This document shows positions 1 through 42,041 of a DNA stretch of 42,041 nt, piece after piece; position 1 is the stretch's first letter; each line of letters opens with the position of its first letter. Both the position numbers and the translations under genes were made by a program. The stretch comes from Nitrososphaerota archaeon (GTDB lineage Archaea; Thermoproteota; Nitrososphaeria; Nitrososphaerales; Nitrosopumilaceae), in the NCBI GenBank assembly GCA_022573895.1, contig JACZTB010000010.1, positions 1-42,041 on the forward strand. Reading direction: 5' to 3'. The notes beneath the pieces were generated by a model that saw only the letters and a list, made by a program, of their open reading frames with translations, was not told the DNA's origin and searched no databases.

Positions 1-414
1 ACCAGTAGCCTCATTAATGCAAATTATCACTTCACCTGAAAATGGTTTTTCAAAACTTCCTGGAGGACATTCTACACTTTGAAAACTTAGTGATGATTCT
101 GGTTCTGCAAGTTCTGGAGTAGGTTCTAGAGTAGGTTTTGGAATTAATTCTGGAATTAGTTCTGGAATAGGTTCTGAAATTGGTTCTGGAATTAGTTCTG
201 GAATTAGTTCTGGAATAGGTTCTGAAATTGGTTCTGGAATTAGTTCTGGAATTAGTTTTGGAGTAGGTTCTGGAATTGGTTCTGGAGTAGGATCTGGAAT
301 TATTTGTAGAATTATTTCTGGAATAGTTTTTCTAACTTCTATGATATATTCTGCAAATACATTAGCGGGAATTAACAAAACAAATGCTATTGCGATAATT
401 ACTATTATTTTCAC
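1..414 (-). CDS. Secreted Pro/Glu-repeat protein, C-terminus beyond window
   Basis: The frame is open from a GTG at 414 to the window edge (138 codons), so the C-terminus is missing. The first 22 or so residues (VKIIVIIAIAFVLLIPANVFA) form a typical signal peptide: a short basic start, a hydrophobic core and an Ala-x-Ala end. Residues about 35-105 are a low-complexity stretch of four-residue steps of the type P-E-P-I, P-E-L-I and P-E-P-T. A non-repetitive region with two cysteines (VECPPGSFEKPFSGEVIICIN) follows. An ATG two codons upstream is followed at once by TGA, so GTG is preferred. The repeat looks like an extended stalk or linker of an exported surface protein. The function is unknown. 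I am sure of the frame and export signal, not of the role. Confidence 0.7.
   Translation of the reverse strand, partial: MKIIVIIAIAFVLLIPANVFAEYIIEVRKTIPEIILQIIPDPTPEPIPEPTPKLIPELIPEPISEPIPELIPELIPEPISEPIPELIPELIPKPTLEPTPELAEPESSLSFQSVECPPGSFEKPFSGEVIICINEATG
105..310. repeat. 12-nt coding tandem repeat (P-E-P/L-I/T)
   Basis: Degenerate tandem repeats of a 12-nt unit (plus strand TCTGGAATTAGT and variants) encode the four-residue steps of the secreted protein. A higher-order pattern is visible: the order EPI-SEPI-PELI-PELI occurs twice. Slippage could change its length. Confidence 0.75.
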
Positions 415-483
415 GTCATATTAGGAACTAGTTTTGACTTAAGCATGTTGTCTGATTAACTTTTTACGTCAAATGTTAACTGA

Positions 484-663
484 CTACAGAAGATGTTTGT
501 CTTCTGGTAGGTATTTTTCAATAATGGTTTTGAGATATAACTTGTCTGGACCAAACGGCTTTTTATCTTTCCTGAGATCATTTAAGATTCGCATTAAAAT
601 CTCCTTATCTCCTCTGTCATTCTGTATTAGTACTATGATGGATTTTATGAGATCCTCACTCAT
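484..663 (-). CDS. Small hypothetical protein, 59 aa
   Basis: The frame runs from ATG at 663 to TAG at 484-486. The sequence MSEDLIKSIIVLIQNDRGDK... is charged and mostly helical, and it ends with a KPFGPDKLYLKTIIEKYLPED segment that reads like a structured domain. The composition (many Asp, Glu, Lys and Ile) is that of a real soluble protein, unlike the opposite-strand reading frame over the same bases. No family recognised. It is followed on the same strand by the secreted repeat protein. Confidence 0.55.
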   Translation of the reverse strand: MSEDLIKSIIVLIQNDRGDKEILMRILNDLRKDKKPFGPDKLYLKTIIEKYLPEDKHLL

Positions 664-705
664 AAGATTGTAAAGGAAGTAACAAGCTAAATTTCTTTTC
701 GATTA

Positions 706-720
706 GTCTACGTTGTAGAC
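706..720 (-). terminator. Short hairpin between two small genes
   Basis: GTCTAC-GTT-GTAGAC forms a perfect 6-bp stem with a 3-nt loop, 12 nt past the stop of the 51-residue gene. It is placed like a 3'-end hairpin, but it has no strong U-tract, so termination is only a guess. Confidence 0.3.
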
Positions 721-732
721 CGTTAGATTGTA

Positions 733-888
733 TTAAGAATCAGATCGTGGTGGGAGTAATCCTACGCCATGACATCTTGAATCACTACATTTTTGTTTAT
801 CAAAAATCTCCGTAGTTAACGTTTTTCCCTCATATTCAAATATAACCTGTTTTCCACAAACTCTGCAATTGCCAGTTCCAACTGTCAT
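733..888 (-). CDS. Small zinc-ribbon-like protein, 51 aa
   Basis: ATG at 888, TAA at 733-735. The protein begins MTVGTGNCRVCGKQVIFEY and has two cysteine pairs, C-R-V-C near residue 10 and C-S-D-S-R-C near residue 35, followed by a His. This spacing suits a single zinc ribbon. The tail GLLPPRSDS is short and probably disordered. Such tiny zinc proteins are common in thaumarchaea and may bind nucleic acid or protein. The function is not known. The metal site is inferred from the cysteine pattern alone. Confidence 0.6.
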   Translation of the reverse strand: MTVGTGNCRVCGKQVIFEYEGKTLTTEIFDKQKCSDSRCHGVGLLPPRSDS

Positions 889-1037
889 TATGAAATTATA
901 CATTATACTAAGAATTAAGAATTAGTGGTTTTTGAGTTTAGTATAGGCTCAAAATCATCAAAGACTACGTACCAGAGCGTATTCTCGGATCAAAGTCAAA
1001 CAGTAAACCTTTATCCACTTACTCGAAATGTTTGACT

Positions 1038-1118
1038 ATGGCATTAGCTCGAACACAAAGACATTATTGTAACAAGTGTCATCTAAAACGCCCTAAATGT
1101 ATCTGTAAAAAACAGTAA
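1038..1118 (+). CDS. Possible 26-aa Cys-rich microprotein
   Basis: ATG at 1038, TAA at 1116-1118. The peptide is MALARTQRHYCNKCHLKRPKCICKKQ: very basic, with C-N-K-C and C-I-C and one His between, enough ligands for one zinc ion. It stands alone on the plus strand between minus-strand genes. It is so short that chance cannot be excluded. The density of Cys and Lys/Arg is what argues for it. Confidence 0.4.
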   Translation: MALARTQRHYCNKCHLKRPKCICKKQ

Positions 1119-1192
1119 ACGAGATTAATAATTCTTAGATTCTAAACTCTTTTTTTGTCGTGAATTTTGAATTAATTAACAATTTCGATTAT

Positions 1193-1561
1193 TTAATCAA
1201 TTTTAATTGAGAATGCCAAAAGCTCCCCTTTGCTTTTACTGAGAAACTTGGCAATTTTAGCCATAAATCCATACTTTCTATCTCTCCATTTTACTGCGTC
1301 TTTAGTTTCTTCTTCTGTTAAGATTTTAGCGGTACCAGACATCCATTGACCTGTAACTTTTCCTCTGATAGTACATGTTGCAATTTTTACCTGCAAATTA
1401 TTTCTAAGACGTTTCACTTTTCCTGTTTGATCCCTAGTAACAACATAAATCAAATCATTTTTAATTATAAACCAAACAGGAGTTCTAACTGGTTGATTAT
1501 TTTTTCTATATGTTTCAAGTGAAATGTATTTTTCTGATTCTATTTCGTTTAAATTGTTCAT
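1193..1561 (-). CDS. PPOX-class F420/FMN-binding protein
   Basis: A 122-residue protein with the split-barrel signature of the pyridoxamine-5'-phosphate-oxidase-like superfamily, closest to the short PPOX class described as F420-dependent. Visible are the N-terminal RTPVWFIIKNDLIYVVT strand pair, TGKVKRLRNNLQVKIATC with its basic cofactor-phosphate-binding part, and GQWMSGTAKIL. The length is normal for the class. These proteins bind flavin or deazaflavin cofactors in the cytoplasm and reduce small substrates; the substrate cannot be read from sequence. The next gene upstream on the same strand (RidA family) is 39 nt away, so they may be co-transcribed. Confidence 0.75.
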   Translation of the reverse strand: MNNLNEIESEKYISLETYRKNNQPVRTPVWFIIKNDLIYVVTRDQTGKVKRLRNNLQVKIATCTIRGKVTGQWMSGTAKILTEEETKDAVKWRDRKYGFMAKIAKFLSKSKGELLAFSIKID

Positions 1562-1600
1562 GAGATGTTGTATTTTTTAAATCATTTAGGTTTATTCTCA

Positions 1601-2056
1601 TTATTCTGAAATTTCAACAATTGCATCAATTTCTGTCATTGAATCTAAAGGTAAACTAGCTACTCCAACCGCAATTCTAGTGTGTTTTCCTTTCTCACCA
1701 AATATCTCTAAAAACAAATCTGAAGCTGAATTGATGACTTTGGGTTGTTGTGAAAATTCTGAAACAGAATTTACAAATCCTGACAATCTTACTATTTTAG
1801 AAACTTTGTCCAAATCTCCCACTTCTCTTTTTATTTGTGCTAAAATGTTAATTGCACACATTCTTGCAGATTTTTGAGCAATTTCCAAGTTATTATCAGA
1901 AACCTTCCCAGTAAAGATTACTTTACCATCTTCCATGGGAATCTGTCCAGAAATGTAAAGCAAATTCCCTGTCCTTACTGCAGGAACATATGATCCTGCA
2001 GGTGTTGGAGGATTTTGAAGCTTAATTCCTAAGGATTCAAGTTTTTCTTCAATCAA
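1601..2056 (-). CDS. RidA/YjgF/UK114 family protein
   Basis: A 151-residue member of the RidA family, whose proteins form trimers and in many organisms hydrolyse reactive enamine/imine intermediates to ketoacids. The family pattern is seen in GNLLYISGQIP (residues about 31-41), VVRLSGFVNSVSEF-like text in the middle, and the C-terminal TRIAVGVASLPLDSMTEIDAIVEI, which carries the conserved Arg of the pocket. It belongs to the longer subgroup (about 150 residues, starting MIEEKLESLGI), whose activity is less certain than that of the 130-residue RidA proper. A TrmB-type regulator lies 27 nt upstream on the same strand. Confidence 0.85.
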   Translation of the reverse strand: MIEEKLESLGIKLQNPPTPAGSYVPAVRTGNLLYISGQIPMEDGKVIFTGKVSDNNLEIAQKSARMCAINILAQIKREVGDLDKVSKIVRLSGFVNSVSEFSQQPKVINSASDLFLEIFGEKGKHTRIAVGVASLPLDSMTEIDAIVEISE

Positions 2057-2083
2057 GACTATTGTGTCTATTTTTGTCTGATT

Positions 2084-3244
2084 TTAGTTTTTACTTATCT
2101 TAATGTGGACTTTTTCGCCTTTGTTCGAATTATTTTGATAAATTATTCTAGTTTTGTAACCTTGTTTTTGTAGGCACCCATCCAAAATTGAAATCCAAGG
2201 TAATGAATGATTACTGTTTAGTTTTGACTCAATTGTGATGTTTTTGGTGTTTGCTTCAAAGTTTACATGCCCTGAGCATGTAATCTGCATTATTGCGTCT
2301 ATTATCTCTATGATATCATCAAGTGATTTTGACTTTAAAGAAATTCCATTTTTTTCCAATAGTTTTAACATATCGAATTCAGGTTTTTTTGATATCATTA
2401 TAGAATTTAGAATATGCATCAGACCAGCTTCATTAACAGTTTTTATTATTTTGTAGATCTCCTGCGCTTCTGTTTTTGTCATGTCTGCAAGAGCTCTGGT
2501 TTTTATTGCACTCTTCCATATATTAGAAAATACTTTTTCCTGATTACTTGCAAGAATTTCAGTTGATGAAAAAATTACTCCCTTTCCATTATCATTATTT
2601 ATCATTAACAATTCAGTCTCATCAAAAATAAAGCAATTTTGAGTAATCTCTGATGCTCTGATCTCTACTCCGTCAGGAATTGCTCTGTATGATTCAGAGC
2701 AAATTTGTGAGGGTAGAACAAGTACTTTGACATCTAGATTTCGACGCAAAACTGATAGTAATTGTTCTTTACATTCAGCTAATAATCCGAAACCCCATTG
2801 GTCTGCCATTATTTTAATTGATGATTTTGAACCTTCAATCATGGTTTGGAGTTGAGCCAAGACATTGTTTACACCAAGTTGAATGTATCTTTTTTCTTCA
2901 GTTCCTCTTGACTTTCTACTTTCTTCACTTGCTTTCTTCAAATTTGAAACCAATGTGTTCATTGCATTTACCTTGTTGATTTGCTCATGAATGATTCCAT
3001 CAAATGCATCTTCAGGTGCAATTGCTGTACACATTATCGGTTTACTCTTTGATATCATTGTCAGTTTCTTGTTTTCCAGTTTCAGCAAAGTTGGATAAAT
3101 TTTGGTTCGTGGAATCTCCGAATAATATGCTAATTCACCTGCAGAAATTGTTCCTTTGGCAATCAGGGTTACATATGCTTGTGCTTCATATTTGCTTAAT
3201 CCAAATTCTTCTAAACTGACTGTTAATGCATGCTCATTTACCAT
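2084..3244 (-). CDS. TrmB-family transcriptional regulator
   Basis: A 386-residue protein with an N-terminal TrmB-type winged helix (residues about 10-80: LEEFGLSKYEAQAYVTLIAKG, then SAGELAYYSEIPRTKIYPTLLKL), a coiled linker (about 95-120) and a middle domain (about 125-250) like the PLD-like effector module of TrmB proteins. The last 110 residues are not assigned. In archaea TrmB proteins repress or activate sugar or metabolic genes. There is no sugar-binding hallmark I can name and no sugar transporter next door, so the target is unknown. It is divergent from the ESCRT-III-like gene, leaving about 110 nt for both promoters. Confidence 0.8.
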   Translation of the reverse strand: MVNEHALTVSLEEFGLSKYEAQAYVTLIAKGTISAGELAYYSEIPRTKIYPTLLKLENKKLTMISKSKPIMCTAIAPEDAFDGIIHEQINKVNAMNTLVSNLKKASEESRKSRGTEEKRYIQLGVNNVLAQLQTMIEGSKSSIKIMADQWGFGLLAECKEQLLSVLRRNLDVKVLVLPSQICSESYRAIPDGVEIRASEITQNCFIFDETELLMINNDNGKGVIFSSTEILASNQEKVFSNIWKSAIKTRALADMTKTEAQEIYKIIKTVNEAGLMHILNSIMISKKPEFDMLKLLEKNGISLKSKSLDDIIEIIDAIMQITCSGHVNFEANTKNITIESKLNSNHSLPWISILDGCLQKQGYKTRIIYQNNSNKGEKVHIKISKN

Positions 3245-3356
3245 GATTTTACTTGATTTGTTATTAGGTAAAATTGAGAGCTAAATTCCTTTAAACAAAT
3301 ACTCAAAAAAAATCAAAATTGTATCTGTAGATGGGTGTAACTGGTTACTAAAATAA

Positions 3357-3965
3357 TTGTTACAATGCCCTCAAATACAAAATTTAGAACCACACAACAA
3401 TATGTTGATTAAATGTAATGTTAGCATATTAGAATATGCAAACATATCTCATTCAGTTACCCTTGTTCCAAGATTGAAATATTCTGTAAATCTGTTAGAT
3501 GATATTGTTGAGATTCTTAAGAAAAAAAGACATGACCTAAAAAAATCAAATAAATCTTTAGTTGCTAATTTTGATGAAACTGATAACACCCATCTAAAAG
3601 CAATTGAACTGGAACGAATTATTGTCTTTTCTCTGGAAATTCTCTATCAAATAAAAAAAAGAACCAGAAGAATATCTGGTATAAACAGCATTCCTCAAGT
3701 CCTTCCTACAGCTATCCAATTGATTAGAACAATTAGTGCACAATTATTTGGTATTGTTCCAAATTGTAGCCAAAAACTATGTGAATTATCAGTCCATCTA
3801 GGAAGTGTAGTACTAGATTCTGCTGCACTCACAAATGCAAGATTTGACTTTAGTCAATCAAATGAAGAATCTTCGACTTTACTTAATGAAGTAAAGTTGA
3901 TGGTAGACTCTAAAATAAGTAAGCAGTACCCTAATCTTGATTTTTTTAAAGTATGCAATACTTGA
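3357..3965 (+). CDS. ESCRT-III-like protein (divergent CdvB paralogue)
   Basis: A protein of about 200 residues. It shows the archaeal ESCRT-III/CdvB pattern: a basic N-terminal helix pair (VNLLDDIVEILKKKRHDLKK), a helix with HLKAIELERIIVFSLEILYQI, and a PQVLPTAIQLIRTISAQLFGIVP...ELSVHLGSVVLDSAAL segment that matches the later CdvB helices. No C-terminal MIT-interacting motif or winged helix is obvious. The gene ends 13 nt inside the next gene, and cdvC follows, so a membrane-remodelling role in division is inferred. The start is uncertain: TTG at 3357 or ATG at 3402. An out-of-frame ATG at 3365 opens a 15-codon frame that stops at once. Confidence 0.65.
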   Translation: MLQCPQIQNLEPHNNMLIKCNVSILEYANISHSVTLVPRLKYSVNLLDDIVEILKKKRHDLKKSNKSLVANFDETDNTHLKAIELERIIVFSLEILYQIKKRTRRISGINSIPQVLPTAIQLIRTISAQLFGIVPNCSQKLCELSVHLGSVVLDSAALTNARFDFSQSNEESSTLLNEVKLMVDSKISKQYPNLDFFKVCNT

Positions 3966-4456
3966 GAATATTAAATTCTACACGAAACTTTTCAAAGGAT
4001 ATTGAACGTATAAGGTCACTCTCTTCAAAAATTAACAAAAAACTATCCGAAACCAAACCTTCTGATGATGACAAAATAAACAAACTCACTTTAGATGAAC
4101 TTCAGGATTTAAACAAAATTGTTGGAATTGCTGATTTTATGCTATGCAAACATGCTGACAAAAAAGAGATTTGCTCAATTCTAAAGCATTTTGTATCAAT
4201 CATCTCTGATACCGCCAACTCCCTTGAGAATTTAGATGATGAAATCTCAGAACTGATAATTTCAGCTGAAGACTCTATAAACAAAGTAAAAGAAATGCAT
4301 GTACATATCTCCGAGAAATCTGATTTCAAAAAGAGATATCATGATGGACCTGATTATGATGAGCATGAAACATGTGCAATTAATTTAACCCATTTTGCCA
4401 CAGAGATTAACACAACAGAATACCAACAAAATTCTCAAGGACATATGCGTAGGTAA
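3953..4456 (+). CDS. Helical protein between ESCRT-III-like gene and cdvC
   Basis: A 167-residue hydrophilic, mostly helical protein with heptad-like stretches (KDIERIRSLSSKINKKLSE, and NSLENLDDEISELIISAEDSINKVKEMH) and a polar tail with several His. Its ATG overlaps the end of the preceding ESCRT-III-like gene by 13 nt, and cdvC begins 5 nt after its stop, so the three are almost certainly translated from one message. It has no family hallmark I can name. It may be a second, very diverged ESCRT-III-type or adaptor protein of the division machinery; that rests on position and helical character only. Confidence 0.6.
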   Translation: MQYLRILNSTRNFSKDIERIRSLSSKINKKLSETKPSDDDKINKLTLDELQDLNKIVGIADFMLCKHADKKEICSILKHFVSIISDTANSLENLDDEISELIISAEDSINKVKEMHVHISEKSDFKKRYHDGPDYDEHETCAINLTHFATEINTTEYQQNSQGHMRR

Positions 4457-4461
4457 TTAAG

Positions 4462-5655
4462 ATGAGTTTAGCCCCCCAAGAATTAGAAAATACTGCTAGT
4501 AAATATGCCTCTGAGGCCATTAAATTTGATTCTCAAGGGGCACGTGGTATGGCGATTTCACATTATCAACAAGCTATTGACGCTCTTGTAAAACTATTAC
4601 AACTTTATCCTCACAGTAAACTAAACCAAATTTACAAAGAAAGATGTACCTCTTATCATAATAGAATTAATGCATTACAACAGGCTGGTGGCGTAGAGCC
4701 TGCAGTTGATCCAAAAGCATCAGAAAAAGATCAAAAGGCATCTGTGCAAAGACAAGAAGAAGAAAATGACTTTGAAGATCTTGTAATGAAAGAAAAACCC
4801 AATGTTACATGGGCTCAAGTAGTCGGTTTGGAAGATGCTAAAAACGCATTACGTGAATCAATCATATATCCTGCTAAAAGACCTGATTTGTTCCCTCTTG
4901 GATGGCCAAAGGGTATGTTACTTTATGGACCTCCTGGAACAGGAAAAACAATGCTTGCGGCTGCTACTGCCAATGAGATGGATGGTTATTTTATTAATGT
5001 AGATGCGTCAGCTATGATGAGCAAATGGTTAGGTGAGGCAGAAAAAAATGTTTCAAAATTATTTTCTATGGCAAGACATTATGCTGAAAAAGAAGGCAAA
5101 CCCGTTATTTTGTTTGTAGATGAAGTTGACTCTTTATTGGGTTCTAGAAACAGTGAAGTAGGTGGAGAAGTAAGAACTAAAAACCAATTCCTAATTGAGA
5201 TGGATGGTGTTAATAGTAAAGGAAAAGATTTGATGCTTTATGTAATTGGAGCCACAAACAAACCCTGGAGTCTTGATTGGCCTTTCCTAAGACGATTCCA
5301 AAAGAGAATTTATGTTTCATTACCATCACTTGAAGCTAGAGAACATCTCTTTAAGGAATACACTGAACCTCTAAGAAAAAGTATTAAAGTAAACCCTGCT
5401 GAATTAGCAAAATTGTTTGATGGATACAGCGCAAGTGATATCAAAGACATCTGTCAAGCTGCACAAATCAAAACAGTTCATGAAATATTCAATTCTCCAA
5501 ACTATCACGAACCTATAGAAGGCGAAATACCTGTGCAACCAAGAGAGCTCACTCCAGCTGATTTCAGGGATATAATGGCAAGAAGAAAACCAAGTGTTTC
5601 AATTGAAATGGTTCGCGCTTATCATAAATGGAGTGAAGAGTTCAAAGCTCTCTAA
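4462..5655 (+). CDS. cdvC: CdvC, Vps4-like AAA+ ATPase of cell division
   Basis: A 397-residue AAA+ ATPase that remodels ESCRT-III (CdvB) filaments during archaeal cytokinesis. The N-terminal MIT domain spans about residues 5-75 (EAIKFDSQGARGMAISHYQQAIDALVKLL). A Glu/Lys-rich linker follows, then the AAA core with Walker A GPPGTGKT at 156-163, Walker B ILFVDE at 216-221, and the RRF arginine-finger segment at 277-279. The C-terminal region (about 330-395) corresponds to the Vps4 small domain and C-terminal helix. The length is normal. It is the last gene of a tight three-gene cluster with an ESCRT-III-like protein, which fits its partner. Start: ATG at 4462, 5 nt after the previous stop. Confidence 0.93.
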   Translation: MSLAPQELENTASKYASEAIKFDSQGARGMAISHYQQAIDALVKLLQLYPHSKLNQIYKERCTSYHNRINALQQAGGVEPAVDPKASEKDQKASVQRQEEENDFEDLVMKEKPNVTWAQVVGLEDAKNALRESIIYPAKRPDLFPLGWPKGMLLYGPPGTGKTMLAAATANEMDGYFINVDASAMMSKWLGEAEKNVSKLFSMARHYAEKEGKPVILFVDEVDSLLGSRNSEVGGEVRTKNQFLIEMDGVNSKGKDLMLYVIGATNKPWSLDWPFLRRFQKRIYVSLPSLEAREHLFKEYTEPLRKSIKVNPAELAKLFDGYSASDIKDICQAAQIKTVHEIFNSPNYHEPIEGEIPVQPRELTPADFRDIMARRKPSVSIEMVRAYHKWSEEFKAL

Positions 5656-5706
5656 ACATTCTATATTTTCCTGCGATCAATTTCATTCCTATACATATCT
5701 CACAAA

Positions 5707-5715
5707 ACTTAAATT
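5707..5715 (+). promoter_or_regulatory. TATA box (BoxA) for carAB
   Basis: ACTTAAATT is a good archaeal BoxA. Its centre lies about 29 nt before the inferred first codon of carA at 5740, the spacing expected for a leaderless or nearly leaderless transcript. Confidence 0.5.
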
Positions 5716-5739
5716 CACATTCATTCGGACTCTACGAGG

Positions 5740-6903
5740 GTAACAATAACTACAAAGAAATCAAACCACGCAAACAAGTTTGGGAATCTGGTTTTTGATG
5801 ATGGCACTATTCTTGATGGTCAAGGTTTTGGTTATTCTACAACTGTTTTTGGTGAAATTGTCTTTAACACTGGGATGGTTGGATACCCTGAAGCACTCAC
5901 AGATCCGTCATATAACGGCCAAATTCTTACACTTACGTATCCTCTAGTTGGAAATTATGGGGTTCCTGATCCATCGGTCAAAGACGATGATGGAATACCA
6001 AAATTCTTTGAATCAGATAAAATCCAAGTAAGAGGTCTGGTAGTTCATGAGTTATCCTTGGTTGCTAGTCATTGGAATCTTTCAATGACCCTTGATGAAT
6101 GGATGTATAACGAAAAGGTACCTGGAATCTCTGGAATTGATACTCGTGAATTAACAAAGAAACTTCGAACTGGTGGTGTTATGATGGCCGCCCTTGTGGT
6201 ATCTGATTCTGAAATTGATGTTGAAGAAATAAAAAAACAACTTTCATCTGCACCTCATTATAATTCTGAACAATTCATGGATGTTGTATCTACAAAACAG
6301 GAACAAGTTTACGGCAAAGATGAAAAATCAGTTGTGGTAATTGACACTGGTGCAAAAAATGCAATTTTGAGAAATATTCGTCAAATGGGTTACAAAGTCA
6401 TCCTAGTTCCTTGGAATACTTCTTATGAAAAAATAATGTTATACAATCCTAAAGGCGTTGTACTTAGTAGCGGTCCTGGTGATCCACAGAACTGTCCTGA
6501 TACAATAGATACAGCAAAAAAATTAATTGAAAATAATATTCCTACATTAGGAATTTGTTTGGGGGCACAAATTATTGGTATTGCAGGAAATACTGAAACA
6601 TACAAACTAAAATATGGACATCGTGGACAAAACAAACCTTGTGTGAATCTAGAAAACAATCAAGTTTATGTTACTAGTCAGAATCATGGTTATGGAATTA
6701 CTCCTGAATCACTTGAGAAATCTGAATTTAATTTATGGTTTACAAACGCAGACGACAAAACAATTGAAGGAATAAAGCACAAAAAACAAAATTGTATTGC
6801 AGTACAGTTTCACCCCGAAGCTTCGCCTGGTCCTTATGATTGCAAGTTCGTCTTTGAAGAGCTAAAACACCTTATGGAGGAAGGAACATCTGCCAAAGAA
6901 TGA
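5740..6903 (+). CDS. carA: Carbamoyl-phosphate synthase small subunit
   Basis: The glutaminase subunit of carbamoyl-phosphate synthase; it feeds ammonia to CarB for pyrimidine and arginine synthesis. The CPSase small-chain domain is clear from LVFDDGTILDGQGFGYST onward, and the class I amidotransferase domain has the nucleophile in GICLGAQ (Cys about 273) and FHPEAS (His 358, Glu 360). The family frame extends well upstream of the first ATG (5875), but no ATG, GTG or TTG exists between the in-frame stop at 5710 and 5875. The best candidate is GTA at 5740 (then ATA at 5746), where a leaderless message would begin. Starting at 5875 would delete about 45 conserved residues. The start codon is thus non-canonical, mutated or misread. 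Confidence 0.85.
   Translation, partial: VTITTKKSNHANKFGNLVFDDGTILDGQGFGYSTTVFGEIVFNTGMVGYPEALTDPSYNGQILTLTYPLVGNYGVPDPSVKDDDGIPKFFESDKIQVRGLVVHELSLVASHWNLSMTLDEWMYNEKVPGISGIDTRELTKKLRTGGVMMAALVVSDSEIDVEEIKKQLSSAPHYNSEQFMDVVSTKQEQVYGKDEKSVVVIDTGAKNAILRNIRQMGYKVILVPWNTSYEKIMLYNPKGVVLSSGPGDPQNCPDTIDTAKKLIENNIPTLGICLGAQIIGIAGNTETYKLKYGHRGQNKPCVNLENNQVYVTSQNHGYGITPESLEKSEFNLWFTNADDKTIEGIKHKKQNCIAVQFHPEASPGPYDCKFVFEELKHLMEEGTSAKE
6876..6892 (+). promoter_or_regulatory. Shine-Dalgarno and CTG start of carB
   Basis: GGAGG at 6876-6880, inside the end of carA, is followed after 9 nt by CTG at 6890-6892, which begins the expected CarB N-terminus (M/L-PKNESLKKILVLGSG). No ATG, GTG or TTG lies in this frame between the stop at 6863 and the interruption at 6971. 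CTG is therefore the only reasonable start, and the SD supports it. Confidence 0.5.
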
Positions 6904-9900
6904 GTCGTTAAAAAAAATTCTTGTACTGGGTAGTGGGGCAATTAAAATCGGAGAAGCCGGCGAAAGTCGCTAAAACGACCGTCAATTTGACTACTCCGGA
7001 AGCCAATGCCTCAAAGCAATACATGAAGATGGATTGAAAAGTGTCTTAATCAACCCAAACATTGCAACAATCCAAACAGATACTAGATTTGCAGATCAGG
7101 TGTATCTTCTTCCAGTAAACCCAGAGTATGTAGAATCAATTATCGAAAAAGAAAGACCAGATGGAATTATGCTGGCATATGGTGGACAAACTGCTCTTAA
7201 TTGTGGGGTTAAGCTAGAGGAATCTGGTATTCTTCAAAAATATGGTGTTAGTGTGCTTGGAACATCAATTGAAGGAATTCGAAAATCTGAGGATAGGCAA
7301 CTCTTTAAGGATTCTATGAATGAATCAGGCGTACCTGTTCTTAGAAGCAAAACTGTGACTAATTTTGAGGATGCCAAAAAAGTAGCTCAAGAACTATCCT
7401 ATCCTGTAATTATTCGAGTTGCATATACTCTAGGTGGACAAGGTGGCGGTGTTGCCTATAATGAAATTGAACTTCATGAGATTATTGAACGGGGTCTCAA
7501 AGCAAGTATTGTAGGCCAAGTTCTAATTGAAGAATACATTGGACACTGGAAACAAATCGAGTATGAAGTAATGCAGGATTATGATGGAAACAACATTATT
7601 GTTTGTAATATGGAAAATGTTCTTTCTATGAAAGTTCACACTGGTGATAATATTGTAGTTGCTCCGTCGCAAACAATTGATAATCATGAATATCACATGT
7701 TACGTTCTGCAGCATTGCGTGCAACTAAACATATTGGAATTGTAGGCGAATGCAATATTCAATATGCGCTTGAACCAAACTCTGATGAGTATGTTGCAAT
7801 TGAAATAAATCCTAGACTTTCACGTTCTTCTGCTCTAGCAAGCAAAGCGACCGGATACCCATTAGCATACATGTCTGCAAAAATTGGATTGGGATATAAT
7901 TTATCAGAACTAGTAAACAGAATTACAAAAAGTACTACTGCATGTTTTGAGCCATCACTTGATTATATTGTATGTAAACATCCAAGATGGGACTTTGAAA
8001 AGTTTGAACTTGTGAATCGAAAACTTGGACCAGCAATGAAGTCAGTAGGAGAAGTAATGGCAATAGGTAGGACTTTTGAGGAATCGCTTCAAAAATCAAT
8101 TCGAATGTTGGATATTGGAAATGATGGTCTAGTTCTCAATCGCGTCAATGGGAAAACTTACAATGAAGAAGAAATTGAAAACAAACTCACTTATCATGAT
8201 GATCACATTTTGTATCATGTTGCAATTGCATTGAAGATGGGACTCTCAGTTAAGCGAATTTACAAACTATCTACAATTGATCCTTGGTTTATTGAAAAGA
8301 TACAAAATATTGTAAATATTGAATTAAAATTAAAAAACTCTGAACTTGGAGAATCACTTCTTTGGGAAGCCAAAAAAATGGGCTTTTCAGATAAGCAAAT
8401 TGCGCGTGTTAAAGGCAAAACACCTGATGAAGTGCGTGATTTACGCAAGAAATTAGGAGTTTTACCATCTGTAAAGCAGATTGATACACTTGCAGCAGAA
8501 TGGCCTGCAATTACAAACTACCTTTATCTCACATACGGCGGTCATTCTCATGACATTGAGGTTCCATCTGAAGAAAAAGGAATTATCGTACTAGGGGCTG
8601 GACCATATAGAATTGGAAGCAGTGTGGAATTTGATTGGGGTACTGTCAACATGGTTTGGGGTTTACAAGAAAACGGTGAAAAAAATATCTCTGTGGTAAA
8701 CTGTAATCCTGAAACAGTATCTACTGATTATGATATTTGTTCCAGATTATACTTTGAAGAATTAACTGAGGAAAGAATTTTGGACATTACTGAATTTGAA
8801 AATCCTAAAGGAATCATTACTTGTGTTGGAGGACAAACTGCAAATAATCTAACTCCTGGTCTTGCTAAACATGGTGTTAACATTTTAGGAACTAGTGCAT
8901 ATGATGTTGATAGAGCAGAAAACCGTTCAAAGTTTAGTGCGGAGCTTGATAAACTTCACATACAACAACCACGTTGGCAAGCATTCTCAAATCTCAATGA
9001 AGCCAAAAACTTTGCACAAGAAGTTGAGTTTCCAGTAATTGTAAGACCATCATACGTTCTTTCTGGTGCTGCCATGAAAGTTGTTTGGTCTCAAACAGAA
9101 CTAAAAATATATGTCAAGGCTGCAGCTGACGTTTCACCTGATCATCCAGTTGTAATTTCAAAATTTATGTTAAACTCACTTGAGGTAGATGTAGATGGAA
9201 TTTGTAATGGAAAACAAGTAATCATTGGTGCAATTGTTGAACACATTGATAGCGCTGGTGTTCACTCTGGAGATGCTATGATGTGTATACCACCATGGCG
9301 TCTAAGTAACAAAATCATTGAGACAATCAATGATTATACAAAAAAGATTGCATTGACTTTTAATATCAAAGGTCCATTTAACCTCCAGTACTTGGTTCAT
9401 GATAACCATGTCTATGTGATTGAACTAAACATTAGAGCGTCTCGTTCTATGCCCTTTGTCTCAAAACTTGTTAAAATGAACCTGATTTCTCTTGCAGCCA
9501 AGGCTATTTTGGATAAACCCTTGCCTAAAATACCTGAAAACAAGTGGCAAAAGATTCACAACTTTGGAATCAAAGTTCCACAGTTCTCCTTTATGCAACT
9601 ACAAGGTGCAGATATTACATTGGGAGTTGAGATGCAGTCAACTGGTGAGGCTGCTTGTTTTGGAAATAGTTTCCATGATGCATTAGCAAAAGGTTTGATA
9701 TCTGTTGGTTATCATCTACCTGTTAAAGGAACTGCCCTTGTAACTGTTGGCGGTGATCAAAATAAACAAAAACTAATTTCAAGTATTGCAAAACTCAAAC
9801 ACCTTGGATTCAAAATTTTGGCAACTGAACATACTGCAAAATTCTTTGAAGAAAAAATTGGCCAAATGGAAATAGTTCACAAAATTTCAGAGCCAGAAAG

Positions 9901-10153
9901 AAAACCAAACATCTCTGATCTTCTATATGACCGAAAGATTGACTTTATCATAAATATTCCAAGCACTTCTACATTGGAAAAATATGTTGGAATGTTGGAT
10001 GATGAATATCAGATTAGAAGAAAATCTTTGGAATTAGGAATTCCTGTTTTGACAACTATTGAATTAGCAGATTCTTTTGTAAAGACTTTGGAGTGGCTTG
10101 AACACAATGAAACTACTAAAGAACCAATTGAGCCTTATGATAAATTTGATTGA
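6890..10153 (+). CDS. carB: Carbamoyl-phosphate synthase large subunit, interrupted near N-terminus
   Basis: The large subunit makes carbamoyl phosphate from bicarbonate, ammonia and two ATP. Two homologous ATP-grasp halves are visible, the second starting around GIIVLGAGPYRIGSSVEFDW, with an oligomerisation region between and an MGS-like allosteric domain at the C-terminus. From 7034 to the stop the frame is intact and well conserved (1039 codons). The N-terminus is not normal: it starts at CTG 6890, overlaps carA by 14 nt, and the conserved GEAGE-FDYSGSQ segment is split by 21 extra nt (6965-6985) that include TAA at 6971-6973. Translation starting at 7034 would lose the first P-loop-like segment. 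The gene may be spliced, recoded, recently inactivated or mis-sequenced. Confidence 0.85.
6965..6985 (+). other. 21-nt in-frame insertion with stop in carB
   Basis: Codons AGT CGC TAA AAC GAC CGT CAA separate GEAGE from FDYSGSQ, which are contiguous in CarB proteins. The boundaries can slide left by up to two bases with the same product. The insert contains GTCG-CTAAAA-CGAC (a 4-bp hairpin). Its first bases AGTCGCTAAAA match AGTCGTTAAAA at 6903-6913 at 10 of 11 positions. Confidence 0.7.
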
Positions 10154-10906
10154 TTAAATTACTTGTTCAATTATTGATTCATTACCAATAATTACTCCAT
10201 CAAGTGTGACTATTCTTGCAGTAGATACCGTTTTAATTTTATTAATAATAGGTGAGATTGATTTTTTATATTTTTGTCTATGTGTTGCATAAAAATACTT
10301 GTTAAATGAAGGAATTATGATTATTTCTAATTCACCTGATTTATTTGGAAAGATTTTTTCTTTTTCTGTCTTAATTGATACCCAAACCCTTTGTCCATTT
10401 ATTACAGAGTCTTCTTGAAAAAATACTGGATGTACATGACCCATGATAATTTTATCAACATGAGAAAAATTTTCTGAAGGCATTGTATGCCCATGTGTCA
10501 ACAAAATATTTTCTTCAACCATACCTGTTGAACTAATCATAGAAATATTATCTGGTACCAGCCTCTGAATATTTGCATCATGATTTCCAGGAACTAGAAT
10601 TACATCACATTTTTTTCTAATTTTTTCAAAAAATTTTGGAACTTCATCCCATTCGGTTCTTGAAATGCTTTTAATGCTTGATTTGATATCTCCTAACAAA
10701 ATCACTGAATCAGGATTTTCTGTATCTATAATTTCAGATAACTCTTTAATCGTTTCATTTATGGTAGAATTTTTACCAATGAAAATTTCGTTTGATGCTA
10801 AGCTATTTTCAAATCCTATGTGAATATCGGTAACTATGAGATACTTTTTTTTACCTTCTAGAATCAATGCAGGCTTTGATGGAACTATTCTAGTTTGTAG
10901 CATCAA
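10154..10906 (-). CDS. Calcineurin-like metallophosphoesterase
   Basis: A 250-residue phosphoesterase with all five metal-binding blocks in order: TDIHIG (about 26-31), LLGDIK (about 70), VPGNHDAN (about 105), LTHGH (about 139) and MGHVHP (about 155). It resembles the archaeal phosphoesterases often found with DNA ligase or Lhr-type helicases, with a distant SbcD/Mre11-like fold, but lacks the Mre11 capping domain. The substrate is unknown. It converges on carB with no gap: the two stop codons abut at 10153/10154. Its ATG region faces the SWIM protein gene, with 31 nt between the two starts. Confidence 0.85.
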   Translation of the reverse strand: MMLQTRIVPSKPALILEGKKKYLIVTDIHIGFENSLASNEIFIGKNSTINETIKELSEIIDTENPDSVILLGDIKSSIKSISRTEWDEVPKFFEKIRKKCDVILVPGNHDANIQRLVPDNISMISSTGMVEENILLTHGHTMPSENFSHVDKIIMGHVHPVFFQEDSVINGQRVWVSIKTEKEKIFPNKSGELEIIIIPSFNKYFYATHRQKYKKSISPIINKIKTVSTARIVTLDGVIIGNESIIEQVI

Positions 10907-10937
10907 AGTTATACTACAGATATCTGATTAAATCCTT

Positions 10938-11240
10938 GTGAACAAAGACTTTGATAGAGTTGAAGCAATAGTATCTGAAAAACGTGTAAAATTACATATT
11001 TTTGAGCCCAGTCAAAGAAAAATTTGGACAGTTGTAGGAAAGGGAGAAGAATACTGGATTGATCCTGATGGCGGTTATTGTTCTTGTCCTGGATTCTACT
11101 TTGGAAAATTAAATGGAAAAACTACTTGTTACCACTTGGAATCTGCAGATCTTGCTCAAAGAGAAAATAAAATTGAGAAAATTATTTTCTCTGATGAAGA
11201 ATTTTCTGATTTTCTTTCAGGATTACTTTCTGATTTGTAA
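10938..11240 (+). CDS. SWIM zinc-finger protein
   Basis: A 100-residue protein starting at GTG. The SWIM signature C-x-C-x(n)-C-x-H is seen in YCSCPGFYFGKLNG...TTCYHLE (residues about 47-70). SWIM domains bind DNA or protein, and in archaea stand-alone SWIM proteins of this size are linked to recombination and repair complexes. The acidic C-terminus (SDEEFSDFLSGLLSDL) resembles a partner-binding tail. It is divergently transcribed from the metallophosphoesterase, which also suggests DNA metabolism. No further function can be read. Confidence 0.8.
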   Translation: MNKDFDRVEAIVSEKRVKLHIFEPSQRKIWTVVGKGEEYWIDPDGGYCSCPGFYFGKLNGKTTCYHLESADLAQRENKIEKIIFSDEEFSDFLSGLLSDL

Positions 11241-11306
11241 TTATTTATTATTCAAACGTGTTAATGACTAGAAATTTTATTGAAAATTATGGGTGATGAG
11301 AAATAA

Positions 11307-11408
11307 ATGAATATAATTTACGAGATGCTTTTTTATAGAAAATTAAAGAATTCTGATTCTAGTGATATATTAGAAAAAGATAATGAATTTGGTGATAGTT
11401 TTAGTTGA
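11307..11408 (+). CDS. Possible 33-aa peptide
   Basis: ATG at 11307 with purine-rich GGGTGATGAG 8-18 nt upstream; stop at 11406-11408. The peptide MNIIYEMLFYRKLKNSDSSD... has a hydrophobic start and an acidic tail. It ends 2 nt from the end of the convergent gene. It may be a chance frame. Confidence 0.25.
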   Translation: MNIIYEMLFYRKLKNSDSSDILEKDNEFGDSFS

Positions 11409-11410
11409 CT

Positions 11411-11710
11411 TTACTCTAATGGTATTGTATCAATATCATCTTTTGAAACACCTTTCCAAAGACCAGTCACATCATCTGATTTCACTTCTTCAACTTTTGT
11501 AATTTGTTGAATCTTTATGTGGTCTGGATTTGGTGGCATCCATAACATTGCCATGTAATCTCCTATGTTTCCAACTTTATCTGGTAAAGCCATAGTGACT
11601 TTGTCATTTGCAAATCCTTTTGCAGTAAGTGCATTCATTGCTTTTTCTTTCAGATCCATTCTTCCATGGAGAAACAGATAGATTTCTTTTTGAGTATCAA
11701 TTTCTGCCAT
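11411..11710 (-). CDS. Conserved-looking hypothetical protein, 99 aa
   Basis: A soluble 99-residue protein starting MAEIDTQKEIYLFLHGRMDLKEKAMNA. The pattern of one hydrophobic strand, a helix, a second strand and a MLWMPPNPDHIKIQQITKV segment suggests a small alpha/beta fold. There are no cysteines, membrane segments or catalytic signatures I recognise. It stands alone on the minus strand, divergent from the ATPase subunit F gene with about 90 nt between the starts. Its function is unknown. Confidence 0.65.
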   Translation of the reverse strand: MAEIDTQKEIYLFLHGRMDLKEKAMNALTAKGFANDKVTMALPDKVGNIGDYMAMLWMPPNPDHIKIQQITKVEEVKSDDVTGLWKGVSKDDIDTIPLE

Positions 11711-11798
11711 GGATTTACTGATTTTTTAAACTAAATCAACCTTCCTGATCTGATACCTGCCAAAAAGGGTTAAATTAGAATGGACAAAAATTTTAACT

Positions 11799-12092
11799 AT
11801 GAAAGTTGTCACTGTTGGAAGCAAATCATTTGTAACTAGTTTCCAATTGGCCGGTGTCCCCGGAATTATTTCTGAATCACCTCAAAAGGCTTTGGATGAA
11901 ATTAAGAAATTGACAGATGATTCTGATGTTGGATTGGTTCTAGTTAGTGATGATATTTCAAAATCTATTGATGATGAACTAACTGCACTTCGAACTGAAA
12001 AATCTACTCTTGTTTTTTCATTGCCTTCAATTGGAAGTGAAAAAACTGTAGTTGATTACAGAGTAATGCTAAAGAAGATTCTTGGTGTATAA
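11799..12092 (+). CDS. atpF: A/V-type ATP synthase subunit F
   Basis: A 97-residue protein with the subunit F pattern: MKVVTVGSKSFVTSFQLAGV at the start, a helix ending in ALDEIKKL, then VGLVLVSDDISKSIDDEL and STLVFSLPSIGSEKT. Subunit F sits on the central stalk of archaeal A-type ATP synthase between subunits D and the A3B3 head. The length is standard. No other ATPase gene lies in this window, so it is detached from the operon where it usually lies in archaea, unless other subunits lie elsewhere. The assignment is firm by motif; the symbol follows archaeal usage and should not be confused with bacterial subunit b. Confidence 0.8.
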   Translation: MKVVTVGSKSFVTSFQLAGVPGIISESPQKALDEIKKLTDDSDVGLVLVSDDISKSIDDELTALRTEKSTLVFSLPSIGSEKTVVDYRVMLKKILGV

Positions 12093-12104
12093 TTCTTTTA
12101 ATCT

Positions 12105-12113
12105 ACTTATAAT
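12105..12113 (+). promoter_or_regulatory. TATA box for the dehydrogenase gene
   Basis: ACTTATAAT lies with its centre 25 nt before the ATG at 12134, consistent with a leaderless transcript and a separate promoter from atpF. Confidence 0.45.
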
Positions 12114-12133
12114 CAATATTTCAATATCTTACC

Positions 12134-13162
12134 ATGAAAACAGTATCTGTAAAAGAACCATCAATAATCTCTGTTGATGAAACAGAAAAACCAACATTTG
12201 GGTCTGGTGATATTCTAGTACAGATGCATGCTTGTGGAATTTGTGGTTCTGATGTAGAAAAAGTCTTTGGACAATATGGACAACCATCTATGCGTTTAGG
12301 TCATGAACCAGCAGGTGTGGTTTTAGATGTTGGCTCTGATGTGATTGAATTTAAAAAAGGTGATAGAGTATTTACTCATCATCATGTACCTTGCTATGAA
12401 TGTCATTTGTGTAATCATGGCAATGAAACAATGTGTAAAAAATACTATGAAACTAATCTTTCACCTTGTGGATTGTCTGAAGAATATGTTGTACCCGCAT
12501 GGAATGTTTCTCATGGTGGTGTTTTAAAAATTTCTGATTCTCTAAGCTTTGAAGAAGCTGCAATGATTGAACCATTAGCATGTTGTGTAAGGGCATGGAC
12601 CAAATTTCATTATCATGAAGGTGATTCGGCTGCAATTTTTGGTGTAGGTCCCACAGGAATAATGCATGTAATGTTGGCTCAAGTAAAGAAACTCTCAAAA
12701 ATTTTCTGTTTTGATGTTAATGACTTTAGGTTGAATTTTACAAAAAAATTCAACATTACTGAATCAATTAATTCGATGGACAAAAACAGAAAACAAAAGA
12801 TTCTGGATCATACTGATGGAAGAGGAATAGATGTGGCAATTGTTGCAACTAGTAATCTTAAGGCACTTGAAGATGCGATTGATATGGTAAGAAAAGGCGG
12901 CGCTGTTATGATGTTTGGTGTTCCTTCCAAGGGGGCAAAATTGGATTTGGATATGAGTAAAATCTATTCCAAGGAGATTACTCTTGTTAATAGTTATGCT
13001 GCTTCTGACAAAGATACCGCCGAAGCTCTTAATCTCATAGAATCTTCTCAAATCGATGTTAAACAACTCATCACTCATACATATTCAATTGTTGATTCTC
13101 AAAAAGCATTTGATCATGCTCGCAGTGGTGATAATGCAATGAAAATAATCATTACAAAATAA
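12134..13162 (+). CDS. Zinc-dependent medium-chain alcohol/polyol dehydrogenase
   Basis: A 342-residue MDR-family NAD(P)-dependent dehydrogenase. Catalytic-zinc residues are in HACGICGSD (Cys about 36) and GHEPAG (His-Glu about 58-59). The structural-zinc loop has four Cys in CYECHLCNHGNETMC (about 88-102). The nucleotide-binding GVGPTGIM is near 172. The family includes sorbitol, threonine and alcohol dehydrogenases; substrate preference cannot be decided here. The next gene, an LsrF-type aldolase, is 46 nt downstream on the same strand but has its own promoter-like region. The pair may act on a phosphorylated sugar-like ketone; that is inference. Confidence 0.85.
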   Translation: MKTVSVKEPSIISVDETEKPTFGSGDILVQMHACGICGSDVEKVFGQYGQPSMRLGHEPAGVVLDVGSDVIEFKKGDRVFTHHHVPCYECHLCNHGNETMCKKYYETNLSPCGLSEEYVVPAWNVSHGGVLKISDSLSFEEAAMIEPLACCVRAWTKFHYHEGDSAAIFGVGPTGIMHVMLAQVKKLSKIFCFDVNDFRLNFTKKFNITESINSMDKNRKQKILDHTDGRGIDVAIVATSNLKALEDAIDMVRKGGAVMMFGVPSKGAKLDLDMSKIYSKEITLVNSYAASDKDTAEALNLIESSQIDVKQLITHTYSIVDSQKAFDHARSGDNAMKIIITK

Positions 13163-13182
13163 GAAAGGCTTAAGAAAGGTAT

Positions 13183-13203
13183 TTCGATTATTTCAAAATC
13201 GAA
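13183..13203 (+). promoter_or_regulatory. Inverted repeat before the aldolase gene
   Basis: TTCGATT-(7 nt)-AATCGAA is a perfect 7-bp inverted repeat. It lies between a weak TATA-like GCTTAAGAA (13168-13176) and the ATG at 13209, six nt before the start. The position fits an operator for a dimeric repressor. Confidence 0.45.
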
Positions 13204-13208
13204 GATAT

Positions 13209-14102
13209 ATGGATTGGGGATTACAAAATAGAATATCACAAATCATTAAACCACATAATAATCGTGCATTAATGTTAGCAGTTGATCATGGATATTTCCT
13301 TGGCCCAACTGAAAAATTAGAGAATCCAAAAAAGGTAATTGCACCTCTTTTAAAATATTGTGATTCTTTAATGGTTACAAGAGGTATTCAGAGAACATGT
13401 GTTCCTGCAACTACTGATACACCAATCGTGTTGAGAGTATCTGGCGGTTCAAGTATTATTGGTGAAGACTTGTCTCAAGAAGACATTACGGTTTCTATTC
13501 AAGATGCAATTAGACTTAACGCTAGCGTACTTGCAATGTCTATTTTTGTTGGTTCAAAATATGAATATCAGACTGTTGTAAATCTTGGAAAATTAGTCAG
13601 TAAAGCAGAAAAATATGGAATTCCTGTATTGGCTGTTACTGCAGTGGGAAAAGAATTAGGTAAAGATGAAAGATATCTCTCTTTGGCATGCAGAATTGCA
13701 GCTGAGCAAGGAGCACATATTGTCAAAACATACTATTGTGATAATTTTGAAAAAGTTGTTCAATCGTGTCCTGTTCCAATCATTGTTGCAGGAGGAAAGA
13801 AAATTCCAGAACGTGATGCATTACAATTAACATACGACTCGATAAAAGGTGGTGCGGTTGGAGTTGACATGGGAAGAAACATCTGGCAATCAGATCATCC
13901 TGTTGCAATGATTCGAGCAGTTAGATCTATAGTTCATGGAAATTCAAGTGTTGACCAAGCATACAACTTGTACAAAAAACTGGCCGACGAAGGTTCAAAA
14001 AAGAAAAACAGATCAAACAAACCTACTCAAACCAAACCTACTCAAACCAAACCTACTCAAACCAAACCTACTCAAACCAAATCTGACCCGACTAAGAAAT
14101 AG
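13209..14102 (+). CDS. LsrF/DhnA-family class I aldolase or thiolase
   Basis: A 297-residue protein strikingly like bacterial LsrF (3-hydroxy-5-phosphonooxypentane-2,4-dione thiolase of AI-2 breakdown). Shared blocks include MDWGLQNRISQI, LMLAVDHGYFLGPT, MVTRGIQRTCVP, IVKTYY, CPVPIIVAGGKKIPERDAL and GAVGVDMGRNIWQSDHPVAM. Lys173 in IVKTYY aligns with the catalytic Schiff-base lysine region of LsrF. No other Lsr proteins are present, so the true substrate may differ: a sugar phosphate, or the related ADH synthase or fructose-bisphosphate aldolase activity seen in archaeal DhnA proteins. The C-terminus carries a Lys/Pro/Thr/Gln repeat tail absent from LsrF. An inverted repeat sits just before the start. 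Confidence 0.82.
   Translation: MDWGLQNRISQIIKPHNNRALMLAVDHGYFLGPTEKLENPKKVIAPLLKYCDSLMVTRGIQRTCVPATTDTPIVLRVSGGSSIIGEDLSQEDITVSIQDAIRLNASVLAMSIFVGSKYEYQTVVNLGKLVSKAEKYGIPVLAVTAVGKELGKDERYLSLACRIAAEQGAHIVKTYYCDNFEKVVQSCPVPIIVAGGKKIPERDALQLTYDSIKGGAVGVDMGRNIWQSDHPVAMIRAVRSIVHGNSSVDQAYNLYKKLADEGSKKKNRSNKPTQTKPTQTKPTQTKPTQTKSDPTKK
14019..14078 (+). repeat. Four 15-bp repeats coding K-P-T-Q-T
   Basis: Four identical tandem copies of a 15-bp unit (AAACCTACTCAAACC) encode KPTQT x4 at the end of the aldolase, after a KKKNRSN basic run. The perfect identity suggests recent slippage and likely length variation among strains. Confidence 0.9.
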
Positions 14103-14103
14103 A

Positions 14104-14517
14104 CTATCCCTCTATCTTTGATAGATGAATGTGTGCAATTTTCCATGTTGGTTGTTTTACCAAAACAAATGTTCCTCTTCCTTTAATTTTCATGTGCTCT
14201 CCTGTGAATGCTTTGTTATCAATTAACATTCCTTGTTGAATTAACTCCATCGCTACAATTGCAGTATCTCCAAAAATACTGATTTTTAGATTTTTGATTT
14301 CGTAACTGTAGTCTGAAATACTAATAAATTTTAATTCTTCTAATTCTATTGTGGTTTGATAATCTTTAAGATCATATGGTGGTAAATCACTAAAGCTAGA
14401 AAATTTTGGATCATTAAGATGTATGTCTTTTAGTTGTGTAAGATCTTTTGTTACTCCTGCTTCAAATAATGTTTCAACAACTTTGATTATTTCTTCATTA
14501 TCTATCAATACCGTCAT
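14104..14517 (-). CDS. SnoaL/NTF2-like protein
   Basis: About 137 residues from the ATG at 14517 (MTVLIDNEEIIKVVETLF). A further 13 upstream codons are open, but the second ATG gives the usual family start. The helical N-terminus, a segment DLTQLKDIHLNDPKFSSFSD, then strands FGDTAIVAMELI and GRGTFVLVKQPTWKIAHIHLSKIEG are the typical layout of NTF2-like/DUF4440 proteins, with the closing W-K-I-x-H-x-H strand. Such proteins are small cone-shaped barrels, some enzymes and some ligand binders. No active-site assignment is possible. It converges on the aldolase gene with one base between stops. Confidence 0.7.
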   Translation of the reverse strand: MTVLIDNEEIIKVVETLFEAGVTKDLTQLKDIHLNDPKFSSFSDLPPYDLKDYQTTIELEELKFISISDYSYEIKNLKISIFGDTAIVAMELIQQGMLIDNKAFTGEHMKIKGRGTFVLVKQPTWKIAHIHLSKIEG

Positions 14518-14691
14518 TTGGAATATGGAAATTATCAGTTTAAGTCTTCTGCACAAAAATGATTAAATCACGATTATTTTTCTGGTAATCTTTATTAATT
14601 ATTAATTGGCTTTCTTTATGATTTCAATGGGTACAAAATTAACTGGACCAATTAGTAAGAATTTGCAAGTTGTTATTCTACTGTAAAGTGT

Positions 14692-14700
14692 GCTTAAAAT
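14692..14700 (+). promoter_or_regulatory. TATA box for ilvB operon
   Basis: GCTTAAAAT lies with its centre 23 nt before the ATG at 14719, fitting a leaderless ilvB message and the promoter of the ilvB-ilvN-leuA-leuB run. Confidence 0.45.
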
Positions 14701-14718
14701 TTTAACTTAATTAAAATT

Positions 14719-16431
14719 ATGGCGATTGATTTGATAGATAAAATGGAAACTATGACAGGTGCAAAGGCCTTGATGACGGCTATGGAAAAAGAAGGCGTCA
14801 AGCAAGTGTTTGGTATACCCGGAGGTGCAAACCTTCCAATGTATGACGAATTTGCTAGATGTAATATAAGACATATCTTGGCAAGACATGAACAATCAGC
14901 AGCTCATATGGCTGATGGTTTTGGTAGAGTTAGCAGAAAACCTGGTGTTTGTTTTGCAACATCAGGACCCGGTGCCACTAATATATTGACTGGGCTTGCA
15001 ACAGCGCAAGCTGATTCTTCACCAATGGTTGCTGTAACTGGTCAAGTACCTGTTGCAATGATTGGACGAGATGCATTTCAAGAAAGTGATATTATTGGAA
15101 TGTCAAACCCTGTTGTAAAATATGCATTTCAACCAAGAAAAGCTAATGAAGTTCCAGAAGCTGTAAGAAAAGGATTTTACATTGCAAGAACTGGACGACC
15201 AGGACCTGTACTTATTGACATTCCAAAAGATGTTCAAACAAACGAAGCAGAGATGGAATTTCCAGATGAATTTAAAATTCAAGGCTATCATCCTTGGGCT
15301 GATCCTGATATTGCTGCATGTGAAAGAGCAATTGATATGTTACTTAATTCAGAAAAACCAATCATTTTAGCTGGTGGAGGAACTATTATCTCATCTGCCT
15401 TTGCTGAATTACAATCTATTGCTGAAACTCTTATGCTTCCAGTAGTTACTACTTTCAAAGGTAAGGGTGCATTTCCTGAAAATCATCCTTTGTCATTAGG
15501 CCCGATTGGAATGCATGGCCATGCAGAGGCAAACAAAATGATGACAGAAGCTGACTGTGTATTAGCAATAGGCACTAGGTTTTCTGATAGATCAGTTGGA
15601 ACCTTTGAGGCATTTGAGAAGAGGCTCAAAATTATTCACATGGATGTTGATCCTGCTGAGATTGGTAAAAACCAAACAGCTCAGGTTGCTGTAGTTGGAG
15701 ATGTTAAAGCATCACTTCGAATAATGATAAAATTACTTTTGCAGAGGGCTATCAAGAAAACTGAAGAGAGTACTTGGATAAAACATGTCAAAGAGACAAA
15801 GGCTTACTGGAAAGAAAACTTGAAAATTCATCCAGGTGAAATGGGTGCTGCAAAAATTTTACGTAAACTCAGAGAATTATTACCTGTTGAATCAATCATC
15901 ACTACTGAAGTAGGACAACACCAAATGTGGGCATCATTGTTCTATGATGTAATTCAACCTGGTACTTTCTTTAGTTCTACTGGACTAGGTACTATGGGTT
16001 GGGGATTTCCAGCATCAATTGGTGCCAAAGTTGCAAGACCTGATGTTCCAGTTGTAGATATTGCTGGGGACGGTAGCTTTAGCATGACAGAAAACTCTCT
16101 CGCAACTGCAGTATTGGAGGATATTCCAGTAATTGTGTTTATCTTAAACAACTTTTCATTAGGAATGGTAGCTCAATGGCAAAGAACTTTCTATGATAAA
16201 AGAATGATTGGAGTAGATCAACAACATTGTCCTGATTATGTAAAATTAGCCGAATCATATGGAGCTCAAGGAATTAGAGCACAGTCAATGGATGAGCTTG
16301 ACAAGGCAATTAAAACTGCATTAAGCAGTGATGTTGCCACTGTAATTGATATTCCAATTGATCCATTAGAAGATGTATTGCCATTTGTAGCTCCTGGGAC
16401 TTCGCTTTCGGATATGGTCTTACCATCATAG
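14719..16431 (+). CDS. ilvB: Acetolactate synthase large subunit
   Basis: A 570-residue ThDP enzyme making acetolactate or acetohydroxybutyrate, the first committed step to valine, leucine and isoleucine. The N-terminal ThDP domain has the activating Glu in RHEQSAAHMADG (Glu58) and SGPGATN. The central FAD-type domain covers about 200-345. The C-terminal ThDP-binding domain has GDGS at 450-453 with the distal NN of FILNN. The length is normal. The small-subunit gene starts 9 nt after its stop. A TATA box 23 nt upstream marks it as the first gene of the operon. Confidence 0.95.
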   Translation: MAIDLIDKMETMTGAKALMTAMEKEGVKQVFGIPGGANLPMYDEFARCNIRHILARHEQSAAHMADGFGRVSRKPGVCFATSGPGATNILTGLATAQADSSPMVAVTGQVPVAMIGRDAFQESDIIGMSNPVVKYAFQPRKANEVPEAVRKGFYIARTGRPGPVLIDIPKDVQTNEAEMEFPDEFKIQGYHPWADPDIAACERAIDMLLNSEKPIILAGGGTIISSAFAELQSIAETLMLPVVTTFKGKGAFPENHPLSLGPIGMHGHAEANKMMTEADCVLAIGTRFSDRSVGTFEAFEKRLKIIHMDVDPAEIGKNQTAQVAVVGDVKASLRIMIKLLLQRAIKKTEESTWIKHVKETKAYWKENLKIHPGEMGAAKILRKLRELLPVESIITTEVGQHQMWASLFYDVIQPGTFFSSTGLGTMGWGFPASIGAKVARPDVPVVDIAGDGSFSMTENSLATAVLEDIPVIVFILNNFSLGMVAQWQRTFYDKRMIGVDQQHCPDYVKLAESYGAQGIRAQSMDELDKAIKTALSSDVATVIDIPIDPLEDVLPFVAPGTSLSDMVLPS

Positions 16432-16440
16432 TGATAAATC

Positions 16441-16923
16441 ATGTGGGCAATTCTTTCTATTTTAGTTGAAAACAAACCAGGAATCTTGTTTAAGGTAACT
16501 AATCTTTTCAGGTCAAGAAACTTCAATATTGATAGTATTTCAGTAGGTGTAACTGAAAATCCAGATTATTCTAGAATGACTATTACTACTTATGGTGATG
16601 AAAAGCGAGTGACACAAATTGTAAAACAACTCGATAAGATGATTGATACAGTAGAGGTCAAGCACTTAGATGAACACAAAACAGTATACCGCGAACTCTG
16701 TCTTTTTATGATAAAGCTCAGCAATGCAAATGATAGTATGGAAATTAACAAGATAGCCAATGCATATGGCGGAAAAGTGCATGATGTGAAGAAGAAATCA
16801 CTTATGGTAGAATTAACTGCAACTCCTGAACAAATCAAAGCATTTGAGGAATTGATAAAGCCATTTGGTATTCTTGATGTAGCACGAACTGGCGTTGCTG
16901 CTTTGCAAAGGAGTGAATCATGA
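16441..16923 (+). CDS. ilvN: Acetolactate synthase small (regulatory) subunit
   Basis: A 160-residue protein with an N-terminal ACT domain (MWAILSILVENKPGILFKV...RSRNFNIDSISVG, about 1-75) and a C-terminal ALS small-subunit domain. It stimulates the large subunit and carries valine feedback sensitivity in known systems. Its stop overlaps the leuA ATG (ATGA), so the genes are translationally coupled. The sequence does not show whether valine still inhibits it. Confidence 0.93.
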   Translation: MWAILSILVENKPGILFKVTNLFRSRNFNIDSISVGVTENPDYSRMTITTYGDEKRVTQIVKQLDKMIDTVEVKHLDEHKTVYRELCLFMIKLSNANDSMEINKIANAYGGKVHDVKKKSLMVELTATPEQIKAFEELIKPFGILDVARTGVAALQRSES

Positions 16924-18434
16924 AAGTTAGAATATTTGATACAACATTAAGAGATGGAGAACAAACTCTTGGAGTTTCTTTATCCCCTGATCAAAAACTC
17001 TCTATTGCAAAAAAACTTGATGCTCTAGGTGTTGATACAATTGAAGCAGGATTTCCAATCGTTTCAGATGGTGAATTAAAAGGAATTAAGATGATTGCTA
17101 GCGAAGGATTATCTTGTGAGATTGTTGGATTAGCAAGAACTAACAAAAGAGACATTGATGCTGCAATTGATGCTGGATTAAATTCTATTCACACATTCAT
17201 TGCAACTTCTGATATTCACTTGGAGTATAAACTCAAAATGACAAGAGATCAAGTACTTGAAAAAGCAATTGAAGCAGTAGAATATGGAAAATCAAGAGGC
17301 ATTCAAGTTGAATTCTCAGCAGAAGATGCTACAAGAACTGATAGGGAATTCTTGAAAAAGGTGTTTGGTGAAGTTGCAAAAGCAGGAGCTGATAGGATTG
17401 ATATTCCAGATACTGTAGGATACTCTACTCCTGAGTATATGGCAGAAATTACTAGAGATGCTGTTGCTGTAACAAAACTCCCTGTTAGTGTTCATTGTCA
17501 TAATGACTTTGGATTAGCTGTTGCAAATGCATTATCTGGAATTCATGCAGGTGCTCAGTGTGCACATGTTACAATTAATGGAATTGGTGAACGTGCAGGA
17601 AATGCATCCTTAGAAGAACTCTCCATGGCCTTACAATGCTTGCCTTATGATCAAAAATATGAAACCAACATTAAGTCTGAATTAATCTATGAGACTTCTA
17701 GATATGTTTCAAAAATTATGGGCATCAAAGTTCAACCAAACAAGGCTATTGTTGGGGATAATGCATTTGGACACGAGTCTGGAATTCATACTCATGGTGT
17801 GTTGAATAATCCTCTTACATACGAACCAATCAGTCCTGAATTAGTTGGAAGAAAAAGACGGCTTCGTGTTGGAAAACATGCAGGAGTTCATGGAATGAAT
17901 GCAATGCTTGCAGAATATGGAGTCAAACCAACAGATGAACAATCAAAACAGATTCTTGCTAAAATCAAAGTGTTAGGTGATCAAGGAAAACAAATCACTG
18001 ATGTTGAGTTACTTTCTATTGCAAGCGAAATCTTAGGTGAAAAAGGAATCAAAAGAATTGTTCAATTAACAGGATTTTCAGTCTCAACTGGAATTGGAAT
18101 TATGCCTTATGCATTTGTAAAATTAAACATTGATGGAAAAGAGTTTATCGGAACTGATTACGGAGTTGGACCTGTAGATGCAGCATTAAATGCAATTCAG
18201 AAGATTACGGGAAAAATTTCAGAAATAAGAATAAAAGATTATTTTTTAGCATCTATCTCTGGCGGTTCAACTGCATTATGTGAGGTTACAATTAGTGTAG
18301 AGGATGCACAAGGAAATACAGTTTCAGCAAAATCTGTTGGAGAAGATATTGTAACTACAAGTGTTCAAGCTGTGGTTGATGGGATTAATAGAATCATGCT
18401 TAAAAAGATGCAAAAAGAAAAACAGGTAAGCTAA
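16920..18434 (+). CDS. leuA: 2-isopropylmalate synthase
   Basis: A 504-residue Claisen-type acyltransferase. The HMGL-like barrel has the metal and catalytic motifs DTTLRDGEQTLGVSL at the start, VHCHNDFGLA (about 190) and TINGIGERAGNA (about 215). The C-terminal LeuA regulatory domain (about 370-500) is present, so leucine feedback is possible. Length and context, between acetolactate synthase and a LeuB-type dehydrogenase, favour isopropylmalate synthase over citramalate or homocitrate synthase, though these relatives cannot be separated by eye with full certainty. It overlaps ilvN by 4 nt. Confidence 0.88.
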   Translation: MKVRIFDTTLRDGEQTLGVSLSPDQKLSIAKKLDALGVDTIEAGFPIVSDGELKGIKMIASEGLSCEIVGLARTNKRDIDAAIDAGLNSIHTFIATSDIHLEYKLKMTRDQVLEKAIEAVEYGKSRGIQVEFSAEDATRTDREFLKKVFGEVAKAGADRIDIPDTVGYSTPEYMAEITRDAVAVTKLPVSVHCHNDFGLAVANALSGIHAGAQCAHVTINGIGERAGNASLEELSMALQCLPYDQKYETNIKSELIYETSRYVSKIMGIKVQPNKAIVGDNAFGHESGIHTHGVLNNPLTYEPISPELVGRKRRLRVGKHAGVHGMNAMLAEYGVKPTDEQSKQILAKIKVLGDQGKQITDVELLSIASEILGEKGIKRIVQLTGFSVSTGIGIMPYAFVKLNIDGKEFIGTDYGVGPVDAALNAIQKITGKISEIRIKDYFLASISGGSTALCEVTISVEDAQGNTVSAKSVGEDIVTTSVQAVVDGINRIMLKKMQKEKQVS

Positions 18435-18466
18435 ATCCTAAAATTCCCTTATTCTGAAGTGATATA

Positions 18467-19480
18467 ATGTACAAAATATCATTAATTACTGGAGATGGCA
18501 TTGGTCCTGAAATATCAGAATCTGCAATTTCTGTATTAAATACAATTAATGACAAACTTGATTTGAAATTTGAAATTACTAAATTATCTGCTGGGGACAA
18601 AGCACTTGAGCAGACAGGAAAAGCACTTCCTGATGAGACCATTAATGTGATAAAACAATCTGATGCATGTTTGAAAGCTCCTGTCGGTGAAAGTGCTGCT
18701 GATGTAATAGTTGTATTAAGAAGAATGCTTGATCTTTATGCCAATATTAGACCTGCAAAATCATATCCTCACATGCCTGCCTTACGTGATGATATTGATA
18801 TGGTGATAGTTCGAGAAAATACAGAAGACCTTTACACAGGCAAAGAATTCAGAGTGGGGGATTCTGCAGTAGCATTAAGGATAATTTCTGAAAGCGCATC
18901 AAAAAGAATTGCAAAATATGCATTTGAAACTGCAAAACAACGAAATTCAAAGAAAAAAGTAACATGTGTTCATAAATCAAATGTTATGAGAGTTACAGAT
19001 GGATTATTTGTAAAAGCATGTACTGATGTTTCAAAAGATTATCCTGAAATTGCATTTGAGCAGATGTATGTGGATGCTTGTGCAATGAATTTAATCCGTC
19101 AACCAGAACAGTTTGATGTTGTAGTCACCACAAATTTGTATGGTGATATTCTCTCTGATGAATCCTCTCAGGTTGTAGGGGGATTAGGAATGGCACCAGC
19201 TGCAAATATTGGTGATAACTTTGCATTGTTTGAACCAGTTCATGGAGCTGCATTTGATATTGCAGGGCAAGACATTGCAAATCCATCCTCCTTCTTACTC
19301 TCTATCAAAATGATGCTTGATTGGCTTGGATCCAAACATAATGATTCAAGATGTTTTCAAGTAGGCCAAAAGTTAGAATCTACAATCTTTGGTTTGGTAA
19401 AATCCGGTATCAAAACCAAGGACATTGGTGGAGACAAGACCACTTCAGAATTTACCAAACATATTACAGATAATCTCTAA
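18467..19480 (+). CDS. leuB: 3-isopropylmalate dehydrogenase-type enzyme
   Basis: A 337-residue beta-decarboxylating dehydrogenase of the isocitrate/isopropylmalate family. It shows ITGDGIGPEI at the N-terminus, LLRxxLDLYANIRP-type text (RRMLDLYANIRPAKSYP), VRENTEDLYTG (substrate-specificity helix), HKSNVMRVTDGLF, and the C-terminal GLGMAPAANIG...FEPVHGAAFDIAGQ. Operon position after leuA favours isopropylmalate as substrate; leuC and leuD are not nearby. The last five codons including the stop are part of a 20-bp sequence found three more times downstream, where a mobile element has used the leuB end as target without damaging it. Confidence 0.88.
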   Translation: MYKISLITGDGIGPEISESAISVLNTINDKLDLKFEITKLSAGDKALEQTGKALPDETINVIKQSDACLKAPVGESAADVIVVLRRMLDLYANIRPAKSYPHMPALRDDIDMVIVRENTEDLYTGKEFRVGDSAVALRIISESASKRIAKYAFETAKQRNSKKKVTCVHKSNVMRVTDGLFVKACTDVSKDYPEIAFEQMYVDACAMNLIRQPEQFDVVVTTNLYGDILSDESSQVVGGLGMAPAANIGDNFALFEPVHGAAFDIAGQDIANPSSFLLSIKMMLDWLGSKHNDSRCFQVGQKLESTIFGLVKSGIKTKDIGGDKTTSEFTKHITDNL

Positions 19481-19483
19481 AAA
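19464..19483. repeat. Target-site repeat copy 1 (leuB end)
   Basis: TTACAGATAATCTCTAAAAA, containing the leuB stop codon. Identical copies lie at 22259 and 23189, and a one-mismatch copy at 23606. The core ACAGATAATCTCTAA (19466-19480) is 15 bp, the size of a casposon target-site duplication. Confidence 0.9.
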
Positions 19484-19558
19484 GGCAACGCCCCCCCTTT
19501 GCGAGTAATTTTACGACGGTTAATCATGTTATATTGTACGTTATGATTTGTTGGAAAG
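19481..19558. repeat. Left terminal inverted repeat of the casposon
   Basis: It starts AAAGGCAACG, then seven C, TTTGCG. It ends inward with GTTATGATTTGTTGGAAAG. Its order (A-run, C-run, CATAAC/GTTATG, TTTGTTGGAAA) matches the inverted right end at 22183-22260 over about 75 bp, with many differences. Confidence 0.7.
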
Positions 19559-19590
19559 TATTGAAATAATCAAAATACAAAAATTTTTTG

Positions 19591-20202
19591 ATGGCAAATA
19601 TTTCCTGTGTTCTGTTTGATCTAGGCGGAGTTATTGTAAACTGGCATGATTCATGGTTGATACAAGAAGTATGTAATGAGTTTCAATTACAAAAAGAAAA
19701 ATTATCTGAAGAATATCACAAAAATCTTCCAGATATTACAACTGGAAGAATAAACGAAAAAGAATTTTGGTACAACATTGGAAAGGAACTTGAATCATCA
19801 AAATTGATGAATCTGAACGAATCACTTTTGGATAAAATATTTCGAAAACGTGTTTCATTAAATAATTCTGTTATTTCTCTCTCTAGAAATTTATCTCAAA
19901 AAGGTGTAACTGTTGGGATTTTATCCAACACTGAACGTGTAACTTATTCTGTAGTTGAGGATTTGGTCTCTTTAAATCATTTCAAGTACAAATTTCTATC
20001 CTATGAGATAGGTCATTTGAAACCAGATCCTGAGATATACAAATACGTAATTGACAACATACCATTTCCTAAAGAAGAATTATTTTTTATAGATGATCTC
20101 AAACCTAATGTTGAATCTGCGCGTTCTGCTGGAATGGATTCAGTGCAGTATTTTGATTATGATGAACTTGTAAAGGAATGTCATAATCGTAAACTCATAT
20201 GA
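19591..20202 (+). CDS. HAD-superfamily hydrolase, casposon cargo
   Basis: A 203-residue HAD-IA type hydrolase. Motif I is FDLGGVIVNW with the nucleophile Asp10; motif II is GILSNTE; motif III has Lys in GHLKPDPEIY; motif IV is FFIDDLKPNV. The second Asp of motif I is replaced (D-L-G-G-V), as in YihX-like sugar-phosphate phosphatases. The natural substrate is unknown. It begins 32 nt inside the left inverted repeat, and its stop overlaps the ATG of the Cas1 fragment (ATGA), so it is carried by the mobile element. An upstream TTG adds one residue; the ATG at 19591 is preferred. Confidence 0.83.
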   Translation: MANISCVLFDLGGVIVNWHDSWLIQEVCNEFQLQKEKLSEEYHKNLPDITTGRINEKEFWYNIGKELESSKLMNLNESLLDKIFRKRVSLNNSVISLSRNLSQKGVTVGILSNTERVTYSVVEDLVSLNHFKYKFLSYEIGHLKPDPEIYKYVIDNIPFPKEELFFIDDLKPNVESARSAGMDSVQYFDYDELVKECHNRKLI

Positions 20203-20447
20203 CACTAAAAGGTCAGCAAAATCATTACAACACAAAATTTCTCAAAGGCTATGGTCACTCCATCTCAGTAAAAAATTCTAAAATAATTCTAAAAAATAAC
20301 TACAATCCTTTCTCAGAACCACAAACAGAAGAATGGTTTATCAGAGATATGCCATACGATAGAATAGTTCTTCAGGGAAAAGGATACATCTCTACTGAGA
20401 GTTTGTCATTACTATCACACAAGGCAGAAATTAAAAGAAGATGGTAA
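20199..20447 (+). pseudogene. Cas1-like casposase, N-terminal fragment
   Basis: The frame starts MTLKGQQNHYNTKFLKGYGH and continues through ISVKNSKIILKNN, EEWFIRDMPYDRIVLQGKGYIS and TESLSLLS. This is the N-terminal beta domain of Cas1 as seen in archaeal casposases. The homology stops at about residue 70, around 20415-20425, where the sequence becomes polymerase text in another frame. The all-helical C-terminal domain with the catalytic Glu, His and Asp is missing, so it cannot integrate DNA. It overlaps the HAD gene by 4 nt. The assignment rests on recognition of the Cas1 N-terminus plus the adjacent PolB and inverted repeats. Confidence 0.75.
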
Positions 20448-21045
20448 TCCCTTGCAATTACCACTAAAGGTAATTCTAAACTCAATTTATGGGAAAACTG
20501 CCCAAAGGATAGGAAACAGGATTGGTAACCTGTACAATCCTGTAATTTGCGCTACAATTACTGGTCATGCAAGGGCAATTTTGTATGATTTTGTCATGAA
20601 AAATGGTTTAGAGAAAGATGTGGTCTCTTTTGCTACTGATTCTATACTTTCAACAAAAAAACTCAATGTAAATTCAACAAAGATAGGCGGATGGAAGTTT
20701 GAAAAATCTGCAAAGGATACCTTTGTTGTTTAAAATGGAATAAACAGAATGAATGACAAGTGGAAAAAACGTGGCATCTTTTCATACAAAGGAAAAAAGT
20801 TTGAACAACTCGATACAGAAGTTATAGATGGAAACATCTACATGATTTACGAGGAGAAAAAACCAAACACGCTTAGAGCATCAATTAATTCTGGCAAGAT
20901 AAATCAAATAGGAAAATTTGATATTCGGAAAAGGAAGATTAATCTAAATGCTGATCAAAAACGGTATTGGTCTGGACAGAGATTAAAATCAATTAATGAT
21001 AGAATCATGAATGTTTCAGTCCCTTGGAATTTGGATATGATTTGA
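20422..21045 (+). pseudogene. Family B DNA polymerase, C-terminal fragment with stop
   Basis: The frame begins RQKLKEDGNPLQLPLKVILN, whose KVILNSIYGKT is PolB motif B, followed by VVSFATDSILSTKKL (motif C, A-T-D-S in place of D-T-D-S) and GKFDIRK...LNADQKRYWSGQ toward the C-terminus. The exonuclease domain and motif A are absent. A TAA at 20731-20733 sits where related proteins would have Q-N-G-I-x-R, so a CAA to TAA change is likely; the frame continues unchanged to 21045. Upstream it is joined directly to the Cas1 fragment, so one deletion removed the end of cas1 and the start of polB. This is clearly a pseudogene. Confidence 0.8.
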
Positions 21046-21076
21046 AATTATTTTTTGTGAAGGATAAGAATTTTAA
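21041..21076 (+). repeat. Direct repeat flanking a small gene, copy 1
   Basis: TTTGAAATTATTTTTTGTGA and the following 16 nt recur, with a few changes, at 21340-21375. The copies flank the 70-residue gene at 21102-21314. This could be the footprint of a duplication or of an insertion within the casposon. Confidence 0.7.
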
Positions 21077-21101
21077 AAAAGGATGTATACATTACAAAAT
21101 T

Positions 21102-21314
21102 ATGACTGAATATATCATAACTCCATTTAATGAAATTAAACTAGTTGGTAATTGGAGGGAAGCTGGAATGAGAGAACATATGACTTGGTATGAAGCTGAA
21201 GGTGAAGATTGCAAGATAAAATTGGTAAGGGATAAGGAAGAAGATGTCTATGAAATTGGAAAAGGTGAAATGATCAAAGTTGATTATCAATATGTGCACA
21301 TACCTTTTCGATAA
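21102..21314 (+). CDS. Small unknown protein in the casposon, 70 aa
   Basis: ATG at 21102 (MTEYIITPFNEIKLVGNWRE). The protein is charged, with alternating strands (EDCKIKLVRDKEEDVYEIGKG) and the end VDYQYVHIPFR, which suggests a small beta-rich fold. A longer reading from 21024 runs through polymerase sequence and is less likely. It lies between two 36-bp direct repeats. No family recognised. Location suggests accessory cargo or a broken neighbour gene of the element. Confidence 0.5.
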   Translation: MTEYIITPFNEIKLVGNWREAGMREHMTWYEAEGEDCKIKLVRDKEEDVYEIGKGEMIKVDYQYVHIPFR

Positions 21315-21339
21315 ATCAGATTTTTAAAGGATAAATTGT

Positions 21340-21375
21340 TTTGAAATTATTTTTTGGGAAGGATGAGAATTGAAA
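21340..21375 (+). repeat. Direct repeat flanking a small gene, copy 2
   Basis: TTTGAAATTATTTTTTGGGA and the bases after it match copy 1 at 21041 with about four differences over 36 nt. Confidence 0.7.
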
Positions 21376-21439
21376 ATCCATATCCTCTGAGAAATTTTAC
21401 GTTGTAGTGATTTCTCTTTTCTTTAAGAGTCAATTATGA

Positions 21440-22018
21440 CTAGGACACATCTTTGCGTAATTCATCAAATCTATCTACATATTCTTTGAAATGCTTGTCA
21501 AATTGTTTAGGTGTACCAACCTTTCCCAAATACACATGATTATGAGAACCCATTTTTGCTATGACTGGTTTTAGGGCATTAAAAATTTTTTGTCGTGCAT
21601 TTAGTTGTGCTAATCTCTTTTTTTCAAATTTACTTCGTCCTTTACACGGAAAAGATTTTCTAAAAAAAATATCCTCTACTGTTGTTTGAGCCATTCGTGC
21701 AAATTCTTCAGTTAGATCAAATGCACCTTGAAAAAATTTTAATAGTTTTTCATTTTCACTAACTGGCCAAGATTCTCTACTAAAAGTTGCAATAGTTGGG
21801 TCAAACATTGCACTTATTCTAATATTGATTATTTCATAACTATCTACTTGATTTGAATATCTTAATTCGTATCTAGGTTGTAGTGTAGATCCGAATTCTA
21901 TTGTATCGGAATCTGAATTTTCTTGGATATGTTCTAACCCTATTTGAAATTCCTTTGTCCAAGGTATGAGTTTATCATCTGAACCTTGTGCAACCGTTAT
22001 GCCTATCGAACCACTCAT
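21440..22018 (-). CDS. Unknown casposon cargo protein, 192 aa
   Basis: ATG at 22018 and a single intact frame on the strand opposite to cas1/polB. The N-terminal half is beta-like (GSIGITVAQGSDDKLIPWTK, then TLQPRYELRYSNQVDSYEII). The C-terminal half is basic and helical (RSKFEKKRLAQLNARQKIFN, then a GSHNHVYLGKVGTPKQFDKHF segment). No membrane segment or signal peptide. I recognise no family. The intact frame beside decayed cas1 and polB suggests that it is either selected or more recent. It is inside the inverted repeats and hence cargo by position. Confidence 0.65.
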   Translation of the reverse strand: MSGSIGITVAQGSDDKLIPWTKEFQIGLEHIQENSDSDTIEFGSTLQPRYELRYSNQVDSYEIINIRISAMFDPTIATFSRESWPVSENEKLLKFFQGAFDLTEEFARMAQTTVEDIFFRKSFPCKGRSKFEKKRLAQLNARQKIFNALKPVIAKMGSHNHVYLGKVGTPKQFDKHFKEYVDRFDELRKDVS

Positions 22019-22052
22019 ATCTATTTCACATTTTACTTTGAATTAAAAATTT

Positions 22053-22139
22053 GCAAGACTGAAAGTGCCTTAGTATCTCAACATGTCGCAGTATAGCCGT
22101 TATGGGCGTGTGATCTTTTTTCAAAACCTTCAGTCTTGC
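22053..22139. repeat. Subterminal inverted repeat of casposon
   Basis: GCAAGACTGAA (22053-22063) and its exact inverse TTCAGTCTTGC (22129-22139) enclose 65 nt without a gene. The next element downstream has a near-identical pair (23023 and 23112), so this is a shared feature of the right halves. Confidence 0.7.
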
Positions 22140-22182
22140 TTGTTGCAACAAACGTCATTACTTCCATCATTACTAAAATACA

Positions 22183-22260
22183 ATTTCCAACAAACAAACT
22201 CACGTCATAACGCAAGTCATAACAAACTTTTCAGTCACGAAAAGGGGGGAGACCCTTTTT
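22183..22260. repeat. Right terminal inverted repeat of the casposon
   Basis: From ATTTCCAACAAACAAACTC inward to CACGAAAA, six G, AGACCCTTTTT at the tip. Inverted, it aligns with the left end of the next element (22276-22350) along its whole length, including GTTTGTTTGTTGGA, and more loosely with its own left end. Confidence 0.75.
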
Positions 22261-22278
22261 ACAGATAATCTCTAAAAA
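22259..22278. repeat. Target-site repeat copy 2
   Basis: Exact copy of the 20-bp leuB-end sequence at 19464-19483. It separates the casposon from the second element. Confidence 0.92.
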
Positions 22279-22444
22279 TAGTATGCCCCCTTTCTACGCT
22301 TGAAAAGTCCTACTAATCCAGATTATAATGTGAAGTTTGTTTGTTGGAGATTTTTGAAAAGTAATCATTATGAAATCTATGCTAGTTAGATTATTTCGTG
22401 ATCCATAGTAAGATTACGAAAAATGAAAATTATGAATGTTAATT

Positions 22445-22523
22445 TGCGGAAACTGAGAGGGCAAAGTGGATGTTGAATCGCCCTCGAGGTTGTGTTGACC
22501 TTAACCTCGAGTCAGCTTCCGCA
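22445..22523 (+). ncRNA. Possible three-way-junction RNA or DNA structure
   Basis: Nested complementary segments: TGCGGAA (22445-22451) with TTCCGCA (22517-22523), then CTGA (22453-22456) with TCAG (22512-22515). Inside are two hairpins: GAGGGC (22457-22462) with GCCCTC (22480-22485), and GAGGTT (22486-22491) with AACCTC (22503-22508). The last can extend to CTCGAGGTT/AACCTCGAG by opening the neighbour. It is higher in GC than its surroundings. It lacks tRNA T-arm and D-arm sequences. The strand is not determined, because the structure is symmetric in DNA. Confidence 0.5.
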
Positions 22524-22679
22524 GACATAATTAACAATTCATTACTAAAAAATAACATGTGTTTTGAATAATGTACATTCACAACCATTACGTTCACCGC
22601 AATATGACACTTCCAATGACAATACGGTAATGAATGGTGACATATTTAGCTAACATTCTTGGAGTTTCATCTGAATGCC

Positions 22680-22790
22680 TTAGTCAAGTTGTTCAGGATG
22701 CCCTTTTCCACGCAGTGCAAACAAAACTATTGCCATTGTTATTGCAACTCCTGCAGCTGCACCAAATGCTGCTATTCCTGCTTCTGCCAT
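22680..22790 (-). CDS. 36-aa single-span membrane protein
   Basis: ATG at 22790, TAA at 22680-22682. The peptide starts MAEAGIAAFGAAAGVAITMA, continues through a hydrophobic run to VLFAL, and then has a basic RGKGH stop-transfer and a short polar tail. This is one clean transmembrane segment of about 22 residues, Ala- and Gly-rich. Codon choice (GCA, GGA, GTT) is like that of chromosomal genes. It is inside the second mobile element. The function is unknown; a small subunit or toxin-like peptide are both possible. Confidence 0.5.
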   Translation of the reverse strand: MAEAGIAAFGAAAGVAITMAIVLFALRGKGHPEQLD

Positions 22791-23022
22791 GAAACAGTTA
22801 GTGCAAAATTAACAATAAACATGACGGTGCCAAAATGAAAAATCTGTTTAATTTTTTTTGATTATCTTTACAATAACAAAGAAATTTCAACATATCATTC
22901 TGGTGCCTATTATATTTACAATAATATTTTTCAAAGTATTCAGACAAGACACTCCTCACAAATCAGACAAATGTTCAGTCTATCATTGATCTAATTTAAT
23001 ATTAAATATTGTATGCAATACA

Positions 23023-23123
23023 TGAAGACTGAAACAAACCTGCATCCACAAATCCTATTGTCATGTACAATGTCATGGATTCATCTCTATATGAGTAAAG
23101 GGCAGTAAGAATTTCAGTCTTCA
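23023..23123. repeat. Subterminal inverted repeat of second element
   Basis: TGAAGACTGAAA (23023-23034) and its exact inverse TTTCAGTCTTCA (23112-23123) enclose 77 nt. The AAGACTGAA core is the same as in the casposon pair at 22053/22129. Confidence 0.7.
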
Positions 23124-23188
23124 ATAACCTGATTTATTGAATCCCTAAGTGTTGTTTGATTTTACCAACATCAGGGGGAATTCTATTT

Positions 23189-23208
23189 TTACAGATAATC
23201 TCTAAAAA
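23189..23208. repeat. Target-site repeat copy 3
   Basis: Exact copy of the 20-bp leuB-end sequence; right boundary of the second element. Confidence 0.92.
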
Positions 23209-23276
23209 TTATATTCTTCCTTATCATGCCTGATTTTTCCTAATCCTTTATTATCAAGAAACTTTTTGCTAGTTTA

Positions 23277-23609
23277 ATGGCTTCAGAAAATTTTGATGAA
23301 GAGTGTCTACTTAAAGATATAAACTGCTCTAAATTATCTGCAGCAATTACAAAACTTACCTTCAGTTGGAATAGTTATTCAAATCCTGTTAGAGAAGCAC
23401 ATGAACTTATGGATAGATATCGAAAACTTTCTCTAGAAATTTTAGAGTATGAACAAAGAATGGGTTCTAAACTTAACAAGTATCAGAGAGCTAAACTTGA
23501 TACTTCGATGGAAGATTTAGCAAAAGTAATTCCTTACATGGAAAACAAAATTGAACCTTCTGAAATTTTAGAAAATAAGTCAATTAACAAAAGGGATTTC
23601 CATTTTTAG
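23277..23609 (+). CDS. Tandem paralogue 1, helical protein of 110 aa
   Basis: The protein begins MASENFDEECLLKDINCSKL and is helical and highly charged, with HELMDRYRKLSLEILEYEQRMGS and an end KVIPYMENKIEPSE shared with the next gene. About half of the residues are identical between the two. Both have the same upstream block (TTTTTCCTAATCC, then CTTTATTATCAAGAAAC), with a TATA-like CTTTATTAT about 27 nt before the ATG. The last codons (NKSINKRDFHF) differ from the paralogue, and the stop TAG lies inside repeat copy 4, so this C-terminus was changed at a junction. No family recognised. Confidence 0.6.
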   Translation: MASENFDEECLLKDINCSKLSAAITKLTFSWNSYSNPVREAHELMDRYRKLSLEILEYEQRMGSKLNKYQRAKLDTSMEDLAKVIPYMENKIEPSEILENKSINKRDFHF

Positions 23610-23625
23610 AGATAATCTCTAAAAA
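23606..23625. repeat. Target-site repeat copy 4 (one mismatch)
   Basis: TTAGAGATAATCTCTAAAAA differs from the other copies at one base (C to G). The change also makes AGAGATAATCTCT, a near-perfect palindrome. It contains the stop codon of the upstream paralogue. Confidence 0.9.
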
Positions 23626-23693
23626 TTTTGTTCTCCCCCATTGTGCGTAATTTTTCCTAATCCTTTATTATCAAGAAACTTTTTGCTAATTTA

Positions 23694-24005
23694 ATGGCTT
23701 CAGAAAATTTCGATGAAGAAGGTCTACTGAAAGTTATAAAAACTTTCGAGTTATCTGAAAAAATTACAATACTTAATTGGAATTGGAATAATTATTCAGA
23801 TTCCATTAAACAAGCACATGAACTAATGAGTGAAGGCCAAAAACTTTTTCTAGAAATTTCCGAGTATGAACAAAGAATGGGGTCCAATCTTAGTATGTAC
23901 CAGAAAAATAAAATCAATGAAGCTGTAGAAGATTTAGGTAAACTAATTCCTTACATGAAAAATAAAATCAAACCTTCTGAAAGTTTAAAAAATTTAGTCG
24001 ATTAG
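23694..24005 (+). CDS. Tandem paralogue 2, helical protein of 103 aa
   Basis: A paralogue of the preceding gene, starting MASENFDEEGLLKVIKTFEL, with the shared HELM, LEISEYEQRMGSNLSMYQK and KLIPYMKNKIKPSE segments. It is soluble and mostly helical with no cysteine. It probably represents the original gene, as its C-terminus is not cut by a repeat. The 417-bp spacing of repeat copies 3 and 4 equals the duplication unit. The function is unknown; such short helical proteins can be regulators or partner-binding proteins. Confidence 0.6.
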   Translation: MASENFDEEGLLKVIKTFELSEKITILNWNWNNYSDSIKQAHELMSEGQKLFLEISEYEQRMGSNLSMYQKNKINEAVEDLGKLIPYMKNKIKPSESLKNLVD

Positions 24006-24139
24006 TAAATCCTAACTTATTTCCTGTGTTAATTTCACTGTAGAATCACACAAAAATACTCATAGTTTCTATCTATATGGAATTGCTGATTTTTCTTGTT
24101 AACCTCTCAAAAGTGTAAAAAATTTGTTATGTGTCTTTT

Positions 24140-24501
24140 CTAGTCTTTTCTTTTTTTGACATCTGATGCTGGCGGATTCAGTGACCAGAAAAACATGGCC
24201 AATCCTATTGGAATCATGATTAACACCGCTGCAACAATTGAGATTGCATAAAAACCTGGATCTAAACCTAGAAAAAAAGGACCTGGAAATACTGCGTATA
24301 ACCACAAAAATCCAACAAAAATCAGAACAACCTTATTCTTTTTTACTAGTTTCTTCCATCCTAGTCTTCGTTTGTAAATATAACAATTCTTGCAACGTGT
24401 TCTATCATCTGTCATACAAGATGTGCAGCAGTTTTTTCACAGAAATAACATATTCTATCTCCAAATGCTGATCCACAAAAATCACATTTGTACACCAACA
24501 T
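24140..24501 (-). pseudogene. Zinc-ribbon membrane protein, frameshifted at an A6 run
   Basis: Two overlapping frames look like one gene. From ATG 24501 the first part reads MLVYKCDFCGSAFGDRICYF and C-E-K. The second, closed at 24140, supplies in its own frame C-C-T-S-C-M-T-D-D-R-T-R-C-K-N-C and then two hydrophobic spans (VVLIFVGFLWLYAVFPGPFF and a later AISIVAAVLIMIPIGLAMFF). They join across a run of six A (minus strand; plus 24432-24437). One extra A would give a continuous E-K-N-C-C protein with eight or more zinc ligands. As written, the first frame ends at a TGA overlapping an ATG (ATGA) that could restart the 91-residue second part. It may be a sequencing error, true mutation or frameshifting site. 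Confidence 0.7.
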
Positions 24502-24575
24502 AGATCCATTTCTTTGAATTTATCTTTTTTTCAAAAATTACCAATTTTTATTAATCACATATTTTGTCTCATTTC

Positions 24576-24707
24576 ATGGTAGTTTGCTGTATTTGTAAGA
24601 TTAATACAGGCACACTCAAAATCACCGACGGCAATCCAAAATACAAAGGAAAGCCAATTTGCAAAGAGTGTCAAGGTTATCGTAAACTTTTGACAGACAA
24701 AAAATAA
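24576..24707 (+). CDS. Small zinc-ribbon protein, 43 aa
   Basis: ATG at 24576, TAA at 24705. The protein begins MVVCCICKINTGTLKITDGN and has a second pair in ICKECQGYRKLL. The C-x2-C and C-x2-C pairs about 26 residues apart form one treble-clef or ribbon zinc site. A frame on the opposite strand over the same bases has no such logic. It ends one nt before the convergent 82-residue gene. The role is unknown; a nucleic-acid or protein-binding microprotein is likely. Confidence 0.6.
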   Translation: MVVCCICKINTGTLKITDGNPKYKGKPICKECQGYRKLLTDKK

Positions 24708-24708
24708 T

Positions 24709-24957
24709 TTAATCTGCTTCTTTTGTTTTGTTCTTTTCTGCCCATTTTTCATACATCTTGATTAGTTCATCAACATCTTTTCCTTCCTCAGAATAAGTTA
24801 CAATTACTCCAAATGTTCCTTTTTTGTCATGTCCTCTTGCAAAATATCCCCAAAAAGAATCTGGTAGTTTTTGAAAATTGTTTGAATCATGTGACACCCC
24901 TATCAAATTATTTCCAATTACTTCTACAACTTTTTTTGCATCATTTGCTTCAATCAT
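24709..24957 (-). CDS. Hypothetical protein, 82 aa
   Basis: An acidic soluble protein (MIEANDAKKVVEVIGNNLIG). The middle SFWGYFARGHDKKGTFGVIV and the tail DVDELIKMYEKWAEKN suggest a small alpha/beta fold with a C-terminal helix. It starts 38 nt after the stop of aspS on the same strand and could be read through from it. I recognise no family. Confidence 0.6.
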   Translation of the reverse strand: MIEANDAKKVVEVIGNNLIGVSHDSNNFQKLPDSFWGYFARGHDKKGTFGVIVTYSEEGKDVDELIKMYEKWAEKNKTKEAD

Positions 24958-24995
24958 GAAATAATCTATTCTCTATTGCAATAAAAACTGAATTA

Positions 24996-26282
24996 CTATG
25001 GACTGAGTCTGTCAGGATCTCTTGGATACAAAACCACTTCACGTACATTATCAACTCCAATGAGTGTGGTCATCAATCTATCTAACCCCATTCCCCATCC
25101 TGAATGAGGGGGCATTCCCCACTCAAATGTTTTAAGATGGTCTACAAATTGTGCAGGATCCAAATCTTGCTCTTTTAATCTGGTCTTTAATTTCTCTCCG
25201 TCGTGAAGTCTAGTTCCACCGGAGGATAATTCCAGAAATCCATATTGCAAATCAAATGATCTTGATAATGTTGGGTCTTCATCTTTTTCTCTAATGTAAA
25301 ATGGTTTTAGTTTCATTGGCCAGTCCATCAAAAAGTAAAATCCTGGATGGTTCTTTCCAATGATTCTTAGGTGTGAATCAAGCAAGTCGTCTCCAAATTC
25401 TACCTTCTCGCCTTCTTTCTTTAATTCGTCAATACACTGACTGTACGTAATTCTCTCAAATGGTGAAGATGGAACCTCAATGGTGTGACCAATTTCCTCT
25501 TGTTCTTTCTTACAATTCTCTGATGTGAATTTGTAAACCTCAATCACTAGAGATTCTAAAACATCCATGACATCATTGTAGTCCATAAACGCTGCCTCTA
25601 TGTCAATACTGGTAAATTCAGTCAAGTGTCTTCCTGTATGAGAGTTTTCTGCTCTGTAAAAGTTCGAAATCTCAAAAACCCGTTCCAATCCTATTGTCAT
25701 CTGTTCTTTGTATAATTGTGGGCTTTGGGCAAGATATGCTGTTTTTCCAAAATAGTCTAATGAAAATAGATTTGCTCCACCTTCACTTGCACTACCGATA
25801 ATTTTTGGTGTAGTAATTTCTAAGAATTTCTTTTCTGTTAATGTTTTACGTAATGATTGTAATACATAGTGTCTTAATTTGAAAATTGAAGCTGTTCTTT
25901 GATTTCTCATATCTAATGCACGATGGTTTAACCGTGTGTCAATGTTACTCTCTAGTCTTCCAATTGGATCAATTGGTAATGGATGAATTGCTTTTCCTAC
26001 AATTTCTATTTCTTCAGCTTTAATCTCAAAAGTAAAATCTCGCGCTTTTGTTTCCTGAACCACTCCTTTAACAATTACAGCACTTTGACGGTTAATTTCG
26101 CCTAGATTGTCGTTTAACTCTCCTTTGACAATAATTTGAGCAATTCCTGATACATCACGTAACGTGATAAATGTCATCTTTCCTAATTTTCGAAGATCTT
26201 CAATCCATCCTCCTAATATTACTTGTTTTCCAATTAATTCTGTAGTTAGTTCTGCTATGTCGTGAGATTTAACAAAAACCAT
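24996..26282 (-). CDS. aspS: Aspartyl-tRNA synthetase, archaeal type
   Basis: A 428-residue class II synthetase. An N-terminal OB-fold anticodon-binding domain (about 15-100: VILGGWIEDLRKLGKMTFIT) is followed by the catalytic domain with motif 2 in ISNFYRAENSHTGRHLTEF and motif 3 in GWGMGLDRLMTTLIG near the C-terminus. The bacterial GAD insertion is absent and the length is that of archaeal enzymes. Whether it is discriminating or also charges tRNA-Asn cannot be decided by eye, and asnS or gatCAB is not in the window. Confidence 0.95.
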   Translation of the reverse strand: MVFVKSHDIAELTTELIGKQVILGGWIEDLRKLGKMTFITLRDVSGIAQIIVKGELNDNLGEINRQSAVIVKGVVQETKARDFTFEIKAEEIEIVGKAIHPLPIDPIGRLESNIDTRLNHRALDMRNQRTASIFKLRHYVLQSLRKTLTEKKFLEITTPKIIGSASEGGANLFSLDYFGKTAYLAQSPQLYKEQMTIGLERVFEISNFYRAENSHTGRHLTEFTSIDIEAAFMDYNDVMDVLESLVIEVYKFTSENCKKEQEEIGHTIEVPSSPFERITYSQCIDELKKEGEKVEFGDDLLDSHLRIIGKNHPGFYFLMDWPMKLKPFYIREKDEDPTLSRSFDLQYGFLELSSGGTRLHDGEKLKTRLKEQDLDPAQFVDHLKTFEWGMPPHSGWGMGLDRLMTTLIGVDNVREVVLYPRDPDRLSP

Positions 26283-26446
26283 ATTCTTTCCCTATCTTTT
26301 ATCCTCAAATTCTATCTTAATGTCAAGGTTTCGGGTATTTTTCACAATTTGAACATGTTTCATTTGAATCAACTTTTATCATTCTGATAAAGTTGTTTAT
26401 ATCCCTTAGTGCAAAACAAAAATTCTAGTTGAGAACTAAGAAAAGC

Positions 26447-27385
26447 ATGGCCTTTCTTGTTGTTAAGGGACTATCAGCAAGGTACAATTCATCAAAAGGT
26501 CCAGTTTACGCAGTAGATGATGTAGATTTTGAATTAGAAGACGGAAAATCAATAGGAATTGCAGGTGAGAGTGCATGTGGCAAAACTACATTGGGGTTGT
26601 CACTTATCCGAATGCTTTCTGGTGGCAAGACTGAAGGCAAAATTCTATTTGATGGAAATTCCATTTTAGAAATGAAAGAATCTGATTTTGATGAAAAATA
26701 TCGATGGAAAAAAATCTCTATGATTTTTCAAGGTGCAATGAATTCACTAGATCCTGTTTTTACTATTAAAGAACAATTCCTTGAAATTCTAAAACAACAT
26801 AACTTTGATGGTGATTTTAATCAAGTAATTTTAGATGCCATCCATTCAGTTAGCCTAGATGAATCTATTTTGAAAAAATATCCTCATGAGTTAAGTGGAG
26901 GAATGAAACAAAGAGTAGTTATTGCAATGGCATTGCTTCTTAAGCCAAAATTTGTAATTGCTGATGAACCCACCACTGCACTTGATGTGTTAATTCAGGC
27001 ACAAATTGTAAATTTATTAAAAAATCTCAAAAAAGATGGCATGTCTTTTATGCTAATCACACATGATTTGGCATTATTGTCTGAAATTGCCGATAAGATT
27101 GGTATTATGTATGGTGGACATATGGTAGAATATGGTTCTTCTGAAGAAATTTACAAAAATCCAAAACATCCTTACACCCAAGGACTCTTAGAATCAATTC
27201 CAACACTAAAAGGAAATATTCCAAAATACATTAAAGGAATTCCTCCCAGCTTACTTGACGCACCAACAGAATGTCGATTTATAGATAGATGTCCTTTGGT
27301 ATTTGAAAAATGTAAACAAGTTCCTCCAAAATTTAAAACTAAAACTGGATATGTTAGATGTTGGCTTTATGAGGACGAAAAATAA
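26447..27385 (+). CDS. Oligopeptide/dipeptide ABC transporter ATPase (DppD/OppD type)
   Basis: About 312 residues from the ATG at 26447 (an upstream TTG at 26429 is possible). Walker A is GESACGKTT, where the usual Gly before Cys is Ala; the signature is LSGGMKQR; Walker B is FVIADEPTTALD; the switch His is in LITHDLALL. The C-terminal extension with four cysteines (CRFIDRCPLVFEKC...RCW) is the oligopeptide-transporter type domain. It powers uptake of peptides or nickel by partner permeases. No permease or binding protein gene is adjacent, so it must pair with components encoded elsewhere. A TATA-like TTTATAT lies about 50 nt upstream. Confidence 0.88.
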   Translation: MAFLVVKGLSARYNSSKGPVYAVDDVDFELEDGKSIGIAGESACGKTTLGLSLIRMLSGGKTEGKILFDGNSILEMKESDFDEKYRWKKISMIFQGAMNSLDPVFTIKEQFLEILKQHNFDGDFNQVILDAIHSVSLDESILKKYPHELSGGMKQRVVIAMALLLKPKFVIADEPTTALDVLIQAQIVNLLKNLKKDGMSFMLITHDLALLSEIADKIGIMYGGHMVEYGSSEEIYKNPKHPYTQGLLESIPTLKGNIPKYIKGIPPSLLDAPTECRFIDRCPLVFEKCKQVPPKFKTKTGYVRCWLYEDEK

Positions 27386-27425
27386 TTCTGAATTAAATAA
27401 CCAACCATGAGAAATTATTAAATGT

Positions 27426-27800
27426 CTAAGAATGTATCTTTACAATTGGTAGACATGAATCTATAATTCTTAACATTTCAGTTCTTAAAACTTTTTTATC
27501 AATTGTTATCCACACTCTTGATTTATTGATTGCAAAAGAAATGGTCTGTACTTTTTTTCTTTCTTCCCAAACAAATTCAATCTCTCCAAGGTTCTTATCA
27601 AAAAATCCCTCCAGATCAGTCTTTATGGCAATGTGCGAGAATTGATACTGTGTATCTCGGGCATTCAAAAGAGGTTCTAGTTCTGGTCTCCTTTTATAAG
27701 CTAGTAACTCTCCACGCTCACCAATTACGCCTACAAATCTGATAAATGGACTAATGCTTGATATATTGTCACAAATTTTTTTAAAGTCATCTTTTGACAT
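27426..27800 (-). CDS. Thaumarchaeal conserved protein (DUF6659-like)
   Basis: A 124-residue soluble protein. It has the layout I associate with a family common in thaumarchaea: a VIGERGELLAYKRR block near residue 25-40, a helix with QYQFSHIAIKTDLEGFFDK, then LGEIEFVWEERKKVQTISFA and VLRTEMLRIIDSCLPIVKIH at the end. Its N-terminal half looks like a roadblock- or sensor-like fold. Members occur in many copies per genome. The function is unknown. It stands alone on the minus strand, convergent with the ABC ATPase gene. Confidence 0.6.
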   Translation of the reverse strand: MSKDDFKKICDNISSISPFIRFVGVIGERGELLAYKRRPELEPLLNARDTQYQFSHIAIKTDLEGFFDKNLGEIEFVWEERKKVQTISFAINKSRVWITIDKKVLRTEMLRIIDSCLPIVKIHS

Positions 27801-27918
27801 TTGATTTAGTTGTAAAAATATGATATTTTAATGATTGTTTCAATATTAGGGTAAACTATTTTTCTTAAATCCTCTTTAACATTGACGTAACTCATACTAT
27901 TTTTTTTTGAAATATTAC

Positions 27919-28425
27919 TTAAAACACTAACGCAAATCCAGATACCACAGCAATTGTCTTAACCACTTTACCTGTGATCATAAATGTGATGAACTTGGTG
28001 AATTTCATTTTCTTTGCACCAGCAGAAATTAAAATGAAATCTCCAATTACTGGAATCCACGCTGCAAAAAATATTGCACCCCAACCAAATTTATCAAGTA
28101 ATTTGTTACCTTTTTTTTCACGTCCAACATTATCTGTATTTTTCTTTTTCCTGAATTTGCTGACTAGTTTATTTCCACCGAATCCAATAAAATAATTTAA
28201 CAAACCACCAATCGTAGATCCGATAATTAATACCAAACCAACAAGAAAAATATTTTCTCCACCTATCAATAAAGCAGATGTCAGAATTTCTGTCGGTAAG
28301 GGTATTGCCGTAGCTGACAACAAAGAATTAAGAAATAATCCAATTATTCCATAATCCTGAAATGCATTATTTGCTAGAATATCCTGTGCCAGTTGGTAAT
28401 ATTCCATAATTAATTCATAACTCAT
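27919..28425 (-). CDS. VTT/DedA-type membrane protein
   Basis: A 168-residue membrane protein with four or five hydrophobic segments. The VTT (DedA/YqaA) hallmark is visible: a re-entrant LLSATAIPLPTEILTSALLI, then IIGSTIGGLLNYFIGFGGNK, and WIPVIGDFILISAGAKKM near the end. DedA relatives move phospholipids or support membrane homeostasis; the exact role is open. It is divergent from a second VTT protein, with about 125 nt between. Confidence 0.8.
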   Translation of the reverse strand: MSYELIMEYYQLAQDILANNAFQDYGIIGLFLNSLLSATAIPLPTEILTSALLIGGENIFLVGLVLIIGSTIGGLLNYFIGFGGNKLVSKFRKKKNTDNVGREKKGNKLLDKFGWGAIFFAAWIPVIGDFILISAGAKKMKFTKFITFMITGKVVKTIAVVSGFALVF

Positions 28426-28550
28426 GACTAATACTACCTCGTTTTGTATGAGTCAAAATATAACCATCTCTAACATTCCTCATTTTCGTTTGTTTAAAGC
28501 CTTCAAAAATATTCGTTTTCAATAAATAAAGCCTGAAAATAGTTTGAATT

Positions 28551-29189
28551 GTGAATTTTGCTGACATATTTCCATTTGCTTCAGATGATGGTTATCTAAT
28601 TTTAGCATTAGTCAATTTCTTTGGTTCCCTTATTCCATTTGTTCCATTACCCGGATTTTTGTTGCTTGCTACAATGTCTGTCGGTAATGAATATAATCTA
28701 CATGTTTTAGCACTATTGTCTGCAATCACTGCTACTGTTGCAAAGCAAGCTATCTTTTTTGTTAGCTTTAGTGGACGAAGAATCATGAGTGAAAAAACTC
28801 GAAAAAGAATGCGCCCATTTGAGAGATTAGTGAAAAGATATGGTGCAGCTGCTGCATTTGTTGCTGCAGCAACTCCAATGCCTGATGATATAATATTTAT
28901 TCCGTTAGGACTTGCAAAATATAACCCAAAAAGATTTTTTATTGCAACACTTACTGGTAAAATTGTTCTTAGTTACATTATAGTTTTAATTTCACATTAT
29001 ATCGGATTGTCTTTCATAGAACCCTACTTGGAAAATATTGATGATACTACACCTGTTTACATAGGAATTATAATTTTTGGAGTAATAATGACTGCAATTA
29101 TAGTTTTACTTTTGAAATTAGATTGGCAAAGAATTATGGCAAAATTTGCTCCTTGGACTTTAGATAAAAATAACGAAGAAGAAGATTAA
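28551..29189 (+). CDS. Second VTT/DedA-type membrane protein
   Basis: A 212-residue protein starting at GTG, with about five hydrophobic spans. The family pattern appears in FGSLIPFVPLPGFLLLATMS, a GRRIMSEKTRKRMRPFERLV basic loop, and AAATPMPDDIIFIPLGLAKY (the P-x-P-x-D type re-entrant loop). The C-terminal tail is acidic (NNEEED). It belongs to a different subgroup from its divergent neighbour, so the two probably work on different lipids or as partners. Its stop overlaps the convergent mpg gene by 4 nt. Confidence 0.78.
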   Translation: MNFADIFPFASDDGYLILALVNFFGSLIPFVPLPGFLLLATMSVGNEYNLHVLALLSAITATVAKQAIFFVSFSGRRIMSEKTRKRMRPFERLVKRYGAAAAFVAAATPMPDDIIFIPLGLAKYNPKRFFIATLTGKIVLSYIIVLISHYIGLSFIEPYLENIDDTTPVYIGIIIFGVIMTAIIVLLLKLDWQRIMAKFAPWTLDKNNEEED

Positions 29190-29746
29190 ATTTTTATTTT
29201 AAAATTCCATAACTTGTTAGTTGCTTCTTTAATTCCTACTCTTGGTGACGCAAAAATCTTTACTGGTTTTTTTATTCCATCTGTAATGAATAATTTTAAA
29301 TGTTTTGTTAAATCTGTCCCATAATGTTCTTTAGTTATTTCTAATGCTTGAGTCAATTTTGCGGGTCCATTTGTAAGACTCTTCAAATTTGTAATTTTTC
29401 TATTTTTTTGCATTACTTTTATTCCTTTTTCAGGTTCAATTGCACGAATAAGGACTGCCCCTGCTTGAATTTTTGGATGTTTTGCTACTACATTAAAGCA
29501 AAAATACATTCCATAGGTGAAATAGACATAAGCCATTCCAACATTTCCAAACATAGCTTTGTTTCTTTCAGTAATTTTTCTAAATGCATGACTTGCAGGA
29601 TCATCTTTGTATCTGTATGCTTCAGTTTCTGTTATTATCCCTGATACTTCATGTCTACTTATTTTCCTCACAATTCTTTTTCCAAGAAGATTTTTTGCAA
29701 CAGTAACCGTGTCTCTTAAATAAAATTCCCTAGGAAGTATACTCAA
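29186..29746 (-). CDS. 3-methyladenine DNA glycosylase (AAG/MPG type)
   Basis: A 186-residue enzyme that removes alkylated purines in base-excision repair. Family blocks: REFYLRDTVTVAKNLLGKRI at the N-terminus, ITETEAYRYKDDPASHAF with the catalytic Glu, MAYVYFTYGMYFCFNVV with the intercalating Tyr region, and LTNGPAKLTQALEI. It is slightly shorter than bacterial homologues but complete. It overlaps the uracil-DNA glycosylase gene upstream by 17 nt, so the two repair genes are co-expressed. Confidence 0.92.
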   Translation of the reverse strand: MSILPREFYLRDTVTVAKNLLGKRIVRKISRHEVSGIITETEAYRYKDDPASHAFRKITERNKAMFGNVGMAYVYFTYGMYFCFNVVAKHPKIQAGAVLIRAIEPEKGIKVMQKNRKITNLKSLTNGPAKLTQALEITKEHYGTDLTKHLKLFITDGIKKPVKIFASPRVGIKEATNKLWNFKIKI

Positions 29747-30323
29747 TATCTACCAGAACCTCTCTGTTATTTTTTAACTCTCTGATTAAATCAAACAGTT
29801 TTATAATATCTATTTTTAATATATCAATTAGTTTTTGATTGTATATTGTTGCAGCTGGATGAATTGTCAAAAAATACAATTGGTTATCTTTTCGTATAAT
29901 CTTACCTCTAAATTTCATAATTTCAGATCCACCTAAAATTGAATTAAATGCTGTATTTCCTAAAATACAAATTATTTTTGGTTTAATTATGGAAATTTCC
30001 TGTTTAAGATATTCTTGACATGTATCTCTTTCGCTTGCTTTTGGTACTCTATTGTTTGGTGGTCTACACTTTACAATATTTGTAATGTATACTGCATCTC
30101 TTGAGATTCCTGCTTCATCAAGTGCAATTGAAAGTTTTTTTCCTGCTACTCCAATAAATGGCTCTCCATTTTTGTCCTCATTTCTTCCAGGTGCTTCTCC
30201 CACAAAGATTACGTCTGATTGAGAATTTCCTTTACCAGGCACTGCATTGGTTCTTGTTTTACAAAGATCACACTTTGTACATTTTATGACATTTTGTTTA
30301 ATTATCTCTAATTCTTGATTCAT
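29730..30323 (-). CDS. Family 4 uracil-DNA glycosylase (Fe-S)
   Basis: A 197-residue glycosylase removing uracil from DNA. Two Cys near the N-terminus (CTKCDLC, about 16-22) and Cys residues near 86 and 102 provide the 4Fe-4S cluster ligands. The active-site GEAPGRNEDKNGEPFIG matches the family 4 signature (G-E-A-P-G). The later LTIHPAATI is the leucine-loop H-P motif. Typical length. It sits between tldD (3 nt upstream) and the methyladenine glycosylase (17-nt overlap), forming a compact three-gene cluster. Confidence 0.93.
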   Translation of the reverse strand: MNQELEIIKQNVIKCTKCDLCKTRTNAVPGKGNSQSDVIFVGEAPGRNEDKNGEPFIGVAGKKLSIALDEAGISRDAVYITNIVKCRPPNNRVPKASERDTCQEYLKQEISIIKPKIICILGNTAFNSILGGSEIMKFRGKIIRKDNQLYFLTIHPAATIYNQKLIDILKIDIIKLFDLIRELKNNREVLVDIEYTS

Positions 30324-30326
30324 TTT

Positions 30327-31748
30327 CTAGTTTACACTCTTTACTGTTGCAATTCCCCGTACTGATGGTCCACCATTTCCCATTATCATAGATTGCATAG
30401 GATCTCCTTTTCCACAATTAGTTATTGGTCTTACAGTAAAATCATTTCCACAAGCATCAATTGATTCAAAAAATTCTGGAGCAATGCCCATCACAATTAC
30501 ATCTCTTAATAAATCAGTAATTTCTCCATTCTCAATTCTTTGTGCATATTGACATGAAATGCTCCAATTGTACCGTTTCATGTCAATTGATGGAATTTTC
30601 ATGTTTGATATTAAATAACCATTTTTGACTTCTTTTATCATCTCTTCTACATCCCAATTCCCGTTCCCAATACAGGTACATGCCATACGAATCAAAGGTA
30701 TGAATCTGTAGTTTGTTGCTCTCATATTTCCAGTGGAGGGTGTATCGAAGATTTTTCCAGTTTCCCTACTTTGCATATGATTTTTTAAGATTCCATTTTC
30801 AACAAGAGTTGTTTTTTTGGTTTCAACTCCTTCATCATCAAAATAGTACCATCCTAAACTTTCTTTAATGGTAGGATCATCAAACACATTTAATTCCTCT
30901 GAACCAATTCTTTCTCCAATTTTTCCTTTCCACCATGCACCTCCAGCCCATGCCATCTCTTTTCCCAAAACTCTGTCTGCTTCAGATGGATGACCTAATA
31001 TTTCATGTGTTAGTAATGACACAAAATCTGGATTCATTACTACTGTTGCTTTTTCTTCTTTTGCAGGCTTTGCATTAATTAATTGTGATGCCTTTAAAGA
31101 AATTTCTTGTGCACTTTGTTGAATCTTATTTTTATTGATGATTTGCTCTATTCCTCCTCTTCCACCCTCTGTAATGTTTATTGATTGTGTAAGTCCTGAT
31201 TCATGAGCTGTAGCTACCATATCTACTACCACATCTGTAAAATTCTGTACAATTTCTGAACCTTCACTGTTTACAAAATATTTTGAATTAATTGTATACC
31301 ATAGATTAACAATTGATTTGATGATTCTTGGCGTATCTGAAATAATTTTATCGCATTCAAATCCTATCTTCAATAATTCTTCTAATTCTGGTTTTTTTAA
31401 AACTGGAAAATCTATCCTGATTTTATTAATAGAATTTGGATATAAACTGATTTCATTTTTTTTGTTTTTTGCATAATGTGATGAATTTCTTAGAGCATTA
31501 TTTACTGCTTCTTTGATTTGTTCAAAAGAATTTGGATTTGTGATTGAACAAAAACTCCATATTCCTTCTTTTACTAATCTAATGCCTATCCCTGTGTCGT
31601 TGTTACTTCTAACATATTCTATCTCCCCATTCTCTATGAGCGCTGATTTTTTTTCCTGTTGTTCAGCTCTTGCATCACAATATCGTGCACCTGAATCTAT
31701 TGCGTATCTTACTGCTTTTTCCGTCAGATATTGAAGATCTGAATCCAT
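30327..31748 (-). CDS. TldD/PmbA-family metalloprotease
   Basis: A 473-residue protein of the TldD/PmbA family, zinc proteases that in bacteria process modified peptides and antitoxins. The H-E-x-x-x-H type motif is seen in LLTHEILGHPSEADRV (about 245-260). The C-terminal Cys of TldD is represented in SIDACGNDFTVRPITNCGKG. The N-terminal domain has the usual GIGIRLVKEGIWSF strand. A motif-retaining TldD usually pairs with a motif-lacking PmbA; the partner is not in this window. First gene of the cluster with two DNA glycosylases. Confidence 0.88.
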   Translation of the reverse strand: MDSDLQYLTEKAVRYAIDSGARYCDARAEQQEKKSALIENGEIEYVRSNNDTGIGIRLVKEGIWSFCSITNPNSFEQIKEAVNNALRNSSHYAKNKKNEISLYPNSINKIRIDFPVLKKPELEELLKIGFECDKIISDTPRIIKSIVNLWYTINSKYFVNSEGSEIVQNFTDVVVDMVATAHESGLTQSINITEGGRGGIEQIINKNKIQQSAQEISLKASQLINAKPAKEEKATVVMNPDFVSLLTHEILGHPSEADRVLGKEMAWAGGAWWKGKIGERIGSEELNVFDDPTIKESLGWYYFDDEGVETKKTTLVENGILKNHMQSRETGKIFDTPSTGNMRATNYRFIPLIRMACTCIGNGNWDVEEMIKEVKNGYLISNMKIPSIDMKRYNWSISCQYAQRIENGEITDLLRDVIVMGIAPEFFESIDACGNDFTVRPITNCGKGDPMQSMIMGNGGPSVRGIATVKSVN

Positions 31749-31789
31749 GATTTATGAAATTTAGAGGTATTCCTAAGTCTTCTGTATGT

Positions 31790-31930
31790 TTAATGATTTG
31801 AAATTGCAGGCATGGTGAAAAAATACTCATCCTCAAAATCATAATCCATTGTACCTTTTTTACGTAAAAATTCAAAATATATAGTACAATTTTTGTAAAA
31901 TTCTTTATTTTTTTTGTGTTCCAGCTTCAT
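31790..31930 (-). CDS. Possible 46-aa peptide upstream of tldD
   Basis: ATG at 31930, TAA at 31790-31792. The peptide starts MKLEHKKNKEFYKNCTIYFE and ends acidic and aromatic (DFEDEYFFTMPAISNH). It lies 41 nt before the tldD ATG on the same strand, in an otherwise empty 250-nt gap. A second frame over its start reads K-K-C-P-F-R-H-K-E-H-E, which also looks protein-like, so the real gene here is uncertain. Confidence 0.3.
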   Translation of the reverse strand: MKLEHKKNKEFYKNCTIYFEFLRKKGTMDYDFEDEYFFTMPAISNH

Positions 31931-31998
31931 GTTCTTTATGTCTAAATGGACATTTTTTTAAGAGAGTGAGCGATTTTAGGTCTAAAAGTTTGTTTTCT

Positions 31999-33885
31999 TT
32001 AAGCAGAATTTACAGGAAATTTTGTTTCTTTAGATGTTTCTTTTGGGATTGTAAATGCAAATGTAGACCCTTGATTTGGAATACTAACTACCAAAATTTG
32101 TCCACCATGACTCTCAATAATTCCTTTACAAATGGCCAAACCTAATCCACTTCCGCCTCTTTCTCTTGTAAGAGTGGCATCTACTTGATAGAATTTTTTG
32201 AATAGATCCTTTTGTTTGTCTATTGGAATTCCTGTCCCGTTATCCTTGACGCTGATTTTTATTTCTGTGGGGAGAATTTCCATAATTAACTCAATCTTCC
32301 CAGAATTTGGTTCTACTGCAGTCAAACTGTTTTTAATTAGATTTGTAATGACTTGGCGTATTCTTTCTGGATCATGGTTTATTGTAAAATCAACTGCGTT
32401 GGAACTAATTTTAATATTGTTTTTTTCACTTTGTGGTTTTAGTATTTCTAGTGCTTTGTCTATTGTATCTTTGATATTGGACTGCTCTTTTTTCATTCTT
32501 AATTGACCTAACTCTAATTTTTGTGCATCAAGTAAATCTGAAATCATTGATAACAATGATTCAGAACTTGATTTAATGATGCCTATTCTATCTTTTTGTT
32601 TACTTGTTAGTTTTCCCAAGTGCTCACTAAGTAACATGTCTGCATATCCTTGAATTGGAACTAACGGTGTCTTTAGTTCATGGGTAATCATTGCAAGAAA
32701 TTCATCTTTTGCAGTATCCGTTTTCTTTGCCTCTGCTTCTTTTTGTTTAATGGTGTCAGACATTATGTTAAAGTTTTCAACTAATTGTCCTACTTCATCT
32801 GTTCCAGAATATTCAATTTTTTCGCCATATACTCCTTCTTTTACTCTCGACAACGCTTTAGTTATTGATTCAAGTGGCGAAAGTGATTGTCTAATTACAT
32901 AGAGGACTAAAATGAATACTGCAATATCTATTGCTAATAATATTTGAATGACAATTTGCTCTTTTGAATTTTGGTTGGTAATCTCATTGTTCCATGAATC
33001 TAACAAGTCATCAATATTTCCAAACAAAATTAGTTTTTCCGCATTCATTTTATTTTTCGCTGAACTAAATTCTGGAGATAAAAGTGCTCTTTCCTCAAGT
33101 ATTTTAATTTTTATCTGAACCGATTCCCATAATGGATCTAACTTTCTTAATGATTCTGAATTTTCTCTTGGAATTGGTGTTAATTCTTCATGTATTGCAC
33201 CAACACTTTCAACATCTATATCTGCTGTTGAAATCTGTAATAATTTTCTAATACCTATTTCAAATTCTAATCTTTCTTGTTTGAGAACCTTTTGAACATC
33301 GTCTCCTTCTCCAATTGAAATTAACAGACTTTGCTGTCCTATAATTTTGGCACCTTCTGCTAAATCTTTAGCAATTTGTTTGTGAATATTATAATTTCTA
33401 TCCAAATTTTGTAAATCTTTTGTTAGTGCATCTGTATACAATACTAATTCTTGATTTTTTTGTAAAACATAATTCATTGCACTTGTTGCTTCTAGATCAA
33501 ATACTGATGTCTTTTCTACTTGTGTTGCTTCTGATTTAAAAAATTTCCATGTTGATAAAACTTTATTGTACTCTGAAGAAATAGATTCTGGAATTTTTTC
33601 AAGCGCATGACCTTTTATCACTCCCCCATTTTTTATTATTGTCAATATTGATTGGACTTCATCAATTTCTTCTTGCATTTTCTTTTTATCTTGCAAATTT
33701 CCATTTGCAATAGAAGTTGCTAATGACGAAATTGATTCAGCTTTAACTTTTACATCTCCCGCTCTAATAATAGAATATGACTGTGAAGATGTTGATTGTT
33801 CCTGTTGATATAATAAAAATAAATTGAAAGCAGCAAGACTGATTAGAATACCAATCAAAAGGTAAGTCTTGACTACTATTCTCAT
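31999..33885 (-). CDS. Membrane sensor histidine kinase
   Basis: A 628-residue kinase. TM1 (about 8-25, LIGILISLAAFNLFLLY) and TM2 (about 310-330, IQILLAIDIAVFILVLYVI) enclose a mostly helical extracytoplasmic domain of about 280 residues. A HAMP linker follows (ESITKALSRVKEGVYGE...DEVGQLVENFN). The dimerisation/phosphoacceptor site is MITHELKTPLVP with His402. The ATP-binding domain shows N-box (LIKNSLTAV), G1 (VKDNGTGIP), and G2 (GGSGLGLAICKGIIESHGG). The ligand is unknown. It is divergent from an Hpt protein and a response regulator, probably partners. Confidence 0.92.
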   Translation of the reverse strand: MRIVVKTYLLIGILISLAAFNLFLLYQQEQSTSSQSYSIIRAGDVKVKAESISSLATSIANGNLQDKKKMQEEIDEVQSILTIIKNGGVIKGHALEKIPESISSEYNKVLSTWKFFKSEATQVEKTSVFDLEATSAMNYVLQKNQELVLYTDALTKDLQNLDRNYNIHKQIAKDLAEGAKIIGQQSLLISIGEGDDVQKVLKQERLEFEIGIRKLLQISTADIDVESVGAIHEELTPIPRENSESLRKLDPLWESVQIKIKILEERALLSPEFSSAKNKMNAEKLILFGNIDDLLDSWNNEITNQNSKEQIVIQILLAIDIAVFILVLYVIRQSLSPLESITKALSRVKEGVYGEKIEYSGTDEVGQLVENFNIMSDTIKQKEAEAKKTDTAKDEFLAMITHELKTPLVPIQGYADMLLSEHLGKLTSKQKDRIGIIKSSSESLLSMISDLLDAQKLELGQLRMKKEQSNIKDTIDKALEILKPQSEKNNIKISSNAVDFTINHDPERIRQVITNLIKNSLTAVEPNSGKIELIMEILPTEIKISVKDNGTGIPIDKQKDLFKKFYQVDATLTRERGGSGLGLAICKGIIESHGGQILVVSIPNQGSTFAFTIPKETSKETKFPVNSA

Positions 33886-33945
33886 ATCAAAAAATATCTA
33901 ACATAGAGTATAAAAATATGGGTTAATTTGTTTTAATTGTATATC

Positions 33946-34305
33946 ATGTCTGACGAATTTATAACAATTGCAACAAAAGAGATCAATGATGAAATAACCG
34001 ATTTAGAAAATATTTTGAATTTTTGTGCAAATAACGATGATGTTTATCAAAATGCAAAAAAGTTTCAAAAACACACTCATAAAATCAAAGGTTTGGCCCC
34101 AATGATAGGCAAAGAAGAACTTGGAGGTTTGTCTTCCTTGCTAGACATTATGCTAAAAAAGATGATTGAAGGTGAAAAAATTGAAGAAATTTTTGATATT
34201 TTTACAGAATCTCTTCATCATATGAAAAACACGATTAAAGAGCCTAATTGTGACTTGAGCCAAATTAACAATAAAATCAAGCAGCTTTTGTCAGATCATC
34301 AATAA
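33946..34305 (+). CDS. Hpt-domain phosphotransfer protein
   Basis: About 119 residues from the ATG at 33946 (TTG at 33937 would add three). A four-helix Hpt domain with the H-x-x-K-G motif in HTHKIKGLAPMIG, phospho-His45. It would relay phosphate between a kinase and a receiver. The adjacent divergent kinase is not a hybrid with its own receiver, so the order of relay is unclear. The stand-alone receiver starts 33 nt downstream. Confidence 0.8.
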   Translation: MSDEFITIATKEINDEITDLENILNFCANNDDVYQNAKKFQKHTHKIKGLAPMIGKEELGGLSSLLDIMLKKMIEGEKIEEIFDIFTESLHHMKNTIKEPNCDLSQINNKIKQLLSDHQ

Positions 34306-34338
34306 TGAATATTTTTTATATAGAAAAACAAATGCTAC

Positions 34339-34704
34339 TTGGTGGCAAAGATACTCATTGCAGATGATTCTGATGCAATTCGTTTAGTTTTAAAAGATAT
34401 TTTGTCAATTGGGAAACATGAAACAGTTGCTGAGGCAAATGATGGCGCTGAAGCCGTTGAACTTTATAAGCAACATAATCCCGAAGTCATTCTTCTTGAT
34501 TTGGCTATGCCCAAAAAAGATGGCTTAACAGTTGTAAAAGAAGTAATGGAATATGATGCTAATGCAAAAATAATTTTAATCACTGCAAGTGATGATCAAA
34601 AAATCATCAATCAATGTTTAGAACATGGTGCAAAAACTATCATTTCAAAGCCCTTTGATTTTAATTCTGTCTTAAAATCTATTACCGCACTTTTGGAAAA
34701 TTAA
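34339..34704 (+). CDS. CheY-like single-domain response regulator
   Basis: A 121-residue receiver. The acidic pair is in ILIADDSDAIR, the phosphoacceptor Asp54 in VILLDLAMPKKDG, the Thr in ILITASDD, and the Lys in IISKPFDF. No output domain is present, so it acts by binding partners. It starts at TTG 34339 or GTG 34342. It lies between the Hpt gene and the PIN-ATPase gene, 36 nt from the latter, all on the same strand. Confidence 0.9.
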   Translation: MVAKILIADDSDAIRLVLKDILSIGKHETVAEANDGAEAVELYKQHNPEVILLDLAMPKKDGLTVVKEVMEYDANAKIILITASDDQKIINQCLEHGAKTIISKPFDFNSVLKSITALLEN

Positions 34705-34740
34705 TTTAGGGCATTAATCTATTATAAAAGAGATAAAAAT

Positions 34741-36561
34741 TTGTCAAAAATTGTTGTTGATACTAGTGTTATTATTAATGGTCAATTAATTGCCCAGATA
34801 GAAACAGGTTCAATTAAAAATTCTGAAATTATAATACCTCAAGCAGTTTTTGATGAGTTACAATACCAGGCCTCAAGCAAAAAAGAACAGGGATTTGAAG
34901 GATTAGAAAAAATTCTTAAACTTAAAGAATTATCTGGCAGTTATGGTTTGAATGTAGTTTTGAAGGGTACACATCTTTCTACTGATGATATTAAACTTGC
35001 AGGAAGTGGCAGAATTGATGCACTTATCACTGATATGGCAAAACAAAATAATGCAGTTCTTTACACTTCAGATAATGTCCAACATTTGTTAGCAAAAGCT
35101 GAAGGTATAGAAACAGTATTTCTTAAATTTATTGTAAAAGAAGAATCGTTAGAATTTCTAAAATTTTTTGATGCTGAAACAATGAGTGTTCACCTTAAAG
35201 AAAATCAATGTCCCTTAGCAAAAAAAGGAAAGCCTGGATCTTTTCTTTTGACTAAACTTAGTGACGATATTCTTTCACGAGATTATTTGAAGTTTATCTC
35301 ATCACAAATATTGGATATAGCAAATGTATCTGATTCGAGTACTCTTGAGATCTCAAAGACTGGCGCATCCGTGATTCAACATGGTGATTATCGTGTAGCT
35401 ATCACTCACCCACCTTTTTCTGAGTCTTTTGAAATAACAATTGTTCACCCAATCGTAAAATTATCTCTTGAAGATTATGACATTTCTGATGAATTAATGG
35501 AACGTTTCTCTGACAGAGCCGAAGGAATTGTAATTTCTGGTGCTCCTGGCTCTGGAAAAAGTACTCTTGCATCAGGACTAGCAAATTTTTATCAAAATAA
35601 AGGAAAAATTGTTAAAACATTTGAATCTCCACGCGATTTGCAAGTTGATCCTGGGATTACTCAATATGGCAAATTAGATGGAAGTTTTGATAACTCTGCT
35701 GATATTTTGTTACTTGTTCGTCCCGATTATACTATTTTTGACGAAATAAGAAGACGCGAAGATTTTATTACATTTGCTGATTTGCGGTTAACTGGAGTTG
35801 GGATGGTTGGAGTAGTTCATGCAAATTCTCCCTTAGATGCAATTCAACGTTTTATTGGAAAGATTGAACTTGGTCTAATTCCAAATGTATTAGATACTGT
35901 AATCTTTCTAAAAGATGGTAGAATTGAAAAAGTCTATGACTTAGAATTAAAAGTAAAAGTTCCTTCAGGGATGACCGAATCTGACCTTGCAAGACCTGTT
36001 ATCGAGATTAGAAATTTTGCAGATAATGTCTTAGAACATGAAATCTACACATTTGGAGAAGAAAATGTTATTGTCCCTGTTGCAAAAAGAGTTCAAAAAG
36101 TTGGAATTGAAAAGCTTGCAGAAGATAAGATAAGAGAAACTTTTAAAAGATATGACTCTCAAGCAGAAGTTGAAATTTTATCTGATAATAGAGTAAAAGT
36201 ATTTGTTGATGAACAGTATATCCCGTCAATTATAGGAAAAGGAGGCTCAAACATTAATGAAATTGAAAAATTTCTCAAAATCCATATAGATGTTATTCAA
36301 AAAGACTCTGACCATTCATCTAGAATGACAAATGATCTACCTTTCACTTTTTCAGAATCAAAAACTGCATTACTTCTAACTGTTAGCAGAGAATATGCTT
36401 CAATGCATGCTGATATCTTTGTTAATGATAAATATGTAACATCAGTAAGAATTGGCAAAAAAGGGCAGATAAAACTTCCAAAACGTTCTGATGTTGCAAG
36501 AAATCTAATGAATATTGCATCATCACAAGACGATATTCAAATATTCCTCAAAGATTTTTAA
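34741..36561 (+). CDS. PIN domain-ATPase-KH protein
   Basis: A 606-residue protein from TTG 34741. The N-terminal PIN domain (about 1-130) starts IVVDTSVIINGQ with the first catalytic Asp, and has LITDMAKQ and LYTSDN. The central VirB11/PilT-like ATPase has Walker A GAPGSGKST at 267-275. A KH domain near 480-530 contains IPSIIGKGGSNINEIEK. This fusion is a known archaeal family with likely RNA-binding and nuclease activity; its cellular role is not established. It is last in the run with Hpt and CheY and overlaps the convergent DtxR-type gene by 14 nt. Confidence 0.88.
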   Translation: MSKIVVDTSVIINGQLIAQIETGSIKNSEIIIPQAVFDELQYQASSKKEQGFEGLEKILKLKELSGSYGLNVVLKGTHLSTDDIKLAGSGRIDALITDMAKQNNAVLYTSDNVQHLLAKAEGIETVFLKFIVKEESLEFLKFFDAETMSVHLKENQCPLAKKGKPGSFLLTKLSDDILSRDYLKFISSQILDIANVSDSSTLEISKTGASVIQHGDYRVAITHPPFSESFEITIVHPIVKLSLEDYDISDELMERFSDRAEGIVISGAPGSGKSTLASGLANFYQNKGKIVKTFESPRDLQVDPGITQYGKLDGSFDNSADILLLVRPDYTIFDEIRRREDFITFADLRLTGVGMVGVVHANSPLDAIQRFIGKIELGLIPNVLDTVIFLKDGRIEKVYDLELKVKVPSGMTESDLARPVIEIRNFADNVLEHEIYTFGEENVIVPVAKRVQKVGIEKLAEDKIRETFKRYDSQAEVEILSDNRVKVFVDEQYIPSIIGKGGSNINEIEKFLKIHIDVIQKDSDHSSRMTNDLPFTFSESKTALLLTVSREYASMHADIFVNDKYVTSVRIGKKGQIKLPKRSDVARNLMNIASSQDDIQIFLKDF

Positions 36562-37012
36562 AATTTTCAATTATTCTAGGGTTTGCTTTCAGAAAAGTAA
36601 CAAATTTTCTCAACTGCTTTATTGTTTTTGGGTTTAGATGATGTTCAATTCCTTCGGTATCTATATTTGCAGTATCATATCCAATTCCTAAAAGTTCAAA
36701 AAATTCCAGTAAAATTCCATGTTTTTGTCTAATCACATTAGCTATCTGTATTCCTTTGTCTGTAAGATTAATTCCATGATATTTTTCATATTCTAAAAAT
36801 CCATTCTCATCTAGTCTCTGAAGCATCTTAGTAACACTAGGTGCACTAACATCCATGTATCTTGAAATATCTAATGTCGTTGCGTAACCTTTCAATTCAA
36901 CTAATTCTGAGATTATTTCCAAATAATCCTCCACCCTTGTACTTGATTGGGTTCTTTCTGATCGATGAGCTGCTTTTATTGAATCCAATCTTTTGAAATT
37001 TTTAGATTTCAT
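36548..37012 (-). CDS. DtxR/MntR-family metal-dependent regulator
   Basis: A 154-residue repressor. The winged helix is at about 25-85 (RVEDYLEIISELVELKGYAT, SRYMDVSAPSVTKMLQRLDE). The dimerisation/metal domain has the E-H-H-L pattern (GIEHHLNPKTIKQLRKF) and HGILLEFFELLGI. There is no SH3-like third domain, as in MntR. It would sense Mn or Fe and repress transport genes. The 120 nt upstream, shared with the divergent 116-residue gene, may hold its operator; I see no clear palindrome there. Confidence 0.85.
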   Translation of the reverse strand: MKSKNFKRLDSIKAAHRSERTQSSTRVEDYLEIISELVELKGYATTLDISRYMDVSAPSVTKMLQRLDENGFLEYEKYHGINLTDKGIQIANVIRQKHGILLEFFELLGIGYDTANIDTEGIEHHLNPKTIKQLRKFVTFLKANPRIIENFKNL

Positions 37013-37148
37013 GTAATCTTTGTATCTAAATCAAATCTAGTATAAATTGAATGTTTTTTCTGTTGATGTTACTTATTCTTTGTTGACATGAATGTAACCC
37101 GAATTGATCTTTGAATCTTAACTAACTTCTTCTAAATCAGAGGCTGGA

Positions 37149-37499
37149 ATGATTGATCCATTAAAGGCACGACTAGAAAAATTAAGAAAATCCTCTGAAT
37201 CAGCTAAACGCAGAGCAAATTTGTATACTGAAATTGCCAAAATGGATGATAAATACAGTATCAGTTCATTAGGTGCTCTCCAAAAGGCTCCTGCACCAGG
37301 TAAAAAACTTCAAAAAATTGGATTTTTGATGTTATGGGTCCCTGAACCTACTGGTCTTACTTGTGCAATAGGCGGTCCGATGATAGTTGCTGGACGATAT
37401 CTTGACAAAAAATACAATAGCGCTACTATTCACGACATCGGCCATGAAACAAAAAATGCCCTTTCATCAATAAGAGACTTTAAAAATTCTATATTGTAA
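37149..37499 (+). CDS. Hypothetical protein, 116 aa
   Basis: A basic helical N-terminus (MIDPLKARLEKLRKSSESAK), then a hydrophobic central segment (KIGFLMLWVPEPTGLTCAIG, GPMIVAGRYL) that could dip into the membrane, and a C-terminal helix with HDIGHETKNALSSIRDF. It resembles no family I can name. It is divergent from the metal regulator and is followed 40 nt later by the DUF192 protein, so it may belong with the exported-protein genes downstream. Confidence 0.6.
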   Translation: MIDPLKARLEKLRKSSESAKRRANLYTEIAKMDDKYSISSLGALQKAPAPGKKLQKIGFLMLWVPEPTGLTCAIGGPMIVAGRYLDKKYNSATIHDIGHETKNALSSIRDFKNSIL

Positions 37500-37539
37500 C
37501 ACTCTTTTAGTTTTTAAAAGGACTAAGATAAATTAACTT

Positions 37540-38031
37540 ATGACAACTAGAACTCAGGTACTAATTCCTATATTTATTGCTGCAGTAATCATTGGAATTG
37601 TTGGTCTAATGACATTGCCAAGTGAAATTAAACTAAAATCTGTTGAATTTCCTATGGGCACAATCAAGGTTGATGATATACCTCTTCAAGTGATGATTGC
37701 TGATACTGAACCTAGACGTATTCGTGGATTAATGTTCGAAGATCAATTGCCTTATGATCAGGGAATGATCTTTGTATTTGAAGAATCTGGACTTTATTCC
37801 CTGTGGATGCTTAACATGCAATTTTCTATTGATATGATTTGGTTTGATCAAGACGGAAAAGTTGTACATATTGAAAAAGATGTTCCACCGTGTAAAACTC
37901 CATTAGAAATCACAACCTGTCAAAGTATTGTCCCTAATGCGAAAGCAGTTTACATTCTTGAAGTTACATCCGGGTTTGTTGATCAAAATAACATTACAAC
38001 AGATTCTGTATTGAGTATCATCTCAATTTAG
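37540..38031 (+). CDS. DUF192-family secreted or membrane-anchored protein
   Basis: A 163-residue protein with an N-terminal hydrophobic segment (about 8-25, VLIPIFIAAVIIGIVGLM) as signal or anchor, then the DUF192 core. It shows TEPRRIRGLMFEDQLPYDQG, MIFVFEESGLYSLWMLNMQF and PNAKAVYILEVTSGFVD. The R-x-x-G-L-M-F and M-x-N-x-x-x-x-I/L-D-x-x-F/W patterns are diagnostic. Members are extracytoplasmic and of unknown function. A pair of Cys (PPCKTPLEITTC) may form a disulfide. Confidence 0.85.
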   Translation: MTTRTQVLIPIFIAAVIIGIVGLMTLPSEIKLKSVEFPMGTIKVDDIPLQVMIADTEPRRIRGLMFEDQLPYDQGMIFVFEESGLYSLWMLNMQFSIDMIWFDQDGKVVHIEKDVPPCKTPLEITTCQSIVPNAKAVYILEVTSGFVDQNNITTDSVLSIISI

Positions 38032-38072
38032 AATTGCAAAGCCTTATTTTAGAATATTAAAAGTTGTAATTT

Positions 38073-38705
38073 ATGAACAAGTTAATTTTGATTCCTATTT
38101 TACTTGGCATTGTAACAATTGTTTTTATTTCAATCTTTTCAATTTCTGAAAACACATCACAACTACAATCAAAATCCATCTATGAAGTAGGATTTACTTT
38201 TTATGATGTTGACAAAATTAAAAAATCTCTGTCAACACAAAAAATTTTCATGTCTTCCCCAATTGAAATCACTGATTATACTATAGGACAATATTGCCCA
38301 TACTTTACTGATATTCAAAATCCAATTGAGCATTGTGCTACTACTGTTATCTTAGACATTAATGGCAACTCTCTTGGAAATATCAATATGGGAGGAACTA
38401 CTGATGGCCCAATTATGGCACTAGCCATTATTGACTCATCTCCATTTTTAGATTCCAAACAAGATGTAGTTCACCATGTTTTTCAAACAATGATTGAGAC
38501 TTTGGTATGTGATTGTTGGGAAGATAGGCAACCGGGAGGGTTTGAATCTGTACGTATATGGCTAGATGCTGCTGCAGAAAAATATTCCGAGTCTACTCAA
38601 AGTACACTCACATCAAAAATTGAAGGCCTCGAAAATATGAAACTGATTTTGGAGATAACCTCTACAAATGAAAATTATCTATGGACATTAATTATACTCA
38701 AATAG
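38073..38705 (+). CDS. Exported hypothetical protein, 210 aa
   Basis: A hydrophobic N-terminus (MNKLILIPILLGIVTIVFIS) is a signal peptide or anchor. The rest is a soluble alpha/beta domain with Cys in QYCPYFTD, EHCATTVI and VCDCWED. It lies 41 nt after the DUF192 gene, and both face outside the cell. No family recognised. The end (LTSKIEGLENMKLILEITST) is helix then strand. Confidence 0.6.
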   Translation: MNKLILIPILLGIVTIVFISIFSISENTSQLQSKSIYEVGFTFYDVDKIKKSLSTQKIFMSSPIEITDYTIGQYCPYFTDIQNPIEHCATTVILDINGNSLGNINMGGTTDGPIMALAIIDSSPFLDSKQDVVHHVFQTMIETLVCDCWEDRQPGGFESVRIWLDAAAEKYSESTQSTLTSKIEGLENMKLILEITSTNENYLWTLIILK

Positions 38706-38745
38706 TCTAATTATATACGACACAATTCTTTGATTGGCGATTACA

Positions 38746-39519
38746 ATGATTGATCATCTATGGCTAATTCCTCTGGGATTTGTTGCAGGAGTATTGGGCT
38801 CTATGATTGGTCTTGGTGGTGGAATTATAGTAGTTCCAGTATTGACATTTCTAGGATTTACTCCTACTGCTGCAGCAAGTAACAGTCTTTTTGCTGCATT
38901 AAGTAATGCTATTGCGTCAACTATTTCATATTCTAGACAAAAAAGAATTGAATATTCACTAGGCCTAAAACTTGGACTACTTACAATTCCTGGAACTATT
39001 CTTGGTGCAGTTATTTCTAATGATGTAACTCCTGATATTTTTAAAATTTTATTTGGTTTTGTATTGATTGCATCTGCATCTTACATCTTTTTGAGAAAAA
39101 AAATTGAGACTAAAGAAAAAACCCTAACCAAACAGATGATGATTTTTGCAGTGGGTGCTAGTTTCTTTGCAGGAATAATTTCTTCATTTTTTGGAATAGG
39201 TGGTGGAATAATCTTTGTGCCTTTAATGGTAGTTGGAATGGGAATGGCTATGAAAAAAGCCGCTCCAACTTCTCAATTGATTTTGTTATTCGCATCATTA
39301 TCTGGAGTGACAGCTCATAGTATTTTGGGGCATCCTGATTTTACTCAGGCAGGATTTTTAGCAATTGGTTCTTTTCTTGGTGGATTAGTTGGTGCAAGAT
39401 TATCTTTAGATATCAAAGAACGATATTTGAAAATCATAGTATCTATTGTAATCTTGATAGCAGCTGCAAAACTCTTTTTTGATTCGATATCTGATGGCTC
39501 AACTCTTTTTGGATATTAG
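38746..39519 (+). CDS. TauE/SafE-family membrane permease
   Basis: About 257 residues from the ATG at 38746 (a TTG at 38734 adds four). About eight membrane spans in two homologous halves, each opening with the family motif: GVLGSMIGLGGGIIVVPVLT near the start and ISSFFGIGGGIIFVPLMVVG in the middle. Members export or import sulfite, sulfonates or other organic anions. The substrate is unknown. It is the last plus-strand gene before the recombinase region. Confidence 0.88.
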   Translation: MIDHLWLIPLGFVAGVLGSMIGLGGGIIVVPVLTFLGFTPTAAASNSLFAALSNAIASTISYSRQKRIEYSLGLKLGLLTIPGTILGAVISNDVTPDIFKILFGFVLIASASYIFLRKKIETKEKTLTKQMMIFAVGASFFAGIISSFFGIGGGIIFVPLMVVGMGMAMKKAAPTSQLILLFASLSGVTAHSILGHPDFTQAGFLAIGSFLGGLVGARLSLDIKERYLKIIVSIVILIAAAKLFFDSISDGSTLFGY

Positions 39520-39571
39520 CCTCGAATTTCTTTTTGTGCTTTTATAATAATTTTGTAATGTATGTTGTTCT

Positions 39572-39635
39572 TTAGGTCTCTGACCTAAGAGCTGGGGAGA
39601 CTAGTCGGCTCCCTAGTATTTTACTCACTAAAATA
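39572..39635 (+). other. Three consecutive hairpins before the recombinase gene
   Basis: Three adjacent inverted repeats: TTAGGTC-TCT-GACCTAA (39572-39588), CTGGGGAG-(9 nt)-CTCCCTAG (39592-39616, one G-T pair) and TATTTTA-CTCAC-TAAAATA (39617-39635). They lie 50 nt after the permease and 22 nt before the recombinase ATG. They could be a terminator and leader, or recombination-site structure. Confidence 0.6.
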
Positions 39636-39656
39636 GCCCCTTTACGTGCCTAAATT

Positions 39657-40907
39657 ATGAAATTAGACATAACAGACATTGAAACATCAGCTTACCAGAA
39701 CTTTTTAGATTATATTCGAAATGAACAAACTAGAATAAAATATTCAAGTGATCTAAAAAAATTCCTAGATTTAGTTCCAGATAAAATTTACAAAGACAAT
39801 GACATTGAATTTACTGACAAGACAGAAGCATTTGTAACTTTAGTTAGAGCAGATGTTAAAGTTGGCAAATCAATAATCAAAGCATACGTTAGAGAATTAA
39901 AAAAGAAGATTGATGATGATTCCATATCTCCATCTAGAGTATTGAATTTAATCAAACCAATCAAAGCTCTTTTTGCTGCAAACGATATTGATTTTTCATG
40001 GCAGAAAATAAACAAATCAATTCCTAAACCTGGTAAATCAAAAGACAAGGCATACACAAGAGAACAACTGCAGATGTTAATGGCAAATGCAACTAATCTA
40101 GTTGATAAAATTATGATTACACTATGTTCTTCAGCTGGATTCCGAGTTGAAGCTTGGGATTATTTTACATGGGATGATGTTGTGTTTTTTTATAATGATG
40201 ATAATTCTCTGAAAGGTGGAGCATTAAGGATCTATCATGGAGATGATGAGGAATATTGGACTCACTTTACACCCGAAGCTGGAAAGTATCTATTGCTATA
40301 CAAAGAATCTTGGAAATCTAGATTTATGAGATATCCAAAAGAGACTGACCCTTTGGTAGTCTCTGTAAGAATTCTACATCCATCCAGACTTGGCAAGAAA
40401 GGCATGGAGTCTAGAATGAATGAACTTGCAAAAAAGTGTGGATTTAGACCTAAATTAGAGCCTGGACAAAAACGTCATAAAGTGATGCTTGATCATGGCA
40501 TGAGAAAATACTGTAATACCATGATGAGACGAGCTAAAGTTAATTTTGCAGATAAAGAAGACATGCAAGGACGAAATCCAGGCGGGCAAGAAGGAAGTTA
40601 TGAGCGATATGAAGAACAAGACTTTGAGCGATTCAGTGAATATCAAAAGGCAATTCCTTTCTTAACTATCTCTGATGAGGAAAGAATACGACTAGAAAAT
40701 GAGAAATTAAAACAAGAAAATACTGAGAAAAAACAATTTGAAGAGAAAATCAAGGTTCTAGAGCAAAGACAAGGAGAACTTGAAAATAGTCAAAAAGAAT
40801 ATGAATCCATCAAACCCGATTTAGATAAAATGCTTTTAGAATATGTTGAAGAGCTTGGAGAAGATTTCTTCAAACAAGTGTTTGGTGAAAAAACTTTCAA
40901 AAATTAA
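39657..40907 (+). CDS. Tyrosine recombinase with coiled-coil tail
   Basis: A 416-residue site-specific recombinase of the archaeal integrase type. A SAM-like core-binding domain lies at about 10-120. The catalytic domain has Arg163 in SSAGFRVEAW, His280/Arg283 in DHGMRKYCNT, and a candidate nucleophile Tyr315 in GSYERY (Tyr318 is the alternative). Residues about 345-395 form a coiled coil (ERIRLENEKLKQENTEKKQF and on), unusual for phage integrases. It presumably moves or resolves a genetic element whose other parts lie beyond the window. A long non-coding repeat region starts right at its stop codon. Confidence 0.82.
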   Translation: MKLDITDIETSAYQNFLDYIRNEQTRIKYSSDLKKFLDLVPDKIYKDNDIEFTDKTEAFVTLVRADVKVGKSIIKAYVRELKKKIDDDSISPSRVLNLIKPIKALFAANDIDFSWQKINKSIPKPGKSKDKAYTREQLQMLMANATNLVDKIMITLCSSAGFRVEAWDYFTWDDVVFFYNDDNSLKGGALRIYHGDDEEYWTHFTPEAGKYLLLYKESWKSRFMRYPKETDPLVVSVRILHPSRLGKKGMESRMNELAKKCGFRPKLEPGQKRHKVMLDHGMRKYCNTMMRRAKVNFADKEDMQGRNPGGQEGSYERYEEQDFERFSEYQKAIPFLTISDEERIRLENEKLKQENTEKKQFEEKIKVLEQRQGELENSQKEYESIKPDLDKMLLEYVEELGEDFFKQVFGEKTFKN

Positions 40908-41175
40908 TTTATAAAAAATTCAAAATAATTTATAAATAAAAATAATTTATAACAAATTTTTTTCTAAGATTTGTTAAAGAAATGTTAAGCTTAAGATCTT
41001 ATCAGGTACAAATTTATTTTTTCTTAATCTAAGCTTGCAAAAGCTTAGCAAAATCTTTAAGCTAAGCTTAAGATAAGCTAAGCTTAGAATCAAGGATAAT
41101 CTTGTAAGCTAAGCTTAACTTCATGAAAATATCAAGTCTTAACAAGATCTTAGCTAAGCTTAGCCAAGACTTGGC
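40907..41175 (+). ncRNA. Array unit 1 (AAGCTTAGC theme)
   Basis: A TATA-rich header (40907-40958) is followed by seven AAGCTT-centred palindromic copies (40987, 41031, 41041, 41064, 41080, 41111, 41156), usually as GCTAAGCTTAG. It ends in a perfect hairpin GCCAAG-A-CTTGGC (41163-41175) followed by a T-rich stretch. This is consistent with a transcribed structured RNA of about 200 nt or with a cluster of protein-binding sites. The strand is assumed from the TATA header and terminal hairpin. Confidence 0.4.
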
Positions 41176-41263
41176 ATGTTTTTATTATCTTTACAAAGAA
41201 TGAATTGTGAATTTTTTATCATTTTATGATTTGTTTATAAACAAGAATTATTTTTTAAACTTT

Positions 41264-41566
41264 AAAATTAATTTATAAATAACTTAAAATTATTTATAAA
41301 TAATAATTATTTATAACAAATTGTTTTTGAAGTTTTTACTAAGATTTATCAAGCTTCAAACTGATTTAGGCACAGTCAAGTTTTAAGTTATTTTAAAATT
41401 GAAGTTTATCTTAATGAAACTTGAAGATTCTTTAAGAAAGTCAGGGTCTAGAATCGAGCCTATATGAAGAAAACATCAGTTTTCTTCAAGTTGATCTTCA
41501 AAAGCTTCAAGATTCTTGAAGATTTTCCAAGATTATGTTTTTTTACTGGTTAACTTGGGAAACCTT
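41264..41566 (+). ncRNA. Array unit 2 (CTTCAAG/CTTGAAG theme)
   Basis: The same skeleton as unit 1, but the theme is CTTCAAG and its inverse: CAAGCTTCAAA (41350), ACTTGAAGATTC (41419), TTCTTCAAG (41482), AGCTTCAAGATTCTTGAAGA (41503-41522). It ends in a long hairpin TTTCCAAG ... CTTGGGAAA (41525-41563, one G-T pair). The same arrangement with a different complementary sequence is what compensatory change in an RNA would look like. Confidence 0.4.
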
Positions 41567-41809
41567 TTGATTGTTGAAATAGCAATTCTTCTTAAAGGTT
41601 TTACATATTTTGGATAACCAACCTTAGAATCAAGAAATATACGATTGTTAGTCGTAAAATTTTTTATAAATAATTTTGAATTATTTATAAATAAAATTAA
41701 TTTATAACAAATTTGTTTATAGGATTTTACTGAGGTTCAGTAAACTTAATGACACTGTTAGGCACGAGTCAGTTTTAACTTCATTAAAATTCATAAGTTT
41801 ACTAAAATA

Positions 41810-41884
41810 AAATAAAAAACGTTCTAAAGTCATTAAAAAACGTCATCAAGTCATTAAAAAACGCTCTAAAATCATTAAAAAAAA
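41810..41884. repeat. 21-bp tandem repeats, set 1
   Basis: CATTAAAAAACG begins at 41831 and 41852. A leading variant (AAATAAAAAACG) lies at 41810 and a trailing one at 41873: a period of exactly 21 bp, two DNA helical turns. Confidence 0.85.
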
Positions 41885-41917
41885 TTTATGCAGAATCGAG
41901 GCTAATCCAGCATTTTG

Positions 41918-41937
41918 TTAAGCTAAGCTTAGCTTAA
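41918..41937. repeat. Perfect 20-bp palindrome
   Basis: TTAAGCTAAGCTTAGCTTAA is its own reverse complement. It is built from the unit 1 theme but located in unit 3. Confidence 0.9.
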
Positions 41938-41945
41938 TGACTTAA

Positions 41946-42000
41946 TTTAATGACTTTATGACTTGATTTAATGACTTTATGACTTGATTTAATGACTTTT
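41946..42000. repeat. 21-bp tandem repeats, set 2
   Basis: TTTAATGACTTTATGACTTG plus A repeats at 41946 and 41967 exactly, with a partial third copy from 41988. The period is again 21 bp. Confidence 0.88.
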
Positions 42001-42041
42001 CTTGTCTTTTAAAGAAGACACCAAAGATACACTAAGACATG

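Follow-up and report, generated by a model that had tools for sequence, protein, structure and literature searches.

The leuB locus and its repeated 3' end

The window, the whole stretch of 42,041 nucleotides that was analyzed, comes from a marine ammonia-oxidising archaeon. Its central part is occupied by an intact leuB-type gene, four copies of the end of this gene, and three or four stacked units (E1 to E4) that extend to the ancestral neighbor of leuB at 24140:

18467 to 19480, + strand: intact leuB-type isopropylmalate/isocitrate dehydrogenase gene (Pfam PF00180, 1.4e-102)
19447 to 19463, + strand: presumed leader side of the casposon target, conserved at occupied leuB ends and at non-leuB copies
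19464 to 19483, + strand: repeat R1, the target-site duplication that contains the leuB stop, some 16 bp long plus an A-run common to the inverted end
19484 to 22258: unit E1 proper, 2.8 kb
22259 to 22278, + strand: repeat R2, exact copy of R1
22279 to 23188, no strand assigned: unit E2, 0.9 kb, without a long gene, left end resembling other inverted ends
23189 to 23208, + strand: repeat R3, exact copy of R1
23209 to 23605, + strand: unit E3, 0.4 kb, 79% identical to E4, with an open reading frame (ORF) at 23277 to 23609 (110 aa)
23606 to 23625, + strand: repeat R4, one mismatch with R1
23626 to 24139, + strand: unit E4, 0.5 kb, with an ORF at 23694 to 24005 (103 aa), right border unclear
24140 to 24415, - strand: ancestral right-hand neighbor of leuB, which marks the end of the inserted stack and adjoins leuB in G013 and other genomes

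The 20-mer TTACAGATAATCTCTAAAAA is the leuB end including the stop codon; it is found exactly at 19464, 22259, and 23189 and with one mismatch at 23606, so that the direct repeat noticed around E1 in a preliminary description of the sequence has a further exact copy downstream. Across the 1.8-Mb genome, eight copies of the 16-bp core of the repeat were counted, against none of its reversed control. The duplication measures about 16 bp plus the ambiguous A-run, in keeping with the 14 to 15 bp or so that characterize casposons, and the target consists of the last leuB codons and the stop. Orthologues of leuB were found in 23 of 31 genomes searched. In sister species, the leuB stop is directly followed by the gene at 24140 to 24415 or by a zinc-ribbon gene, and the junction CTAGTCTTTTC at 24140 is that of the empty site in G048, indicating that about 4.66 kb has been added after leuB in the window.

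Unit E1 carries casposon ends and fragments of Cas1 and PolB

Casposons are transposons moved by a Cas1 enzyme and are the supposed ancestors of the CRISPR adaptation machinery; to our knowledge, few of their natural insertion sites have been described. A casposon remnant lies at 19464 to 22278, framed on either side by 20 bp that repeat the leuB 3' end exactly, and contains the following features:

19479 to about 19568, + strand: left inverted end, defined by local alignment to the right end
19588 to 20202, + strand: intact HAD-family hydrolase gene, cargo of E1 (Pfam HAD_2, 8.5e-15)
20199 to 20447, + strand: ORF with a Cas1 N-terminal fragment, residues 1 to about 75 by alignment to intact homologues
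About 20420 to 21045, + strand: PolB C-terminal fragment, start approximate, in ORFs 20452 to 20733 and 20749 to 21045 of one frame
21341 to 21433, - strand: second, inverted Cas1 N-terminal fragment, 61% identity over residues 1 to 31, translation LTLKEKRNHYNVKFLRGYGFSI
21440 to 22018, - strand: gene of 192 aa that immediately precedes the inverted Cas1 start
22174 to 22263, - strand: right inverted end, defined by local alignment to the left end, with a 90% identical end on contig C52

The two ends match imperfectly (19479 to 19568 against the reverse complement of 22174 to 22263, local score of 23.5), but none of 1,000 crude shuffles in two-base blocks reached this score (mean, 12.3; maximum, 21), and AAAAAGG, a run of at least six Cs, and TTTGTTGGAAA are common to both. 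The imperfect inverted ends with A-run and C-run of the preliminary description are borne out, as is the insertion of casposon DNA at the leuB stop codon with exact rebuilding of the leuB reading frame.

The Cas1-type and PolB-type coding sequences reported earlier inside E1 correspond to intact casposon proteins, and the identity of these small fragments rests on alignment to such homologues. The Cas1 fragment (20199 to 20423) shares 76% identity with an intact Cas1 of 344 aa that contig C41 of the same genome encodes (E value of 2e-34) and lacks all of the catalytic residues. The PolB piece (about 20420 to 21036) covers residues 380 to 587, approximately, of the 594-aa casposon PolB of G093 with 48% identity (6e-55) and is interrupted by a single in-frame stop (TAA, 20731 to 20733). 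Profile searches recovered only one of the two: the 93-aa PolB piece alone matches phrog_11768 (DNA polymerase) at 2e-16, PolB being clear only in PHROGs among the profile sets, whereas the Cas1 fragment alone had no relevant match in Pfam, PHROGs, PADLOC, or NCBIfam profiles, because it ends before most of the profiled region. No tyrosine/serine recombinase or classical transposase was detected among the E1 ORFs tested, and the window contains no intact Cas1 or PolB.

In intact casposons of the leuB group, Cas1 is located near one end only (G061, G093). Since Cas1 starts read inward from both ends of E1, the simplest explanation is that two elements of opposite orientation were fused by deletion. 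The 192-aa gene occupies the position of the gene preceding the intact C41 Cas1, and the similarity between the two is weak (28% identity, 1e-5). The preliminary description of E1 as a decayed casposon is thus upheld as to a casposon remnant but not as to a single element; E1 is most likely a fusion of two, and it forms the first unit of a stack.

The outer units of the stack

The left end of E2 resembles the right end of E1 (score of 29, against at most 17.5 in shuffles). Compared with each other, the two E2 ends score 17.0, a value attained by 12 of 1,000 shuffles, and the right end of E2 matches only in the terminal 15 to 20 bp. Inverted-end support is weaker for E3 than for E1, the ends of E3 and E4 are short, and E4 has no clear closing repeat. 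The casposon origin of E2, E3, and E4 is accordingly less sure than that of E1. In G040, a homologue of the E3/E4 ORF directly follows leuB after TTACAGATAACCTCTAAAAA; members of the same ORF family are also present at places other than leuB, where inverted ends are lacking (C79, G072), so E4 is possibly resident DNA. These occurrences weaken the view of E3 and E4 as independent mini-casposons; the two may be mini-casposons of some age or, alternatively, resident DNA that was duplicated with the repeats as borders.

leuB ends are recurrently occupied across the genus

When 95 genomes of the genus were searched by pattern, 53 leuB-type ends were recovered, with the non-leuB C11 copy and a second G093 allele left out; full-length leuB was confirmed for a subset of these genomes, and the other ends are known by their end pattern. 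A casposon-type end follows leuB in 25 of the 53 by a loose rule and in 24 by a stricter one, against a background of 0.15% for the strict inverted-end pattern at 61,529 random stop-like sites. G061 and G085 have further occupied leuB ends outside the 53 pattern matches. Most genomes compared are metagenome-assembled genomes (MAGs), in which contig ends at leuB repeats are to be expected. Empty leuB ends are present in other species of the genus, as at the G048 site described above. The gene is therefore a recurrent casposon landing site across the genus and not a one-off, which extends the earlier proposal that it served as a target here; in the open-access literature we found no previous report of a casposon at leuB. 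The Nitrosopumilus leuB ends present the same site in dozens of versions, some occupied, some half-decayed, and some empty.

The spelling of the duplication follows the local leuB end: ACTGATAATTTATAA in G002, ACTGACAATCTCTAA in G061 and G093, and ACAGATAATCTCTAA in the window. Because the duplications are spelled as each species' own leuB, they are true target-site duplications, which argues against a sequence merely carried by the element. In G002, the duplication is perfect and surrounds a Cas1-truncated element, and G005 has ACTGATAATTTGTAG twice with only GAGGGGTTTCTCTTTTT in between, which looks like a remnant element end.

Relatives that share these ends at leuB do carry Cas1 and PolB, two intact elements included. 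G061, a single contig with 99% completeness, has an intact 5.9-kb casposon at leuB that encodes a Cas1 of 356 aa, a PolB of 628 aa, and a trypsin-like protein; the perfect duplication ACTGACAATCTCTAAAAA is found at both ends and is followed by the start of a second element. In G093, an intact 11-kb casposon with Cas1 and PolB is inserted at leuB on contig C58, also with a perfect duplication. Cas1 lies at the far end and reads toward leuB in G061; it lies at the leuB end and reads away in G093. Full Cas1 genes are found in leuB-site elements that have these ends, namely in G061, G093, and Nitrosopumilus sp. NIOZ-UU110, where leuB is followed by an intact Cas1 that is 78% identical to that of C41. 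Both the G061 and G093 polymerases are intact and match PF03175, and the small ORFs upstream of polB in these elements belong to a region that is deleted in the window; no recombinase-like ORF was seen between the element borders in either genome. The best solved-structure match of the G061 Cas1, listed as Cas1, is 6opm (5e-33), which we take to be a casposase structure. The invariant columns of the intact Cas1s include E159, H229, D241, and E244 (C41 numbering), presumably the catalytic residues expected for the family.

On contig C61 of G093, the same leuB end (one single nucleotide polymorphism [SNP] in the compared stretch) is joined straight to the element that is second on C58. This junction is the pre-insertion allele, so that occupied and pre-insertion alleles are present within one MAG; they could partly reflect a mixed-strain assembly, and they point indirectly to mobility of the leuB casposons.

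The leuB elements belong to family 1 of the casposons

By sequence, the leuB elements are classified as family 1 casposons (Nitrosopumilus type). The inverted ends at leuB are of the same type as the EF-2 casposon ends in G035 and G038, the intact leuB-group Cas1s are 61 to 66% identical to EF-2 casposases, and PolB matches PF03175. In the Cas1 tree, the G093 and NIOZ-UU110 proteins from leuB sites and the C41 protein form one clade (support 96/85), and Nitrosopumilus and Nitrosarchaeum EF-2 proteins, some of unknown target, form a separate one (99/91); the G061 protein falls outside both, and use of leuB may therefore have arisen more than once. The leuB-site casposases are thus mostly a clade of their own. 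Comparison by eye suggests that roughly TAYTGATAANNNNTAA, with the stop codon at its end, is common to the EF-2 and leuB targets, and the two types of casposase offer natural pairs for finding what sets target choice.

The commonest published target of family 1, the ef-2 3' end, is not universal, and it is not the site here. Published targets comprise ef-2, the phosphoribosylamine-glycine ligase gene (purD), and one intergenic site, and tandem insertion is known (PMC6563490); insertion at leuB is hence no bar to membership. The Nitrosopumilus casposons NitAR1-C1 and NitNF5-C1/C2 (Krupovic 2014, 2019) resemble the elements described here in genus, Cas1, protein-primed-type PolB, inverted ends, a duplication of about 15 bp at the 3' end of a protein gene, and tandem insertion, but they occupy ef-2 or purD instead of leuB, and the window has a decayed fusion in a longer stack. 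The Methanosarcina mazei casposons (MetMaz-C1), whose movement has been demonstrated in vivo (PMC10359463, PMC9939771), likewise re-use one target to give tandem elements separated only by the duplication, although they belong to another casposase family and use another target site.

The layout of the leuB stack, in which repeats separate shrinking inserts beside a fixed leader, recalls a CRISPR array: the order repeat-insert-repeat, the one-sided leader, Cas1-made duplications, and degenerate far repeats have counterparts in both. Unlike in CRISPR arrays, the inserts are transposon remnants of 0.4 to 2.8 kb, without Cas2 or effector and with no sign of immunity.

Model for the leuB stack and alternative explanations

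With a probability of about 0.9, we interpret the region behind leuB as decayed family 1 casposons stacked in tandem on the 3' end of the gene. A casposase (Cas1) would place an element, bounded by its inverted ends, at the border of the leuB leader side and a target of about 16 bp, the last leuB codons and stop, which gap repair would duplicate. As a result, leuB would keep its exact end and each new element would meet the same leader and target, so that new elements would enter beside leuB while older ones would be pushed outward and then decay. The leader side (19447 to 19463) borders on the duplication nowhere in the stack but beside leuB, and its presumed role is modeled on that described for the A. 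boonei casposase (PMC6614799). For E1, two oppositely oriented casposons would have lost their interiors and junction, leaving an inward Cas1 start at each end. Such elements could be mobilized in trans by a Cas1 from another locus of the genome, and some may still be active.

It is conceivable, though we consider it the less probable course, that the units had already shrunk before insertion and arrived as non-autonomous mini-casposons, moved by the C41 Cas1, rather than as full casposons that later decayed on the spot. The intact 344-aa Cas1 of the same genome could provide the enzyme, mini-casposons of M. mazei can move in trans (PMC10359463), and the perfect duplication around the Cas1-truncated element of G002 fits such a course; moreover, most partial Cas1 matches in the genus begin at residue 1, as expected if internal deletions spare the ends. 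However, no deletion derivative was found in identical form at a second site, and the stop codon in the PolB piece shows decay of its own.

Decayed casposons also explain the locus far better than two readings in which Cas1 has no part, both of which we regard as very improbable. Integration at gene 3' ends by a tyrosine recombinase is the route taken by many thaumarchaeal elements (PMC6563490), and a XerC-like gene is found near one leuB-like copy (C51); the repeats would then be attL and attR and the Cas1 and PolB pieces unrelated passengers. Yet there is no recombinase gene within 19484 to 24140, inverted ends are present, and related elements that have these borders do code for Cas1 and PolB, with no recombinase-like ORF seen in G061 or G093. 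In the other reading no transposon was involved, and the repeats and C-rich motifs would stem from a conserved terminator or from local tandem copying of the end of leuB. E3/E4 is indeed a 79% tandem duplication bounded by repeats, but leuB lacks the motif in many sister species, the motif recurs as inverted ends at EF-2, and the repeats match each host's leuB spelling around Cas1/PolB elements. This explanation is already contradicted for E1 and could apply only to E3/E4.

Copies of the leuB end at other loci

A sequence of 34 to 35 bp, ATTTACCAAACAGATTACAGATAATCTCTAAAAA, equal to the last leuB codons and stop with 0 to 2 changes among copies, also occurs outside leuB on contigs C11, C36, C41, C51, C52, and C90 of this genome and in G059 and G071. 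So long a match cannot credibly be put down to chance, and the length is close to that of the leader-plus-target footprint of the A. boonei casposase, mapped at -15 to +14 (PMC6614799). Every non-leuB copy that can be read further is followed by a casposon inverted end, except the one on C11 of G059; a GAGTTTAGAATCTAAATTACATTTGAG-like sequence lies upstream of the copies on C41, C90, and C51, of both G071 copies, and of the G059 C11 copy. The C41 and C90 copies may be two versions of one locus.

A tRNA target at the non-leuB sites was considered and rejected, the only tRNA on five contig stretches being a tRNA-Ser 9 kb away, and a landing pad at the end of another element was looked for on C51, where none was demonstrated; the XerC-like gene lies near the leuB-like copy of this contig. 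Tentatively, the leuB end may have been copied round the genome as a portable landing site, in which case casposons would either carry the leader of the target along or make their own new targets. The intact 344-aa Cas1 of C41 itself lies behind a leuB-like target in the same genome.

Short copies of the leuB end (34-35 bp) are also found at non-leuB places in the genome of the window, G000, namely at C11:5682 (stretch L136), C36:4113 (L135), C41:25377 (L012), C51:5128 (L010), C52:4908 (L011), and C90:55018 (L013), and as far as readable, each of them is followed by a casposon inverted end. Two relatives within the genus, G059 and G071, likewise carry leuB-end copies outside leuB; on G059:C11, in the region L132 2677-4280, a copy that lacks an inverted end immediately precedes terminase-like genes, which look like part of a provirus.

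An intact Cas1 gene (344 aa) is located on C41 of G000 (L012 18179-19213), and an almost full-length PolB gene is located on C11 (L136 about 3408-5129). Each of these genes adjoins a leuB-like target, and G000 may thus hold active casposons. A second, distant Cas1 gene at C32:151562-152206 of G000 (39% identity) contains internal stops.

Among the Cas1 matches in the genus genomes, the partial genes mostly cover the N-terminal part, some 70-170 residues long; this is the pattern one would see if elements often lost internal DNA and kept their ends. In G005, the leuB end (L033) is present twice, with the copies 17 bp apart, which looks like the trace of an element that has been almost wholly lost. 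Within E2, the second unit of the decayed stack behind leuB, window positions 22684-22887 share 94.6% identity with C51:19549-19752 and include a possible ORF of 37 codons on the minus strand.

In addition, C23 carries a two-gene segment between short shared flanking sequences (L009 1342-1420 and 3380-3494); this flanking sequence is doubled on C23 and present in one copy only on C41, suggesting another insertion. Near the window end (40891-41999), several direct and inverted repeats are 70-85% identical.

Follow-up and report, generated by a model that had tools for sequence, protein, structure and literature searches.

Tyrosine recombinases are usually viewed as a catalytic body with its own attachment site. 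The attP arm regions of elements that carry a tyrosine integrase contain repeated, helically placed sites near int. Iteron origins and type II (ParR/parC) centromeres consist of direct repeats with spacings of about 11 and 21 bp, next to AT-rich DNA. The shufflon invertase Rci of plasmid R64 works on sfx sites with 12-bp arms and a 7-bp spacer, and has an extra C-terminal domain that is thought to mediate cooperative binding (PMC11852207). In the archaeal group studied here, Krupovic et al. 2019 (PMC6563490) describe integrated elements whose tyrosine integrase lies at tRNA 3′ ends; such elements are known to insert at the 3′ ends of genes, which thereby gain a new stop codon.

The window analysed here (the whole 42,041-nt contig C10 of genome G000, from a Nitrosopumilaceae archaeon, with genes that would fit a Nitrosopumilus-type ammonia oxidiser) ends in an array of non-coding repeat units directly behind a tyrosine recombinase gene (Table 1). 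We found no description of such arrays in the literature. Their closest analogue is the shufflon. In both systems, a tyrosine recombinase adjoins the array (here in 8/8 loci with strong matches to R1, our profile of unit ends), the recombinase has an extra C-terminal domain (in the window, a predicted helix at residues 340-409, which is likened to the domain of Rci by its layout), and segments are separated by repeated sites, which here, in most loci, have two putative arms and a 7-bp spacer. However, the segments here contain no reading frame, and hence no alternative gene 3′ ends. The sites are palindromic and AT-only, with spacers that are unequal in the window, and the recombinases are mutually unrelated, yet share one box sequence. 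Moreover, the array follows an integrase (with a tRNA in at least three loci) and not a pilus gene. A mid-unit motif, M2, occurs in both orientations, as known from assembled sequence alone.

In integrons, too, a row of repeated units adjoins a tyrosine recombinase, but the cassettes here are not genes, and the recombinases come from several unrelated groups. An integron assignment was rejected, with 0 attC pairs (RYYYAAC ... GTTRRRY) in all eight arrays and 0.02-0.18 in shuffles. Like attP arms, the arrays consist of repeated sites that are placed helically and lie close to the int gene of an integrated element, but their position is 3′ to int and remote from the tRNA junction, and their units are several hundred bp long with different words; we found no exchange of tail and array in the literature consulted. 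Unlike iteron origins and ParR/parC centromeres, each locus has several word families, and no rep or par gene was seen. A term search of Krupovic et al. 2019 (PMC6563490) gave no mention of either such arrays or tail exchange.

Repeat units in the window

A repeat search resolved positions 40900-42041 into three non-coding repeat units. The longest repeat family comprises 138-nt headers that start at 40900, 41264 and 41655, and are thus exactly 364 and 391 nt apart. Over 138 nt without gaps, these headers are 71% (units 1 and 2), 62% (units 1 and 3) and 64% (units 2 and 3) identical, compared with an average of 47% and a maximum of 54% for the best 138-nt match at offsets 300-420 in 200 dinucleotide shuffles. 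Each header contains three TTTATAA boxes, spaced 21 and then 17 bp, and no pair of TTTATAA boxes within 24 bp occurs in 223,513 bases of array-less related genomes. Since the header identities exceed those of shuffles and box pairs are absent from the background, the colinear units are confirmed as genuine. Their number is a minimum, because the contig stops within the array. The array contains no ORF of 50 aa or more, and the 7-bp spacers between boxes differ across the three units (AAAAATA, AATAATT and AAAATTA).

A sequence-only reading of this DNA had described units that open with several TATA-like boxes and keep their landmarks at the same spacing (364 nt from unit 1 to unit 2, and 391 nt for the third), with different sequence in between. 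The boxes are present in every window header, and the filler words do vary from one unit to the next. These spacings hold for the headers, but not throughout for the AGAATC landmark (AGAATCAAGGATAAT at 41086, AGAATCGAGCCTATA at 41450 and AGAATCGAGGCTAAT at 41892; also found in relatives), which in unit 3 lies ~441 nt past that of unit 2, not 391 nt, because inner lengths vary. The CCAAG/CTTGG hairpin said to close units 1 and 2 is likewise there (41163-41175 in unit 1; 41527-41531 with 41554-41558 in unit 2), but was not seen as a landmark in the units of other genomes.

Two other regions of the window contain repeats. Positions 1-330, at the opposite contig end, have GGAATTAGTTCTGGAATAGGTTCTGAAATTGGTTCT-type repeats and are by far the densest short-repeat region of the window besides the array; they may encode repeats within a gene on the - strand. 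Positions 39570-39650, immediately before the recombinase start, are unusually G+C-rich and include the inverted repeats AGGTCTCTGACCT and GGGAGACTAGTCGGCTCCC. This stretch, in which no tRNA and no Rfam match was found, could be an attachment site or a small RNA.

Table 1. Features of the recombinase gene and the array in the window
Feature	Coordinates	Strand	Basis or content
Tyrosine recombinase gene, 416 aa	39657..40907	+	ORF; weak PF00589; Foldseek; 13 relatives
Tail type I (last 71 aa, predicted single long helix)	40692..40904	+	common to five type-I array-bearing recombinases
Unit 1 box cluster	40908..40954	.	TTTATAA boxes 40908, 40929, 40946; spacing 21, 17
Unit 1 interior	40955..41263	.	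word AAGCTTAGC/GCTAAGCTT, both orientations
Unit 1 motif M1	41001..41014	+	ATCAGGTACAAATT
Unit 1 motif M2	41086..41101	+	AGAATCAAGGATAATC
Unit 2 box cluster	41272..41318	.	boxes 41272, 41293, 41310
Unit 2 interior	41319..41654	.	word CTTGAAGA/TCTTCAAG
Unit 2 motif M1	41365..41373	+	TTTAGGCAC
Unit 2 motif M2	41450..41465	+	AGAATCGAGCCTATAT
Unit 3 box cluster	41663..41709	.	boxes 41663, 41684, 41701
Unit 3 interior, truncated by contig end	41710..42041	.	
Unit 3 M1 dyad GACAC-TGTTAGGCAC-GAGTC	41751..41770	+	arms covary among units
Unit 3 left arm	41826..41879	.	21-nt AAGTCATTAAAAAACG repeats; 80% complementary to right arm
Unit 3 motif M2	41892..41906	+	AGAATCGAGGCTAAT, exact match
Unit 3 right arm	41946..41999	.	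TTTAATGACTT/TATGACTTGA repeats, 21-nt period

Distribution and anatomy of the arrays

We searched for further arrays using BLAST with the units, the 15-mer pattern AGAATCGAGGCTAAT, and R1, a sequence-only profile made from eleven unit ends. The training units came from five genomes of the eight in which the same arrays were found, among 250 genomes of the family (G000, which contains the window, G027, G034, G088, G093, G123, G136 and G140; G034, G136 and G093 were outside the training set). All strong R1 matches in the 250 genomes (8/8) lie directly 3′ of a tyrosine recombinase, and the other matches have E values of 9e-4 or worse. The landmarks of the window, whose recurrence in relatives the first reading had proposed as a check, reappear in seven more genomes, in each case behind a tyrosine recombinase. 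In all eight loci, the stop codon of the recombinase marks the start of the array; in G027 and G093 it falls within the first box. The locus of G088 lies on one closed contig. With R1, a search of 400 genomes across the order confined the arrays to two genera of the same family. The M2 pattern gave only chance matches in all genome and viral contigs, and one viral contig (L260) passed a loose box filter. An array-like match on contig C79 of G000 was dropped, as it had no unit anatomy on reading.

G000 also has an isolated fourth unit, on contig C86 at about 39,390-39,910 (L006:1470-1990), with boxes at both ends. This unit has no adjoining recombinase, follows a gene for a secreted protein at a distance of a few tens of bp from the stop codon, and is the only one found away from recombinases in the 250 genomes. 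Genes for one kind of secreted protein, which in G140 has cupredoxin and HYR domains, neighbour the arrays of G140 and G093 as well as this isolated unit (L118:14475-15692, L117:5412-6662 and L070:9914-11755), and may be element cargo.

Units are bounded by box clusters that consist, in essence, of the palindromic ATTTATAAAT, 7 bp and a second ATTTATAAAT, so that the two boxes are spaced 17 bp; in many cases a third box stands 21 bp away. Both the 17/21 spacing and the layout of the pair (10 bp, a 7-bp spacer, 10 bp) are seen in most loci. The 7-bp spacers are identical in unit 2 of G123 and in unit b of G140, and the first boxes of G034 read AGTTATAACT, with the palindrome retained. The M1 motif (TTAGGCACAAATTC) is found near unit ends, and M2 (AGAATCGAGGCTAAT) in the middle of units. 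On its opposite strand (TTAGCCTCGATTC), M2 resembles M1, and it points either way relative to the recombinase as well as to the M1 end of its unit. The filler words are unit-specific and occur in both orientations (AAGCTTAGC, CTTGAAGA and GTCATTAAA in the window; CCTTG, ATCGAT, CATG and GATG elsewhere). Units are found in either orientation, and near-identical direct copies of about 40 bp flank two of them.

The non-coding units of G123, G088 and G140 are 74-79% identical over 400 bp; for G123 and G088 the values are 79% over 401 bp for the units and 22% for the recombinase bodies. Arrays nonetheless change fast, since those of G093 and G140 align poorly between flanks that are 84-85% identical. 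Two stretches behind arrays were also noted. L116:9042-9160, in G088, contains 40-70 bp pieces that are 81-100% identical in many genomes of the genus, and these constitute a small dispersed conserved element without an Rfam match. In G136 and G034, the stretches of about 100 bp that follow the arrays (L338:7466-7560 and L339:8928-9030) are alike although the surrounding genes differ, and could represent the right part of the element.

The recombinase and its tail

The window recombinase has a weak match to PF00589 and is 44-54% identical to 13 relatives; none of its relatives was found in viral contigs and phages. The best Foldseek matches of its AF2 model (pLDDT 75, pTM 0.53) are XerA and Cre, with E values of 1e-6 to 1e-4 and low TM-scores, which therefore support the fold class alone. 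R163, H280, R283 and Y315/Y318 are aligned and invariant in the window enzyme and its relatives, so that it has both the fold and the R-H-R-Y residues of tyrosine recombinases, but its box-III histidine is replaced: the GH in MMGHKVGLE of 13 aligned relatives corresponds to MQGRNPGGQEG in the window (residues 303-316, about 40560-40605). Because this histidine is absent, the enzyme may be impaired or altered. Its tail, predicted by AF2 as one long helix (340-409), differs from the tails of its relatives. This tail, termed tail I, is acidic (net -6), and is therefore unlikely to bind DNA and more likely to make protein-protein contacts.

Homology of G140 and G093 to integrase-less relatives ends at the tRNA-Glu 3′ end, and the recombinases are therefore integrases of tRNA-targeting elements. 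The recombinase of G088 is also behind a tRNA, and none was found before the window recombinase. No convincing attR emerged when direct repeats of the tRNA end were sought, and no right end of an element was found.

Coupling of tail and array

The recombinases that flank the arrays are not one family, as the bodies of the window, G123, G088 and G136 enzymes are 17-30% identical, which is the background level. The tails (last 50-75 residues) of the window, G123, G093, G140 and G088 enzymes are 37-69% identical, and the window and G123 recombinases have only 17% identity in the body versus 63% in the tail. When the 71-residue window tail was searched against the 250 genomes, E values below 1e-8 were obtained in exactly the five tail-I array loci, and tail I is found solely alongside arrays (5/5). 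A second tail type, II, is common to the recombinases of G027, G136 and G034, and a weaker match to it on contig C20 of G000 has no array. The bodies of the three type-II enzymes are 45-87% identical, so common ancestry explains their bodies, tails and arrays as well as exchange does.

The tRNA-Glu(CTC) loci allow closely related recombinases to be compared. At this tRNA, the recombinases of G140 and G093 end in tail I and are followed by an array. Those of G090, G097 and G139 have a different tail on a body that is 84-88% identical to that of G140/G093 (84-86% for G093), and no array was found genome-wide with R1 in these three genomes. In addition, G098 matches the tRNA and recombinase of G088 at 82% to about codon 370, and not beyond. 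The simplest account of the tail and body identities, together with the tRNA-Glu pairs, is that tail I and the array have travelled as a pair between recombinase genes. Tail and array are demonstrably coupled, as a pair exchanged horizontally, which points to the array as a previously undescribed DNA part that recombinases may use.

Helical phasing and folding of the units

In 17 units, identical 6-mers recur at 21 bp in 109 pairs, compared with 1.9 expected, and at 11 and 10 bp in 75 and 35 pairs, with about 2 expected. Further recurrence is seen near 32, 42-44, 53-55, 67 and 77-78 bp. With units weighted equally, the best period is 10.85 bp, at which the units exceed 400 background windows (Mann-Whitney p 6e-6, a value that is somewhat optimistic because the period was picked on the same units). 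Phasing is above the 95% level in 7 of the 17 units and near zero in some (window units 1 and 2, C86, G136a and G034a). Periodicity of AA/TT or G/C, of the curvature or nucleosome type, is above the 95% level in 5 and 2 of the 17 units, respectively, and is not clearly above background; phasing therefore sits in the words, and not in overall bendability. Such phasing of words suggests sequence-specific proteins that would bind side by side on DNA.

The enrichment for structure over shuffles that the first reading had named as a criterion is present: most units fold better than shuffles, with z about -1.5 to -8. However, both strands do so about equally, as repeat-rich DNA that contains inverted words should. 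In M1, a dyad of six pairs around AGGCAC has a covariation score of 0.33 versus 0.18 in shuffles, with 0/500 shuffles reaching the score and 71% of cells paired; RNA, single-stranded DNA and a DNA dyad would all fit. RNAalifold gave no supported consensus beyond the box palindromes, and Rfam gave no match at gathering or relaxed thresholds.

Possible roles of the array

We tentatively favour a reading, somewhat short of probable, in which array and tail make up a module of two parts, one DNA and one protein, and the array serves as an assembly or crossover platform. The array would act as double-stranded DNA, and recombinase subunits, or a recruited partner, would assemble side by side on the phased words and the palindromic box pairs. 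A box pair (10 bp, 7-bp spacer, 10 bp) would resemble a core site with two arms, and the putative coiled-coil tail would connect the subunits, a role that has also been proposed for the C-terminal domain of Rci. Such a platform might govern how the element integrates and excises, or it might shuffle the units. That the array has a role in recombination is plausible, though we would not call it probable. Several findings count against a platform. The boxes are unlike the tRNA target, and the sharing of one box sequence by unrelated catalytic domains is unexpected if boxes are crossover sites. The unequal 7-bp spacers of the window would hinder strand exchange between its boxes, and since words differ within one array, a single binding protein would need relaxed specificity. 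Also unfavourable are the little or no phasing in some units, the array-less tail-II-like recombinase, the recombinase-less unit, the acidic tail, the loss of the box-III histidine in the window enzyme, and the lack of a right end or attR. An archaeal non-coding shufflon-like system, in which the tail and invertible or excisable units would form a portable cartridge on unrelated integrases, is an unlikely version; if true, the cartridge would give integrases a new DNA-assembly or shuffling function.

The arrays could instead encode a family of structured non-coding RNAs, carried by the element and transcribed from TATA-like boxes, with M2 as an exposed conserved loop, the words as stems, and a recombinase tail that binds the RNA or is regulated by it. 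The better folding of most units, the covariation of the M1 dyad above shuffles, the complementary word arms that enclose M2 in unit 3, and the resemblance of the boxes to archaeal TATA boxes would all fit such RNAs. However, the strands fold about equally, repeats themselves inflate the folding energy of repeat-rich DNA, an excess of direct repeats at helical spacing is unexpected of RNA stems, and neither RNAalifold, with a consensus limited to the box palindromes, nor the empty Rfam search adds support. The 17 and 21 bp box spacing would also fit paired protein sites better than TATA elements. We therefore regard structured RNA as less likely than a DNA platform, and rather improbable. Of the two readings first offered for the window, tandem structured RNAs fare worse than DNA repeats of an integrated element, given the helical direct repeats, the folding of both strands, the lack of Rfam matches and the single covarying dyad.

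Among roles for such DNA repeats, a replication origin or partition site of the integrated element, with the words as iterons and the AT-rich boxes as an unwinding element, seems about as improbable as the RNA. Its iteron-like repeats at about 11 and 21 bp, the AT-rich boxes and the position of the arrays beside the integrase in integrated elements are as it predicts. But inspection by eye of the ORFs around the arrays, in the loci examined, revealed no gene for replication or partition, and the co-variation of tail and array would be left unexplained. Iterons are one sequence, in helical phase, for one initiator, whereas here there are two or three units per locus with words that differ between units. 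Helical phase is seen in about half of the units. Least likely, in our judgement, are parasitic MITE-like repeats that insert behind integrases, swap the 3′ end for their own tail-coding stretch and do nothing for the recombinase. Such repeats would fit the position of the modules, exactly at stop codons, the differences between the arrays of close relatives (poorly alignable within flanks 84-85% identical), the isolated unit, and the change of tail that accompanies the array; thaumarchaeal elements are also known to target gene 3′ ends and give a new stop codon (PMC6563490). On the other hand, there is no target-site duplication and no transposase, a single unit lies away from recombinases in 250 genomes, and the protein sequence of the tail is conserved between species.

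Recombinases whose bodies are unrelated thus exchange a C-terminal tail together with a large non-coding array. If this array is the partner of the tail, the pair would be a natural modular add-on to recombinases, and would offer a handle on the control of integrated elements in ammonia-oxidising archaea.
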